A stretch of DNA of 40,841 nucleotides from Eubacteriales bacterium (GTDB lineage: Bacteria > Bacillota > Clostridia > Saccharofermentanales > UBA5734), in contig JAQUDJ010000005.1 of the NCBI GenBank assembly GCA_028685755.1, positions 1 to 40,841 of the forward strand. The letters run 5' to 3'. This document shows positions 1 to 40,841 of the stretch, in pieces. Made by a program: the position numbers and the translations under genes. The notes under the pieces are model-generated. The model was not told where the DNA came from. It worked only from the letters and a program-made list of their open reading frames with translations, and did no database searches. Each line of letters begins with the position of its first letter. Position 1 is the stretch's first letter.

Positions 1-2
1 TA

Positions 3-269
3 GTACTGGCTTCTGATGCCACCTATACAACCGAATCCGTTATGCAAAATCAAGCTTTGGCAGGCCTTATGGCTATTCAAAACCAGCAAGTCTTTCAAAT
101 GCCCAATAGCTTAGAAGCTTGGGATTCACCCGTACCCTCCGGTGTACTTGGCGAGCTTTTTATAGCAAGTATTCTCTTTCCCAATCAATATAGCGCTGAT
201 CAGTTCGCCCAAGACGTCAATGCGTATTACCGGGAATTTTATGACTTTGACGCTTCATTTGTTGGATGA
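3..269 (+). CDS. ABC transporter substrate-binding protein, C-terminal fragment
   Basis: The 5' end lies outside the window. The frame is open from the first bases and gives about 88 residues. The tail contains AWDSPVPSGVLGELF and ends in a YYREFYDFD stretch. Both resemble the closing part of FecB/TroA-type periplasmic binding proteins, which usually have a WD-x-P-x-P-x-G-x-LG segment and a final Y-x-x-F-YxxD helix. The stop overlaps the start of the permease gene (ATGA), so this is probably the binding lipoprotein of the same importer. Substrate cannot be read from the fragment; iron chelate, cobamide, molybdate and tungstate are all possible for the family. Confidence 0.7.
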   Translation, partial: VLASDATYTTESVMQNQALAGLMAIQNQQVFQMPNSLEAWDSPVPSGVLGELFIASILFPNQYSADQFAQDVNAYYREFYDFDASFVG

Positions 270-1237
270 AACCTAAATTAATGATCGCCCTATTTTTCAC
301 AGGTGGCATTTTGCTTATATCGCTCTTTTGGGGTCGCTATCCGTTGCCCTGGTTGGCCATATTCAATGGCTTTCAAGATCGCCCGCTGGAAAAAGCAATT
401 TTCTTCAATCTCAGATTGCCGCGCGTCTTACTTGCAGCCTATGCTGGTTTTGTACTTGCGCTTGTGGGCTCAGTCTTGCAGACAATTTTCAAAAACCCCT
501 TGGCCTCACCTGATGTCATGGGGGTCTCGAGTGGCGCGAGTGTGGGAGCTGCTTTTGCGATCCTTTTCCTCGGGGGCAGTATGTTCACCGTCACGACAAG
601 TGCGTTTGTCGGGGGATTGTTAGCTGTTGCGTTGGCCGTACTTCTCGCCCATCACAGTAACACCCGCCAATTGGCGACCTTTGTCGTCACTGGCTTAGCA
701 GTCAATGCGCTCGCCCAATCGATTCTGATGATTTTAAAGAAAATTGCTGATCCACAAAATACGTTGGCGGCAATTGAATTTTGGACAATGGGAGGGCTTG
801 GCAATACAACAATGGGCCGTACTATCGGCACGATCGCAACAACTTTGCCGCCACTTGTACTTCTGATTGTTTTGAACCGACAAATTACCTTGCTCTCCTT
901 GTCAGACACTGAAGCAGCCGCTTTGGGTGTCAATTTAAAATGGGTTCGCCCAGGTTTATTAGCATTATCAACATTGGCAATCGCTGGCATTGTATCAGGG
1001 ACCGGCTTAATTTCATTTATTGGACTGATTGCCCCACATATTGCACGTCTTATAACACGGCGGAATACCTTAGCCGTTTGGTTGCTCAGTGGCACGATAG
1101 GAGCAAGCTTGTTACTCGTGGCTGATTTGTTGGCCCGCACCCTGACTACGTCTGAGATCCCCGTCAGTATTCTAACGTCGCTGATCGGTGTGCCAATCCT
1201 CATTGCGATTCTATTGCGAGGCGGCAAAATGCCATGA
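266..1237 (+). CDS. FecCD/BtuC-family ABC transporter permease
   Basis: A 323-residue integral membrane protein, normal size for the family, with a hydrophobic first segment and repeated long hydrophobic helices. Family hallmarks seen: LRLPRVLLA followed by a helix ending in LQTIFKNPLASPDVMGVSSGA, and the cytoplasmic coupling-helix region GLISFIGLIAPHIARLI. BtuC/FecCD permeases form the dimeric channel of type II importers for siderophores, haem, cobalamin and, in some bacteria (MolB), molybdate or tungstate. It overlaps the binding-protein gene and the ATPase gene by 4 nt each, so translational coupling is likely. Substrate is not determined by sequence alone. Confidence 0.93.
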   Translation: MKPKLMIALFFTGGILLISLFWGRYPLPWLAIFNGFQDRPLEKAIFFNLRLPRVLLAAYAGFVLALVGSVLQTIFKNPLASPDVMGVSSGASVGAAFAILFLGGSMFTVTTSAFVGGLLAVALAVLLAHHSNTRQLATFVVTGLAVNALAQSILMILKKIADPQNTLAAIEFWTMGGLGNTTMGRTIGTIATTLPPLVLLIVLNRQITLLSLSDTEAAALGVNLKWVRPGLLALSTLAIAGIVSGTGLISFIGLIAPHIARLITRRNTLAVWLLSGTIGASLLLVADLLARTLTTSEIPVSILTSLIGVPILIAILLRGGKMP

Positions 1238-2022
1238 GCCTGATTCTACAAGATTTTGCAACCGGTTACCGGACCTGGCAAACAAATCAGATTTCTTTTA
1301 CCGTTCCGACACATCATTTAGCGGCTTTACTTGGTCCAAATGGTTCTGGCAAAAGCACGATCTTAAAGGGCGCTGTCGGTCTGATAAAAAATTCTGGACA
1401 CATTACCATCGATGATCTCACGATTACCGACATGGACAGTCGGCGTCGCACCCAAAAAATCGCATATTTACCACAACGCCATCAATTTACTTTTCCGATA
1501 GCTGTTGAAGACGTGATGTTGATGGGGTTTAACCCGGAGATGCCGGTTTTCGAACAGTATTCATCCGCTCAGCGCCATATGGTGCGAGACATGCTCGAGC
1601 GTCTTGGACTTGTATCAAGTGGGCTGACGGATATTAATCAACTCAGTGAAGGTCAAAAACAGCGGGTTATGCTTGGTCAAATCCTCATCCGTAAAACCAA
1701 AGTACTTATGCTTGACGAACCAGATAGCGCGCTTGATTTTTCAGTGCGTCAAGACATCCTGCATCTGATTCGCAGCTTTGTGCGCACTGAAACGCGCTGT
1801 GGATTGATCGTTCTCCATGATCCCGCATTGGCGCTAAAATATTGTGATCAGATTCACCTCATGTTCGAAGGCCGAATAATCGATACCATATACCCCAAAG
1901 CTGAATCAGCAACCAGCATCGAACAAAAATTGCGCAAGGTTTATCCACAGATCACACTCTTTCGCACCCCTAACGCTGATTTAGCGATTGACTGGCAAGT
2001 AAGTGAGGATGATCACCGATGA
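1234..2022 (+). CDS. ABC transporter ATP-binding protein (FecE/BtuD type)
   Basis: A 262-residue ATPase with Walker A GPNGSGKST (residues 34-42), Q-loop region LPQRHQFTFP (79-88), ABC signature LSEGQKQR (137-144), Walker B VLMLDEPDSALD (157-168) and switch histidine in VLHDPALA. This is the motor subunit paired with the FecCD permease just upstream. Start ATG overlaps the permease stop; its own stop overlaps the next start (ATGA). The tight coupling with the downstream NTPase/MocA fusion gene is the best clue to substrate and hints at a molybdenum or tungsten oxyanion. That is inference. Confidence 0.93.
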   Translation: MSLILQDFATGYRTWQTNQISFTVPTHHLAALLGPNGSGKSTILKGAVGLIKNSGHITIDDLTITDMDSRRRTQKIAYLPQRHQFTFPIAVEDVMLMGFNPEMPVFEQYSSAQRHMVRDMLERLGLVSSGLTDINQLSEGQKQRVMLGQILIRKTKVLMLDEPDSALDFSVRQDILHLIRSFVRTETRCGLIVLHDPALALKYCDQIHLMFEGRIIDTIYPKAESATSIEQKLRKVYPQITLFRTPNADLAIDWQVSEDDHR

Positions 2023-3119
2023 GACATCTCTTGATTACCGGTCAGCCCGGCAGTGGAAAATCAACATTGATCCGGCGCCTCCTTGAAACACTGACATTCA
2101 ATCCATCTGGGTACGAAACGCGTCCATTTGACATCAATGGGACGCGGCGAGGCTTTTATTTTCATAGTTTTCAATCGGTGCCCGACGCGTCTAACGACTT
2201 ACCGCTAGCAGTCATTTTGGGCGATGGGAATCGCGTTGGCATTCCAACAACATTTGAACTGTTAGGGGCACCTTGTTTGCAGCAAACGCTAGAAAATCCC
2301 AATGATTGTATCGTTCTCGATGAAATTGGCCGCTTTGAACAAACGGCTACAGAATTTCTCATGTTGATCGAAAAAATCTTCAATCAACACACCGTTCCAG
2401 TTTTTGCGAGCCTCAAAAAAGAACCGATTCCATATATCGAATCGCTCAAAAAGCGATCGGATTGCTTGGTGATTGATCTCGATTCCACGGACCGTGAAAC
2501 GGCCTATTTTCAAGCGCTTGGTGAATTTAAACCCATGAATCGTCATCTCAACATCGTTCTAATGGCTGCCGGGAATAGTGTCCGCTATGGTGAAAATAAA
2601 CTACTCGCTTCAATCGGTGGTCGACCGATGTATCGCAACATATTCGAGCATTTATTGCACTATTGGCAGGCGCACACCGACTCCTGTATGGTGACAGTCG
2701 TATCACAATACGATGTGATTCTTGAAGCTGCGCTTCAAGCCGGTTGCCAAACGGTGTTCAATCCACAGCCTAAACTGGGGATTTCATTGACGATTCAATT
2801 GGGTCTAACTACTGGTACATCCCCAAATGAACAATCCGGTGCTGTTTTTTTTACGGCTGATCAGCCTTTTATTCGGTATGAAACAATCCGTGATTTTCTT
2901 GACCGCGCCATCCTTACACCGGCGGGATTATTAGCTGCCGGAAGCCCATCAGCCCCAGGTAATCCTGTGATGTTTGACCAGCATTATTTTGCAGAATTAC
3001 AAAAATTATCCGGTGATCAGGGCGGAAAAATGATTCTACATGCGCACCCAGACGATACGGAATGGTTTTTTGTGGCGAAAAATGAGTTAATCGATATAGA
3101 TGTGCCAAAGGAGGACTAA
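2019..3119 (+). CDS. Fusion protein: P-loop NTPase (THEP1-like) + MocA-like nucleotidyltransferase
   Basis: 366 residues in two parts. Residues 1-170 form a small P-loop NTPase: Walker A GQPGSGKST at 8-16, RGFYF near 44-48, and Walker B-like IVLDEIGRFE at 98-107, the layout of the THEP1/DUF265 NTPases. Residues 173-366 begin a second domain, NIVLMAAGNSVRYGENKLL, the nucleotide-binding start of MobA/MocA-type transferases. It continues with a FFTADQPFI metal-site segment and a C-terminal GDQGGKMIL motif typical of MocA, which cytidylylates molybdopterin. The gene is coupled to the importer upstream. Likely role: molybdenum-cofactor maturation joined to metal uptake. The exact nucleotide and acceptor are not proven. 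Confidence 0.75.
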   Translation: MRHLLITGQPGSGKSTLIRRLLETLTFNPSGYETRPFDINGTRRGFYFHSFQSVPDASNDLPLAVILGDGNRVGIPTTFELLGAPCLQQTLENPNDCIVLDEIGRFEQTATEFLMLIEKIFNQHTVPVFASLKKEPIPYIESLKKRSDCLVIDLDSTDRETAYFQALGEFKPMNRHLNIVLMAAGNSVRYGENKLLASIGGRPMYRNIFEHLLHYWQAHTDSCMVTVVSQYDVILEAALQAGCQTVFNPQPKLGISLTIQLGLTTGTSPNEQSGAVFFTADQPFIRYETIRDFLDRAILTPAGLLAAGSPSAPGNPVMFDQHYFAELQKLSGDQGGKMILHAHPDDTEWFFVAKNELIDIDVPKED

Positions 3120-3121
3120 AC

Positions 3122-4321
3122 GTGCAGGAACTTCCAAATCCTTGCATTTTGCTGACTCAAGCCAATATAGAATCATTACTACACGTCAATGTATCAGTGA
3201 TAAGTCCACCGATAAGCCCTGCACTTCAAGCAATTGAGCCGCTTGCATCGGTTTTTGCAGCAAGGGAATTTCTTGAAGCACAACTTCAATCCTTGCAAGA
3301 TAATGAATTTCGCCACTTAACGGATCATTTTAACTGTCACTATGTGGCAATGAAAATTGATCAGGTGATCATCCTAGTCGGCCCCTATCTTAATGAAGCC
3401 CCTGATCGCAACCATGCGAGCAAACTCCTCGCGAGTAACCACCTAGCGCTCAGTTTATTGATGCCCTTGTTGAAATATTTCAGTTTTATCCCGTTGTGCG
3501 AGGATTTGCCAATTTTTAAAGCCTTGCAAAACCTCGATAAAATAATGACTAGATCTCAGACAACACGCGTCTATCAACATTATCAGCATTATCCAACGGA
3601 TCAAATAGCCCAATCATTTTCGCCACAAGAATCCCATTTCGAAACGATGAAATTAGTTGAAAATAGCTATGTGCTAGAAGATAAACTGCTCGTTGCCGTT
3701 GCAGAAGGTAATAGTCAAGAAGCCATTTTGCATCTATCTGATCTCATACGGACGGGCGCTCGATTAAACCGCACGGGTGAACGTGTTCGCGATGAACGTA
3801 ATTTGTGTATCGTACTCAATTCACTTTTACGCAAAACAGTCCAACAAGTCGGGGTGCATCCAATTTACCTTGATGCGACGTCTGGCGAATTCGCTCGCAG
3901 TATCGAACAATGTAAAACTGTTGCAGAAGTAGAGCGTTTGCGTGTGCAGATGGTGCGAACTTATTGTGAACTCGTCAACCGGTTAAATCTAAAAGCCTTC
4001 TCCATTCCGATCCGCAAAGCACTTAATTACATCAATCTCAATTTAAGTAAAACGATTACAGTCAAAGAAATCGCTGCCGAGATTGACTGTTCCCCTCATT
4101 ATTTGTCAACGATTTTTAATAAGGAATTAAACCAGTCCATTTCAGATTATATTCATAGCCATCGCTTGAAAGAGGCGGCTGAGTTGTTGCGCAAAACCAA
4201 CCTCAGTGTGCAACATATCGCGACATATGTCGGTTATTCAGACACGAATTACTTCACCCGTTTGTTTCATAAACTTTACGGCAAAACCCCAAGTCAACAT
4301 CGAAAAGAACTTAAACCATAA
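3122..4321 (+). CDS. AraC-family transcriptional regulator
   Basis: 399 residues, GTG start 6-7 nt after AAAGGAGG at 3108-3115. The last ~100 residues are a double helix-turn-helix of AraC/XylS type: first helix pair around KTITVKEIAAEIDCSPHYLS, then the signature VQHIATYVGYSDTNYFTRLFHKLYGKTP split over two helices. The ~280-residue N-terminal part is not a cupin that I recognise. It resembles the helical sensor halves of YesN-like regulators, with RNLCIVLNSLLR and GVHPIYLDATSGEF segments. It sits 2 nt after the NTPase/MocA gene, so it could be co-transcribed with the importer and control it. It converges with an 11-bp overlap on the isomerase gene. Confidence 0.85.
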   Translation: MQELPNPCILLTQANIESLLHVNVSVISPPISPALQAIEPLASVFAAREFLEAQLQSLQDNEFRHLTDHFNCHYVAMKIDQVIILVGPYLNEAPDRNHASKLLASNHLALSLLMPLLKYFSFIPLCEDLPIFKALQNLDKIMTRSQTTRVYQHYQHYPTDQIAQSFSPQESHFETMKLVENSYVLEDKLLVAVAEGNSQEAILHLSDLIRTGARLNRTGERVRDERNLCIVLNSLLRKTVQQVGVHPIYLDATSGEFARSIEQCKTVAEVERLRVQMVRTYCELVNRLNLKAFSIPIRKALNYINLNLSKTITVKEIAAEIDCSPHYLSTIFNKELNQSISDYIHSHRLKEAAELLRKTNLSVQHIATYVGYSDTNYFTRLFHKLYGKTPSQHRKELKP

Positions 4322-5165
4322 ACCCGAGTCTGCGCAAATTCTCTGCAGAAATTTTAAGACTCTCAAATTCGTCTCGTCCGTAAGTTGTATCTTGTTCGAC
4401 AAAGAAATATTGGGCACCACAGGCTACGCCCGTTTCGATAATTGATTGAAAGTCCAATGTACCTTCGCCGATTTCGGCAAATTCAATAAGTCCTAAGAAA
4501 TTGGTCATAAACCCAGAGATATCGCCAGTAGCGAGCGGGGACGTATCGAGTTTAGTAATCCGAAAATCCTTCAAATGCAGCAATTTGACACGACCAACAT
4601 ACTGCTTGATGAATTTTATCGGTTCCTCGCCACCGCGTTGAATCCAGTGTACATCTAGCTCAAAGCCCATTTTTGAAGCATGATGCTTGATGATATCCAA
4701 GATGTATTCACCATCGAGTTTGAGAAATTCAATATGGTGATTGTGATAATAAAGGTCAATTCCATGCAATGCGAGGCGGGCACTTACTGCATCACATTTC
4801 TGGGCAAATTCAATAACCTTTGCTTTGCTCTCAAGGGCATTAAACGGAATAATTCCAATACGTAAAAATTTGCAATTAAGAAATTTACAGTCATCGACAA
4901 TTTTTTCGAAATGAGTTGTCAATGATTCCGGATCTGGACTGACATTTGAAGGCTCAAGTGAGGCAGACATTGCTGACACTTCAATACCAAAATCCTGACA
5001 TGCCCGCTTGATTTCCGTTAGGCTATCACGGCTTGTTGAAAGTTGTGAAAGTTCAATGTAGCGATAACCTAGTTCACGAACACCGCGCAACGTTTCGTAT
5101 GGGCCGAGTTCTTTTAATTTTGTTTTAAGCGTCGACATTTGCACACCGATTTTTACGTTTGTCAT
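4311..5165 (-). CDS. Sugar phosphate isomerase/epimerase (xylose isomerase-like TIM barrel)
   Basis: About 284 residues. Start chosen at ATG 5165, which has GAGGT about 7 nt upstream; a TTG at 5180 inside the end of the preceding gene is less likely. Features of the AP-endonuclease-2/xylose-isomerase-like fold: N-terminal VKIGVQMSTLK, GYRYIELSQL, YYHNHHIEF (metal-ligand region), LDVHWIQRGG and LLHLKDF, ending with a glutamate in FVEQDTTYGRD. These enzymes isomerise or epimerise sugars or inositols; the substrate is unknown here. It follows directly on the Gfo/Idh oxidoreductase gene on the same strand, a common pairing in carbohydrate or cyclitol catabolism. Confidence 0.85.
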   Translation of the reverse strand: MTNVKIGVQMSTLKTKLKELGPYETLRGVRELGYRYIELSQLSTSRDSLTEIKRACQDFGIEVSAMSASLEPSNVSPDPESLTTHFEKIVDDCKFLNCKFLRIGIIPFNALESKAKVIEFAQKCDAVSARLALHGIDLYYHNHHIEFLKLDGEYILDIIKHHASKMGFELDVHWIQRGGEEPIKFIKQYVGRVKLLHLKDFRITKLDTSPLATGDISGFMTNFLGLIEFAEIGEGTLDFQSIIETGVACGAQYFFVEQDTTYGRDEFESLKISAENLRRLGFMV

Positions 5166-5176
5166 ATTTAACCTCT

Positions 5177-6331
5177 TCAACCTCTAGCTTTTTCTGCAGC
5201 GATTTTTTTATTAAGTTCTGTGAGGTATGATTTTTCATCGACTGGGACATTGACGCGACTGTCCATAAATGCCGACATATGAATGGCATTCGCTAATTGC
5301 ACACTTTTTATACCGTCCGACCCGGGTGCCAGGAGCGGGGTGCCATCGAGGATGTTGGCCGAAAAATTTTCAAAAACCTTTGGATGCTGTTCAAGTTGGT
5401 GCTGGGCTGACTCAATTACATATTCGTTGACTTCGTAGTCATCTAATTTTTTCCCTTTGAACAGATTAATGACGCCTTCAATGGTCATCGAACGATTAAT
5501 GTCTTGCTCCGAGCGACTTAAAACTTGAACAGTCGCTTTTTTACTACCCTCGACGATAATTTTGCCTTTATCGCCAAAAATTTCAAACCGATCGGTGCCG
5601 AGCAAATCATGGGTGCAGGTAATAAAGACACCACTTGCGCCGTTTTCATATTCGGTCATCGCAATTACATCATCTTCGACAGCGAGTTCACGTTGATAGC
5701 CAAATTTGAGACGAGAAGTGACTTGAGTTGGCATCCCACAAATCCACTGCCAGAGATCAAGTTGATGTGGTGCTTGATTGACGAGGACACCACCGCCTTC
5801 GCCACCCCACGTTGCACGCCAGGCACTCTGATTATAATAAGCTTGCGGGCGCCACCACGTTGTTATCATCCAAGTTGAACGTCTGATTGCGCCAATTTCG
5901 CCACTTTCCACGATCGCTTTAATTTTTTGATAAAGCGGATTCGTCCGTTGGTTAAACATCATGCCAAAAGTCAGTTCAGGACGGGTTGCAGCATATTCGA
6001 GTAATTCACTGACTTGCAAACTATAAACGCCTGCTGGTTTTTCGAGCAAGGCATGAATGTTGCGTTTGAGTGCCTGTATGCCCATTTCGGGATGGAGATA
6101 ATGCGGCACTGTTGTACAAACGGCATCGACAAGACCACTCTCGAGCATTTCAATGTAATCTGTAAAAAATGGTACATTTGGATATTTTTCATCACACAGA
6201 TTTTTCTTGACCGGATCAATATCACAGATCGCGGCTAATTCTGTATTGCTGACTTTGCCAGCAAGCAAAAAATCGGCATACATGCCACCTTCAGCACCAA
6301 CTCCGATAATGCCCATTCTTACTTTCTTCAT
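5177..6331 (-). CDS. Gfo/Idh/MocA-family NAD(P)-dependent oxidoreductase
   Basis: 384 residues. N-terminal Rossmann motif MGIIGVGAEGGMYADFLL (GxGxxG-like), then the conserved LLEKPAG (EKP motif) near residue 98. The C-terminal half carries GGGVLVNQAPHQLDLWQW, the usual substrate-site block with a conserved His and Asp. The ATG is preceded by AAGGAGC. It oxidises or reduces a sugar, inositol or sugar acid with NAD(P); which one is unknown. It forms a two-gene operon with the isomerase downstream. A possible promoter lies in the ~190-bp gap shared with the divergent aldo/keto reductase gene, but I see no convincing -35/-10 pair on this strand. Confidence 0.9.
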   Translation of the reverse strand: MKKVRMGIIGVGAEGGMYADFLLAGKVSNTELAAICDIDPVKKNLCDEKYPNVPFFTDYIEMLESGLVDAVCTTVPHYLHPEMGIQALKRNIHALLEKPAGVYSLQVSELLEYAATRPELTFGMMFNQRTNPLYQKIKAIVESGEIGAIRRSTWMITTWWRPQAYYNQSAWRATWGGEGGGVLVNQAPHQLDLWQWICGMPTQVTSRLKFGYQRELAVEDDVIAMTEYENGASGVFITCTHDLLGTDRFEIFGDKGKIIVEGSKKATVQVLSRSEQDINRSMTIEGVINLFKGKKLDDYEVNEYVIESAQHQLEQHPKVFENFSANILDGTPLLAPGSDGIKSVQLANAIHMSAFMDSRVNVPVDEKSYLTELNKKIAAEKARG

Positions 6332-6524
6332 GAGATGCTCCTTTTAATTATTTGATACCTTGATCATAACAAGCACTTAAGTCAAAATGTTAGAATATAA
6401 ATACGATAAGTAGCATAATAATCTTGCAGACAGGTCGGTTTGTAGGGGCGATAATAGGAACGAGATATTCGCTATAATTTTCAGACTAAAAATGCCGATA
6501 ATGAACAACAACGGAGGACATCAT

Positions 6525-7625
6525 ATGATTTACAAGGATTATGGCAACACAGGGCTCAAGGTTTCAGCAATCGGGATGGGTTGCATGCGATATGACGAAG
6601 CCGACGTCGCAGCGGGTCGTCTTGAGAAATGTGCCGACGTCGCCCTTTATGCACATTCGAAGGGGATTAATTACTTTGATACAGCACCGTATTACTGCGA
6701 AGACAAGAGTGAAGAAATAACAGGGATCGCTTTAGCACAATTACCGCGGGATAGTTATTATATTTCGTCAAAAGCGAATATTGGGACGACTGGCAAATTA
6801 ATCAATGCGGATACCTTCCGCGCTCGTTTGGAAAAAACGCTTAAGCGTCTGAAGGTCGACTATCTTGATTTTTACCATTTATGGTGCTTGTTATCACTTG
6901 AAGATTACAAAAAGCAAAGCGACGCACTGTACACATTTTTTGAACAAGCAAAAGCAGACGGCCTCATTCGCAACATCGTTTTTTCCTCACATATGCCAGG
7001 TGACGAACTTGAAATCGTCGTCGCAAGTGACCGCTATCGCGGCATGTTGATTGGTTATAACGCCATGAATTATCAATTTCGCCAATCAGGTATTGATGCA
7101 GCATACAAAAAGGGGATGGGTGTCGTAGTCATGAATCCCCTCAGTGGTGGGGTCATTCCATCGCATCCCGAGCTCTTTTCGTATCTCACAGAAGGCACTG
7201 ATCTAACAGTAGCCCAAGCCGCATTGCGCTTTGTTGCGAGTCATCGAGAAATTTCGATTGCCCTCAATGGCTTCACGACTATTGAGCATGTTGATGATGC
7301 TTGCCGTGCTGTAGACAATCTTGTTGAAAAGCCAGCCCGCGACATTACGCGTGAAATGGCAAATAAAGGCGTCAACCTCAACAATCTCTGCACGGGCTGT
7401 GGCTATTGTGACGAATGTCCAGTTGGCATTGAAATTCCAAAATACATGGACGCTTATAACCAAAAAATCCTCGGCGACTCAATCACCGATCGTTTAAAAT
7501 GGCATTGGTCACTACCAAAAGAAACGGCTGCGACTTGTACTGCCTGTGGTAAATGTGAACGCCTTTGCACTCAACATCTACCAATCATTGCCCGGCTTGC
7601 TGAAGTAGCTATCGCAAATGATTGA
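6525..7625 (+). CDS. Aldo/keto reductase with C-terminal 4Fe-4S ferredoxin domain
   Basis: 366 residues from ATG 6525, which has ACGGAGG 7-8 nt upstream; the earlier in-frame ATGs at 6492 and 6501 lack this and are rejected. The N-terminal ~270 residues are an AKR barrel: GNTGLKVSAIGMGCM, FDTAPYYCEDKSEEITG with the catalytic Asp/Tyr, KANIG Lys, and YLDFYHLW. The C-terminus has two cysteine clusters, CTGCGYCDECP and CTACGKCERLC, for two 4Fe-4S centres. This type is common in anaerobes and probably couples carbonyl reduction to ferredoxin. It stands 61 nt before the spermidine genes and may be co-transcribed; its substrate is unknown. Confidence 0.9.
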   Translation: MIYKDYGNTGLKVSAIGMGCMRYDEADVAAGRLEKCADVALYAHSKGINYFDTAPYYCEDKSEEITGIALAQLPRDSYYISSKANIGTTGKLINADTFRARLEKTLKRLKVDYLDFYHLWCLLSLEDYKKQSDALYTFFEQAKADGLIRNIVFSSHMPGDELEIVVASDRYRGMLIGYNAMNYQFRQSGIDAAYKKGMGVVVMNPLSGGVIPSHPELFSYLTEGTDLTVAQAALRFVASHREISIALNGFTTIEHVDDACRAVDNLVEKPARDITREMANKGVNLNNLCTGCGYCDECPVGIEIPKYMDAYNQKILGDSITDRLKWHWSLPKETAATCTACGKCERLCTQHLPIIARLAEVAIAND

Positions 7626-7686
7626 AAATTGCGATTTCATTTTGTACAATCGATAAACTGTTAGATCGACTTTTCGGAGGTATTTC

Positions 7687-8886
7687 ATGGCTAAAGTTTT
7701 GATTATTGGTGCTGGTGGTGTTGCAAGCGTAGTTATTCACAAATGTTGCCTCAATCCAGAGGTTTTTACCGAAATTTGCATTGCAAGTCGGACACGATCT
7801 AAATGCGATGCATTTAAAGCTGAACTTGACGGGGGCCAAACTCAGATTACGACTGCCCAAGTCAATGCTGATGACACCCAGCAAGTGATCGATCTAATAA
7901 AAAGCTATGGCCCAGAACTGGTCATCAATGTCGCTTTACCATATCAGGATCTGACGATTATGGATGCCTGCCTAGCTACCGGCGTACACTACCTCGATAC
8001 CGCAAATTACGAACCGATCGATACCGCCAAATTCGAATACAGTTGGCAATGGGCTTATCGCGAACGCTTTGAAAAAGCTGGACTGACTGCCATTTTGGGT
8101 TGCGGGTTTGATCCAGGTGTCACTGGTGTGTTTTCAGCTTATGCCTTAAAACATCACTTTGACCAGATCAAACAGATCGATATCGTCGATGCGAATGCCG
8201 GTGATCATGGGTATCCTTTTGCGACAAATTTCAACCCGGAGATCAATATTCGGGAAATCACAGCGAATGGTCGCTATTTCGAAAAGGGCCAATGGATCGA
8301 GACGGCTCCACTTTCCATTAAAAAATCCTACGACTTACCCGAAATCGGCCCAAAGAATATCTATCTGCTTTATCACGAAGAATTAGAATCATTGGCGATT
8401 AACATCCCAGGTATTGAACGAATTCGCTTCTGGATGACATTCGGAGATAGCTATTTAACACATTTGAAGGTGTTAGAAAACGTTGGCATGACCTCAATCG
8501 AACCTATTCTGTTCGAAGGTCGCCCCATTGTGCCACTTCAGTTCTTAAAAGCCCTTTTGCCGGATCCTGCCTCACTCGGCCCGCGGACCAAAGGTAAGAC
8601 AAATATCGGGATTATTGCCCAAGGGACTAAAGACGGTCAGCCCAAAACCTATTACATTTATAACGTTTGCGACCACCAAGCTTGCTATGCTGAAGTGGGG
8701 TCACAAGCCATTTCCTACACCACCGGTGTGCCAGCTGTTGTCGGTGCCATGATGCTGTTAAATGGCCAATGGAAAAAACCAGGCGTTTATAACGTTGAAG
8801 AATTTAACCCAGACCCCTTTATGACAGAACTCAGTAAACAAGGTTTGCCATGGGTGGAAGACTTCAATCCAACATTGCTCGACTAA
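7687..8886 (+). CDS. Carboxynorspermidine/carboxyspermidine dehydrogenase (saccharopine dehydrogenase family)
   Basis: 399 residues, ATG preceded by TCGGAGG. N-terminal Rossmann motif VLIIGAGGVASVV, then LVINVALPYQDLTIMDACL and a GVHYLDTANYE stretch that are characteristic of the carboxynorspermidine synthase branch of LYS9-like proteins; GCGFDPGVTGVFSAYA follows. The enzyme condenses L-aspartate semialdehyde with putrescine (or diaminopropane) and reduces the Schiff base with NADPH to carboxy(nor)spermidine. The decarboxylase for the next step lies 36 nt downstream, which makes this assignment firm. Product is more likely spermidine in a Clostridium-like host, but norspermidine cannot be excluded from sequence. 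Confidence 0.93.
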   Translation: MAKVLIIGAGGVASVVIHKCCLNPEVFTEICIASRTRSKCDAFKAELDGGQTQITTAQVNADDTQQVIDLIKSYGPELVINVALPYQDLTIMDACLATGVHYLDTANYEPIDTAKFEYSWQWAYRERFEKAGLTAILGCGFDPGVTGVFSAYALKHHFDQIKQIDIVDANAGDHGYPFATNFNPEINIREITANGRYFEKGQWIETAPLSIKKSYDLPEIGPKNIYLLYHEELESLAINIPGIERIRFWMTFGDSYLTHLKVLENVGMTSIEPILFEGRPIVPLQFLKALLPDPASLGPRTKGKTNIGIIAQGTKDGQPKTYYIYNVCDHQACYAEVGSQAISYTTGVPAVVGAMMLLNGQWKKPGVYNVEEFNPDPFMTELSKQGLPWVEDFNPTLLD

Positions 8887-8922
8887 TTTCAATCAGCACA
8901 AACGATCGATCAAAGGAGCATC

Positions 8923-10059
8923 ATGTCAATTGATTTTCAAGCAGTTCCGACGCCATGTTATATCGTTGATGAAGAACTGCTCAACAAAAATCTCGAAGTT
9001 TTAGACCATGTACAGCGCCGTACAGGAGCTAAAATTCTGCTAGCCTTAAAAGGCTTTTCCATGTTTTCGACCTTCCCGCAGGTTGGACGCTATTTGCATG
9101 GCATTACTGCGAGTTCCTTGCACGAAGCGCGACTCGGCCGTGAAGAAATGAATAAAGAAGTTCATATTTATGCGCCGGCTTTTATCGAAGATGATTTCGC
9201 GGAAATCGCTTCTTTAGTTGACCATGTTGTTTTTAATTCTTTTGCTCAACTCAAACAATTTAAGCCGAAACTAAAAGCTGCCGACCACCCAATCGAAGTC
9301 GGAATTCGTGTCAATCCAGAATATTCGGAAATATCAACTGCCATCTACGACCCGTGTGCACCATTTTCACGACTCGGTGTAACCCTGAAAAATTTTCGCC
9401 CAGATGAATTAGATGGTGTCGATGGCCTTCATTTTCACACGATGTGCGAACAGAATTCGGACACATTAGCACGAACAATCCCGGTTATCGATGCGAAATT
9501 TGGACCTTACATCAAGCACATGAAATGGCTCAATTTTGGCGGTGGGCACCATATTACTCGGCCTGATTACGATCTTGAATCATTGATACGTTCGATCACC
9601 TTGATGCAGGAAAAATATGGTGTTCAAGTATATCTTGAACCGGGTGAAGCGATTGCGTTGAATACGGGTTTCTTAGTTTCAACGGTTCTTGATGTTTTCG
9701 AAAATGGCATGATGCTTGCGATTATGGATACATCTGCTGCCTGCCATATGCCAGATGTACTTGAAATGCCATATCGGCCGATGATCATTGGATCAGGTCA
9801 ATCTGGTGAAAAGCCATACACGTATCGCTTAGGTGGTCCTACTTGTTTAGCCGGCGACGTGATTGGTGACTATTCATTTGATAAACCTTTACATCCGGGT
9901 GATCGACTTGTTTTCACCGATATGGCCCATTACACCATGGTTAAGAACAACACGTTTAACGGCATTCAATTACCCTCAATTGCACTATATAACCCAGAAC
10001 AAGGCACACGTGTGATTCGTAAGTTTGGTTACGAAGATTTCCGCAACCGACTTTCCTAA
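8923..10059 (+). CDS. nspC: Carboxynorspermidine decarboxylase (PLP, fold III)
   Basis: 378 residues, ATG after AAAGGAGC. It is a fold-III PLP decarboxylase: PLP lysine in LALKGFS (K43), LHFHTMCEQNSD, glycine loop WLNFGGGHHIT, YLEPGEAIA, and the catalytic C-terminal part LGGPTCLAGDVIGDY. The HTMCEQ and GGPTCLAGD blocks distinguish it from DAP decarboxylase, which is also present in this window at 14376. It decarboxylates carboxyspermidine or carboxynorspermidine to the polyamine. It lies in an operon with the dehydrogenase before it and a cupin 36 nt after it. Confidence 0.93.
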   Translation: MSIDFQAVPTPCYIVDEELLNKNLEVLDHVQRRTGAKILLALKGFSMFSTFPQVGRYLHGITASSLHEARLGREEMNKEVHIYAPAFIEDDFAEIASLVDHVVFNSFAQLKQFKPKLKAADHPIEVGIRVNPEYSEISTAIYDPCAPFSRLGVTLKNFRPDELDGVDGLHFHTMCEQNSDTLARTIPVIDAKFGPYIKHMKWLNFGGGHHITRPDYDLESLIRSITLMQEKYGVQVYLEPGEAIALNTGFLVSTVLDVFENGMMLAIMDTSAACHMPDVLEMPYRPMIIGSGQSGEKPYTYRLGGPTCLAGDVIGDYSFDKPLHPGDRLVFTDMAHYTMVKNNTFNGIQLPSIALYNPEQGTRVIRKFGYEDFRNRLS

Positions 10060-10095
10060 CTAGCTCAAATCCAAAGTTCGTCAAAGGAGTTCAAA

Positions 10096-10446
10096 ATGAT
10101 CAAAACCGTTGAACAGATGACTCGTGTAATCAATCAAAATATGCGTGGTGGTGAAGGGGAAGTCGAAGTTTTACACCTCTTTGATGCGCCAGAATTTACC
10201 GGCAAAGCTCGCCTGTGTGCCAAAATCACGATGAAGCAAGGCTGTTCGATTGGCTTTCATGAACATGGACAAGAAGAAGAAATTTACTACATCCTCGAGG
10301 GTGAAGGTGTTTTCAACGAAGATGGCCAAGAATCCATTATCGGACTAGGTACAGCGACAATCACTGGAAATGGCCACAGTCATAGCATTCGCAACAACAA
10401 CCCAGAACCCCTTGTTTTGCTGGCAGTTATTCTTTTGTTTGCATAA
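10096..10446 (+). CDS. Small cupin-domain protein
   Basis: 116 residues, ATG after AAAGGAGT. Single cupin barrel: motif 1 GCSIGFHEHGQEEEIYYILEGEGVF with the HxH...E metal set, and motif 2 with GNGHSHSIRN carrying the last histidine. Such proteins bind a metal and act as small enzymes or sensors. No substrate can be given. Its position 36 nt after nspC suggests a link to polyamine metabolism, or simply shared transcription. It begins RGGEGEVEVLHLF, a pattern I recognise from uncharacterised Clostridial cupins. Confidence 0.85.
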   Translation: MIKTVEQMTRVINQNMRGGEGEVEVLHLFDAPEFTGKARLCAKITMKQGCSIGFHEHGQEEEIYYILEGEGVFNEDGQESIIGLGTATITGNGHSHSIRNNNPEPLVLLAVILLFA

Positions 10447-10464
10447 AGCAGAGCTGCTGTTAAA

Positions 10465-11103
10465 ATGTGCGGTCGTTATTACATCGATACCGAATCAGAT
10501 CTCATTGAGATTCGTAAGATTTTTGCTGAGTTAAATGATCGCTATATAGGCCATTTAGCTTCCGGACAGTTACACGGAGGCGAAATCTTTCCGACACAGG
10601 TCGCGCCTGTGATTAGGCCAATTACAACACCATCAGGGATCAAACTCCTGCCAGACTTGATGCAATGGGGCTTTACCGGCCAATCGACATTGATCAATGC
10701 ACGTTCAGAAACGGCGACTGTTAAACCGACCTTCAAGCAAACTTTGCACGAGGGTCGGGTATTGATTCCAGCAACGGCATTCTTTGAATGGCAAAAACCG
10801 AGTCCGTTAGAACGCAATAAGGCAAAAATGCGACTCTATCGCCCAGACGAACCGGTCTTTTATATGGCCGGTTTATATCGCCCAATTCCAGCATCCGAAA
10901 ACCCTTATAATCTTCCAGGTCAGTTTGTAATTGTGACCGGTGCAGCCAATTCGTCTATGTCGTCGCTTCATGATCGGATGCCCCTGATTATTCCGCGACA
11001 GTTGCTCAGACCTTATTTACAAGACGAAGCTGCAGCCATCCGGCTCCTTAATCAACCGATTGACGCTCAATTAATGATCGAAATCGCTGATAAAGCCGTG
11101 TAA
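10465..11103 (+). CDS. SOS response-associated peptidase (SRAP/YedK, HMCES-like)
   Basis: 212 residues beginning MCGRYY, so the catalytic Cys2 that links to abasic sites is in place. Other hallmarks: NARSETA, ATAFFEWQK with the catalytic Glu, FVIVTGAANSSMSSLHDRMP with the active-site His. YedK/HMCES proteins shield abasic sites in single-stranded DNA by a covalent crosslink. Only 18 nt separates it from the cupin gene, and no strong ribosome site or LexA box is visible upstream, so expression probably follows the polyamine operon rather than SOS. The start is fixed by the need for Cys at position 2. Confidence 0.93.
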   Translation: MCGRYYIDTESDLIEIRKIFAELNDRYIGHLASGQLHGGEIFPTQVAPVIRPITTPSGIKLLPDLMQWGFTGQSTLINARSETATVKPTFKQTLHEGRVLIPATAFFEWQKPSPLERNKAKMRLYRPDEPVFYMAGLYRPIPASENPYNLPGQFVIVTGAANSSMSSLHDRMPLIIPRQLLRPYLQDEAAAIRLLNQPIDAQLMIEIADKAV

Positions 11104-11191
11104 AGATTGGTTAAAGGATTGGTTTAAATTATCATTGCTTCAAGTTCGTAATAACATTGATTAGTTTTCAACAATCTGCGAATATTATCAC

Positions 11192-13798
11192 ATGAAGAAT
11201 TATTTTTGGCGTAATCGCTATCTCTTGAGCTCATTTTTAATCCCATCATTGCTTTTACTTATCGCGTACTTTAGCCGCGGTGTTTTTCCAATTGGTAATC
11301 GCAATGTGTTAACCATCGATCTATATCATCAATATGCACCGTTTTTAGCAGAACTCCAGGCTCGCTTACAATCGTTTGACGGAATATTTTATAGCTGGTC
11401 AGGCGGCCTCGGTACAAATTTCTATGCGCTGTTTGCGTATTATTTGGCCAGTCCGGTCAACATATTACTGGCATTTTTCCCCGCATCTTGGCTAACTGAA
11501 GCGATTCTCTTAATTATTATTGTCAAAATCGGCCTCGCAGGTGCTAGTTTTTACTATTTTCAACGCGAAGTTTATCAGGAAAATAGTGTCATTCTAGTCG
11601 CGATCGCCTCAGCCTACGGCCTTTCAAGTTATATTATGGCATACGTCTGGAATGTCATGTGGCTCGATGGTATTGCGTTATTGCCCTTGATAATTCTTGG
11701 ACTTGTTCGTGTCATTCGTGATCGGCGGTATGTGCTTTATCCCGTAAGCCTAGGTCTGGCTTTGTTTACTAATTACTACATCGCCTATTTCATTGTGGTT
11801 TTTACCGCCTTATATGGAATTGCCGCACTATTTATCTACCAAAATGGCATCAAACCCTTAAGGCTTTTAAAGCAAATTGGGCAATTAATCCTTTTATCAA
11901 TTCTCGGAGCCGGCTTATCTGCCGTATTAACGTGGCCGACTTATTTATCGCTCAAGTTGACATCTGCTGCTGACGACAAATTTGGTGGCACAATCACCCA
12001 TTATTTTGATTTGTTTGATTATATCAGCCAACATTTTTTGGTCATGCCACCGACAATTCGCGACGGGATGCCCAACTTATATGCTGGCCTTTTTGCTTTG
12101 TTGATGATCCCTGTTTTCTTTTTTGCTAAACGAATACCGTTAAAGTCAAAAATTTTGCATTTCCTGTTACTGCTGACTCTGATCGTCAGCTTCAATATCA
12201 ATGCACTCAATTTTTTCTGGCACGGTTTCCATTACCCAAACCAGTTGCCTTATCGGAATTCTTTTGTCTACATTTTTCTGGTTTTAAGCATGTCATATCC
12301 GGCGTGGAAAAGTCTTGTCGATTTTTCCGGTAAGCAGATCGGGACAATCGTCGCAGTTTTGATGGGATTTGTGATTTTAGCGCAAAAACTCAATGACAAA
12401 CCATTACCCATGCCGGTCATTTATGCAACGATTCTCTTTTTTGTTGCCTATGCAGCGGTATTGACTCTTGGAAAAAGCCACACGATTCATCCGGCTGATC
12501 TCGCAATTGCCTTGCTGCTGGTCATGATCGCCGAACTGTCTGTTAACACCCTTGTCAGTATGCATAAGGTCGACACCACTGAATATTTATCATCGCGAGA
12601 AGGTTATTCGACTGGCGTTGAAGTCGATCAAATTCGCGAACAGCTCGATTTGATTAAAAGCCAAGACGAGTCCTTTTACCGCACTGAAGTTGTACCCCCC
12701 AAAACTACAAATGATGGATTTCTTTACCAATACAACGGACTTTCCGTTTTTGCCTCAACTTCAGCAACTAAGCCTGTTCAGTTTTTTGAAAACCTTGGTT
12801 TTCATAGTAATTCGATTAATAGCTATAAATACGAAGGTTCAACCCTCGTTCTCGACTCTGTTTTTGGCATTAAATATTTGATCCGTCGGAACAATTTTAT
12901 TGATGACCGACTCCGTCAGCCCATCTCACAAACAAGTGAACTTGAGGTTTTTAGCAATCCATATGCGTTGCCTCTTGGCTTGATGGCCCCGACCGCTTTG
13001 CATGACTTCCATTTACCTGCTGGCGATCCGCTTATGGCGCAAAACAGCCTTATCATGGCGCTTGGCGGACAAACAAATGTTTTAAAACCTATTAATCAAA
13101 TCACTGGCCAGCAAGCGAACATAGAGATAGCGCCATTTGGGACTCATGGGTTTAACTACACGCGCCCGGTCCAAGATGAAGTGTCACGCGCACAAATTCT
13201 GATCGAAAATCCAATTGATCAACAGCTCTATCTTTATCTAAAAGTGACCGCAAATCAGCCTGACCAAGGCTATGTTTTAATCGATGACATGCGCGTGGAT
13301 TTCAATGCCAAACGTTCAACCCTTGTCGATTTAGGTCATGTCCGCGCGGGTTCGCGAGTGGAATTTAATCTAACTTTCAAGAAAACAAGCAACACAAGTG
13401 GCACATTTAGCCTTTACAGTTATGCACTAGATCAAGCGGCCTTTACCCAATCGATTCAGACCCTCAAGTCCAGTGCGTTACAGATCGACAAGGTCTCAGA
13501 CGCTCAGATCAAAGGATTTGTTGACAATGAATCGGATGGGGTGATGTTGATCACGGTTCCCTTTGATCAAGCATGGCGGGTAAAAGTCGATGGCAAATCC
13601 GTAGAAACTTTTGCCGTGTCGGATGGCTTGCTTGGCTTTGATGTACCTCAAGGTGTTCACCAAATCTTGTTAAACTATCGTCCCTTAGGATTTCTCCTCG
13701 GCCTCTTGGTGACGCTTGGTTCGCTCGTCATGTTAGCTGCGTTACATTATTGGACCCGTAAAACACCTTTAGTCATGCAACCAGAAGAGTCAGTGTGA
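11192..13798 (+). CDS. YfhO-family membrane protein (GT-C-like)
   Basis: 868 residues. N-terminal half is a polytopic membrane region of about a dozen helices, with DLYHQYAPFLAEL and FYSWSGGLGTNFYALF loops after helix 1, both typical of YfhO. The C-terminal ~350 residues are a soluble extracellular beta-rich part, ending with one last helix near 835-855 and a basic tail. In Bacillus and Listeria, YfhO/GtlB-type proteins transfer sugar from a lipid carrier to lipoteichoic acid. Here a role in decorating a cell-surface polymer is inferred. The ATG has no Shine-Dalgarno site, and a TATTAT box ends 3 nt before it. Confidence 0.88.
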   Translation: MKNYFWRNRYLLSSFLIPSLLLLIAYFSRGVFPIGNRNVLTIDLYHQYAPFLAELQARLQSFDGIFYSWSGGLGTNFYALFAYYLASPVNILLAFFPASWLTEAILLIIIVKIGLAGASFYYFQREVYQENSVILVAIASAYGLSSYIMAYVWNVMWLDGIALLPLIILGLVRVIRDRRYVLYPVSLGLALFTNYYIAYFIVVFTALYGIAALFIYQNGIKPLRLLKQIGQLILLSILGAGLSAVLTWPTYLSLKLTSAADDKFGGTITHYFDLFDYISQHFLVMPPTIRDGMPNLYAGLFALLMIPVFFFAKRIPLKSKILHFLLLLTLIVSFNINALNFFWHGFHYPNQLPYRNSFVYIFLVLSMSYPAWKSLVDFSGKQIGTIVAVLMGFVILAQKLNDKPLPMPVIYATILFFVAYAAVLTLGKSHTIHPADLAIALLLVMIAELSVNTLVSMHKVDTTEYLSSREGYSTGVEVDQIREQLDLIKSQDESFYRTEVVPPKTTNDGFLYQYNGLSVFASTSATKPVQFFENLGFHSNSINSYKYEGSTLVLDSVFGIKYLIRRNNFIDDRLRQPISQTSELEVFSNPYALPLGLMAPTALHDFHLPAGDPLMAQNSLIMALGGQTNVLKPINQITGQQANIEIAPFGTHGFNYTRPVQDEVSRAQILIENPIDQQLYLYLKVTANQPDQGYVLIDDMRVDFNAKRSTLVDLGHVRAGSRVEFNLTFKKTSNTSGTFSLYSYALDQAAFTQSIQTLKSSALQIDKVSDAQIKGFVDNESDGVMLITVPFDQAWRVKVDGKSVETFAVSDGLLGFDVPQGVHQILLNYRPLGFLLGLLVTLGSLVMLAALHYWTRKTPLVMQPEESV

Positions 13799-13804
13799 TA
13801 TAAT
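13775..13804 (+). promoter_or_regulatory. Putative promoter of desulfoferrodoxin gene
   Basis: TATAAT at 13799-13804, with a poor -35 candidate ATGCAA at 13775-13780 (18-bp spacer). It overlaps the yfhO stop codon. The -10 is perfect, the -35 weak, so an activator may be needed. Moderate to low confidence. Confidence 0.4.
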
Positions 13805-13850
13805 CAAATTAATTCATAGTCACATTTAATATTACATGGAGGTACTGTTT

Positions 13851-14231
13851 ATGGCTGTCCAAAAAAAATTCTTCCGTTGCAGTCATTGTGGAAATCTCGT
13901 TGGGATGATTAAAGAATCTGGTGTGCCGATCATCTGCTGTGGCGACCCCATGACCTTGCTTGTTGCTAACACCTCTGATGGCGCAACCGAAAAACATGTT
14001 CCAGTTTTGACTCGTGACGGCAACAAACTTCACGTTGCAGTCGGTAGTGTTGCCCATCCGATGACAGAAGCTCATCTCATTGAATGGATCTTTGTTGCCC
14101 AAGGTAACCGCACCCAACGCGTCGCATTGACTGCATCAGATGCCCCAGCTGCAGAATTTCTTGTAGAAGATGGACCGCTTACCGTTTATGAATACTGCAA
14201 TCTTCATGGTCTGTGGGTTGCAGAAGGCTAA
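13851..14231 (+). CDS. dfx: Desulfoferrodoxin (two-iron superoxide reductase)
   Basis: 126 residues from ATG 13851 with GGAGGT upstream; the in-frame ATG at 13836 is part of that ribosome site and is rejected. Centre I (desulforedoxin-like) ligands: C10, C13, C29, C30. Centre II (SOR site): H49, H69, H75, C116 and H119 in CNLHGLW. It reduces superoxide to peroxide without releasing oxygen, a defence of anaerobes. Monocistronic by appearance: TATAAT at 13799-13804 before it and a strong terminator at 14281 after it. Confidence 0.95.
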   Translation: MAVQKKFFRCSHCGNLVGMIKESGVPIICCGDPMTLLVANTSDGATEKHVPVLTRDGNKLHVAVGSVAHPMTEAHLIEWIFVAQGNRTQRVALTASDAPAAEFLVEDGPLTVYEYCNLHGLWVAEG

Positions 14232-14280
14232 TTACGCAAATTTCTGTATCTTCAATTCGAAATATTAAGCGAATTATTGA

Positions 14281-14314
14281 AAAGTCGGTTGCATGATGTA
14301 ACCGACTTTTCTTG
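14281..14314 (+). terminator. Rho-independent terminator after desulfoferrodoxin gene
   Basis: Perfect 11-bp stem AAAAGTCGGTT / AACCGACTTTT (14281-14291 with 14301-14311), 9-nt loop, followed by TTCTT. The A/T flanks make it symmetrical, but only the plus-strand gene needs it. Confidence 0.85.
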
Positions 14315-14375
14315 ATCTTTGGCGACTTTTCGTCTATTCTTGACGCAGTTATGACTTCATTAGGAGGCCTCTACC

Positions 14376-15632
14376 GTGAAAACCGAGTCATTTTTACAAA
14401 AAACCAATTTTCTTGCTGGCCATCAGCCAGAAGAACTTCTCGCACAATATGGCAGTCCACTTTATGTGTACAATGAGCAGATCTTTCGGGATCGTTGCCA
14501 TGATATGCAGAGTTTAGTTGATTATGAACGTTTTACGGCAAACTACTCGATAAAAGCAAATAGCAATATCAACCTCCTTGCGATCGCCCGGGAAGAAGGC
14601 ATGTATGCCGACGCCATGTCACCCGGCGAAATATTATTTTTAGAACAAGCTGGTTATTCACCCGAGCAAATATTTTTTGTCCCGAATAATGTCTCACGTG
14701 AAGAATTACAATTTGCTATTGATCACAACGTATTAACGAGTCTAGATTCGATTTCTCAACTTGATCTATTCGGACAATTAAATCCAGGTGGTCGTGTCGC
14801 GATAAGAATCAATCCAGGTGTTGGTGCCGGACACCACGAAAAAGTGGTAACAGGTGGGAAGAAGACTAAATTTGGTATCAGCATGGACCAAATGGACCAA
14901 GTCCAAACCACATTAAAGCGTTATCAACTCCACTTGGTTGGCGTCAATCAGCATATCGGTTCGTTGTTTATGGAACCGCAACCCTATTTAGAAGCAGCCC
15001 GACATTTTTTATCTTTAGCTGAACAATTTTCAGAACTTGAATTGGTCGATTTTGGCGGTGGATTTGGCATCCCTTATCACAAATTAGAAGGCCAAGAACG
15101 ACTCGACTTGCAGACGTTAAAACACGAATTAACAGCACTTATTCGTGGTTTTGTCGCCAAATACAAGCGACCGGTGCTTTTCAAAAGTGAGCCGGGCCGT
15201 TACGTCGTTGCTGAAAGTGGAGTCTTGTTGGGGACGGTTCACGCTGTCAAACAAAATGATGCCTCAACCTTTGTTGGAACTGATCTTGGCTTTAATGTGT
15301 TAGCACGGCCGATGATGTATGATTCATGGCACGACATTGAAGTCTTTCATCAGGGGGAACTGCAAGCAACAGATGGCCCGTTAAAAACCGTATCAGTTGT
15401 TGGTAACATCTGTGAAAGTGGCGACATTATCGCAAAACATCGTGAATTGCCCCCTATTGTCGAAGGTGACGTCCTTGCCGTGCTCGATGCTGGTGCTTAT
15501 GGGTATGCTATGAGTTCGACATATAACAACCGGTTGCGCCCCGCTGAGATCCTCATCCAAAAGGACGGTCAAACTCGTCTGATCCGACGCCGGGAAGTGT
15601 TTGAAGACTTATTCCGGACCTTCGAATTTTAA
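14376..15632 (+). CDS. lysA: Diaminopimelate decarboxylase
   Basis: 418 residues, GTG start with TAGGAGG 7-9 nt upstream. Fold-III PLP enzyme: PLP lysine K60 in NYSIKANSN, HIGSLFMEPQPYLEAA, glycine loop LVDFGGGFGIPYH, phosphate and substrate site EPGRYVVAESG, catalytic CESGDIIA, and the C-terminal GAYGYAMSSTYNNR. The last two blocks match LysA rather than the polyamine decarboxylases. It makes L-lysine from meso-diaminopimelate. The dCMP deaminase gene starts 55 nt downstream. Family length is normal. Confidence 0.93.
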   Translation: MKTESFLQKTNFLAGHQPEELLAQYGSPLYVYNEQIFRDRCHDMQSLVDYERFTANYSIKANSNINLLAIAREEGMYADAMSPGEILFLEQAGYSPEQIFFVPNNVSREELQFAIDHNVLTSLDSISQLDLFGQLNPGGRVAIRINPGVGAGHHEKVVTGGKKTKFGISMDQMDQVQTTLKRYQLHLVGVNQHIGSLFMEPQPYLEAARHFLSLAEQFSELELVDFGGGFGIPYHKLEGQERLDLQTLKHELTALIRGFVAKYKRPVLFKSEPGRYVVAESGVLLGTVHAVKQNDASTFVGTDLGFNVLARPMMYDSWHDIEVFHQGELQATDGPLKTVSVVGNICESGDIIAKHRELPPIVEGDVLAVLDAGAYGYAMSSTYNNRLRPAEILIQKDGQTRLIRRREVFEDLFRTFEF

Positions 15633-15687
15633 TGATTGTCCAAGCCCGTGTCGATTGTTAAGATTATTGAAAAAAGGGGAGATAGCA

Positions 15688-16185
15688 ATGAGCAAACGGA
15701 AAGACTATATTAGCTGGGACGAATATTTTATGGGTATCGCTTTGCTTTCTGCTGAACGCAGTAAAGATCCTAGTACCCAGGTCGGAGCCTGTATTGTTAG
15801 CCCACAAAATCGAATTGTTTCTGTCGGTTACAATGGAATGCCCGTCGGAATCAGTGATGACGATTTCCCCTGGGCGCGCGAAGGCGACCCACTCGATACC
15901 AAGTATCCATACGTTTGCCATGCTGAACTTAATGCCATTCTCAACAATGTTGGCACGCGGCTCGATGAGGCTAAAATTTATGTTCCACTGTTCCCCTGCA
16001 ATGAATGCTGCAAAGCCATCATCCAATCCGGGATTCGCGAAGTAGTCTTTATCTCAGACAAGTACAAAGAGACGGATTCCGTCAAAGCCTCAAAACGCAT
16101 GATGGATCGTGCAGGTGTCGTGTATCGCCGCTTGCAAACGCCGCTCAAATCACTTTCAATATCCTATCGAGAAGAAGACATCTAG
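15688..16185 (+). CDS. dCMP deaminase (cytidine/deoxycytidylate deaminase family)
   Basis: 165 residues from ATG 15688 with AAGGGGAG upstream; a longer frame opening at 15601 inside lysA is not needed. Zinc-dependent deaminase motifs: CHAELNAILN (His-Ala-Glu, catalytic Glu) and PLFPCNECCKAII (PCxxC). The start MSKRKDYISWDEYFM and DPSTQVGACIVSP are typical of dCMP deaminase/ComEB. It converts dCMP to dUMP for thymidylate synthesis. A terminator follows at 16277. Confidence 0.93.
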   Translation: MSKRKDYISWDEYFMGIALLSAERSKDPSTQVGACIVSPQNRIVSVGYNGMPVGISDDDFPWAREGDPLDTKYPYVCHAELNAILNNVGTRLDEAKIYVPLFPCNECCKAIIQSGIREVVFISDKYKETDSVKASKRMMDRAGVVYRRLQTPLKSLSISYREEDI

Positions 16186-16276
16186 CCACAAATCGCCCCA
16201 TCACTGTCTCAGCCCCAATCAGTGATATAAATATCATCTAATCTATCAAATAATAGACAGAATTAATGCACAAAAG

Positions 16277-16300
16277 AACCGGCCTTCGAGCCGGTTTTTT
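16277..16300 (+). terminator. Rho-independent terminator after dCMP deaminase gene
   Basis: Stem AACCGGC / GCCGGTT (16277-16283 with 16290-16296), 6-nt loop, run of T at 16295-16300. A clean intrinsic terminator that isolates the SOS-type promoter downstream. Confidence 0.88.
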
Positions 16301-16392
16301 GATGGCGCGTTGTCATCTCGCCGTGCGATCTTTAGGTCAACAAGGTCGATTTTCGTCGAATTAAATTTATTGTCCATAAATTATCACAAAAC

Positions 16393-16406
16393 CGAACAAT
16401 TGTTTG
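16393..16406. promoter_or_regulatory. LexA (SOS) box 1
   Basis: CGAACAATTGTTTG, matching the Gram-positive LexA/DinR consensus CGAAC-N4-GTTYG on all fixed positions. It ends 7 bp upstream of the -35 hexamer at 16414. Binding by LexA is inferred. Confidence 0.85.
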
Positions 16407-16413
16407 AAAATGA

Positions 16414-16442
16414 TTGACATTATATGTTGAGGGATCTATTAT
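16414..16442 (+). promoter_or_regulatory. Strong sigma-70-type promoter between two LexA boxes
   Basis: TTGACA at 16414-16419 and TATTAT at 16437-16442 with an ideal 17-bp spacer. Expected start of transcription is near 16449, right at LexA box 2. A near-consensus promoter clamped by two operators is the layout of a tightly repressed, damage-inducible gene. Confidence 0.85.
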
Positions 16443-16451
16443 TAAAGAAAC

Positions 16452-16465
16452 CGAACAAATGTTTG
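16452..16465. promoter_or_regulatory. LexA (SOS) box 2
   Basis: CGAACAAATGTTTG, again CGAAC-N4-GTTYG, 59 bp from box 1 and just after the predicted transcription start. It differs from box 1 only in the central four bases. Confidence 0.85.
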
Positions 16466-16490
16466 CTCATCGGAATAGGAGGCTATTGAG

Positions 16491-16766
16491 ATGCTTATGA
16501 ATGGATTTTTAGTTTTGATGCTGTTAGTAGTGGTAGGATTTACCGCCTATATAATAGAAAACAATCACCAGGCAGAGCTAGAAGCGCGTATGGAGCTGCT
16601 TCGCCTCATTCGCATGCATAATCGTCAGCAACTCATTCCACCGCAAGCGATGTATTCGCAGACCCAAGCACCCCGACAAGCAGTTGAATCGAATGGATTT
16701 TTTATGATTCAAAACCAACTGTCTGGAGAAGAAGTCATCGACATCACATATTCACAAGTAGCCTAG
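16491..16766 (+). CDS. Small SOS-regulated single-pass membrane protein; candidate division inhibitor
   Basis: 91 residues, ATG 8 nt after AGGAGG. One N-terminal transmembrane helix (about residues 4-22, FLVLMLLVVVGFTAYII). A charged helical stretch follows (residues 24-45, rich in E, R, L, M), then a Gln/Pro-rich linker and a short acidic tail ending EEVIDITYSQVA. No LysM or other known domain is seen, and I do not recognise a family. The two LexA boxes and the shape recall YneA, DivS, ChiZ and SidA, unrelated small membrane proteins that delay division during SOS. This function is inferred from regulation and topology only. Genes on both sides are unrelated and insulated by terminators. Confidence 0.75.
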   Translation: MLMNGFLVLMLLVVVGFTAYIIENNHQAELEARMELLRLIRMHNRQQLIPPQAMYSQTQAPRQAVESNGFFMIQNQLSGEEVIDITYSQVA

Positions 16767-16837
16767 TTTTAATCTGATTGGCAATTGGGTTATCGAGATT
16801 GATTTGCTAACTCACATTCACTTTAATCGAAACGCAA

Positions 16838-16874
16838 AAAAGAACTGCCCCATATCTAGGACAGTTCTTTTATT
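16838..16874. terminator. Bidirectional terminator
   Basis: Stem AAAGAACTG / CAGTTCTTT (16839-16847 with 16862-16870), extended by a CC/GG pair step, about 8-14-nt loop. Plus strand continues TTTTATTCTTTT. Minus strand continues into six T. It ends the SOS gene on the plus strand and the proposed RNA gene on the minus strand. Confidence 0.8.
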
Positions 16875-17147
16875 CTTTTGAACTTTGCCGCAACCACTTC
16901 TGACCAATCTTTGCTTGTATTACAAATACAAGATTAAAATCAAGCCAATATGAAGTTGTTGAACTGAACTGGATCTTCTAGAGTTAAAGCGATAAAAGTC
17001 TCCTTTCGCTCAATCCCTATGTGGGTAAGGCCGATATGACTTCGAATAGACATTTCCCAACTTGGTAGAACGAGACTAGATGAGATGGACTAGGAAAGCA
17101 TGTGCGAATTGTCAATCGGTGCAGGGGTTGCGGCAACCCGTGTTGTT
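16875..17147 (-). ncRNA. Candidate structured non-coding RNA, family unassigned
   Basis: No gene fits here. The ends are complementary over 11 bp: 16885-16895 (TTGCCGCAACC) with 17126-17136. A further ~10 bp (16901-16910 with 17114-17123) pairs with one bulge, giving a long closing stem over ~250 nt. Inside are a perfect 8-bp hairpin (16914-16921 / 16925-16932) and a hairpin at 16989-17009 whose loop reads GAGA, a GNRA tetraloop, on the minus strand. A minus-strand TATAAT at 17154-17159 and the terminator at 16838-16874 frame it. The size and closed-end shape recall 6S or raiA-type RNAs, but I could not match conserved sequences of 6S, tmRNA, SRP or RNase P. Strand choice is probable, not certain. 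Confidence 0.5.
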
Positions 17148-17153
17148 ACTATT

Positions 17154-17159
17154 ATTATA
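17154..17159 (-). promoter_or_regulatory. Putative -10 element for the minus-strand RNA
   Basis: TATAAT on the minus strand, about 20 nt before the proposed 5' arm of the closing stem. The -35 region (17177-17182, TATTTG) is poor. The stretch 17160-17225 is otherwise very AT-rich and holds no gene. Confidence 0.4.
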
Positions 17160-17225
17160 CTCCTATCAATATTAAACAAATATTACAAAAGTGTGAAACT
17201 TTAAAATTAATTCAAATTTCAATTA

Positions 17226-17801
17226 TCAAGCAGATTCGCCAGCTAAACCGATTGTCGTCGCAACGGATCGCATGGCTAATATGCATGAATCAAGAACTTG
17301 ATCGAGTGACCAACCCAGTCGGACTGCACCTTGCTCAATAATTTTTCGATCAACACCGCTTGCAAAGCTTGGCGTTTTAAATTTCTTTTGGAGAGATTTC
17401 AACTCTAAGTCCATCACACTGCGAGATGGTCTCATTAAAGCTACGGCTGTGATCAAGCCTGTCAATTCATCCATGGTATAAAGAACCTTTTCAAGATCTG
17501 ACATAGGTTCCACATTGGATACAAGACCAAATCCATGTGATTGAACAGCACGAATTATTTCATCCGAATAACCTTCAGAACGGAGTATTTCAGCTGCTTT
17601 GACACAATGCTGTTCAGGGTATTTCTCATAATCGATGTCATGCAATAAACCTACAATGCCCCAAATATCGGGATCTGCCTGATCAAAATGAGTTGCGAAA
17701 TATCGCATCACACCTTCGACTGCTAGTGCATGCTTTTGCAAACTATCGCTTGAGTTATATTTTTTAAAGAGATCCCAAGCTTGATCGCGTTGAGGTGTCA
17801 T
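17226..17801 (-). CDS. HD-domain phosphohydrolase
   Basis: 191 residues from ATG 17801, which has AGTAGG 7 nt upstream; a TTG at 17819 would add six residues but lacks a ribosome site. HD-domain signature: HALAVEGVMRYFA (first His), GLLHDIDYEKYPEQH (HD pair and a following His), VQSHGF and a later MDELTGL Asp. This HDIG-like group in Clostridia is a metal-dependent phosphohydrolase of unknown substrate, often a nucleotide. It is a single gene, divergent from purF with ~185 bp between; it shares no obvious operon. Confidence 0.85.
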   Translation of the reverse strand: MTPQRDQAWDLFKKYNSSDSLQKHALAVEGVMRYFATHFDQADPDIWGIVGLLHDIDYEKYPEQHCVKAAEILRSEGYSDEIIRAVQSHGFGLVSNVEPMSDLEKVLYTMDELTGLITAVALMRPSRSVMDLELKSLQKKFKTPSFASGVDRKIIEQGAVRLGWSLDQVLDSCILAMRSVATTIGLAGESA

Positions 17802-17880
17802 GATGCAACCTACTTTCAAAATTATTTACGCTGTCCTTATTTAACCATCGTAAATTTGCCTTGTCTACGTTGGCTTGTGA

Positions 17881-17910
17881 TTGACAACTGTGTCTTGTCT
17901 AGGCGATACT
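17881..17910 (+). promoter_or_regulatory. Promoter of purF
   Basis: TTGACA at 17881-17886 and GATACT at 17905-17910, 18-bp spacer. Predicted start near 17917 leaves a ~70-nt leader. Confidence 0.7.
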
Positions 17911-17924
17911 TTCACTGTTAAGGC

Positions 17925-17981
17925 AGAGGGTGGATTCCGACTGACCGGGCACCTCTTAAAGCGCCAAATAGGCGGAGGAGG
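17925..17981 (+). promoter_or_regulatory. purF leader with two hairpins next to the ribosome site
   Basis: First hairpin: AGAGG-g-TG (17925-17932) pairs with CACCTCT (17950-17956), enclosing a CCG/CGG mini-stem. Second: CGCC AAATA GGCG (17962-17974), directly before the GAGGAGG ribosome site. The CCGAC...CCGGGCACC segment loosely recalls the 3' half of ZTP riboswitches, but the 5' half of that aptamer is not evident. Could regulate purF at initiation; unproven. Confidence 0.35.
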
Positions 17982-17986
17982 CAACC

Positions 17987-19390
17987 TTGATACACGAAGA
18001 ATGTGGCGTGTTTGGCATATTTGGTCCCGAAGGGACTGAAGCTGCCACTGCTACTTATTATGGATTATTTTCTTTACAACACCGTGGCCAAGAAAGCTGC
18101 GGAATTGCAGTGAACCATCAGGGCGATGTCCATGTATACAAAGACATGGGACTTGTTTCTGAAGTCTTTACTCAATCAAATTTAGACGCATTGGTAGGAA
18201 AAGCTGCGATTGGTCATGTCCGTTATTCAACGACCGGCCAAAGTATTCGCGAAAATGCGCAACCTCTCGTAACACGCTACAGTAAAGGGACATTAGCCTT
18301 AGCACATAACGGCAATTTGTCGAACACAAACCAACTCCGTGCCCAATTAGAAGAGCAAGGTGCCATTTTTCAAACTACCATCGATTCAGAGGTTATTGCC
18401 TATTTGATCGCTCGTTATCGCTCTCAGACCGACAGCGTAGAAGAAGCAGTAAGTTTGGCAATGGAACATCTAGAGGGTGCGTATTGTTTGCTTGTACTCA
18501 GTCGCGGTAAGCTCATTGCAGCGCGAGATCCGCTTGGGTTTCGCCCGCTATGCATGGGTCAACTCGATGACGCGATTGTCTTTGCTAGCGAAAGTTGCGC
18601 TTTAGATACCGTCGGAGCGACGTTCATACGTGATATCGAACCTGGTGAGATCGTCGTCGTCGATCGAGATGGCATACGTTCGTTGCGCACACAATGTCAA
18701 GGCCGTCGCCATCACTGCATTTTTGAATATATCTATTTTGCCCGATCAGACAGTCAGCTCGATGGCGTGAGTGTTTACGAAGCTCGCTTGCAAGCCGGTC
18801 GTTTATTAGCTGAGCAATACCCAGTTGACGCTGATATTGTTTTTGGCGTCCCGGATTCTGGATTAGATGCTGCCATGGGATATAGCCGAGCATCTGGCAT
18901 CCCGCTTGTTCGTGGCTTTGTCAAAAACAATTATATTGGCCGTACGTTCATCAAACCATCACAAGTCCAGCGGGAAAACGCCGTTAGGATCAAATTAAAT
19001 CCAGTTCAAAGTAGTGTAAAGGGCAAACGGGTAGTCATGGTTGATGATTCAATTGTTCGTGGAACCACCAGTGCAAGGATTGTTCAGCAGCTAAAACTAG
19101 CAGGCGCAACAGAAGTCCACGTCCGCATTAGTGCGCCGCCCTTTATGTGGCCGTGTTATTTTGGGACAGATATTCCTTCGACTGATGAATTAACCGCACG
19201 AAAAAATACACTTGATGAAATAAGGCAAATGATCGGCGCTGATTCGTTAGGTTTTTTAAAAGTTGAAAGTCTCGGTGAGATGCTTGGGGATAGCAAACAC
19301 ACGTATTGCGATGCCTGTTTTTCAGGGCAATATCCGACACTCGACCCAGAAGCACAAGATGGCAAGGAATATGCCATGCAGGCACATTAA
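17987..19390 (+). CDS. purF: Amidophosphoribosyltransferase
   Basis: 467 residues, TTG start preceded by GAGGAGG; no ATG fits, since the catalytic cysteine lies at residue 6 (MIHEECGVFG) after a short propeptide. The N-terminal Ntn glutaminase domain has GHVRYSTTG and AHNGNLSN. The C-terminal PRT domain has the PRPP loop VVMVDDSIVRGTTS. Four cysteines for the Bacillus-type 4Fe-4S cluster are present: HHCIF, WPCYFG and YCDACF. It makes 5-phosphoribosylamine, the first committed step of purine synthesis. It stands alone, not in a pur operon, with its own promoter and leader. Confidence 0.95.
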   Translation: MIHEECGVFGIFGPEGTEAATATYYGLFSLQHRGQESCGIAVNHQGDVHVYKDMGLVSEVFTQSNLDALVGKAAIGHVRYSTTGQSIRENAQPLVTRYSKGTLALAHNGNLSNTNQLRAQLEEQGAIFQTTIDSEVIAYLIARYRSQTDSVEEAVSLAMEHLEGAYCLLVLSRGKLIAARDPLGFRPLCMGQLDDAIVFASESCALDTVGATFIRDIEPGEIVVVDRDGIRSLRTQCQGRRHHCIFEYIYFARSDSQLDGVSVYEARLQAGRLLAEQYPVDADIVFGVPDSGLDAAMGYSRASGIPLVRGFVKNNYIGRTFIKPSQVQRENAVRIKLNPVQSSVKGKRVVMVDDSIVRGTTSARIVQQLKLAGATEVHVRISAPPFMWPCYFGTDIPSTDELTARKNTLDEIRQMIGADSLGFLKVESLGEMLGDSKHTYCDACFSGQYPTLDPEAQDGKEYAMQAH

Positions 19391-19392
19391 CA

Positions 19393-19428
19393 ATTAACCG
19401 TGGGATTAACCGTGGGATTAACCGCGGG
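19393..19428. repeat. Three tandem 12-bp repeats at the purF/pseudouridine synthase junction
   Basis: ATTAACCGTGGG twice, then ATTAACCGCGGG (19393-19404, 19405-19416, 19417-19428). The third copy encodes the last codons and stop of the minus-strand rRNA pseudouridine synthase; the other two lie in the short convergent gap. Probably replication slippage copying the gene end. Confidence 0.85.
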
Positions 19429-20182
19429 AATGCGCCGTTAAACGCTTGAGTTCTGATATTTCTTTAGGTGTCAAATATCGCCAATCACCCGGTTTCATTG
19501 CCCCCAGGGTAACATGCATAATCCGAATGCGTGTTAAGCGGCTGACATCATATCCGAAGTATTCACACATTCGTCTAATTTGACGATTAAGGCCTTGAGT
19601 TAAAATAATGCGAAAAATGCGTGGGCCTTCTTGGATGACACGGCACGGCATTGTAACTTTGTCCAAAATTGGAACACCGGATGACATGCCTTGAACAAAA
19701 TCATCGGTTAAAAGCTTATCAACTTTGACACGATATTCTTTTTCATGATGATTGCCGGCGCGGAGTATTTTATTGACCATGTTGCCATCATTTGTTAAGA
19801 AAATTAGGCCTTCTGAATCGCGATCTAATCGGCCAACTGGGAAAACACGCTTTGGATACTTTAAAAAATCAATGATATTATCACCACGACTTTCGTCTGT
19901 CGTCGTTGTAATACCAATTGGCTTATAGAGGGCAATATAAACTAAGTCGTCATCGGGAAGGACAGGTTCGCCCTTCACGCGAACGACTTGGCCGACTTGG
20001 ACTTTGCTACCCACTAAAGCTAGCGATTCATCGATCGTAACATCACCAGCGGTGATCAGTTTATCAGCTTCACGGCGGCTACAATAACCTGTCTCAGCAA
20101 GGTATTTATTAATTCGTGTGCCTTTAGGTTCTAATGATTCAGGCTCATATGATGATTCAACAGACTCAATATCTGATTCCAA
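19418..20182 (-). CDS. rRNA pseudouridine synthase, RsuA/RluB family
   Basis: 254 residues, TTG start with GAGGAGT 6 nt upstream. N-terminal S4 RNA-binding domain: RINKYLAETGYCSRREADKLI. Catalytic region: PVGRLDRDSEGLIFLTNDG, with the nucleophilic Asp in GRLD, then NRQIRRMCEYFGYDV. It isomerises uridine in 23S (RluB/RluF) or 16S (RsuA) rRNA; RluB is the usual Bacillota orthologue, but a 35-residue acidic N-terminal extension is unusual. Convergent to purF with 27 bp between. The gene ahead on this strand ends 15 nt upstream of its start. Confidence 0.9.
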   Translation of the reverse strand: MESDIESVESSYEPESLEPKGTRINKYLAETGYCSRREADKLITAGDVTIDESLALVGSKVQVGQVVRVKGEPVLPDDDLVYIALYKPIGITTTTDESRGDNIIDFLKYPKRVFPVGRLDRDSEGLIFLTNDGNMVNKILRAGNHHEKEYRVKVDKLLTDDFVQGMSSGVPILDKVTMPCRVIQEGPRIFRIILTQGLNRQIRRMCEYFGYDVSRLTRIRIMHVTLGAMKPGDWRYLTPKEISELKRLTAHSRG

Positions 20183-20197
20183 ACGATACTCCTCACG

Positions 20198-20599
20198 CTA
20201 TGCGGGAAATTCTAATTGAACTCGAACACGTTGCAGGGCGCCTTTTTCATCAACACTAATAACCGGTAAATTTGGAAAATGGTCTTCAAGTGCTGTAATA
20301 AATACACTCTGATCTGGATCCGGTGGCATTCCGACTATAACATAATTTGTCTCATGATGCTCAATATAATAAGCAACAGCTTCTGGTGCATAGTCATGAA
20401 AAAGAATGACCATTTCAGCATTGAGTTGCTTGGAAATCGAAAAGAGATATTCTACCGCTTCAACTGAAGCTGGATTCTGTGTATGTTGGGGGCGGACATT
20501 GATGACTTGGAGGTCGAGATGTTCGATATTTGCTAATTTGCGGCCGGCAAATATCAGTCGATCACAGGCATCTTGATCTGTCACACAAACCAGTACCAT
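20198..20599 (-). CDS. UspA-like small alpha/beta nucleotide-binding protein
   Basis: 133 residues from ATG 20599 with AAAGGA upstream; the longer open frame to 20776 has no plausible start signal and runs through a promoter region. It opens MVLVCVTDQDACDRLIFAG, a pattern I know from Usp-like/KdpD-sensor-like proteins of Clostridia, and ends with a NYVIVGMPPDPD strand-loop. Residues 65-85 AEMVILFHDYAPEAVAYYIE fit the third strand and helix of the fold. Function unknown; possibly binds ATP or a signal nucleotide. Probably co-transcribed with the pseudouridine synthase 15 nt downstream. Confidence 0.65.
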   Translation of the reverse strand: MVLVCVTDQDACDRLIFAGRKLANIEHLDLQVINVRPQHTQNPASVEAVEYLFSISKQLNAEMVILFHDYAPEAVAYYIEHHETNYVIVGMPPDPDQSVFITALEDHFPNLPVISVDEKGALQRVRVQLEFPA

Positions 20600-20697
20600 G
20601 GGAATTTCCTTTCTCACAGGCGGTAAGTCGATGCCTGTAACCCTTAGTTTCAAGTTTAGAAGTTGTTTGTTAATGGAATATGTCCTGAAGGCAACAA

Positions 20698-20728
20698 TTG
20701 TATGTCTTGCCAAATGACGTGCTATAAT
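20698..20728 (+). promoter_or_regulatory. Promoter with extended -10 for the methyltransferase operon
   Basis: TGCTATAAT (TG at 20720-20721, TATAAT at 20723-20728) is an extended -10. A weak -35, TTGTAT, lies at 20698-20703 (19-bp spacer). It precedes the ATG at 20777 by about 50 nt. Confidence 0.65.
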
Positions 20729-20776
20729 GAGCCGGAAATTCAACTGTAATATTTTTAGAAAACGACAGGTGTACAT

Positions 20777-21652
20777 ATGTATTTAGCAGATCGTTGGCAA
20801 GATTATGAATTGCTCGATGCCGGTGATGGCGAGAAAATCGAACGTTGGGGACACATTGTACTTCAACGGCCAGATCCGCAGGCAATTTGGCCAAAAGCAA
20901 ATTGGCCACGACCCGATGCGCGCTATCAGCGCAGTTCGGCCGGAGGTGGCTATTGGCAAATCAATCAGGCATATCCCAAGACCTGGTCGATTGAATATCC
21001 CGGCTTGGTCACCCCATTGAAATTCATCATCGAACCAACCGGCTTTAAACATACAGGACTTTTCCCGGAACAAGCGGCTAACTGGGATTTTTGCACGACT
21101 CAAATCGTCAAAGCTAAGCAAGCTGGGCGCGAGGTGCGGATACTGAATTTGTTTGCCTACACTGGTGCAGCTTCTGTTGCCTGTAGTGCAGCTGGCGCAG
21201 ATGAGGTCGTGCATGTCGACGCATCAAAGGGTATGAATGCAAGAGCCAAAGAGAATGTGATTGCCTCAGGTCTCAACGACCGTGTTGTTCGTTGCTTAGC
21301 TGATGATGTTCAGAAATTTGTTGAACGAGAAATTAGACGTGGCCGGAAATATGATGGTATTATCATGGATCCGCCGTCATATGGCCGGGGCCCGGCTGGT
21401 GAGTTATGGAAACTCGAGGACGCTTTATACGGTTTAATTGAAAAAACAAGCGAACTACTATCGGATCAACCGCTTTTTTTTCTCGTCAATTCTTATACTA
21501 CGGGTCTAGCACCTCTGGTATTAGCTGACATTTTAAGTTTGGTGATTAAACCGCGCAGTGGGGGACAGGTAGACGCTCAAGAATTGGGTATACCTGCCTC
21601 TAAACGAAATATTATTTTGCCGTGCGGTGCTACGGGGCGTTGGCAACCCTGA
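20777..21652 (+). CDS. RlmI-like class I SAM-dependent methyltransferase
   Basis: 291 residues. Rossmann methyltransferase: SAM motif I ILNLFAYTGAASVACSAAGA, motif II VVHVDASKGMNARAKEN, motif IV IIMDPPSYGRGP (the DPPSY motif), and FFLVNSYTTGLA. The N-terminal ~110 residues are a beta-rich part lacking the PUA domain of true RlmI. This subgroup (COG1092-like) methylates a base or cytosine C5 in rRNA; the target is not known. Its stop overlaps the next start by 1 nt, pairing it with an RluD-type enzyme in an rRNA-modification operon. Confidence 0.85.
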   Translation: MYLADRWQDYELLDAGDGEKIERWGHIVLQRPDPQAIWPKANWPRPDARYQRSSAGGGYWQINQAYPKTWSIEYPGLVTPLKFIIEPTGFKHTGLFPEQAANWDFCTTQIVKAKQAGREVRILNLFAYTGAASVACSAAGADEVVHVDASKGMNARAKENVIASGLNDRVVRCLADDVQKFVEREIRRGRKYDGIIMDPPSYGRGPAGELWKLEDALYGLIEKTSELLSDQPLFFLVNSYTTGLAPLVLADILSLVIKPRSGGQVDAQELGIPASKRNIILPCGATGRWQP

Positions 21653-22365
21653 TGCACGAGCCCGAAGTTCTTTATGAGGATAATCATGTCATTGTCGCAA
21701 TCAAGCCAGCCGGCTATTTGTCGCAAGCTGATTCGTCAGATTCGCCGGATATGTTGTCATGGCTCAAGACCGATTTAAAAGAACGATACCAGAAGCCTGG
21801 TGAGGTCTTTTTAGGCCTTGTTCATCGCCTCGATCAACCCGTTTCTGGAATCATGGTTTTTGCGAAAACTTCGAAAGCGGCCGCGCGTTTATCTGAACAA
21901 ATTCGCAATCATCAATTAGGTAAATATTATTTAGCCGTCGTTGAGCATCGCCCTGTCCCCGAACAAGGTTGCTTGGAAGATTATTTATTAAAAGACAAAA
22001 GTCAAAATCAAGTTGCTGTATGTACGCCCGGAAAAGGCCAATATGCGATGCTCAATTACACGGTACTCGCATTTGACCTTGAACATAATTGTTCCCTTGT
22101 TCGAATCGAACTTGGAACAGGCCGCAGCCATCAAATTCGCGTCCAATTTGCTTCGCGCGGTTGGCCACTTGTTGGCGATCGCCGTTATGGCTCACGTGTG
22201 CAATCAAATAAAAAGCCAACTGGCGAGAACCAGTTAGCTTTATTTGCTGAAAGATTGACTTTTAAACATCCAACTCGCGATGAAATAATTGATTTGCTTG
22301 CGCCTCGTCCATTAAATGAGCCATGGTCTTATTTTAGCGCGACGACTTCCCCCGCTTTTTTGTAA
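21652..22365 (+). CDS. RluD/RluA-family pseudouridine synthase
   Basis: 237 residues from ATG 21652, which overlaps the stop of the methyltransferase gene (TGATG). Catalytic motif FLGLVHRLDQPVSGIMVFAKT with Asp61, then KYYLAVVEH, and RIELGTGRSHQIRVQFASRGWPLVGDRRYG, both typical of the RluA family. No S4 domain, so it is the short form. It isomerises uridines in 23S rRNA or tRNA. Its last 37 bp overlap tail-to-tail with the beta-helix gene on the other strand. Confidence 0.92.
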   Translation: MHEPEVLYEDNHVIVAIKPAGYLSQADSSDSPDMLSWLKTDLKERYQKPGEVFLGLVHRLDQPVSGIMVFAKTSKAAARLSEQIRNHQLGKYYLAVVEHRPVPEQGCLEDYLLKDKSQNQVAVCTPGKGQYAMLNYTVLAFDLEHNCSLVRIELGTGRSHQIRVQFASRGWPLVGDRRYGSRVQSNKKPTGENQLALFAERLTFKHPTRDEIIDLLAPRPLNEPWSYFSATTSPAFL

Positions 22366-23000
22366 ATACTGTTTGCTGGGACAATTCCGCGAACCATCGA
22401 TAAGGGATAAATCTGACTGTTCGGACCTACGATTGAACCGGGGTTTAAGACACTATTACAGCCGACTTCAACTCGGTCACCCAATATGGCTCCGAATTTT
22501 TTCAAGCCAGTTTCTAGCTTTTCGTGCCCTGTTCGGACAACAATGAGGGATTTGTCCGATTTAACATTGGAAGTGATTGAGCCAGCCCCCATGTGTGCTT
22601 TGTATCCGAGTATAGAATCGCCTACATAGTTATAGTGTGGGACCTGGACGTGATTCATTAAAATAACATTTTTTAGTTCTGTCGAATTGCCAATGACACA
22701 ACCATCGCCAATGAGCACACTCCCCCGGATATAAGCACAATGACGAACTTCGGTTTCGTGACCGATAATCAGTGGCCCGTTGAGCGATGCATTTGTTGCA
22801 ATTTTTGCCGTTTTGGCGACCCAAATTGTTTCGGTAATATGCTCGAAATCTGATTTTGGGAGTTGTGGTCCAAGTTCCAAAACAAAGCGTTGAATTTGGG
22901 CTAAAACTTGCCATGGGTATTGGACAGCAAGTAGCAACGTATCAGCCTTCGTTTGTGATAAGTCAAAAAATGAGCTGGCATGCAATTCGCTGGTTTTCAT
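22329..23000 (-). CDS. Left-handed beta-helix protein (GlmU C-terminal-like)
   Basis: 223 residues, ATG with GGAGAG upstream. An N-terminal SSFFDLSQTKADTLLLA and YPWQVLAQI segment precedes hexapeptide repeats from about residue 60 (IWVAKTAKIATNASLNGPLIIGHE style rungs). Then come KNVILMNHVQVPHYNYVGDSILG and GAGSITSN, which match the acetyltransferase half of GlmU. The uridylyltransferase half is absent. In Clostridia, this stand-alone form is annotated as UDP-N-acetylglucosamine pyrophosphorylase-like; acetyl or acyl transfer to a sugar nucleotide is inferred. Single gene on this strand. Confidence 0.8.
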   Translation of the reverse strand: MKTSELHASSFFDLSQTKADTLLLAVQYPWQVLAQIQRFVLELGPQLPKSDFEHITETIWVAKTAKIATNASLNGPLIIGHETEVRHCAYIRGSVLIGDGCVIGNSTELKNVILMNHVQVPHYNYVGDSILGYKAHMGAGSITSNVKSDKSLIVVRTGHEKLETGLKKFGAILGDRVEVGCNSVLNPGSIVGPNSQIYPLSMVRGIVPANSIYKKAGEVVALK

Positions 23001-23063
23001 CTGATGCTCTCCAGATCTTTAATCTTAAAAACTGCTACAAGTCTAACAGAAATTCGTTTGGCA

Positions 23064-23114
23064 ATAAAGAAAAGTCGCCCCTTTGGATGTTTGAAACACC
23101 TAAAGAGACGACTT
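23064..23114 (-). terminator. Terminator of the tRNA-Pro gene
   Basis: On the minus strand a long hairpin, AAGTCG...CGACTT (23072-23077 with 23109-23114), with further TCTC/GGGG wobble and TTT/AAA pairs inward, is followed by TTTTCTTT. Confidence 0.85.
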
Positions 23115-23122
23115 ATAACAAT

Positions 23123-23199
23123 TGGTCGAGGTGAGAGGATTTGAACCTCCGGCATCCTGCTCCCAAAGCAGGCGCGCTAGCCAGCTGCGCTACACCTCG
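23123..23199 (-). tRNA. tRNA-Pro (anticodon UGG), CCA encoded
   Basis: Read on the minus strand: 7-bp acceptor stem CGAGGTG / CACCTCG, discriminator A and encoded CCA. D-arm contains GCTGGCTAGCGC. The anticodon stem CCTGC/GCAGG encloses TTTGGGA, giving anticodon TGG. The T-arm reads GGAGGTTCAAATCCTC. 77 nt with CCA. A promoter and a terminator flank it, so it is an isolated tRNA gene. Confidence 0.97.
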
Positions 23200-23220
23200 A
23201 TATCAAACAACTGCCAAAAC

Positions 23221-23249
23221 AATATAGCAAAACAAATCTCTGATTGCAA
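23221..23249 (-). promoter_or_regulatory. Promoter of tRNA-Pro
   Basis: On the minus strand TTGCAA (23244-23249) and TATATT (23221-23226) with a 17-bp spacer, about 22 bp ahead of the tRNA 5' end. Confidence 0.75.
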
Positions 23250-23255
23250 ATAAAA

Positions 23256-23286
23256 TTGCAAAATATTTTTAACTAAACGATATAAT
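23256..23286 (+). promoter_or_regulatory. Putative promoter of argS
   Basis: TATAAT at 23281-23286 and TTGCAA at 23256-23261 with a long 19-bp spacer. It would give a ~140-nt leader before argS. Confidence 0.55.
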
Positions 23287-23302
23287 TCATGTGGGAAATT
23301 TA

Positions 23303-23412
23303 ATAGACCAGGTATCGAGCCTTCAAAAAGACAGTCTATGTGCTTCCACCTAACCGAACAAACTAACATATACGGGTTATACTCGCCGTGGTAAAATACC
23401 TTAGATTACCCG
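23303..23412 (+). promoter_or_regulatory. argS leader with two stem-loops
   Basis: First stem ATAGAC / GTCTAT (23303-23308 with 23334-23339), enclosing AGG/CCT. Second stem CGGGT / ACCCG (23373-23377 with 23408-23412), enclosing GGTA AAA TACC (23390-23400). No T-box AGGGTGG sequence and no run of T are visible, so this is not a standard T-box attenuator. Regulation is possible but unproven. Confidence 0.35.
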
Positions 23413-23431
23413 ATACATCTCGGAGGTTTTA

Positions 23432-25165
23432 ATGAATTTTCGCCAGTCAATCATAGAGGGTCTTGTCCCGCTAACCCAATTTCCTGCAACAAAAATTGCG
23501 GATTTATTGGAGATTCCACCGCAAAGTCAATTGGGCGATTACGCGTTTCCTTGCTTTTTATTGGCCAAGACTTTGCGCAAAGCGCCACCGGTCATTGCCA
23601 GCGAATTAGCGAGCCAACTCGGCCAATCCCTTGATTTTATCGATCGCATCGAAGCTGTAAATGGCTATTTAAATTTTTTCATCAAACGTCAATTGCTTGT
23701 CAGTCAATCAATTCAAGAAGCGTTACGACAAGGTGATCATTTAGGTTCATCGACATTAGGTGCAGGTCAGACCGTATTACTCGATTTTTCCTCGCCTAAT
23801 ATTGCCAAGCCCTTCCATGTCGGACACGCCTTTACGACAATTTTAGGTAATTCCTTGTCGAAAATTTATCGTCATATTGGATACCAAACGGTTCGGATCA
23901 ATCATTTAGGCGATTACGGGACCCAGTTTGGCAAATTAATTGTAGCTTTTCGTTTATGGGGTGATGCTACTGCTTTAGATATCCATCCGATTCAAGAACT
24001 CTTACGTATCTATGTAAAATTTCATGATGAAGCGAAAGAAAATCCCGACCTCGAAGCCGAAGCTCGCGAACAATTCCGTTTGCTCGAATCTGGTTTGCCG
24101 GATCAGGTTGCATTGTGGCAGAAGTTTCGCGATTTAAGTCTAAAGGAATTTGATATTGTCTATAAACGTTTGGGTGTTGAGTTTGATAGTTATGCTGGTG
24201 AAAGCTTTTACTCTGACAAAATCCCAGCTATTGTTGAATGGCTCAACGAAAAGCACTTAATTGAAGACAGTGAAGGCGCCCAAGTTGTTCGCCTTGATGA
24301 ACAGAAACTGCCACCTTGCATTATTCTAAAATCTGACGGCTCGACGATCTATGCCTCGCGAGATATTGCAGCCGTCATCTACCGTCAGCAGACTTATAAC
24401 TTTGCTAAAAATATTTATGTGGTCGGTACACCGCAGGCCTTGCATTTCAAACAAGTATTTGGCGTGCTCGAAAAAGCTGGTTTTGAAAAAGCTAAAGATT
24501 GTCTCCATGTCGGCTTTGGATTGGTCAAATTTGCTGACCGCAAATTGTCGACTCGCAGTGGCGATGTGATTTTACTTGAGGATTTGCTATCTGAAAGTGT
24601 TGATAAAACACTTGAAATCATTCGGAGCAATGCTGCGATAAGACACCCGGATATGCCTGAAGCGGATATGTTAGCGATCGCCGAAAAAATCGGAATTGGC
24701 TCGGTTATTTTTACTTTCCTTAAAAATGGTCGTGAACGTGATATTGTTTTTTCGTGGGAAGAAATGCTTGATTTCGAAGGTGATTCTGCCCCTTATGTTA
24801 TGTATACCTATGCTCGCGCCCGCAGTATCTTGCGAAAGGCCGACCAGGAAGGCATTGACTATTTGCATGTAGATCCTGCGAAATTGCGTTTACTCGGCTC
24901 GGATGATGAGTTTGCTTTAGCCAAATTACTTGAAAGCTTTAGTCAGGTCATTGAAAAAGCAGCAAGTGTCAATGAACCCTTCATGGTTGTTCGCTTAGTG
25001 TGTAATTTGGCTCGCACCTTTAATAAATATTATCACCACGAATCAATCATGAAGACACAGGCTGTTGATTTGCGGGACGCGCGCTTGGCATTGGTTGCAG
25101 CATGTAGCTCAGGTATAAAAGCTGCACTGAATCTGCTGGGCATTGATGCAGTCGAACGGATGTAA
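23432..25165 (+). CDS. argS: Arginyl-tRNA synthetase
   Basis: 577 residues, ATG after CGGAGG. Class I synthetase: N-terminal Add-1 domain, HIGH motif as HVGH in IAKPFHVGHAFTTILGN, and KMSKS-like KLSTRSG in FADRKLSTRSGDVILLEDLL, a common variant in this enzyme. The C-terminal DALR anticodon-binding domain has YVMYTYARARSILRKA and ends ALNLLGIDAVERM. It charges tRNA-Arg. The next gene starts 2 nt after its stop. Length is normal. Confidence 0.96.
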   Translation: MNFRQSIIEGLVPLTQFPATKIADLLEIPPQSQLGDYAFPCFLLAKTLRKAPPVIASELASQLGQSLDFIDRIEAVNGYLNFFIKRQLLVSQSIQEALRQGDHLGSSTLGAGQTVLLDFSSPNIAKPFHVGHAFTTILGNSLSKIYRHIGYQTVRINHLGDYGTQFGKLIVAFRLWGDATALDIHPIQELLRIYVKFHDEAKENPDLEAEAREQFRLLESGLPDQVALWQKFRDLSLKEFDIVYKRLGVEFDSYAGESFYSDKIPAIVEWLNEKHLIEDSEGAQVVRLDEQKLPPCIILKSDGSTIYASRDIAAVIYRQQTYNFAKNIYVVGTPQALHFKQVFGVLEKAGFEKAKDCLHVGFGLVKFADRKLSTRSGDVILLEDLLSESVDKTLEIIRSNAAIRHPDMPEADMLAIAEKIGIGSVIFTFLKNGRERDIVFSWEEMLDFEGDSAPYVMYTYARARSILRKADQEGIDYLHVDPAKLRLLGSDDEFALAKLLESFSQVIEKAASVNEPFMVVRLVCNLARTFNKYYHHESIMKTQAVDLRDARLALVAACSSGIKAALNLLGIDAVERM

Positions 25166-25167
25166 AT

Positions 25168-26661
25168 ATGCCGGAATCTGAGAGTCGACTTAATGAAGCC
25201 ATGACAAAAGCGAATAATTCCTCGCTAGACTATCTTAGACCTGATCTCAAAATCGTCTTAGATGGGTTCAGGCGAGAGCGCTTAAGAATTCGATTGGCAA
25301 TGAGTGCTGAATCGACAAATCGTTCGATAAACGAAGCCATCCAAATTTGGACGCGTTATATGGCGTTGCGAGCTCAAGCCACACTGGCCCATCACGCGCA
25401 ACCGGCAGATTTATTTTACAAGTCTGAAGTAGAATTCTTTGCTGAAGCAGACATTGCCGTGCAGATTAGTCTGCAGAGTTTTTTGCAAGCAATCCAAAAT
25501 AGCCGCTTTCAATCCGAATTGTCTGGCGAAATCGCGCAAGCGTTACCTAAGCCAGATGCGAAATCCCAGCAATGGGTTTGTGAACGAACGCGTGAAAATT
25601 GCATCGCTGAACGTCACACCACACAAGCACTTAGCGATATTTTTCTTGAAGCAAAAACTTTTTGCCTCGGCCAAAATTGGTCGCTCGCATCGTTGCCGGA
25701 TTTACTTGCTTCACCGCAACGTTCCATTCGCCGCGCGGCTTTGCGTGGGCTAAACGATTGGCTGCTTCTGCATGATGAAACCCTTGATCAGTACTGGGTC
25801 GATATTTTACAAAACAGGCAAACTATTTTAAGCAAAATTAGAAAACCATCAATCTGGCCCTTGGCCTGGCAACATCTTGGTTTAGGTCATCTCGAAATAG
25901 ATCAGCGCCTTGCTTTTCAAACGCTGATTCGTCGCTTCATTGTGCCCATGGCAACCGAAATTAGACGCTTGCAAAGCAAACGATTAAGTCTTGAATATCT
26001 TCAGGATTATGATTTGCTATGTTTTTTACCTTTAGCACAACCGCAATCAGATGTCGCTATTTCATTTCATCATAACCAGCATCAGTCGCAAAACATGCAT
26101 CCTTTTCGTTTCGATCAAGCAAATTGGGCTAGCCAAGGTTTTTTTCACTATCTCAATGACTTAAATACAATCATGCAAGTGTCCAAAACAGAAGAAGATG
26201 GCGATTTAAAACGCTTGCTAGCGGTGAGTCGATGGCTTGAATGGCTCGTCTGGCTCACCATGTCGGACGAATGGATGCACGTAACAATCGAACAAAATAT
26301 GCAAGATTCAAAGCAACGCCGGAATGCTTGGTTAGATTTAGAAACACTGTATTTTCCGGATGTCCATCACAATCAAATGCCGGCATTTGCCAAAGGTGGC
26401 TTTAGTTATCTTTCATTTGGTGATTGGATCGTGCCAGGGCGAAATTTAGCAGACGCATTTAGCCTAATATCAGCCTTGGCGTTTGCGTATCGGCGTAGGA
26501 AAGTATGGTCTACATTTGAAGCGAGCCGTATTGAACTGATTGAAAAAGCAACCCAATTAGATTTTAATGCGCTCCTTACAGCAGCTTCGCTTGAAATGCC
26601 TTGGGATGAAACGCAGTTTAAACAACTAGTCTTTGCAATTAGCTCAGATTTGGAACTTTAA
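25168..26661 (+). CDS. M3-family oligopeptidase-like protein lacking the HExxH motif
   Basis: 497 residues, no direct name. The architecture follows oligoendopeptidase F (M3). Residues ~185-290 carry an RxAALRGL helix, LQNRQTILSKIRK, FIVPMATEIRRLQSKRLSLEYLQDYD, the block that precedes the active site. Residues ~385-445 carry RRNAWLDLETLYFPD, AFAKGGFSYLSFGDWIVPG and LADAFSLISALAFAYRR, matching the C-terminal helices. Where HExxH and its downstream Glu should be (about 350-365) the text reads LLAVSRWLEWLVW, with no zinc ligands. So it is probably a catalytically dead homologue, perhaps a peptide-binding or scaffold protein. Joined to argS by 2 nt and to the methyltransferase gene by 1 nt. Confidence 0.55.
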   Translation: MPESESRLNEAMTKANNSSLDYLRPDLKIVLDGFRRERLRIRLAMSAESTNRSINEAIQIWTRYMALRAQATLAHHAQPADLFYKSEVEFFAEADIAVQISLQSFLQAIQNSRFQSELSGEIAQALPKPDAKSQQWVCERTRENCIAERHTTQALSDIFLEAKTFCLGQNWSLASLPDLLASPQRSIRRAALRGLNDWLLLHDETLDQYWVDILQNRQTILSKIRKPSIWPLAWQHLGLGHLEIDQRLAFQTLIRRFIVPMATEIRRLQSKRLSLEYLQDYDLLCFLPLAQPQSDVAISFHHNQHQSQNMHPFRFDQANWASQGFFHYLNDLNTIMQVSKTEEDGDLKRLLAVSRWLEWLVWLTMSDEWMHVTIEQNMQDSKQRRNAWLDLETLYFPDVHHNQMPAFAKGGFSYLSFGDWIVPGRNLADAFSLISALAFAYRRRKVWSTFEASRIELIEKATQLDFNALLTAASLEMPWDETQFKQLVFAISSDLEL

Positions 26662-26662
26662 T

Positions 26663-28213
26663 ATGCGTTTGCCTGAAAAATTTACCCATGAAATGATTGA
26701 ACTTTGGCAACAATTTCATCCGCCAGGGACACTTGATTCATTTCTTGCCGCCCAAGATGAGCGTGCAGCCGGAGGCTTGCGGATCAATACGCTGAAACTG
26801 TCACCTCAAGATTATCAATCGCGATTTGGATCTCAAAATCAGTTCGCGCCTATACCGTGGTGCGAAACTGGTTTATATTACCCGGCTAATTTTGCACCTG
26901 GCCGTCAAGCTGAATATTTTGCAGGACTTTATTACATACAAGAGCCGAGTGCGATGCTACCGGCAGAAGTTCTCGCGATCCAACCTGGGGATAGGGTTTT
27001 GGATCTCTGTGCTGCCCCAGGCGGTAAATCAACACGCCTTGCAGAACTTACGGGTCGCAACGGTTTGTTGTGGGCCAATGAGATCAACAGCGAACGGGTG
27101 AAAGCCCTGCTACGTAATATTGAACTCATGGGCATCGACCGCTCGATTATCACGAATGAAACACCCGAACGATTAGCGTCTCAATTACCAGGCTTTTTTG
27201 ATCGAATATTAGTTGATGCACCTTGCTCAGGTTCTGGGATGTTTCGCCGTGATGCCCAAGCGACCACGAGTTGGGAAAAATATGGGCCAGACGCTTGTGT
27301 AGTCATTCAGCGCGATATTTTGGAATCGGCGGATCAGATGCTCAAACCTGGCGGATATTTAGTGTATTCAACCTGTTCGTTTTCAGTTTCTGAGGATGAA
27401 CAAATGATCGCAGAATTTTTAGATAGGCATTCAGATTACCAAATCATCCCTTGTCAGCAACCTGAAACGGTTAGTCCTGGTCTTGGATTCGATGCGCAGC
27501 TAACATTAACCAGTCGAATCTGGCCGCATATTGCACAAGGTGACGGGCATTTTTGTGCGTTGCTTCAAAAAAGACATGCTATAGTCCCACAAGATGTAAC
27601 TTCCCCAACAAAATTAACCGCGCCTTTAAAAGATCCGCGCTTGCAACTATTTCGCGAATGGCTCGACTCAATATTGTCTAAAACCGGTCAACAAACGATG
27701 GCTAGACGAGAAGACCAGGCTTATTATCGAATTCATCAGGATCATTTACACCTCGTTCCGCAACTCGTAGGCAATATGGCAAATCTGAGATACGTCAAAA
27801 CCGGCCTCTATTTAGGTGAATTTCGTTTGCCTAACAATCAGTCTGAACGATCAACTGCAGAATCAAAGCAAACCAACCGTCAGCAAGCTAAAGGTAAATT
27901 TACAAAAACGGTCAGTCAATCTACGTTTCAACAACAAACATGGCGATTTGAACCAGGTCATGCCTTTCTATTAACCTTAAAAGCAAGTGACATTCGCTTT
28001 AGCCTTCGCTTGGCACCTGACGATCCGACCGTTATGCGGTATTTGCGTGGTGAGACGATCACTTGGCCTGAAGCAGATTGGCCATCTGACGGTTGGCCAC
28101 ACGGTGCATATGTAGCAGTCTGTCTCGATGAATTTCCACTGGGCTGGGCGAAAGCTGGAATGCCTGGTCAACTTAAAAACAATTATCCTGCAGGCTGGCG
28201 AAAACTCAATTAA
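26663..28213 (+). CDS. RsmF/NOL1-NOP2-Sun family rRNA m5C methyltransferase
   Basis: 516 residues from ATG 26663, 1 nt after the previous stop; an upstream TTG at 26633 is inside that gene and is rejected. SAM motif VLDLCAAPGGKSTRLAELTG, then EINSERVKALLRN, catalytic PCSGSGMFRRD with the releasing cysteine, and YSTCSFSVSEDEQ with the attacking cysteine. The C-terminal ~200 residues form the PUA-like extension seen in RsmF/YebU, ending PAGWRKLN. It methylates cytosine C5 in 16S rRNA. The tail region has a Gln/Ser/Thr-rich linker (about 400-425). Confidence 0.9.
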   Translation: MRLPEKFTHEMIELWQQFHPPGTLDSFLAAQDERAAGGLRINTLKLSPQDYQSRFGSQNQFAPIPWCETGLYYPANFAPGRQAEYFAGLYYIQEPSAMLPAEVLAIQPGDRVLDLCAAPGGKSTRLAELTGRNGLLWANEINSERVKALLRNIELMGIDRSIITNETPERLASQLPGFFDRILVDAPCSGSGMFRRDAQATTSWEKYGPDACVVIQRDILESADQMLKPGGYLVYSTCSFSVSEDEQMIAEFLDRHSDYQIIPCQQPETVSPGLGFDAQLTLTSRIWPHIAQGDGHFCALLQKRHAIVPQDVTSPTKLTAPLKDPRLQLFREWLDSILSKTGQQTMARREDQAYYRIHQDHLHLVPQLVGNMANLRYVKTGLYLGEFRLPNNQSERSTAESKQTNRQQAKGKFTKTVSQSTFQQQTWRFEPGHAFLLTLKASDIRFSLRLAPDDPTVMRYLRGETITWPEADWPSDGWPHGAYVAVCLDEFPLGWAKAGMPGQLKNNYPAGWRKLN

Positions 28214-28233
28214 TTAACTATTTGGGGTTACTT

Positions 28234-28845
28234 ATGAATTTGATTTTAGCGACTGATAATCAAGACAAAATACGAGAATTTGATGAATTGACGCGAGATA
28301 CCGATTTTATTTTGATTGGCATGCGGTCAGCTGGATTTTCCGGAACGATTGTCGAGGATGGCTCAACGTATGAAGCAAATGCTTTGATCAAAGCTCGTGC
28401 AGTGCATCGCCAATTAGGTGGCTGGGTTATTGCAGATGATTCGGGACTATCAATTGATGTCTTAGACGGTGCCCCTGGCATTCATTCTGCCCGATTTGCT
28501 GGTGAGGCAGCGACATACCCCGATAAAATTGCGCAACTTCATGCTTGGCTCAAAAACTTCCCTTGTGATCGCTGGCACGCATCTTTTATTTGTGCCATTG
28601 CAATCATTGATCCGACCGGCCAAGAACAAACTGTCCGTGGCGAATGCCAAGGTTTGATTTCTGAAACTGCAAGAGGGGATAATGGTTTTGGATATGATCC
28701 GATTTTTTATGTTCCAGAATATCAGAAAACAATGGCTGAACTTGATCCCGCACTCAAAAATCAAATTAGCCATCGCGCACGCGCGCTTTCGCTGGCATCA
28801 CATGTGCTGCCACATCATCAACACGATGCAACAGAAAATGCCTGA
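28234..28845 (+). CDS. rdgB: dITP/XTP pyrophosphatase (RdgB/HAM1)
   Basis: 203 residues from ATG 28234, with GGGGT 5-6 nt upstream; the in-frame TTG at 28222 is rejected. Motifs: N-terminal LILATDNQDKIREF, VIADDSGLSIDVLDGAPGIHSARFAG with the catalytic Asp, NGFGYDPIFYVPE, and ISHRARAL near the end. It hydrolyses ITP, dITP and XTP to keep damaged purines out of nucleic acids. It overlaps the phosphodiesterase gene by 8 nt. Confidence 0.95.
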   Translation: MNLILATDNQDKIREFDELTRDTDFILIGMRSAGFSGTIVEDGSTYEANALIKARAVHRQLGGWVIADDSGLSIDVLDGAPGIHSARFAGEAATYPDKIAQLHAWLKNFPCDRWHASFICAIAIIDPTGQEQTVRGECQGLISETARGDNGFGYDPIFYVPEYQKTMAELDPALKNQISHRARALSLASHVLPHHQHDATENA

Positions 28846-29395
28846 ATCACAACATGAAGTCCTCGCACGTTTGCAAAAATCGAATACAGCTCGTGTATTG
28901 CTCGTTTCTGATTCACATACGCGAACCGATGGCATTACCCAATTGCTCGCGCAAATTGAACGCCCCGACTTGATTTTGCATTGCGGGGATCATCAAGATC
29001 CCCTTGAACAAATAGAATGGTTAACTGATTTGCCGGTCATTGGTGTGTTAGGTAATTGCGACGCACCCTTTTCGCATGAGGACTTGCCAATTCAACGTCT
29101 ATTAAATATAGCTGGTGTTAGTATTTTCATGACACACGGTCACCGCTATGATGTTAAGCACCGCCTAGACCTCTTATTCAAAACGGCATTTTCTACCCCA
29201 TATCAAGCGAATATTGTCTGTTTTGGACACACCCATGACTTGCTCGCGATCGAACACAAACAGAATAATCATAGGGGGTGGGTTTTCAATCCAGGTTCGA
29301 GTTATCCTGGCCGCCATGGCGCAGAAGGGATACTTTTGGTAATTGTCGACAAACAAATCAGCTATCAGACCTTGATTGTCCCACTTAAGCCGTGA
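28838..29395 (+). CDS. YfcE/MJ0936-family metallophosphoesterase
   Basis: About 185 residues from ATG 28838; ATG 28826 would add four residues and is the alternative. Binuclear metal motifs are complete: LLVSDSHTRTDG (D, H), LILHCGDHQDP (GD), VLGNCDAP (GNCD), IFMTHGHRYDV (GH) and VCFGHTHD (GHTH). Enzymes of this group hydrolyse phosphodiesters with Mn or Ni; the natural substrate is unknown. The pairing rdgB-yfcE-like is common in Bacillota and some carry them as a fusion. Confidence 0.92.
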   Translation: MPESQHEVLARLQKSNTARVLLVSDSHTRTDGITQLLAQIERPDLILHCGDHQDPLEQIEWLTDLPVIGVLGNCDAPFSHEDLPIQRLLNIAGVSIFMTHGHRYDVKHRLDLLFKTAFSTPYQANIVCFGHTHDLLAIEHKQNNHRGWVFNPGSSYPGRHGAEGILLVIVDKQISYQTLIVPLKP

Positions 29396-29401
29396 TATAG
29401 T
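29372..29401 (+). promoter_or_regulatory. Promoter of the ACT protein / hom operon
   Basis: TTGATT at 29372-29377 and TATAGT at 29396-29401 with an 18-bp spacer, overlapping the end of the phosphodiesterase gene. A small hairpin (TCCAC TTT GTGGA) lies just downstream near 29420-29433. Confidence 0.55.
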
Positions 29402-29452
29402 ATCCTACGCGGACGAATGTATCCACTTTGTGGACAATGAAAGCGTGTTAAT

Positions 29453-29893
29453 GTGGCAGATAGTGAGTTTTTTTTAGTAAAATCCGATGTCTTACCGGAC
29501 GTTTTTAACAAAGTGATGGCAGTTAAGCGTCTGCTGAGCGGTGGAAAAGCTGAATCAGTCAATGTTGCATGCTCAACAATCGGCTTATCACGCAGTGCTT
29601 ATTACAAATATAAAGATGCTGTGCTGCCATTTTATGAAACAACTCGTGGTCGAATGGTTACACTCGTTTTTGCGGTCGAGAATTTTCCCGGGATATTATC
29701 GGGAATTATCAATATACTCGCAAAAGTCAAAGCGAATGTCCTGACAATCAATCAAAATATACCGATCAATGGTTTAGCAGATGTTTCGATTTCGATTGAA
29801 ACAGACCGAATGACTCACTCCTTAGAAAAATTACTCGAAGACCTTGGTAAAATTCCAGGTGTTCGTTCATACAAAATACTGGCAAGAGATTGA
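29453..29893 (+). CDS. ACT domain protein, PheB/UPF0735 family
   Basis: 146 residues, GTG start. The N-terminal part has a small helix-turn-helix-like segment (VNVACSTIGLSRSAYYKYKD); the C-terminal ~80 residues form an ACT domain, MVTLVFAVENFPGILSGIINILA then LTINQNIPINGLADVSISIE. Length and layout match UPF0735/PheB, which in Bacillota is encoded beside amino-acid genes such as hom. A regulatory role in amino-acid sensing is known only by association. The next gene starts 14 nt downstream. Confidence 0.88.
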   Translation: MADSEFFLVKSDVLPDVFNKVMAVKRLLSGGKAESVNVACSTIGLSRSAYYKYKDAVLPFYETTRGRMVTLVFAVENFPGILSGIINILAKVKANVLTINQNIPINGLADVSISIETDRMTHSLEKLLEDLGKIPGVRSYKILARD

Positions 29894-29907
29894 TGAGGAG
29901 AGACGAC

Positions 29908-31155
29908 ATGATAAAAATTGCCATCTTAGGATATGGAATTGTCGGCAGTGGTGTTGCGGAAGTGATTCGGATGAACCAAGACGCATTGAAAAAGCAGACC
30001 AAAACAGGCATCGACATCAAAAAAATTCTCGATCTACGTGAATTTCCAGAAGATCCATTTGCAGATCGGTTGACTAAAAATGCGGATGAAATTATGGATG
30101 ATCCAGAAATATCAGTCGTGGTTGAGACTATCGGTGGGGCGAAAATCGCATTTGATTTGACAAAACGCGCTTTAGCGGCTGGAAAACACGTGGTCACTTC
30201 GAACAAGGAACTCGTTGCAACACACGGCCCTGAGTTGATGGATCTAGCAGTTTCCAACCAAGTCAGTTATTTATTTGAAGCAAGCGTTGGTGGGGGAATT
30301 CCAATTATCCGACCCCTCCACAAATGTTTAGCAGCCAATGTTATTCTGGAAATTTCCGGGATTTTGAATGGGACAACGAATTATATTTTAACCCGTATGG
30401 AACACGCCGGCATTGATTTTGAAACGGCTTTGAAAGAGGCCCAAGCGCACGGTTATGCAGAACAAAATCCGACAGCGGACGTGGCTGGAATCGATGCATG
30501 CCGAAAAATAGCCATTTTAGGCAGTATTGCAACAGGCGAGTATATTGACAGTCGACAAATCCACACCGAAGGAATCACGGATGTCACGACCGCAGATATG
30601 GCATACGCTCGCGCCCTTCATGCGAAGGTTAAATTGCTAGGCTCGTTTAAACGCCAAGATGGTAAACAATATAATTTAATCGTGGCGCCAATGCTCGTAC
30701 CATCTAATCAACCCCTAACAGCTGCTGATGATGTTTTTAACGCCATCCAGGTCACCGGGAATGCGCTAGGTACAGCGATGTTTTATGGTCGCGGTGCAGG
30801 CAAATTGCCAACCGCTAGCGCCGTCGTGGCAGATGTCATTGAGTGCGCCATGCATTTAGGCAAACAACCTCACATGGCTTTATGGGAAGATCACGGCAAC
30901 CAAAATATCTTGGCACATGACGAAGCAGCCGTCAGTGCATTAATCCGCCTAAGTCCGGCAATTGACCAGAATTCTGTTGAAAAATTATTTAGCAATGTCG
31001 GTATTGAATGGCTTGAACCTGTAATGCCCGAAGAAATCGCTTGTATAGTCGGTCAAAACTCAGATCAAGCTCTGACCGAAGGCCAATTATCGCAACGACT
31101 CGCGCAACTTGGTGAATCCGTGATCAGTCGGATGCGCATATATACAAAAAGCTAA
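29908..31155 (+). CDS. hom: Homoserine dehydrogenase
   Basis: 415 residues from ATG 29908 with GAGGAGAG upstream; the frame opening at 29890 is rejected. N-terminal NAD(P) motif IAILGYGIVGSGVAEVI, VVTSNKELVATHG, and the catalytic block EASVGGGIPIIRPL, GILNGTTNYILTRM. The C-terminal region has an ACT-like end of ~80 residues. It reduces aspartate semialdehyde to homoserine for threonine and methionine. The same semialdehyde also feeds lysA and the spermidine genes of this window. A terminator follows at 31208. Confidence 0.95.
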   Translation: MIKIAILGYGIVGSGVAEVIRMNQDALKKQTKTGIDIKKILDLREFPEDPFADRLTKNADEIMDDPEISVVVETIGGAKIAFDLTKRALAAGKHVVTSNKELVATHGPELMDLAVSNQVSYLFEASVGGGIPIIRPLHKCLAANVILEISGILNGTTNYILTRMEHAGIDFETALKEAQAHGYAEQNPTADVAGIDACRKIAILGSIATGEYIDSRQIHTEGITDVTTADMAYARALHAKVKLLGSFKRQDGKQYNLIVAPMLVPSNQPLTAADDVFNAIQVTGNALGTAMFYGRGAGKLPTASAVVADVIECAMHLGKQPHMALWEDHGNQNILAHDEAAVSALIRLSPAIDQNSVEKLFSNVGIEWLEPVMPEEIACIVGQNSDQALTEGQLSQRLAQLGESVISRMRIYTKS

Positions 31156-31207
31156 TTTTATATGTGGCTCATTATAAATTAATATGCTTTACCGTCAAAC
31201 AGACAAT

Positions 31208-31239
31208 AAAAAAGACGAGCCTCTCGGTTCGTCTTTTTT
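31208..31239. terminator. Bidirectional terminator between hom and the zinc-ribbon gene
   Basis: A6-GACGAGCC, loop TCTC, GGTTCGTC-T6 (31208-31239). It has T runs on both strands and serves both convergent genes. Confidence 0.92.
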
Positions 31240-31261
31240 GTGTTGTTTCGTAATCAGATGA

Positions 31262-31438
31262 TTAGAATCTGTTGTCGAAACCGCCTGATTGACGCCGATT
31301 ATTCTTGCGAGCTTTTCGGCAATCCGGGCATCGAACGGGTTCGTTCTCAAAGCCCTTTTCTTGGTAAAAAGCCTGTTCACCTTCGGTGAATGCGAATTCG
31401 ACGCCACAATCTTTGCAAATGATCAATTTGTCCGGCAT
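31262..31438 (-). CDS. Small zinc-ribbon protein (58 aa)
   Basis: ATG at 31438 with GGAGGT 8 nt upstream; TAA at 31262. The 58 residues begin MPDKLIICKDCGVEF and carry two CxxC pairs, C8/C11 and C37/C40 (VRCPDCRKAR), then a basic tail. This is the probable zinc-ribbon family (zf-trcl/CxxC_CxxC_SSSS-like) found in many Bacillota and Chloroflexi. Function unknown; possibly RNA or ribosome binding. It is convergent with hom and shares its terminator. Confidence 0.85.
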   Translation of the reverse strand: MPDKLIICKDCGVEFAFTEGEQAFYQEKGFENEPVRCPDCRKARKNNRRQSGGFDNRF

Positions 31439-31553
31439 GTCCTGGAACCTCCAAAAATTTCTCGGATCAAGTCAGTGACAGGTACTAACCGGACATTTGG
31501 CAGTTATGACTGGAAAACGCATCGGGTAAGGACTGTTAACAAACGCTAATCCG

Positions 31554-31582
31554 TTGTTCAATGATAGCATGCATGATATAAT
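31554..31582 (+). promoter_or_regulatory. Promoter of the DRTGG/HydS-like operon
   Basis: TTGTTC at 31554-31559 and TATAAT at 31577-31582 with a 17-bp spacer, about 105 bp before the first gene. A second TATAAT occurs further downstream, at about 31602. The leader also carries TTGCAC-N5-TCACAA near 31660, which only partly resembles a Rex site. Confidence 0.6.
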
Positions 31583-31688
31583 TATGACAAGTATGTTTAG
31601 GTATAATGTCAATTGCATTGACAAGATTCCCGATAAAACTAAATAAAATATGACATATTGCACAAAAATCACAAACAAGGAGTGACGT

Positions 31689-32039
31689 ATGAAATTAAGC
31701 GAATGTGCTGAAGTAATCCAAGCTTCTATATTGGTGCCATGTGAAGACCCTGACTTAGAAATCAATGTTGCCTGTGGTGCGGACTTGATGAGTGATGTTA
31801 TGGCGTTTTCATGTGCCACCAATCAGATGATGTTGACTGGGCTTGTCAATCCACAAACCATTCGAACGGCAGAAATGATGGATGTTAAAGTAATTGTCTT
31901 TGTTCGCGGTAAAAATCCTGACCAAGGAATGTTGAATTTAGCCCGCGAAAAGAGCATAAGCATTTTAACGACCCCGCTACCGATGTTCTCTGCTTGCGGC
32001 ATTCTTTACAAGCACGGTGTCAAGGGTAAGGGGGAATAG
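31689..32039 (+). CDS. DRTGG-domain protein
   Basis: 116 residues, ATG after AAGGAGTG. DRTGG fold features: ILVPCEDPDLEINVACGADLMSD near the start, MLTGLVNPQTIRTAEMMD, VIVFVRGKNP, and ISILTTPLPMFSACGILY at the end. DRTGG domains occur next to CBS, HPr kinase and hydrogenase-linked genes; they probably bind a small ligand. First gene of the operon; a second, diverged copy is the fourth gene (33817). The stop TAG is 3 nt before the AUC proposed as start of the next gene. Confidence 0.88.
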   Translation: MKLSECAEVIQASILVPCEDPDLEINVACGADLMSDVMAFSCATNQMMLTGLVNPQTIRTAEMMDVKVIVFVRGKNPDQGMLNLAREKSISILTTPLPMFSACGILYKHGVKGKGE

Positions 32040-32042
32040 CAT

Positions 32043-32462
32043 ATCGAACCGGTAAAATTAGAATACAAAATTCAAGGCAACGACTTTATTAACGCCGGCG
32101 AAGCGTCAAGTGGCACAAAAAAGGCCCTAAATCGTTTGGGCGTTTCACCTGTTGCAGTTAAACGCGCGGCCATCGCCATGTACGAGGCCGAAATTAATGC
32201 TGTGATCCACGCCGGTGGCGGACAAGCGATTTCTGAAATTTATCCCGATCACATCGTGATCAAAATTATTGACCAAGGTCCAGGAATTCCGGATGTCAAT
32301 TTAGCGATGACAGAAGGCTGGTCCACTGCGCCAAACATTGCTCGCGAAATGGGCTTTGGTGCGGGCATGGGATTACCGAACATCAAAAAACATTCAGATG
32401 ATATGTCATTAGAAACAACGATTGGCAAAGGAACGACACTGACCATTACAGTTCGTTTTTAA
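32043..32462 (+). CDS. Anti-sigma-type GHKL kinase/ATPase; apparent AUC start
   Basis: 139 residues if begun at ATC 32043 (IEPVKLEYKIQGNDF...). The conserved N-terminus of this family starts here, yet no ATG, GTG or TTG exists in frame until TTG 32136, which would remove 31 residues. AAGGGGGAA at 32028-32036 is 8 nt before the ATC, as for a real start. ATP-binding boxes: N-box EAEINAVIHA, G1 DQGPGIPD, G2 GFGAGMGLPNIK, then GKGTTLTI. It is an RsbW/SpoIIAB-like serine kinase. In this operon it probably modifies or senses through the DRTGG/HydS-like partners. A sequencing error (ATC for ATG) is possible. Confidence 0.8.
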   Translation: MEPVKLEYKIQGNDFINAGEASSGTKKALNRLGVSPVAVKRAAIAMYEAEINAVIHAGGGQAISEIYPDHIVIKIIDQGPGIPDVNLAMTEGWSTAPNIAREMGFGAGMGLPNIKKHSDDMSLETTIGKGTTLTITVRF

Positions 32463-32477
32463 TATTGAGGTTTTATC

Positions 32478-33830
32478 ATGTCTAAACTCCACTCCGTTCA
32501 ACTGAACGAAGAAAAATGCGTCGGGTGCACAAACTGCATCAAGCGATGCCCCACACAAGCCATTCGCGTTCGCGACGGCAAAGCCCGAATCGATGAACTG
32601 CGTTGTATTGACTGTGGTGAATGTATCAAGGCTTGTCCGCACCATGCAAAAAGTGCCGTCATGGATCACTTGGAAGAGCTCTCAAAATATCGTTACACGA
32701 TTGCTTTGGCGGCCCCTTCACTTTACGCTCAGTTTGGCACCCCCGCAACACGTTGTATGGTGTTAGCAGCCCTCCGCAACATCGGCTTTGACGATGTGTA
32801 CGAAGTTGCGCTTGGCGCAGAGATTGTGACTCAAGGCACCAGAGAATATATGGATATTGCACGCAATGACAAGCGACTGCCATTGATTTCTTCAGCCTGC
32901 CCAGCAGTAGTCCGCGTGATCCAAGAAAAATACCCTGGCCTAATTGAAAATTTAGTCCCGTTTGACGCGCCAATGGAAGTGTCTGCAGCAATTGCCCGCA
33001 AGGAAACAATTGAAAAAACTAAATTCAAATCATCTGAAATTGGTATTTTCTTCATCAGCCCTTGCCCAGCTAAACGAACCGCAGTGACTAATCCAATCGG
33101 CGGACGACATTCAGAAATTGATGGTGTTATTTCTTTCGCCGAAGCTTACCCTCAAATTCTAGCGACCTTAGAAAACATGAATGCGGATGATATTTGTGAA
33201 TTTGAGAAGCGTATCGTAGCTGACTCATACGGCGTACGTTGGGGCGGTTCCGGCGGTGAAGCTGTTGGACTGCAAATCGAAAAATATCTAGCGGTTGATG
33301 GGATTTTGAATGTGGTGGGCATCTTAGAAGAGATCGAAAATGAACGGCTGCGTGATATTGATTTTATTGAAGCGAATTCTTGCATGGGAGGGTGCATTGG
33401 CGGTCCACTCACTGTTGCCAATCGCTATTCCGCAAAATCACGGCTCAACCGATATGTCAGAGAAGCAGAGGCCTATGAGCAGATGCATCCCGATGCAGTA
33501 TTTAAGGCGATCACTTGTGATATGAACGTTTGGGATCACCTGCCTGAACCGAACCGGGCCTTGCAATTAGATCCGAATATTCTCAAAGCACTTGAAAAAT
33601 ATGAACAGATGGAAAAAATTGCTCATGATTTACCGGGCCTAGACTGTGGAGCTTGCGGCGCACCGGATTGTTCAGCATTAGCTGAAGATATAGTACGAGG
33701 TTTTGCCACAGAAACAGATTGTATTTTCAAGTTAAAAGAACGAATTCGAAATGTAGTCGCCCAGATGAGTGACTTAGAAATTGAATTAAACAGACACTCA
33801 AAAGGCGGAGGCAATCATGAGCAAACATAA
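32478..33830 (+). CDS. Sensory [FeFe]-hydrogenase-like protein (HydS-like) with ferredoxin and C-terminal Fe-S domain
   Basis: 450 residues. N-terminal 2x4Fe-4S ferredoxin: C14/17/20/24 and C43/46/49/53. Then the H-cluster domain: SSACPAV (C141), SPCPAKR (C196), NSCMGGCIGG (C302, C306), so all four cluster-binding cysteines are kept. The proton-transfer cysteine of TSCCP is Ala140 here. The accessory GGG motif is partly kept. A third domain carries CGACGAPDC (C390, C393, C398) and C415 for another cluster, then a coiled tail. No PAS domain. The Ala substitution is known from sensory HydS of Thermotoga, so slow H2 sensing or redox signalling is more likely than turnover. Confidence 0.85.
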   Translation: MSKLHSVQLNEEKCVGCTNCIKRCPTQAIRVRDGKARIDELRCIDCGECIKACPHHAKSAVMDHLEELSKYRYTIALAAPSLYAQFGTPATRCMVLAALRNIGFDDVYEVALGAEIVTQGTREYMDIARNDKRLPLISSACPAVVRVIQEKYPGLIENLVPFDAPMEVSAAIARKETIEKTKFKSSEIGIFFISPCPAKRTAVTNPIGGRHSEIDGVISFAEAYPQILATLENMNADDICEFEKRIVADSYGVRWGGSGGEAVGLQIEKYLAVDGILNVVGILEEIENERLRDIDFIEANSCMGGCIGGPLTVANRYSAKSRLNRYVREAEAYEQMHPDAVFKAITCDMNVWDHLPEPNRALQLDPNILKALEKYEQMEKIAHDLPGLDCGACGAPDCSALAEDIVRGFATETDCIFKLKERIRNVVAQMSDLEIELNRHSKGGGNHEQT

Positions 33831-34158
33831 CCTCCAAGAAATCGCACAACAGTTGAATTTCGAAATTCGAGTTGGCGGCGGGTTGTCTGACAAAGTTGTT
33901 AAGAGTGGATATGCGTGCGATATGCTGAGCTGGGTGATGGCACATGCTCGAGCGACCGATATATGGATGACCATCCTCAATAGCATGAATGTAATTGCAG
34001 TTGCCGTGTTAACGGAGTGCGCCTGCGTATTACTCACTGAAAATGTTGACCTGCCAGAAGATGTTGCTAAACGAGCCCAAGAGAAAGAAATTATCGTTTT
34101 GCGTACGCCCTTATCGACTTATGAGGCCAGTGCAAAGCTGGCGGAATTTCTGCGCTAA
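33817..34158 (+). CDS. Second DRTGG-domain protein
   Basis: 113 residues, ATG with GGCGGAGG upstream, overlapping the HydS-like gene by 14 nt. DRTGG pattern: FEIRVGGGLSDKVVKSGYACDMLSW, CACVLLTENVDLPEDV, IIVLRTPLSTYEASAKLAEFL. It is diverged from the first copy at 31689; the pair may act as two ligand-binding partners. Overlap shows tight coupling to the HydS-like protein. Function beyond the module is unknown. Confidence 0.87.
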   Translation: MSKHNLQEIAQQLNFEIRVGGGLSDKVVKSGYACDMLSWVMAHARATDIWMTILNSMNVIAVAVLTECACVLLTENVDLPEDVAKRAQEKEIIVLRTPLSTYEASAKLAEFLR

Positions 34159-34159
34159 A

Positions 34160-34891
34160 ATGACGATTTGCCGATGTGATTTACATATCCATTCGGCGTT
34201 ATCACCTTGTTCTGATGCAGATATGACGCCAGGTAATATTGTAGGGATGGCCATGTTGGCAGGCTTTGATGTGATTGCAATTACAGACCATCAAACATGT
34301 GGCAACTGTGCAGCGGCAATTGCATTATCTGAATCCGTTAATGGCCCACTTGTGATCCCTGGAATTGAAGTCGAATCAAGCGAAGAAATTCATCTCGTAT
34401 GCTTGTTCCCTGATTTAATAACAGCAAATCTCATGGAAAAACGAATTCAGGATGGTCTGTTGCCAATTAAAAATCGCCCAGAAATTTTTGGTGAACAGCT
34501 TTTATTTAATGACGATGACGAATGTGTTGGCCATGAAGATCGTTTACTGTTGCAAGCATGCCAGTTATCGTGTGATGAAATTGCGCGCGATGTGTTAGCC
34601 CTCGGGGGTGTTTGCATACCTGCCCATATTGATCGCCAAGCTAATAGCATCATATCAACATTGGGTGCTATTCCAGAAGATTTTCCAACGGTATGGATTG
34701 AACTTTCAAAACAGGTTGATCCGACGCAGTATCTTGCAAAAAAGCCTGAATTAGCGCGGTTTAACTATCTTGTTAGCTCCGACTCACATCATTTATTATC
34801 GATCGAAGAACCCGGATGGCCACTTGAAATTCAACCATGGGAGAGTCCGGAAGACGGCCGTCGCCACGTGTTAATTGCCTTGCGACCCTGA
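34160..34891 (+). CDS. PHP-domain phosphoesterase
   Basis: 243 residues from ATG 34160, 1 nt after the previous stop; the longer frame from 34043 reads through that gene out of frame. PHP motifs: CDLHIHSALSPCSD (HxH), VIAITDHQTCGN (D-H), IPGIEVESSEEIHL (E...H), CIPAHIDRQ, and SSDSHHLLS (DxH). These metal-dependent enzymes cleave phosphoesters, for example histidinol-phosphate or 3'-nucleotides. Constant presence in these DRTGG/hydrogenase clusters suggests a turnover enzyme for the signal or a phosphoprotein phosphatase; that is inference. Confidence 0.87.
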   Translation: MTICRCDLHIHSALSPCSDADMTPGNIVGMAMLAGFDVIAITDHQTCGNCAAAIALSESVNGPLVIPGIEVESSEEIHLVCLFPDLITANLMEKRIQDGLLPIKNRPEIFGEQLLFNDDDECVGHEDRLLLQACQLSCDEIARDVLALGGVCIPAHIDRQANSIISTLGAIPEDFPTVWIELSKQVDPTQYLAKKPELARFNYLVSSDSHHLLSIEEPGWPLEIQPWESPEDGRRHVLIALRP

Positions 34892-34909
34892 CAAAACCGA
34901 TGTTATAAT
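34880..34909 (+). promoter_or_regulatory. Internal promoter before the GHKL ATPase gene
   Basis: TTGCGA at 34880-34885, extended -10 TGTTATAAT with TATAAT at 34904-34909, 18-bp spacer. It sits across the end of the PHP gene and could express the last gene(s) separately. Confidence 0.6.
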
Positions 34910-34937
34910 GATTTGATTCGACCCTTCGGAGTGTTGC

Positions 34938-35495
34938 ATGCGTGATCTTTCTCTACATTTGATGGATATTGTTCAAAATTCAGTCAAAGCGAAAGCGAGT
35001 GAAATCGAAATTTTGATTGAAGTGTCCCCAGAAACGGATCAAATGATTATTTTTGTGGGTGACAACGGCAGCGGCATGCAACCTGATATGGTCGAAAAAG
35101 TCCAAGATCCGTTTGTGACCTCACGGACAACCCGGTCAGTCGGTTTGGGTATACCCTTACTCAAAGAACTTTGCGAATTAACCGGTGGACAGTTGCAGCT
35201 AGCATCAACTTTAGGTGTTGGTACGCGATTAACAGCCATTCTAGGTCTTAGTAGTATTGACCGTCTGCCACTTGGCGCAATTGGCGATACAATGATGGTC
35301 CTAATCTCTGCCGATCCAAGCCTAAACTATACGTTGGCTTTTCGTGCGCCGGGTCGCTTTTTTGAACTCCGTCTCCAAGACGTCAGGGCAGAAATCCCAG
35401 ATTTACCACTTGATGAGCCATCTGTTTTACAATGGCTAAAGGAATATATTGCCGAACAGCAACAGGCTGTCTTTACCAGTTATTTAGACGAATAG
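34938..35495 (+). CDS. GHKL-type ATP-binding protein
   Basis: 185 residues, ATG after CGGAG. HATPase boxes: LMDIVQNSVKAKASEIEI (N-box), FVGDNGSGM (G1), VGLGIPLLKELCEL (G2) and GVGTRLTA (G3). The C-terminal ~80 residues are a small unidentified part. It differs in type from the anti-sigma-like protein at 32043: this one resembles the catalytic domain of histidine kinases without a receiver or HisKA part. Last gene of the module, driven also by its own promoter. Confidence 0.87.
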   Translation: MRDLSLHLMDIVQNSVKAKASEIEILIEVSPETDQMIIFVGDNGSGMQPDMVEKVQDPFVTSRTTRSVGLGIPLLKELCELTGGQLQLASTLGVGTRLTAILGLSSIDRLPLGAIGDTMMVLISADPSLNYTLAFRAPGRFFELRLQDVRAEIPDLPLDEPSVLQWLKEYIAEQQQAVFTSYLDE

Positions 35496-35512
35496 ACGCT
35501 TAAGGAGACTTC

Positions 35513-36259
35513 ATGAATCTACTCTTGACATTAGAATCAATGAAATTTTACAAAATTAAACACGAACGTTTCATTCAAGTTGCGTTCGTCCTCCTTTATC
35601 TGATTAACCTCGCCCCATTTTTATTGCCAATTGGCGATCCTGATTTTTCAGTTTATATGACAGCATTTGAAAAGTTATTGACTGATCCTGCAGGACCGAT
35701 TCCGATGCCTTCTGTTGGCAATTTGATCATGATGGGTATGGTTATCGTCGCAAGCGCAATCAATTTATTAGTAACGATCGCCTATGCGGCGCTGATGGTC
35801 GGTGAGCATGCACAGATGAGCGGCAAATTGATCCTCAAAGCCTTTTTAAAAGGCCTACCGCAACTTTTGTTGTTAACTGTATTAATGATTGTTCCCTTGT
35901 TGCTTTCATCTTTGTTGCTGATGATTCCTGTCTTGTATTTTGTTTCAAATTTCTATTTATTGCCCCTTTTGCTTTTATCCGATGGTAACAAGTTGACTGA
36001 TGCCATGCAGAACAGTATTAAAATGACCAAGGGTTTCAAAATCATGATTCTCTTGCAAATGTTTTTCTTATCGATTTTTCTTTCATTACCGGAATCGTTA
36101 ATCTTGTCATTTTTACCTGTAAGTTTTATTACATCCGTTTTGATTCCCCAGTTTTTTATCGTTTTACAGACTTTTTCTCAAGGCCGATTAATGGGTATCT
36201 ATTATCTTTTCCTTGTAAAAAAAGTTCCCGTTATGATACCATCGAAACCACAGAAATAA
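35513..36259 (+). CDS. Polytopic membrane protein of unknown function
   Basis: 248 residues, ATG after AAGGAGAC. About five or six transmembrane helices: residues ~22-40, ~70-92, two in 110-145, ~150-160 and ~178-215. Between helices it has DGNKLTDAMQNSIKMTKG, a charged amphipathic loop seen in DUF975 and related membrane proteins. I cannot assign a function. It is 17 nt after the GHKL gene and 42 nt before the Lrp gene, probably part of the downstream transcript from 34880. Confidence 0.75.
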   Translation: MNLLLTLESMKFYKIKHERFIQVAFVLLYLINLAPFLLPIGDPDFSVYMTAFEKLLTDPAGPIPMPSVGNLIMMGMVIVASAINLLVTIAYAALMVGEHAQMSGKLILKAFLKGLPQLLLLTVLMIVPLLLSSLLLMIPVLYFVSNFYLLPLLLLSDGNKLTDAMQNSIKMTKGFKIMILLQMFFLSIFLSLPESLILSFLPVSFITSVLIPQFFIVLQTFSQGRLMGIYYLFLVKKVPVMIPSKPQK

Positions 36260-36301
36260 GTCCATAATTGTTGATTTCATGCACATTCAGGAGGTAAAAC
36301 A

Positions 36302-36790
36302 ATGAAAAATATTGAAGAAATCTTAAGTTTACTTGAAAAGAATGCCAAACTGACCGCTGCAGAAATCGCCGTGATGACAGATAGTCCGATTGCCGAAGTC
36401 GAAAAGATAATTGCTGATTTAGAAGCTCAACATATTATTTTAGGATACGGTGCATTGGTTAATTGGGAAAAGACCACTGCTTCACCTGTTACAGCGCTGA
36501 TCGAAGTTCGAGTCACCCCGCAACGCGGCCAAGGCTTTGATAATATTGCACAACGAATTTATCGCCATAGCCAGGTGCAATCCTGTTATCTCATGTCGGG
36601 CGGTTTTGATCTGATGGTCATAATCGAAGATAAGAGCCTAAAAGAAGTGGCTATGTTCGTCTCAGAAAAAATTGCCCCGCTTGAATCCGTCATATCAACA
36701 CAAACGCACTTTATTTTGAAAAAATACAAAATGAATGGGACAGAGTTTGCTTCTAAAGATGAAGATAATCGGGAGGCGATTGTCTTATGA
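36302..36790 (+). CDS. Lrp/AsnC-family transcriptional regulator
   Basis: 162 residues, ATG after AGGAGG. N-terminal helix-turn-helix (NAKLTAAEIAVMTDSPIAEVEKII), then ILGYGALVNWEK, and a RAM/AsnC ligand-binding domain with ALIEVRVTP and CYLMSGGFDLMVIIED. It overlaps the aminotransferase by 4 nt (ATGA). In Bacillota, this Lrp-aminotransferase pair is frequent, so it probably senses an amino acid and controls its partner and itself. Confidence 0.92.
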   Translation: MKNIEEILSLLEKNAKLTAAEIAVMTDSPIAEVEKIIADLEAQHIILGYGALVNWEKTTASPVTALIEVRVTPQRGQGFDNIAQRIYRHSQVQSCYLMSGGFDLMVIIEDKSLKEVAMFVSEKIAPLESVISTQTHFILKKYKMNGTEFASKDEDNREAIVL

Positions 36791-37965
36791 ATTTAGAATC
36801 ATTTCTGTCTGAAAGAGCGAAGGCGATTCCGCCATCAGCGATTCGCCGCTTTTTCGACATGGCTAATGAGCTCAAGGGTCAAGTCATATCCCTTTCAATC
36901 GGGGAACCTGACTTTGTCACCCCTTGGGGCATTCGAGAAGCTGGAATTTTCTCGCTTGAGCAGGGCAATACGCATTATTCACCCAATCAAGGCTTTATTG
37001 AACTGCGCGAAGCGATAACTGTCTATTTAAAAAAACGCTTCAAATTATCCTATCAGCCTAAATCAGAGGTCATTGTCACAGTTGGCGGCAGTGAAGCGAT
37101 CGATATTGCGGTTCGTGCCGTTTTAAATCCTGGTGATGAAGTCATTATCCCTGAGCCTTGCTTCGTCGCATACAAAAGTTGCGTATTAATGTCTGGCGGT
37201 GTACCGGTGACAATCGCTACACGGGCTGAAGACAACTTTGTCTTACTACCAGAACAGCTTAAAGCAGCAATTACCCCCAAAACAAAACTGATTATGCTTG
37301 GTTATCCAAACAATCCTACCGGTGCTGTCATGAGTCGCGAACAATTACAGGCTGTCGTTGATGTAATCAAAGATTTGCCGATTCTTGTGATGTCAGATGA
37401 GTTATATGGCGAACTAACATACGAACCTGCTGACCATTGCTCAATCGCCGAGCTTGATGGGATGATCGATCGCACGATTTTAATTGGTGGTTTTTCCAAA
37501 GCCTTTGCGATGACCGGTTGGCGAATCGGCTATGTTTGTGGCCCGGATACGCTTTTAGCCGCGATGAACAAAATTCATCAATATATCATTATGAGTTCTC
37601 CGACCACCGCGCAAGAGGCCGCGATTGAGGCCTTGCGACATAGCCATGATCACGTCGAACCGATGCGCCAAGAATATAATCGTCGCCGTCGTTTTGTGGT
37701 GCATGCATGTAACGAAATGGGTCTCGCATGTTTTGAGCCACTCGGTGCATTTTATGCATTCCCCAATATCAGCATCACGGGGCTGTCCTCTAATGAATTT
37801 TGCGAAAGATTCTTACAAGAAGAAAAAGTTGCAATCGTACCAGGCACTGCCTTTGGCGAATGTGGAGAAGGTTTTGTCCGGATTAGCTATGCATCTTCGA
37901 TGGACAATATCCGTGAAGCCATGGTTCGTTTAAAACGATTTGTTGAAAGGAACCGTCCAAAATGA
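36787..37965 (+). CDS. Class I/II pyridoxal-phosphate aminotransferase
   Basis: 392 residues. Fold-I PLP enzyme: SIGEPDFVTP near residue 37, NTHYSPNQGFIELREAI, YPNNPTGA (Asn176 area), SDELYGELTY, and PLP-binding lysine K238 in GGFSKAFAMTGWRIGY; arginine for the substrate carboxylate in FVRISYASS. It belongs to the aspartate/aromatic subgroup (PatA-like); the substrate is not fixed. Coupled to the Lrp gene before it and overlapping prfB by 4 nt after it. Confidence 0.92.
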   Translation: MNLESFLSERAKAIPPSAIRRFFDMANELKGQVISLSIGEPDFVTPWGIREAGIFSLEQGNTHYSPNQGFIELREAITVYLKKRFKLSYQPKSEVIVTVGGSEAIDIAVRAVLNPGDEVIIPEPCFVAYKSCVLMSGGVPVTIATRAEDNFVLLPEQLKAAITPKTKLIMLGYPNNPTGAVMSREQLQAVVDVIKDLPILVMSDELYGELTYEPADHCSIAELDGMIDRTILIGGFSKAFAMTGWRIGYVCGPDTLLAAMNKIHQYIIMSSPTTAQEAAIEALRHSHDHVEPMRQEYNRRRRFVVHACNEMGLACFEPLGAFYAFPNISITGLSSNEFCERFLQEEKVAIVPGTAFGECGEGFVRISYASSMDNIREAMVRLKRFVERNRPK

Positions 37966-39071
37966 TTGAATACGACCAGTACCGTCAGGAGCTTGGCCAG
38001 TTTACTGAAAAACTGGACCAGCTGCGGCTGGCCTTGCACATTGACCATGTTAAAGATGAAATTGGTGAACTCGAAGCTCGTGCCCAGGAACCTGGTTTCT
38101 GGGATGATGTTGAGCGCGCCCAAAAAATCCAAACAAAAGTGAAGCATTTACAGAAAAAAGTCGATCGATTCAACGGCTTACATCAGGAGTATGAGGACCT
38201 TGAAATCCTCTGCGAATTAGGTTCAGAAGTAGATGATCCAGAAATTGCAGTCGAAGTTGGGGCGAATCTTACAAAATTTCGCGATGACTTTGAACAAATG
38301 CGATTAGAGACATTGTTTACCGGCGAATATGACGATAGCAATGCAATTTTAACATTGCATGCTGGTGCAGGTGGCACTGAAGCCCAAGATTGGTGTGAAA
38401 TGCTCTATCGTATGTACACACGTTGGGCGGAAGCACACGGTTTTGAAGTCAAATTGCTCGATATGCTGGATGGTGACGAAGCTGGGCTAAAAAGCGTTTC
38501 GTTTATGCTTAATGGCGATAATGCTTATGGCTATATGAAATCTGAAATTGGCGTCCATCGTTTAGTTCGTATTTCTCCATTTGACTCATCTGGTCGCCGC
38601 CACACATCATTTGCCTCACTAGAAGTTTTGCCGGAACTGGATGATTCAATCAAAATTGAAATCAATTCTGAAGATTTAAGAGTAGATACCTATCGATCTT
38701 CAGGCGCCGGTGGGCAGCACGTCAACAAAACAGAATCGGCTATTCGGATCACGCATATTCCAACTGGCTGTGTTGTTTCCTGCCAAACTCAACGTTCACA
38801 AATTCAAAACCGCGAAACCGCGATGAATATGTTGAAGTCCAAACTGTTCGCTTTAGCTCGCGCCGCGCAAATGGATCATATTGAAGACTTAAAGGGTAAT
38901 CAGATGGCGATCGCTTGGGGTAGCCAGATTAGATCATATGTTTTTTGCCCCTACACCATGGTAAAAGATACGCGGACCGGATTTGAGGTCATTGACGTTG
39001 ATGGTGTAATGGATGGCAATTTAGATGGCTTTATCAACGCCTATCTCTCTGGTATGAAAGCCGAAAAATAA
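37962..39071 (+). CDS. prfB: Peptide chain release factor 2, no programmed frameshift
   Basis: 369 residues in one uninterrupted frame. RF2 marks: SPF tripeptide at 205-207 (stop-codon reading) and GGQ at 250-252 in SSGAGGQHVNKTESA for peptide release. It recognises UGA and UAA. In many bacteria, an in-frame UGA near codon 25 needs a +1 shift; here that position reads LRLALHIDH without stop, so autoregulation by frameshifting is absent. ATG overlaps the aminotransferase stop. Confidence 0.95.
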   Translation: MIEYDQYRQELGQFTEKLDQLRLALHIDHVKDEIGELEARAQEPGFWDDVERAQKIQTKVKHLQKKVDRFNGLHQEYEDLEILCELGSEVDDPEIAVEVGANLTKFRDDFEQMRLETLFTGEYDDSNAILTLHAGAGGTEAQDWCEMLYRMYTRWAEAHGFEVKLLDMLDGDEAGLKSVSFMLNGDNAYGYMKSEIGVHRLVRISPFDSSGRRHTSFASLEVLPELDDSIKIEINSEDLRVDTYRSSGAGGQHVNKTESAIRITHIPTGCVVSCQTQRSQIQNRETAMNMLKSKLFALARAAQMDHIEDLKGNQMAIAWGSQIRSYVFCPYTMVKDTRTGFEVIDVDGVMDGNLDGFINAYLSGMKAEK

Positions 39072-39907
39072 TGACATTTGATCGACCGAATGTACAAAAC
39101 GCCTGGGACCGCCTTGAAAAAGTATTGTTACCTTTGCAAAAAGTGGCAATTGCTTGTTCAGGCGGTGTTGATAGTACCGTTCTGGCAGTTGCAGCGTCAA
39201 AAATCCTTGGTTTTGATCAGGTTTTACTGCTCACCGCTGAAGCACCGATGGTGCCAGAATCTGACCGACAAGATGCTTCGGAATTAGCACATTTAACAGG
39301 CGCGACCCATTTTATCGTAACGTTACCCGTGACGATACTTGATCAACCGCCCTTTTCGACAAATCCACCGGATCGTTGCTATCACTGCAAGAAAATTATT
39401 TTCAAGACGCTTATCGAACAAGCCATCCAACTCGGATTCCGACAATTATGTGATGGTACCAATGCCGATGATCTTGGCGAATATCGGCCAGGGCTTCAGG
39501 CTTTGCATGAACTTCAGGTGATTAGTCCGTTAGCAGCTGCAGGCTTGACTAAATCCGAAATCAGAGAACTTGGCCAAACCTTATGCCCTGATTACGCAGC
39601 AAAACCAGCCATGGCTTGTTTAGCAACACGAATACCAACTTATACGCCTGTCACGTTAGCCGCAATGCAACGCATCGACCTTGCAGAACAACTACTACGG
39701 CAAAAAGGCTTGCATCAAGTTCGAGTACGTGATCATGGTGGCTTAGCCCGTGTTGAACTTGATGCCGAGTTACTCAATAATGGACTTGACGCACAATTCA
39801 TTCATGAGTTGCGCGACATTCTAGTAACGGTTGGCTTTACGTACAGTACAATTGACTTAAATGGTTATCGATCTGGCAGTATGAATCCGGAATCCTTAAA
39901 GGACTGA
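39071..39907 (+). CDS. larE: LarE, sulfur transferase for the nickel-pincer cofactor (Fe-S type)
   Basis: 278 residues. PP-loop ATP pyrophosphatase motif SGGVDS at 30-35. DGTNADDLGEYRPGLQAL follows. Three cysteines, C103 and C106 in DRCYHCKK and C183 in AMACLATRIPTY, match the LarE type of Thermotoga and methanogens that carries a 4Fe-4S cluster and recycles sulfur, rather than the single-Cys sacrificial type. It sulfurates the pyridinium dicarboxylate carrier made by LarB. The start overlaps the prfB stop by 1 nt. Confidence 0.9.
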   Translation: MTFDRPNVQNAWDRLEKVLLPLQKVAIACSGGVDSTVLAVAASKILGFDQVLLLTAEAPMVPESDRQDASELAHLTGATHFIVTLPVTILDQPPFSTNPPDRCYHCKKIIFKTLIEQAIQLGFRQLCDGTNADDLGEYRPGLQALHELQVISPLAAAGLTKSEIRELGQTLCPDYAAKPAMACLATRIPTYTPVTLAAMQRIDLAEQLLRQKGLHQVRVRDHGGLARVELDAELLNNGLDAQFIHELRDILVTVGFTYSTIDLNGYRSGSMNPESLKD

Positions 39908-39932
39908 TTTTTACAAACAGGAGGCGGTTAAT

Positions 39933-40637
39933 ATGTCGATTCAAGATCACTATGAAGACCTTGGTTTTGCCAAGATTGACCACTCCCGTAAAGCCCGAAA
40001 CGGCTTTTCCGAGGTCGTTTTTTGTGAAGGGAAGACCCCGGATCAAGTCACACAAATTGCGCAGAGTATTTTGAAGCATCAAGACAATTTACTGGCGACA
40101 CGAGCTGATGCTGCTCACTTTGCAGCAGTATTAGCAATCGCTTCAGATGCCAGTTATGATGAACGTGCTCGTGTAATCAGCGTAATACGCTATCCGATTA
40201 CTCAGATTGGGATAGTAGCCGTCGTATCTGCAGGAACTGCTGATCAACCGGTAGCTGAAGAAGCTGCCCTAACTGCTGAGGCCTTAGGTTGCCACGTTAA
40301 TCGTTTTTCAGATGTCGGCGTTGCAGGGATCCACCGATTAATGGCTGTTATCGACGATATTCGTCGAGCAGACGTCATTATTGCAGTTGCTGGCATGGAG
40401 GGGGCTTTAGTTAGCGTTTTAGGTGGCCTTGTTGACATACCTGTTCTCGCAGTACCCTCTGGTATCGGCTATGGTGCCAATTTTGGTGGTGTGACTACGC
40501 TTTTAGCCATGATTAATTCGTGTGCGAGTGGTGTCGCAGTACACAATATCGGCAATGGATTTGGTGCTGGGTATATGGCTGCAACAATTTGTCGGCAAAT
40601 CGATCGCCGGATACGTGAAGCGAAAGGTGAACAATGA
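39933..40637 (+). CDS. larB: LarB, pyridinium-3,5-dicarboxylate mononucleotide synthase
   Basis: 234 residues, ATG after AGGAGGCGG. AIR-carboxylase-like C-terminal half: VVSAGTADQPVAEEAALTAE, RFSDVGVAGIHRL, VAGMEGALVSVLGGLVDIPV, PSGIGYGANFGGVTTLL and NIGNGFGAG. The N-terminal part has EVVFCEGKTPDQV and LATRADAAH. It carboxylates and hydrolyses nicotinic acid adenine dinucleotide in NPN cofactor synthesis. Lies between larE (25-nt gap) and larC (4-nt overlap). Confidence 0.94.
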   Translation: MSIQDHYEDLGFAKIDHSRKARNGFSEVVFCEGKTPDQVTQIAQSILKHQDNLLATRADAAHFAAVLAIASDASYDERARVISVIRYPITQIGIVAVVSAGTADQPVAEEAALTAEALGCHVNRFSDVGVAGIHRLMAVIDDIRRADVIIAVAGMEGALVSVLGGLVDIPVLAVPSGIGYGANFGGVTTLLAMINSCASGVAVHNIGNGFGAGYMAATICRQIDRRIREAKGEQ

Positions 40638-40841
40638 GTAAAATACTTTATCTTGACTGTTTTTCTGGCATAAGCGGCGATATGTTTTTAGGCGCGATGC
40701 TTGATTTAGGTGTCCCCATTACCGTTGTTGAAAGCGAATTAGCCAAGCTTGGTTTGGGAACCCACTACCACATTCATACTGAGAAAATAGCTAAAAGCGG
40801 CATTGTTGGTACGTCGTTAACTGTTCAGCTAATCCCTGAAC
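40634..40841 (+). CDS. larC: LarC, nickel insertion protein, 5' part
   Basis: The frame opens at ATG 40634 overlapping the larB stop and runs off the window end, giving 69 residues. MSKILYLDCFSGISGDMFLG, then AMLDLGV, is the diagnostic start of LarC (DUF111), which inserts nickel with CTP. In many species it is made from larC1/larC2 by frameshifting, so the frame beyond the window should be checked. With larE and larB it forms a lar operon; the lactate racemase gene larA is not in the window. Confidence 0.93.
   Translation, partial: MSKILYLDCFSGISGDMFLGAMLDLGVPITVVESELAKLGLGTHYHIHTEKIAKSGIVGTSLTVQLIPE

Follow-up and report, generated by a model that had tools for sequence, protein, structure and literature searches.

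Within the window, i.e. the whole stretch of 40,841 nt that was analysed, a small gene with a promoter flanked by two LexA boxes encodes a 91-aa membrane protein of no recognised kind. This raises the question whether the gene belongs to the SOS response and, if so, what its product does there. A first reading made from the sequence only (the sequence-only reading) had proposed LexA control and, with more reserve, a function in the inhibition of cell division.

The promoter and the SOS regulon of the genome

The boxes, the promoter and the ORF were located exactly as that reading had claimed; their positions are given in Table 1. The promoter of the 91-aa ORF agrees with the consensus at 11 of 12 positions and has a spacer of 17 bp between its two elements. 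Box 1 and the -35 element are separated by 7 bp, the -10 element and box 2 by 9 bp. Both boxes had been called perfect-type, which holds for box 2 (0 mismatches) but is slightly generous for box 1 (1 mismatch compared to CGAACRNRYGTTYG). At least one box was found in 0.3% of the dinucleotide shuffles of the 120-nt region upstream of the window ORF, and two boxes together in 0 of 1000 such shuffles. Since terminator-like hairpins flank the gene on both sides, it appears to form its own transcription unit.

Table 1. Positions of the features in and around the gene of the 91-aa protein (window coordinates).
Feature	Position	Strand	Remarks
ComEB-like (dCMP-type) deaminase gene	15688-16185	+	conserved 5' neighbour; TIGR02571 ComEB, E 2.8e-24, below model cut-off; synteny
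Terminator-like hairpin after deaminase gene	16277-16296	+	GC-rich stem (called on - strand), then T run on + strand
LexA box 1	16393-16406	+	CGAACAATTGTTTG; just 5' of -35
-35 element	16414-16419	+	TTGACA; promoter call
-10 element	16437-16442	+	TATTAT
LexA box 2	16452-16465	+	CGAACAAATGTTTG; spans predicted transcription start
Ribosome-binding site	16477-16482	+	AGGAGG, 8 nt 5' of ATG; read from sequence
91-aa membrane protein ORF	16491-16766	+	predicted LexA-controlled
N-terminal membrane helix	16500-16556	+	aa 4-22; hydropathy, AlphaFold
Charged continuation of membrane helix	16557-16631	+	aa 23-47; AlphaFold; QAEL.A..L
C-terminal -QVA	16755-16763	+	candidate degron
Terminator-like hairpin 3' of 91-aa gene	16838-16871		apparently shared with conserved - strand RNA

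Recognition of the Gram-positive box type by LexA is established for B. subtilis. The CGAAC-N4-GTTYG boxes that overlap the window promoter are of the same type as those of the genome's own lexA and recA genes. The lexA promoter even has the same two-box layout, with CGAACATAAGTTTG directly adjoining the -35 element and TGAACATGTGTTTG close to the start, while recA is preceded by CGAACGAAAGTTCG and dinB by a box of that type as well. The identities of lexA, recA and dinB were confirmed by NCBIfam, with dinB matching the DNA polymerase IV models. The 14-mer box motif occurs 11 times in the genome (2.04 Mb) compared to 12 times for the reversed control, and as this count is not above chance, the significance of the boxes rests on their placement and conservation. 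Three genome-wide box matches (L007, L010, L012) were set aside, as no recognisable gene lies behind them.

Members of the family and their regulatory footprint

A search with the single sequence gave two weak orthologues within the genus. A three-sequence profile recovered the complete set of five in the genus and added two other genera; with nine sequences in the profile, the search extended to five genera of the first taxonomic family and two genomes of the second. A synteny scan 3' of the deaminase gene across the order added one member in the first (G009) and five in the second taxonomic family (G029, G055, G056, G058, G060). The protein family thus obtained comprises 22 members from two taxonomic families of the order, including 5/5 genomes of the window's genus. 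A class-wide search gave good scores for only the three known members; five further weak matches (E 6e-4 to 0.008) were left out of the member count, and three candidates (L036-L038) were dropped as long unrelated proteins. For a phage origin, tblastn against phages gave no match.

Most family genes lie directly downstream of the ComEB-like deaminase gene. In one genome (G018) both genes are present apart from each other on one contig, and in another (G019) no deaminase gene was found. The third and fourth taxonomic families and several genera of the second showed no equivalent gene behind the deaminase.

The sequence-only reading had suggested looking for LexA boxes in front of homologues, and all 22 members have them. 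At least one LexA-type box is located within 120 nt 5' of the start in 22/22 members (0.30 expected from dinucleotide shuffles), and at least two boxes in 17/22 (0.002 expected). In most members one box precedes TTGAC and another follows the -10 region. Because protein profile or synteny, and not the boxes, identified the members, this footprint is independent evidence for LexA control. With boxes flanking the promoter in orthologues across genera and with lexA, recA and dinB sharing the box type, we strongly infer from the sequences that the 91-aa gene is controlled by LexA, as had been proposed.

A variant was observed in the second taxonomic family (L073, L074, L075, L077, L079), where the upstream box is often CGAACAAAGTTTTG or CGAACATAGTTTTC. 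Here the two half-sites are spaced by 3 bases instead of 4, an arrangement conserved in five genomes.

Anatomy of the protein

NG86 dN/dS values between related members range from 0.17 to 0.49, which means purifying selection and marks the ORF family as a real, constrained protein; YN00 dN/dS reached 1.0 for one pair. The members are 66-198 aa long. Scans against Pfam, NCBIfam and PHROG gave only chance-level matches, none of them to a LysM domain in the 91-aa protein, so that the earlier description as unrecognised and free of LysM is supported. AlphaFold, on 13 sequences, predicts a single helix (residues 2-47, pLDDT mostly >90) followed by a disordered tail, and Foldseek found no neighbour for this helix in the PDB. 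The membrane helix begins at residue 1-6 across the members, and the motif QAEL.A..L is invariant in the three-sequence genus alignment. The tails vary widely in sequence and length and hardly align.

The very end of the protein is conserved. Among the 21 complete members (G020 was left out because its protein runs off the contig) 19 terminate in alanine, as -VA, -AA, -CA or -IA, a count that overstates the independent support since the members are related; the two exceptions end in -KAG. The tmRNA tag of this genome reads ANNTQLVAA. Judged by these sequences, the natural reading of the conserved alanine is a degron, although this is not proven. It would resemble the ssrA tag, which here ends in -LVAA, and the degrons of LexA N-fragments, but unlike the ssrA tag the candidate degron is encoded in the gene itself.

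In none of the 22 members is the membrane helix preceded by Lys or Arg, and each has 1-7 of these residues in the 25 positions after it. Several tails are strongly basic; the window's genus has a net acidic tail and gives a weak topology signal. Since the positive charges are absent before the helix and present after it, this pattern mildly favours an N-out/C-in topology. The C-terminal parts of YneA and SosA are extracellular (PMC13396833, PMC6851548), and for SosA this was shown experimentally (PMC6851548). The sequence-only reading had suggested a topology shared with known SOS division inhibitors (YneA, DivS, ChiZ, SidA). One N-terminal membrane helix is also present in YneA, but a common orientation with YneA and SosA is doubtful, if only weakly so for the window's genus.

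Comparison to known SOS proteins

As a small single-pass membrane protein under predicted LexA control, the new protein matches the general build of SOS division inhibitors. YneA of Bacillus subtilis is likewise small and LexA-controlled, has a single membrane helix at its N-terminus and the same Gram-positive box type. The new family differs in having neither LysM nor an NCBIfam match and in its location, the gene being on contig C19 and lexA on C13; it was therefore not assigned to the YneA family. Its tail may also be inside, whereas that of YneA is outside. SosA from Staphylococcus is a LexA-controlled small membrane protein without LysM, too, with a helix extending past the membrane and a C-terminus linked to turnover. 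Membership in the SosA family was rejected because the new gene is not beside lexA and its products measure 66-198 aa compared to about 77 aa for SosA; most of them also end in alanine. SulA, whose domain is a cytoplasmic FtsZ inhibitor, was discarded as well, as there is no Pfam or NCBIfam SulA match and a membrane helix is present. SidA/DidA (Caulobacter), ChiZ (Mycobacterium) and DivS (Corynebacterium) are damage-induced division inhibitors which share little sequence among themselves. They belong to other lineages, and no family match was obtained here. No published description of it was found in the literature searched. The functional kind is already known; the family is absent from the libraries searched.

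The only LysM protein of the genome (468 aa) is encoded elsewhere and is not YneA, nor did any of the 17 lexA neighbourhoods that could be resolved (out of 20) show a LysM protein next to lexA. The usual slot of the division inhibitor thus appears to be empty. Small membrane proteins without shared sequence occupy this slot in B. subtilis, S. aureus, M. tuberculosis and Caulobacter (PMC13396833, PMC6851548).

A probable function in delaying division

As unrelated small damage-controlled membrane proteins fill the slot elsewhere and no YneA is found here, a delay of division is the best-supported guess, and we give it about an even chance. The full explanation, an SOS-induced, short-lived, single-pass membrane protein most likely delaying division during DNA repair, we put only just above even. 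Without damage, both boxes would be occupied by LexA dimers, hiding the -35 region as well as the transcription start. RecA filaments would trigger the self-cleavage of LexA, the strong promoter would fire, and the protein would insert by its N-terminal helix. Its helical stalk and tail probably touch a cytoplasmic ring protein or a division component in the membrane, for instance the FtsW/FtsI/FtsL complex. Once the DNA is repaired LexA would return, and a protease reading the C-terminal alanine would probably remove the protein: with the tail inside ClpXP could read it, with the tail outside the S41 (CtpA-type) protease which the genome encodes, just as SosA and YneA are handled by CtpA. Both inhibitors are known to be removed by proteases (PMC13396833, PMC6851548). 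Division as the target, proteolysis and topology are in this scheme all inferred.

Several observations speak against the division role. The neighbour is a gene of nucleotide metabolism and not a division gene, and many genomes of the order have no detectable member. The predicted topology may be opposite to that of YneA and SosA. Given the wide variation of the tails, a specific contact to the divisome is not evident from conservation.

A more specific form of the division-delay explanation, which we consider unlikely, would make these proteins new SOS division inhibitors of inverted topology, N-out with a cytoplasmic tail, that carry their own tmRNA-tag-like C-terminal degron; the arrest would then be timed by ClpXP and not by the external proteases which clear YneA and SosA. 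The conserved terminal alanine makes such a built-in timing degron directly testable. More generally, SOS division arrest seems to have arisen again and again from small membrane proteins that are unrelated to one another, and a coherent, undescribed family is added here from an order of anaerobic Gram-positive bacteria in which no YneA was seen. LexA boxes combined with synteny provide a footprint recipe for fast-evolving inhibitors that are missed by sequence search.

The same role could also be filled by a conserved membrane protein encoded divergently from lexA (L006:935-1399, - strand), which is shared by a large part of the order (further copies in L111, L113, L114, L116, L117, L119-L121, L123 and L126-L128). 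A YRLKGYTT-like motif precedes the membrane helix in most copies; the protein of the window genome has no NCBIfam match. It may be SOS-linked too.

Other explanations

It is rather improbable that the protein assists repair or nucleotide supply as an accessory factor anchored in the membrane, acting there with the neighbouring deaminase or with DinB/RuvABC. The conserved place beside the ComEB-like deaminase gene would fit, as would the dinB gene directly 3' of the family gene in one genome and ruvC/ruvA in the same place in another genus. However, a terminator-like hairpin and its own promoter part the gene from the deaminase, no LexA box was found before the deaminase gene in the window, and the deaminase occurs in many genomes without the family gene.

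Still less do we expect a TisB-like SOS membrane toxin, which would lower the membrane potential and lead damaged cells into dormancy without any block of the divisome. SOS control of a small protein with a hydrophobic N-terminal membrane helix is common to both, and two boxes suggest tight repression. TisB-type toxins are, however, very short peptides with an antisense RNA antitoxin, whereas the present proteins have long hydrophilic, charged tails, no known antisense antitoxin or other Rfam RNA was found in 15600-18100, and the conserved - strand RNA converges on the gene's terminator region without overlapping the ORF. The protein might also regulate a membrane protease or envelope stress in the SOS response, or locally transmit another damage output, in either case without division arrest, but this is to be expected just as little; a rapidly changing tail with a conserved end would suit such a role, yet there is no specific evidence for it and no known domain. 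That the boxes are there by chance or serve another gene, and that the ORF is not a real gene, is hardly credible in spite of the genome-wide box count, given the boxes of all members, the dN/dS values and a conserved start, ribosome-binding site and synteny.

Further observations

The intergenic element at 16850-17140 on the - strand is conserved in 5/5 genomes of the genus. It folds into a long closed stem, in which GUUGCCGCAACCCC pairs with GGUUGCGGCAA; TATAAT precedes it, and there is a terminator hairpin on the - strand. Nothing in Rfam matched it above the gathering score, and changes on both sides of the stem are seen in only 4/74 pairs. Its sequence suggests a structured RNA that has so far gone unrecognised, perhaps one of the 6S-like type.

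Two other genes with boxes were noticed. In genus g9 (L028, L018) a box-like GAACGATTGTTT lies upstream of ruvC, directly 3' of the family gene, which suggests SOS control of ruvC/ruvA in this genus. A radical-SAM protein matching TIGR03916 (putative DNA modification/repair; L011:1547-2830) is preceded by the palindromic LexA box CGAACAAACGTTCG at 1501-1514, which suggests that this gene is under SOS control as well.
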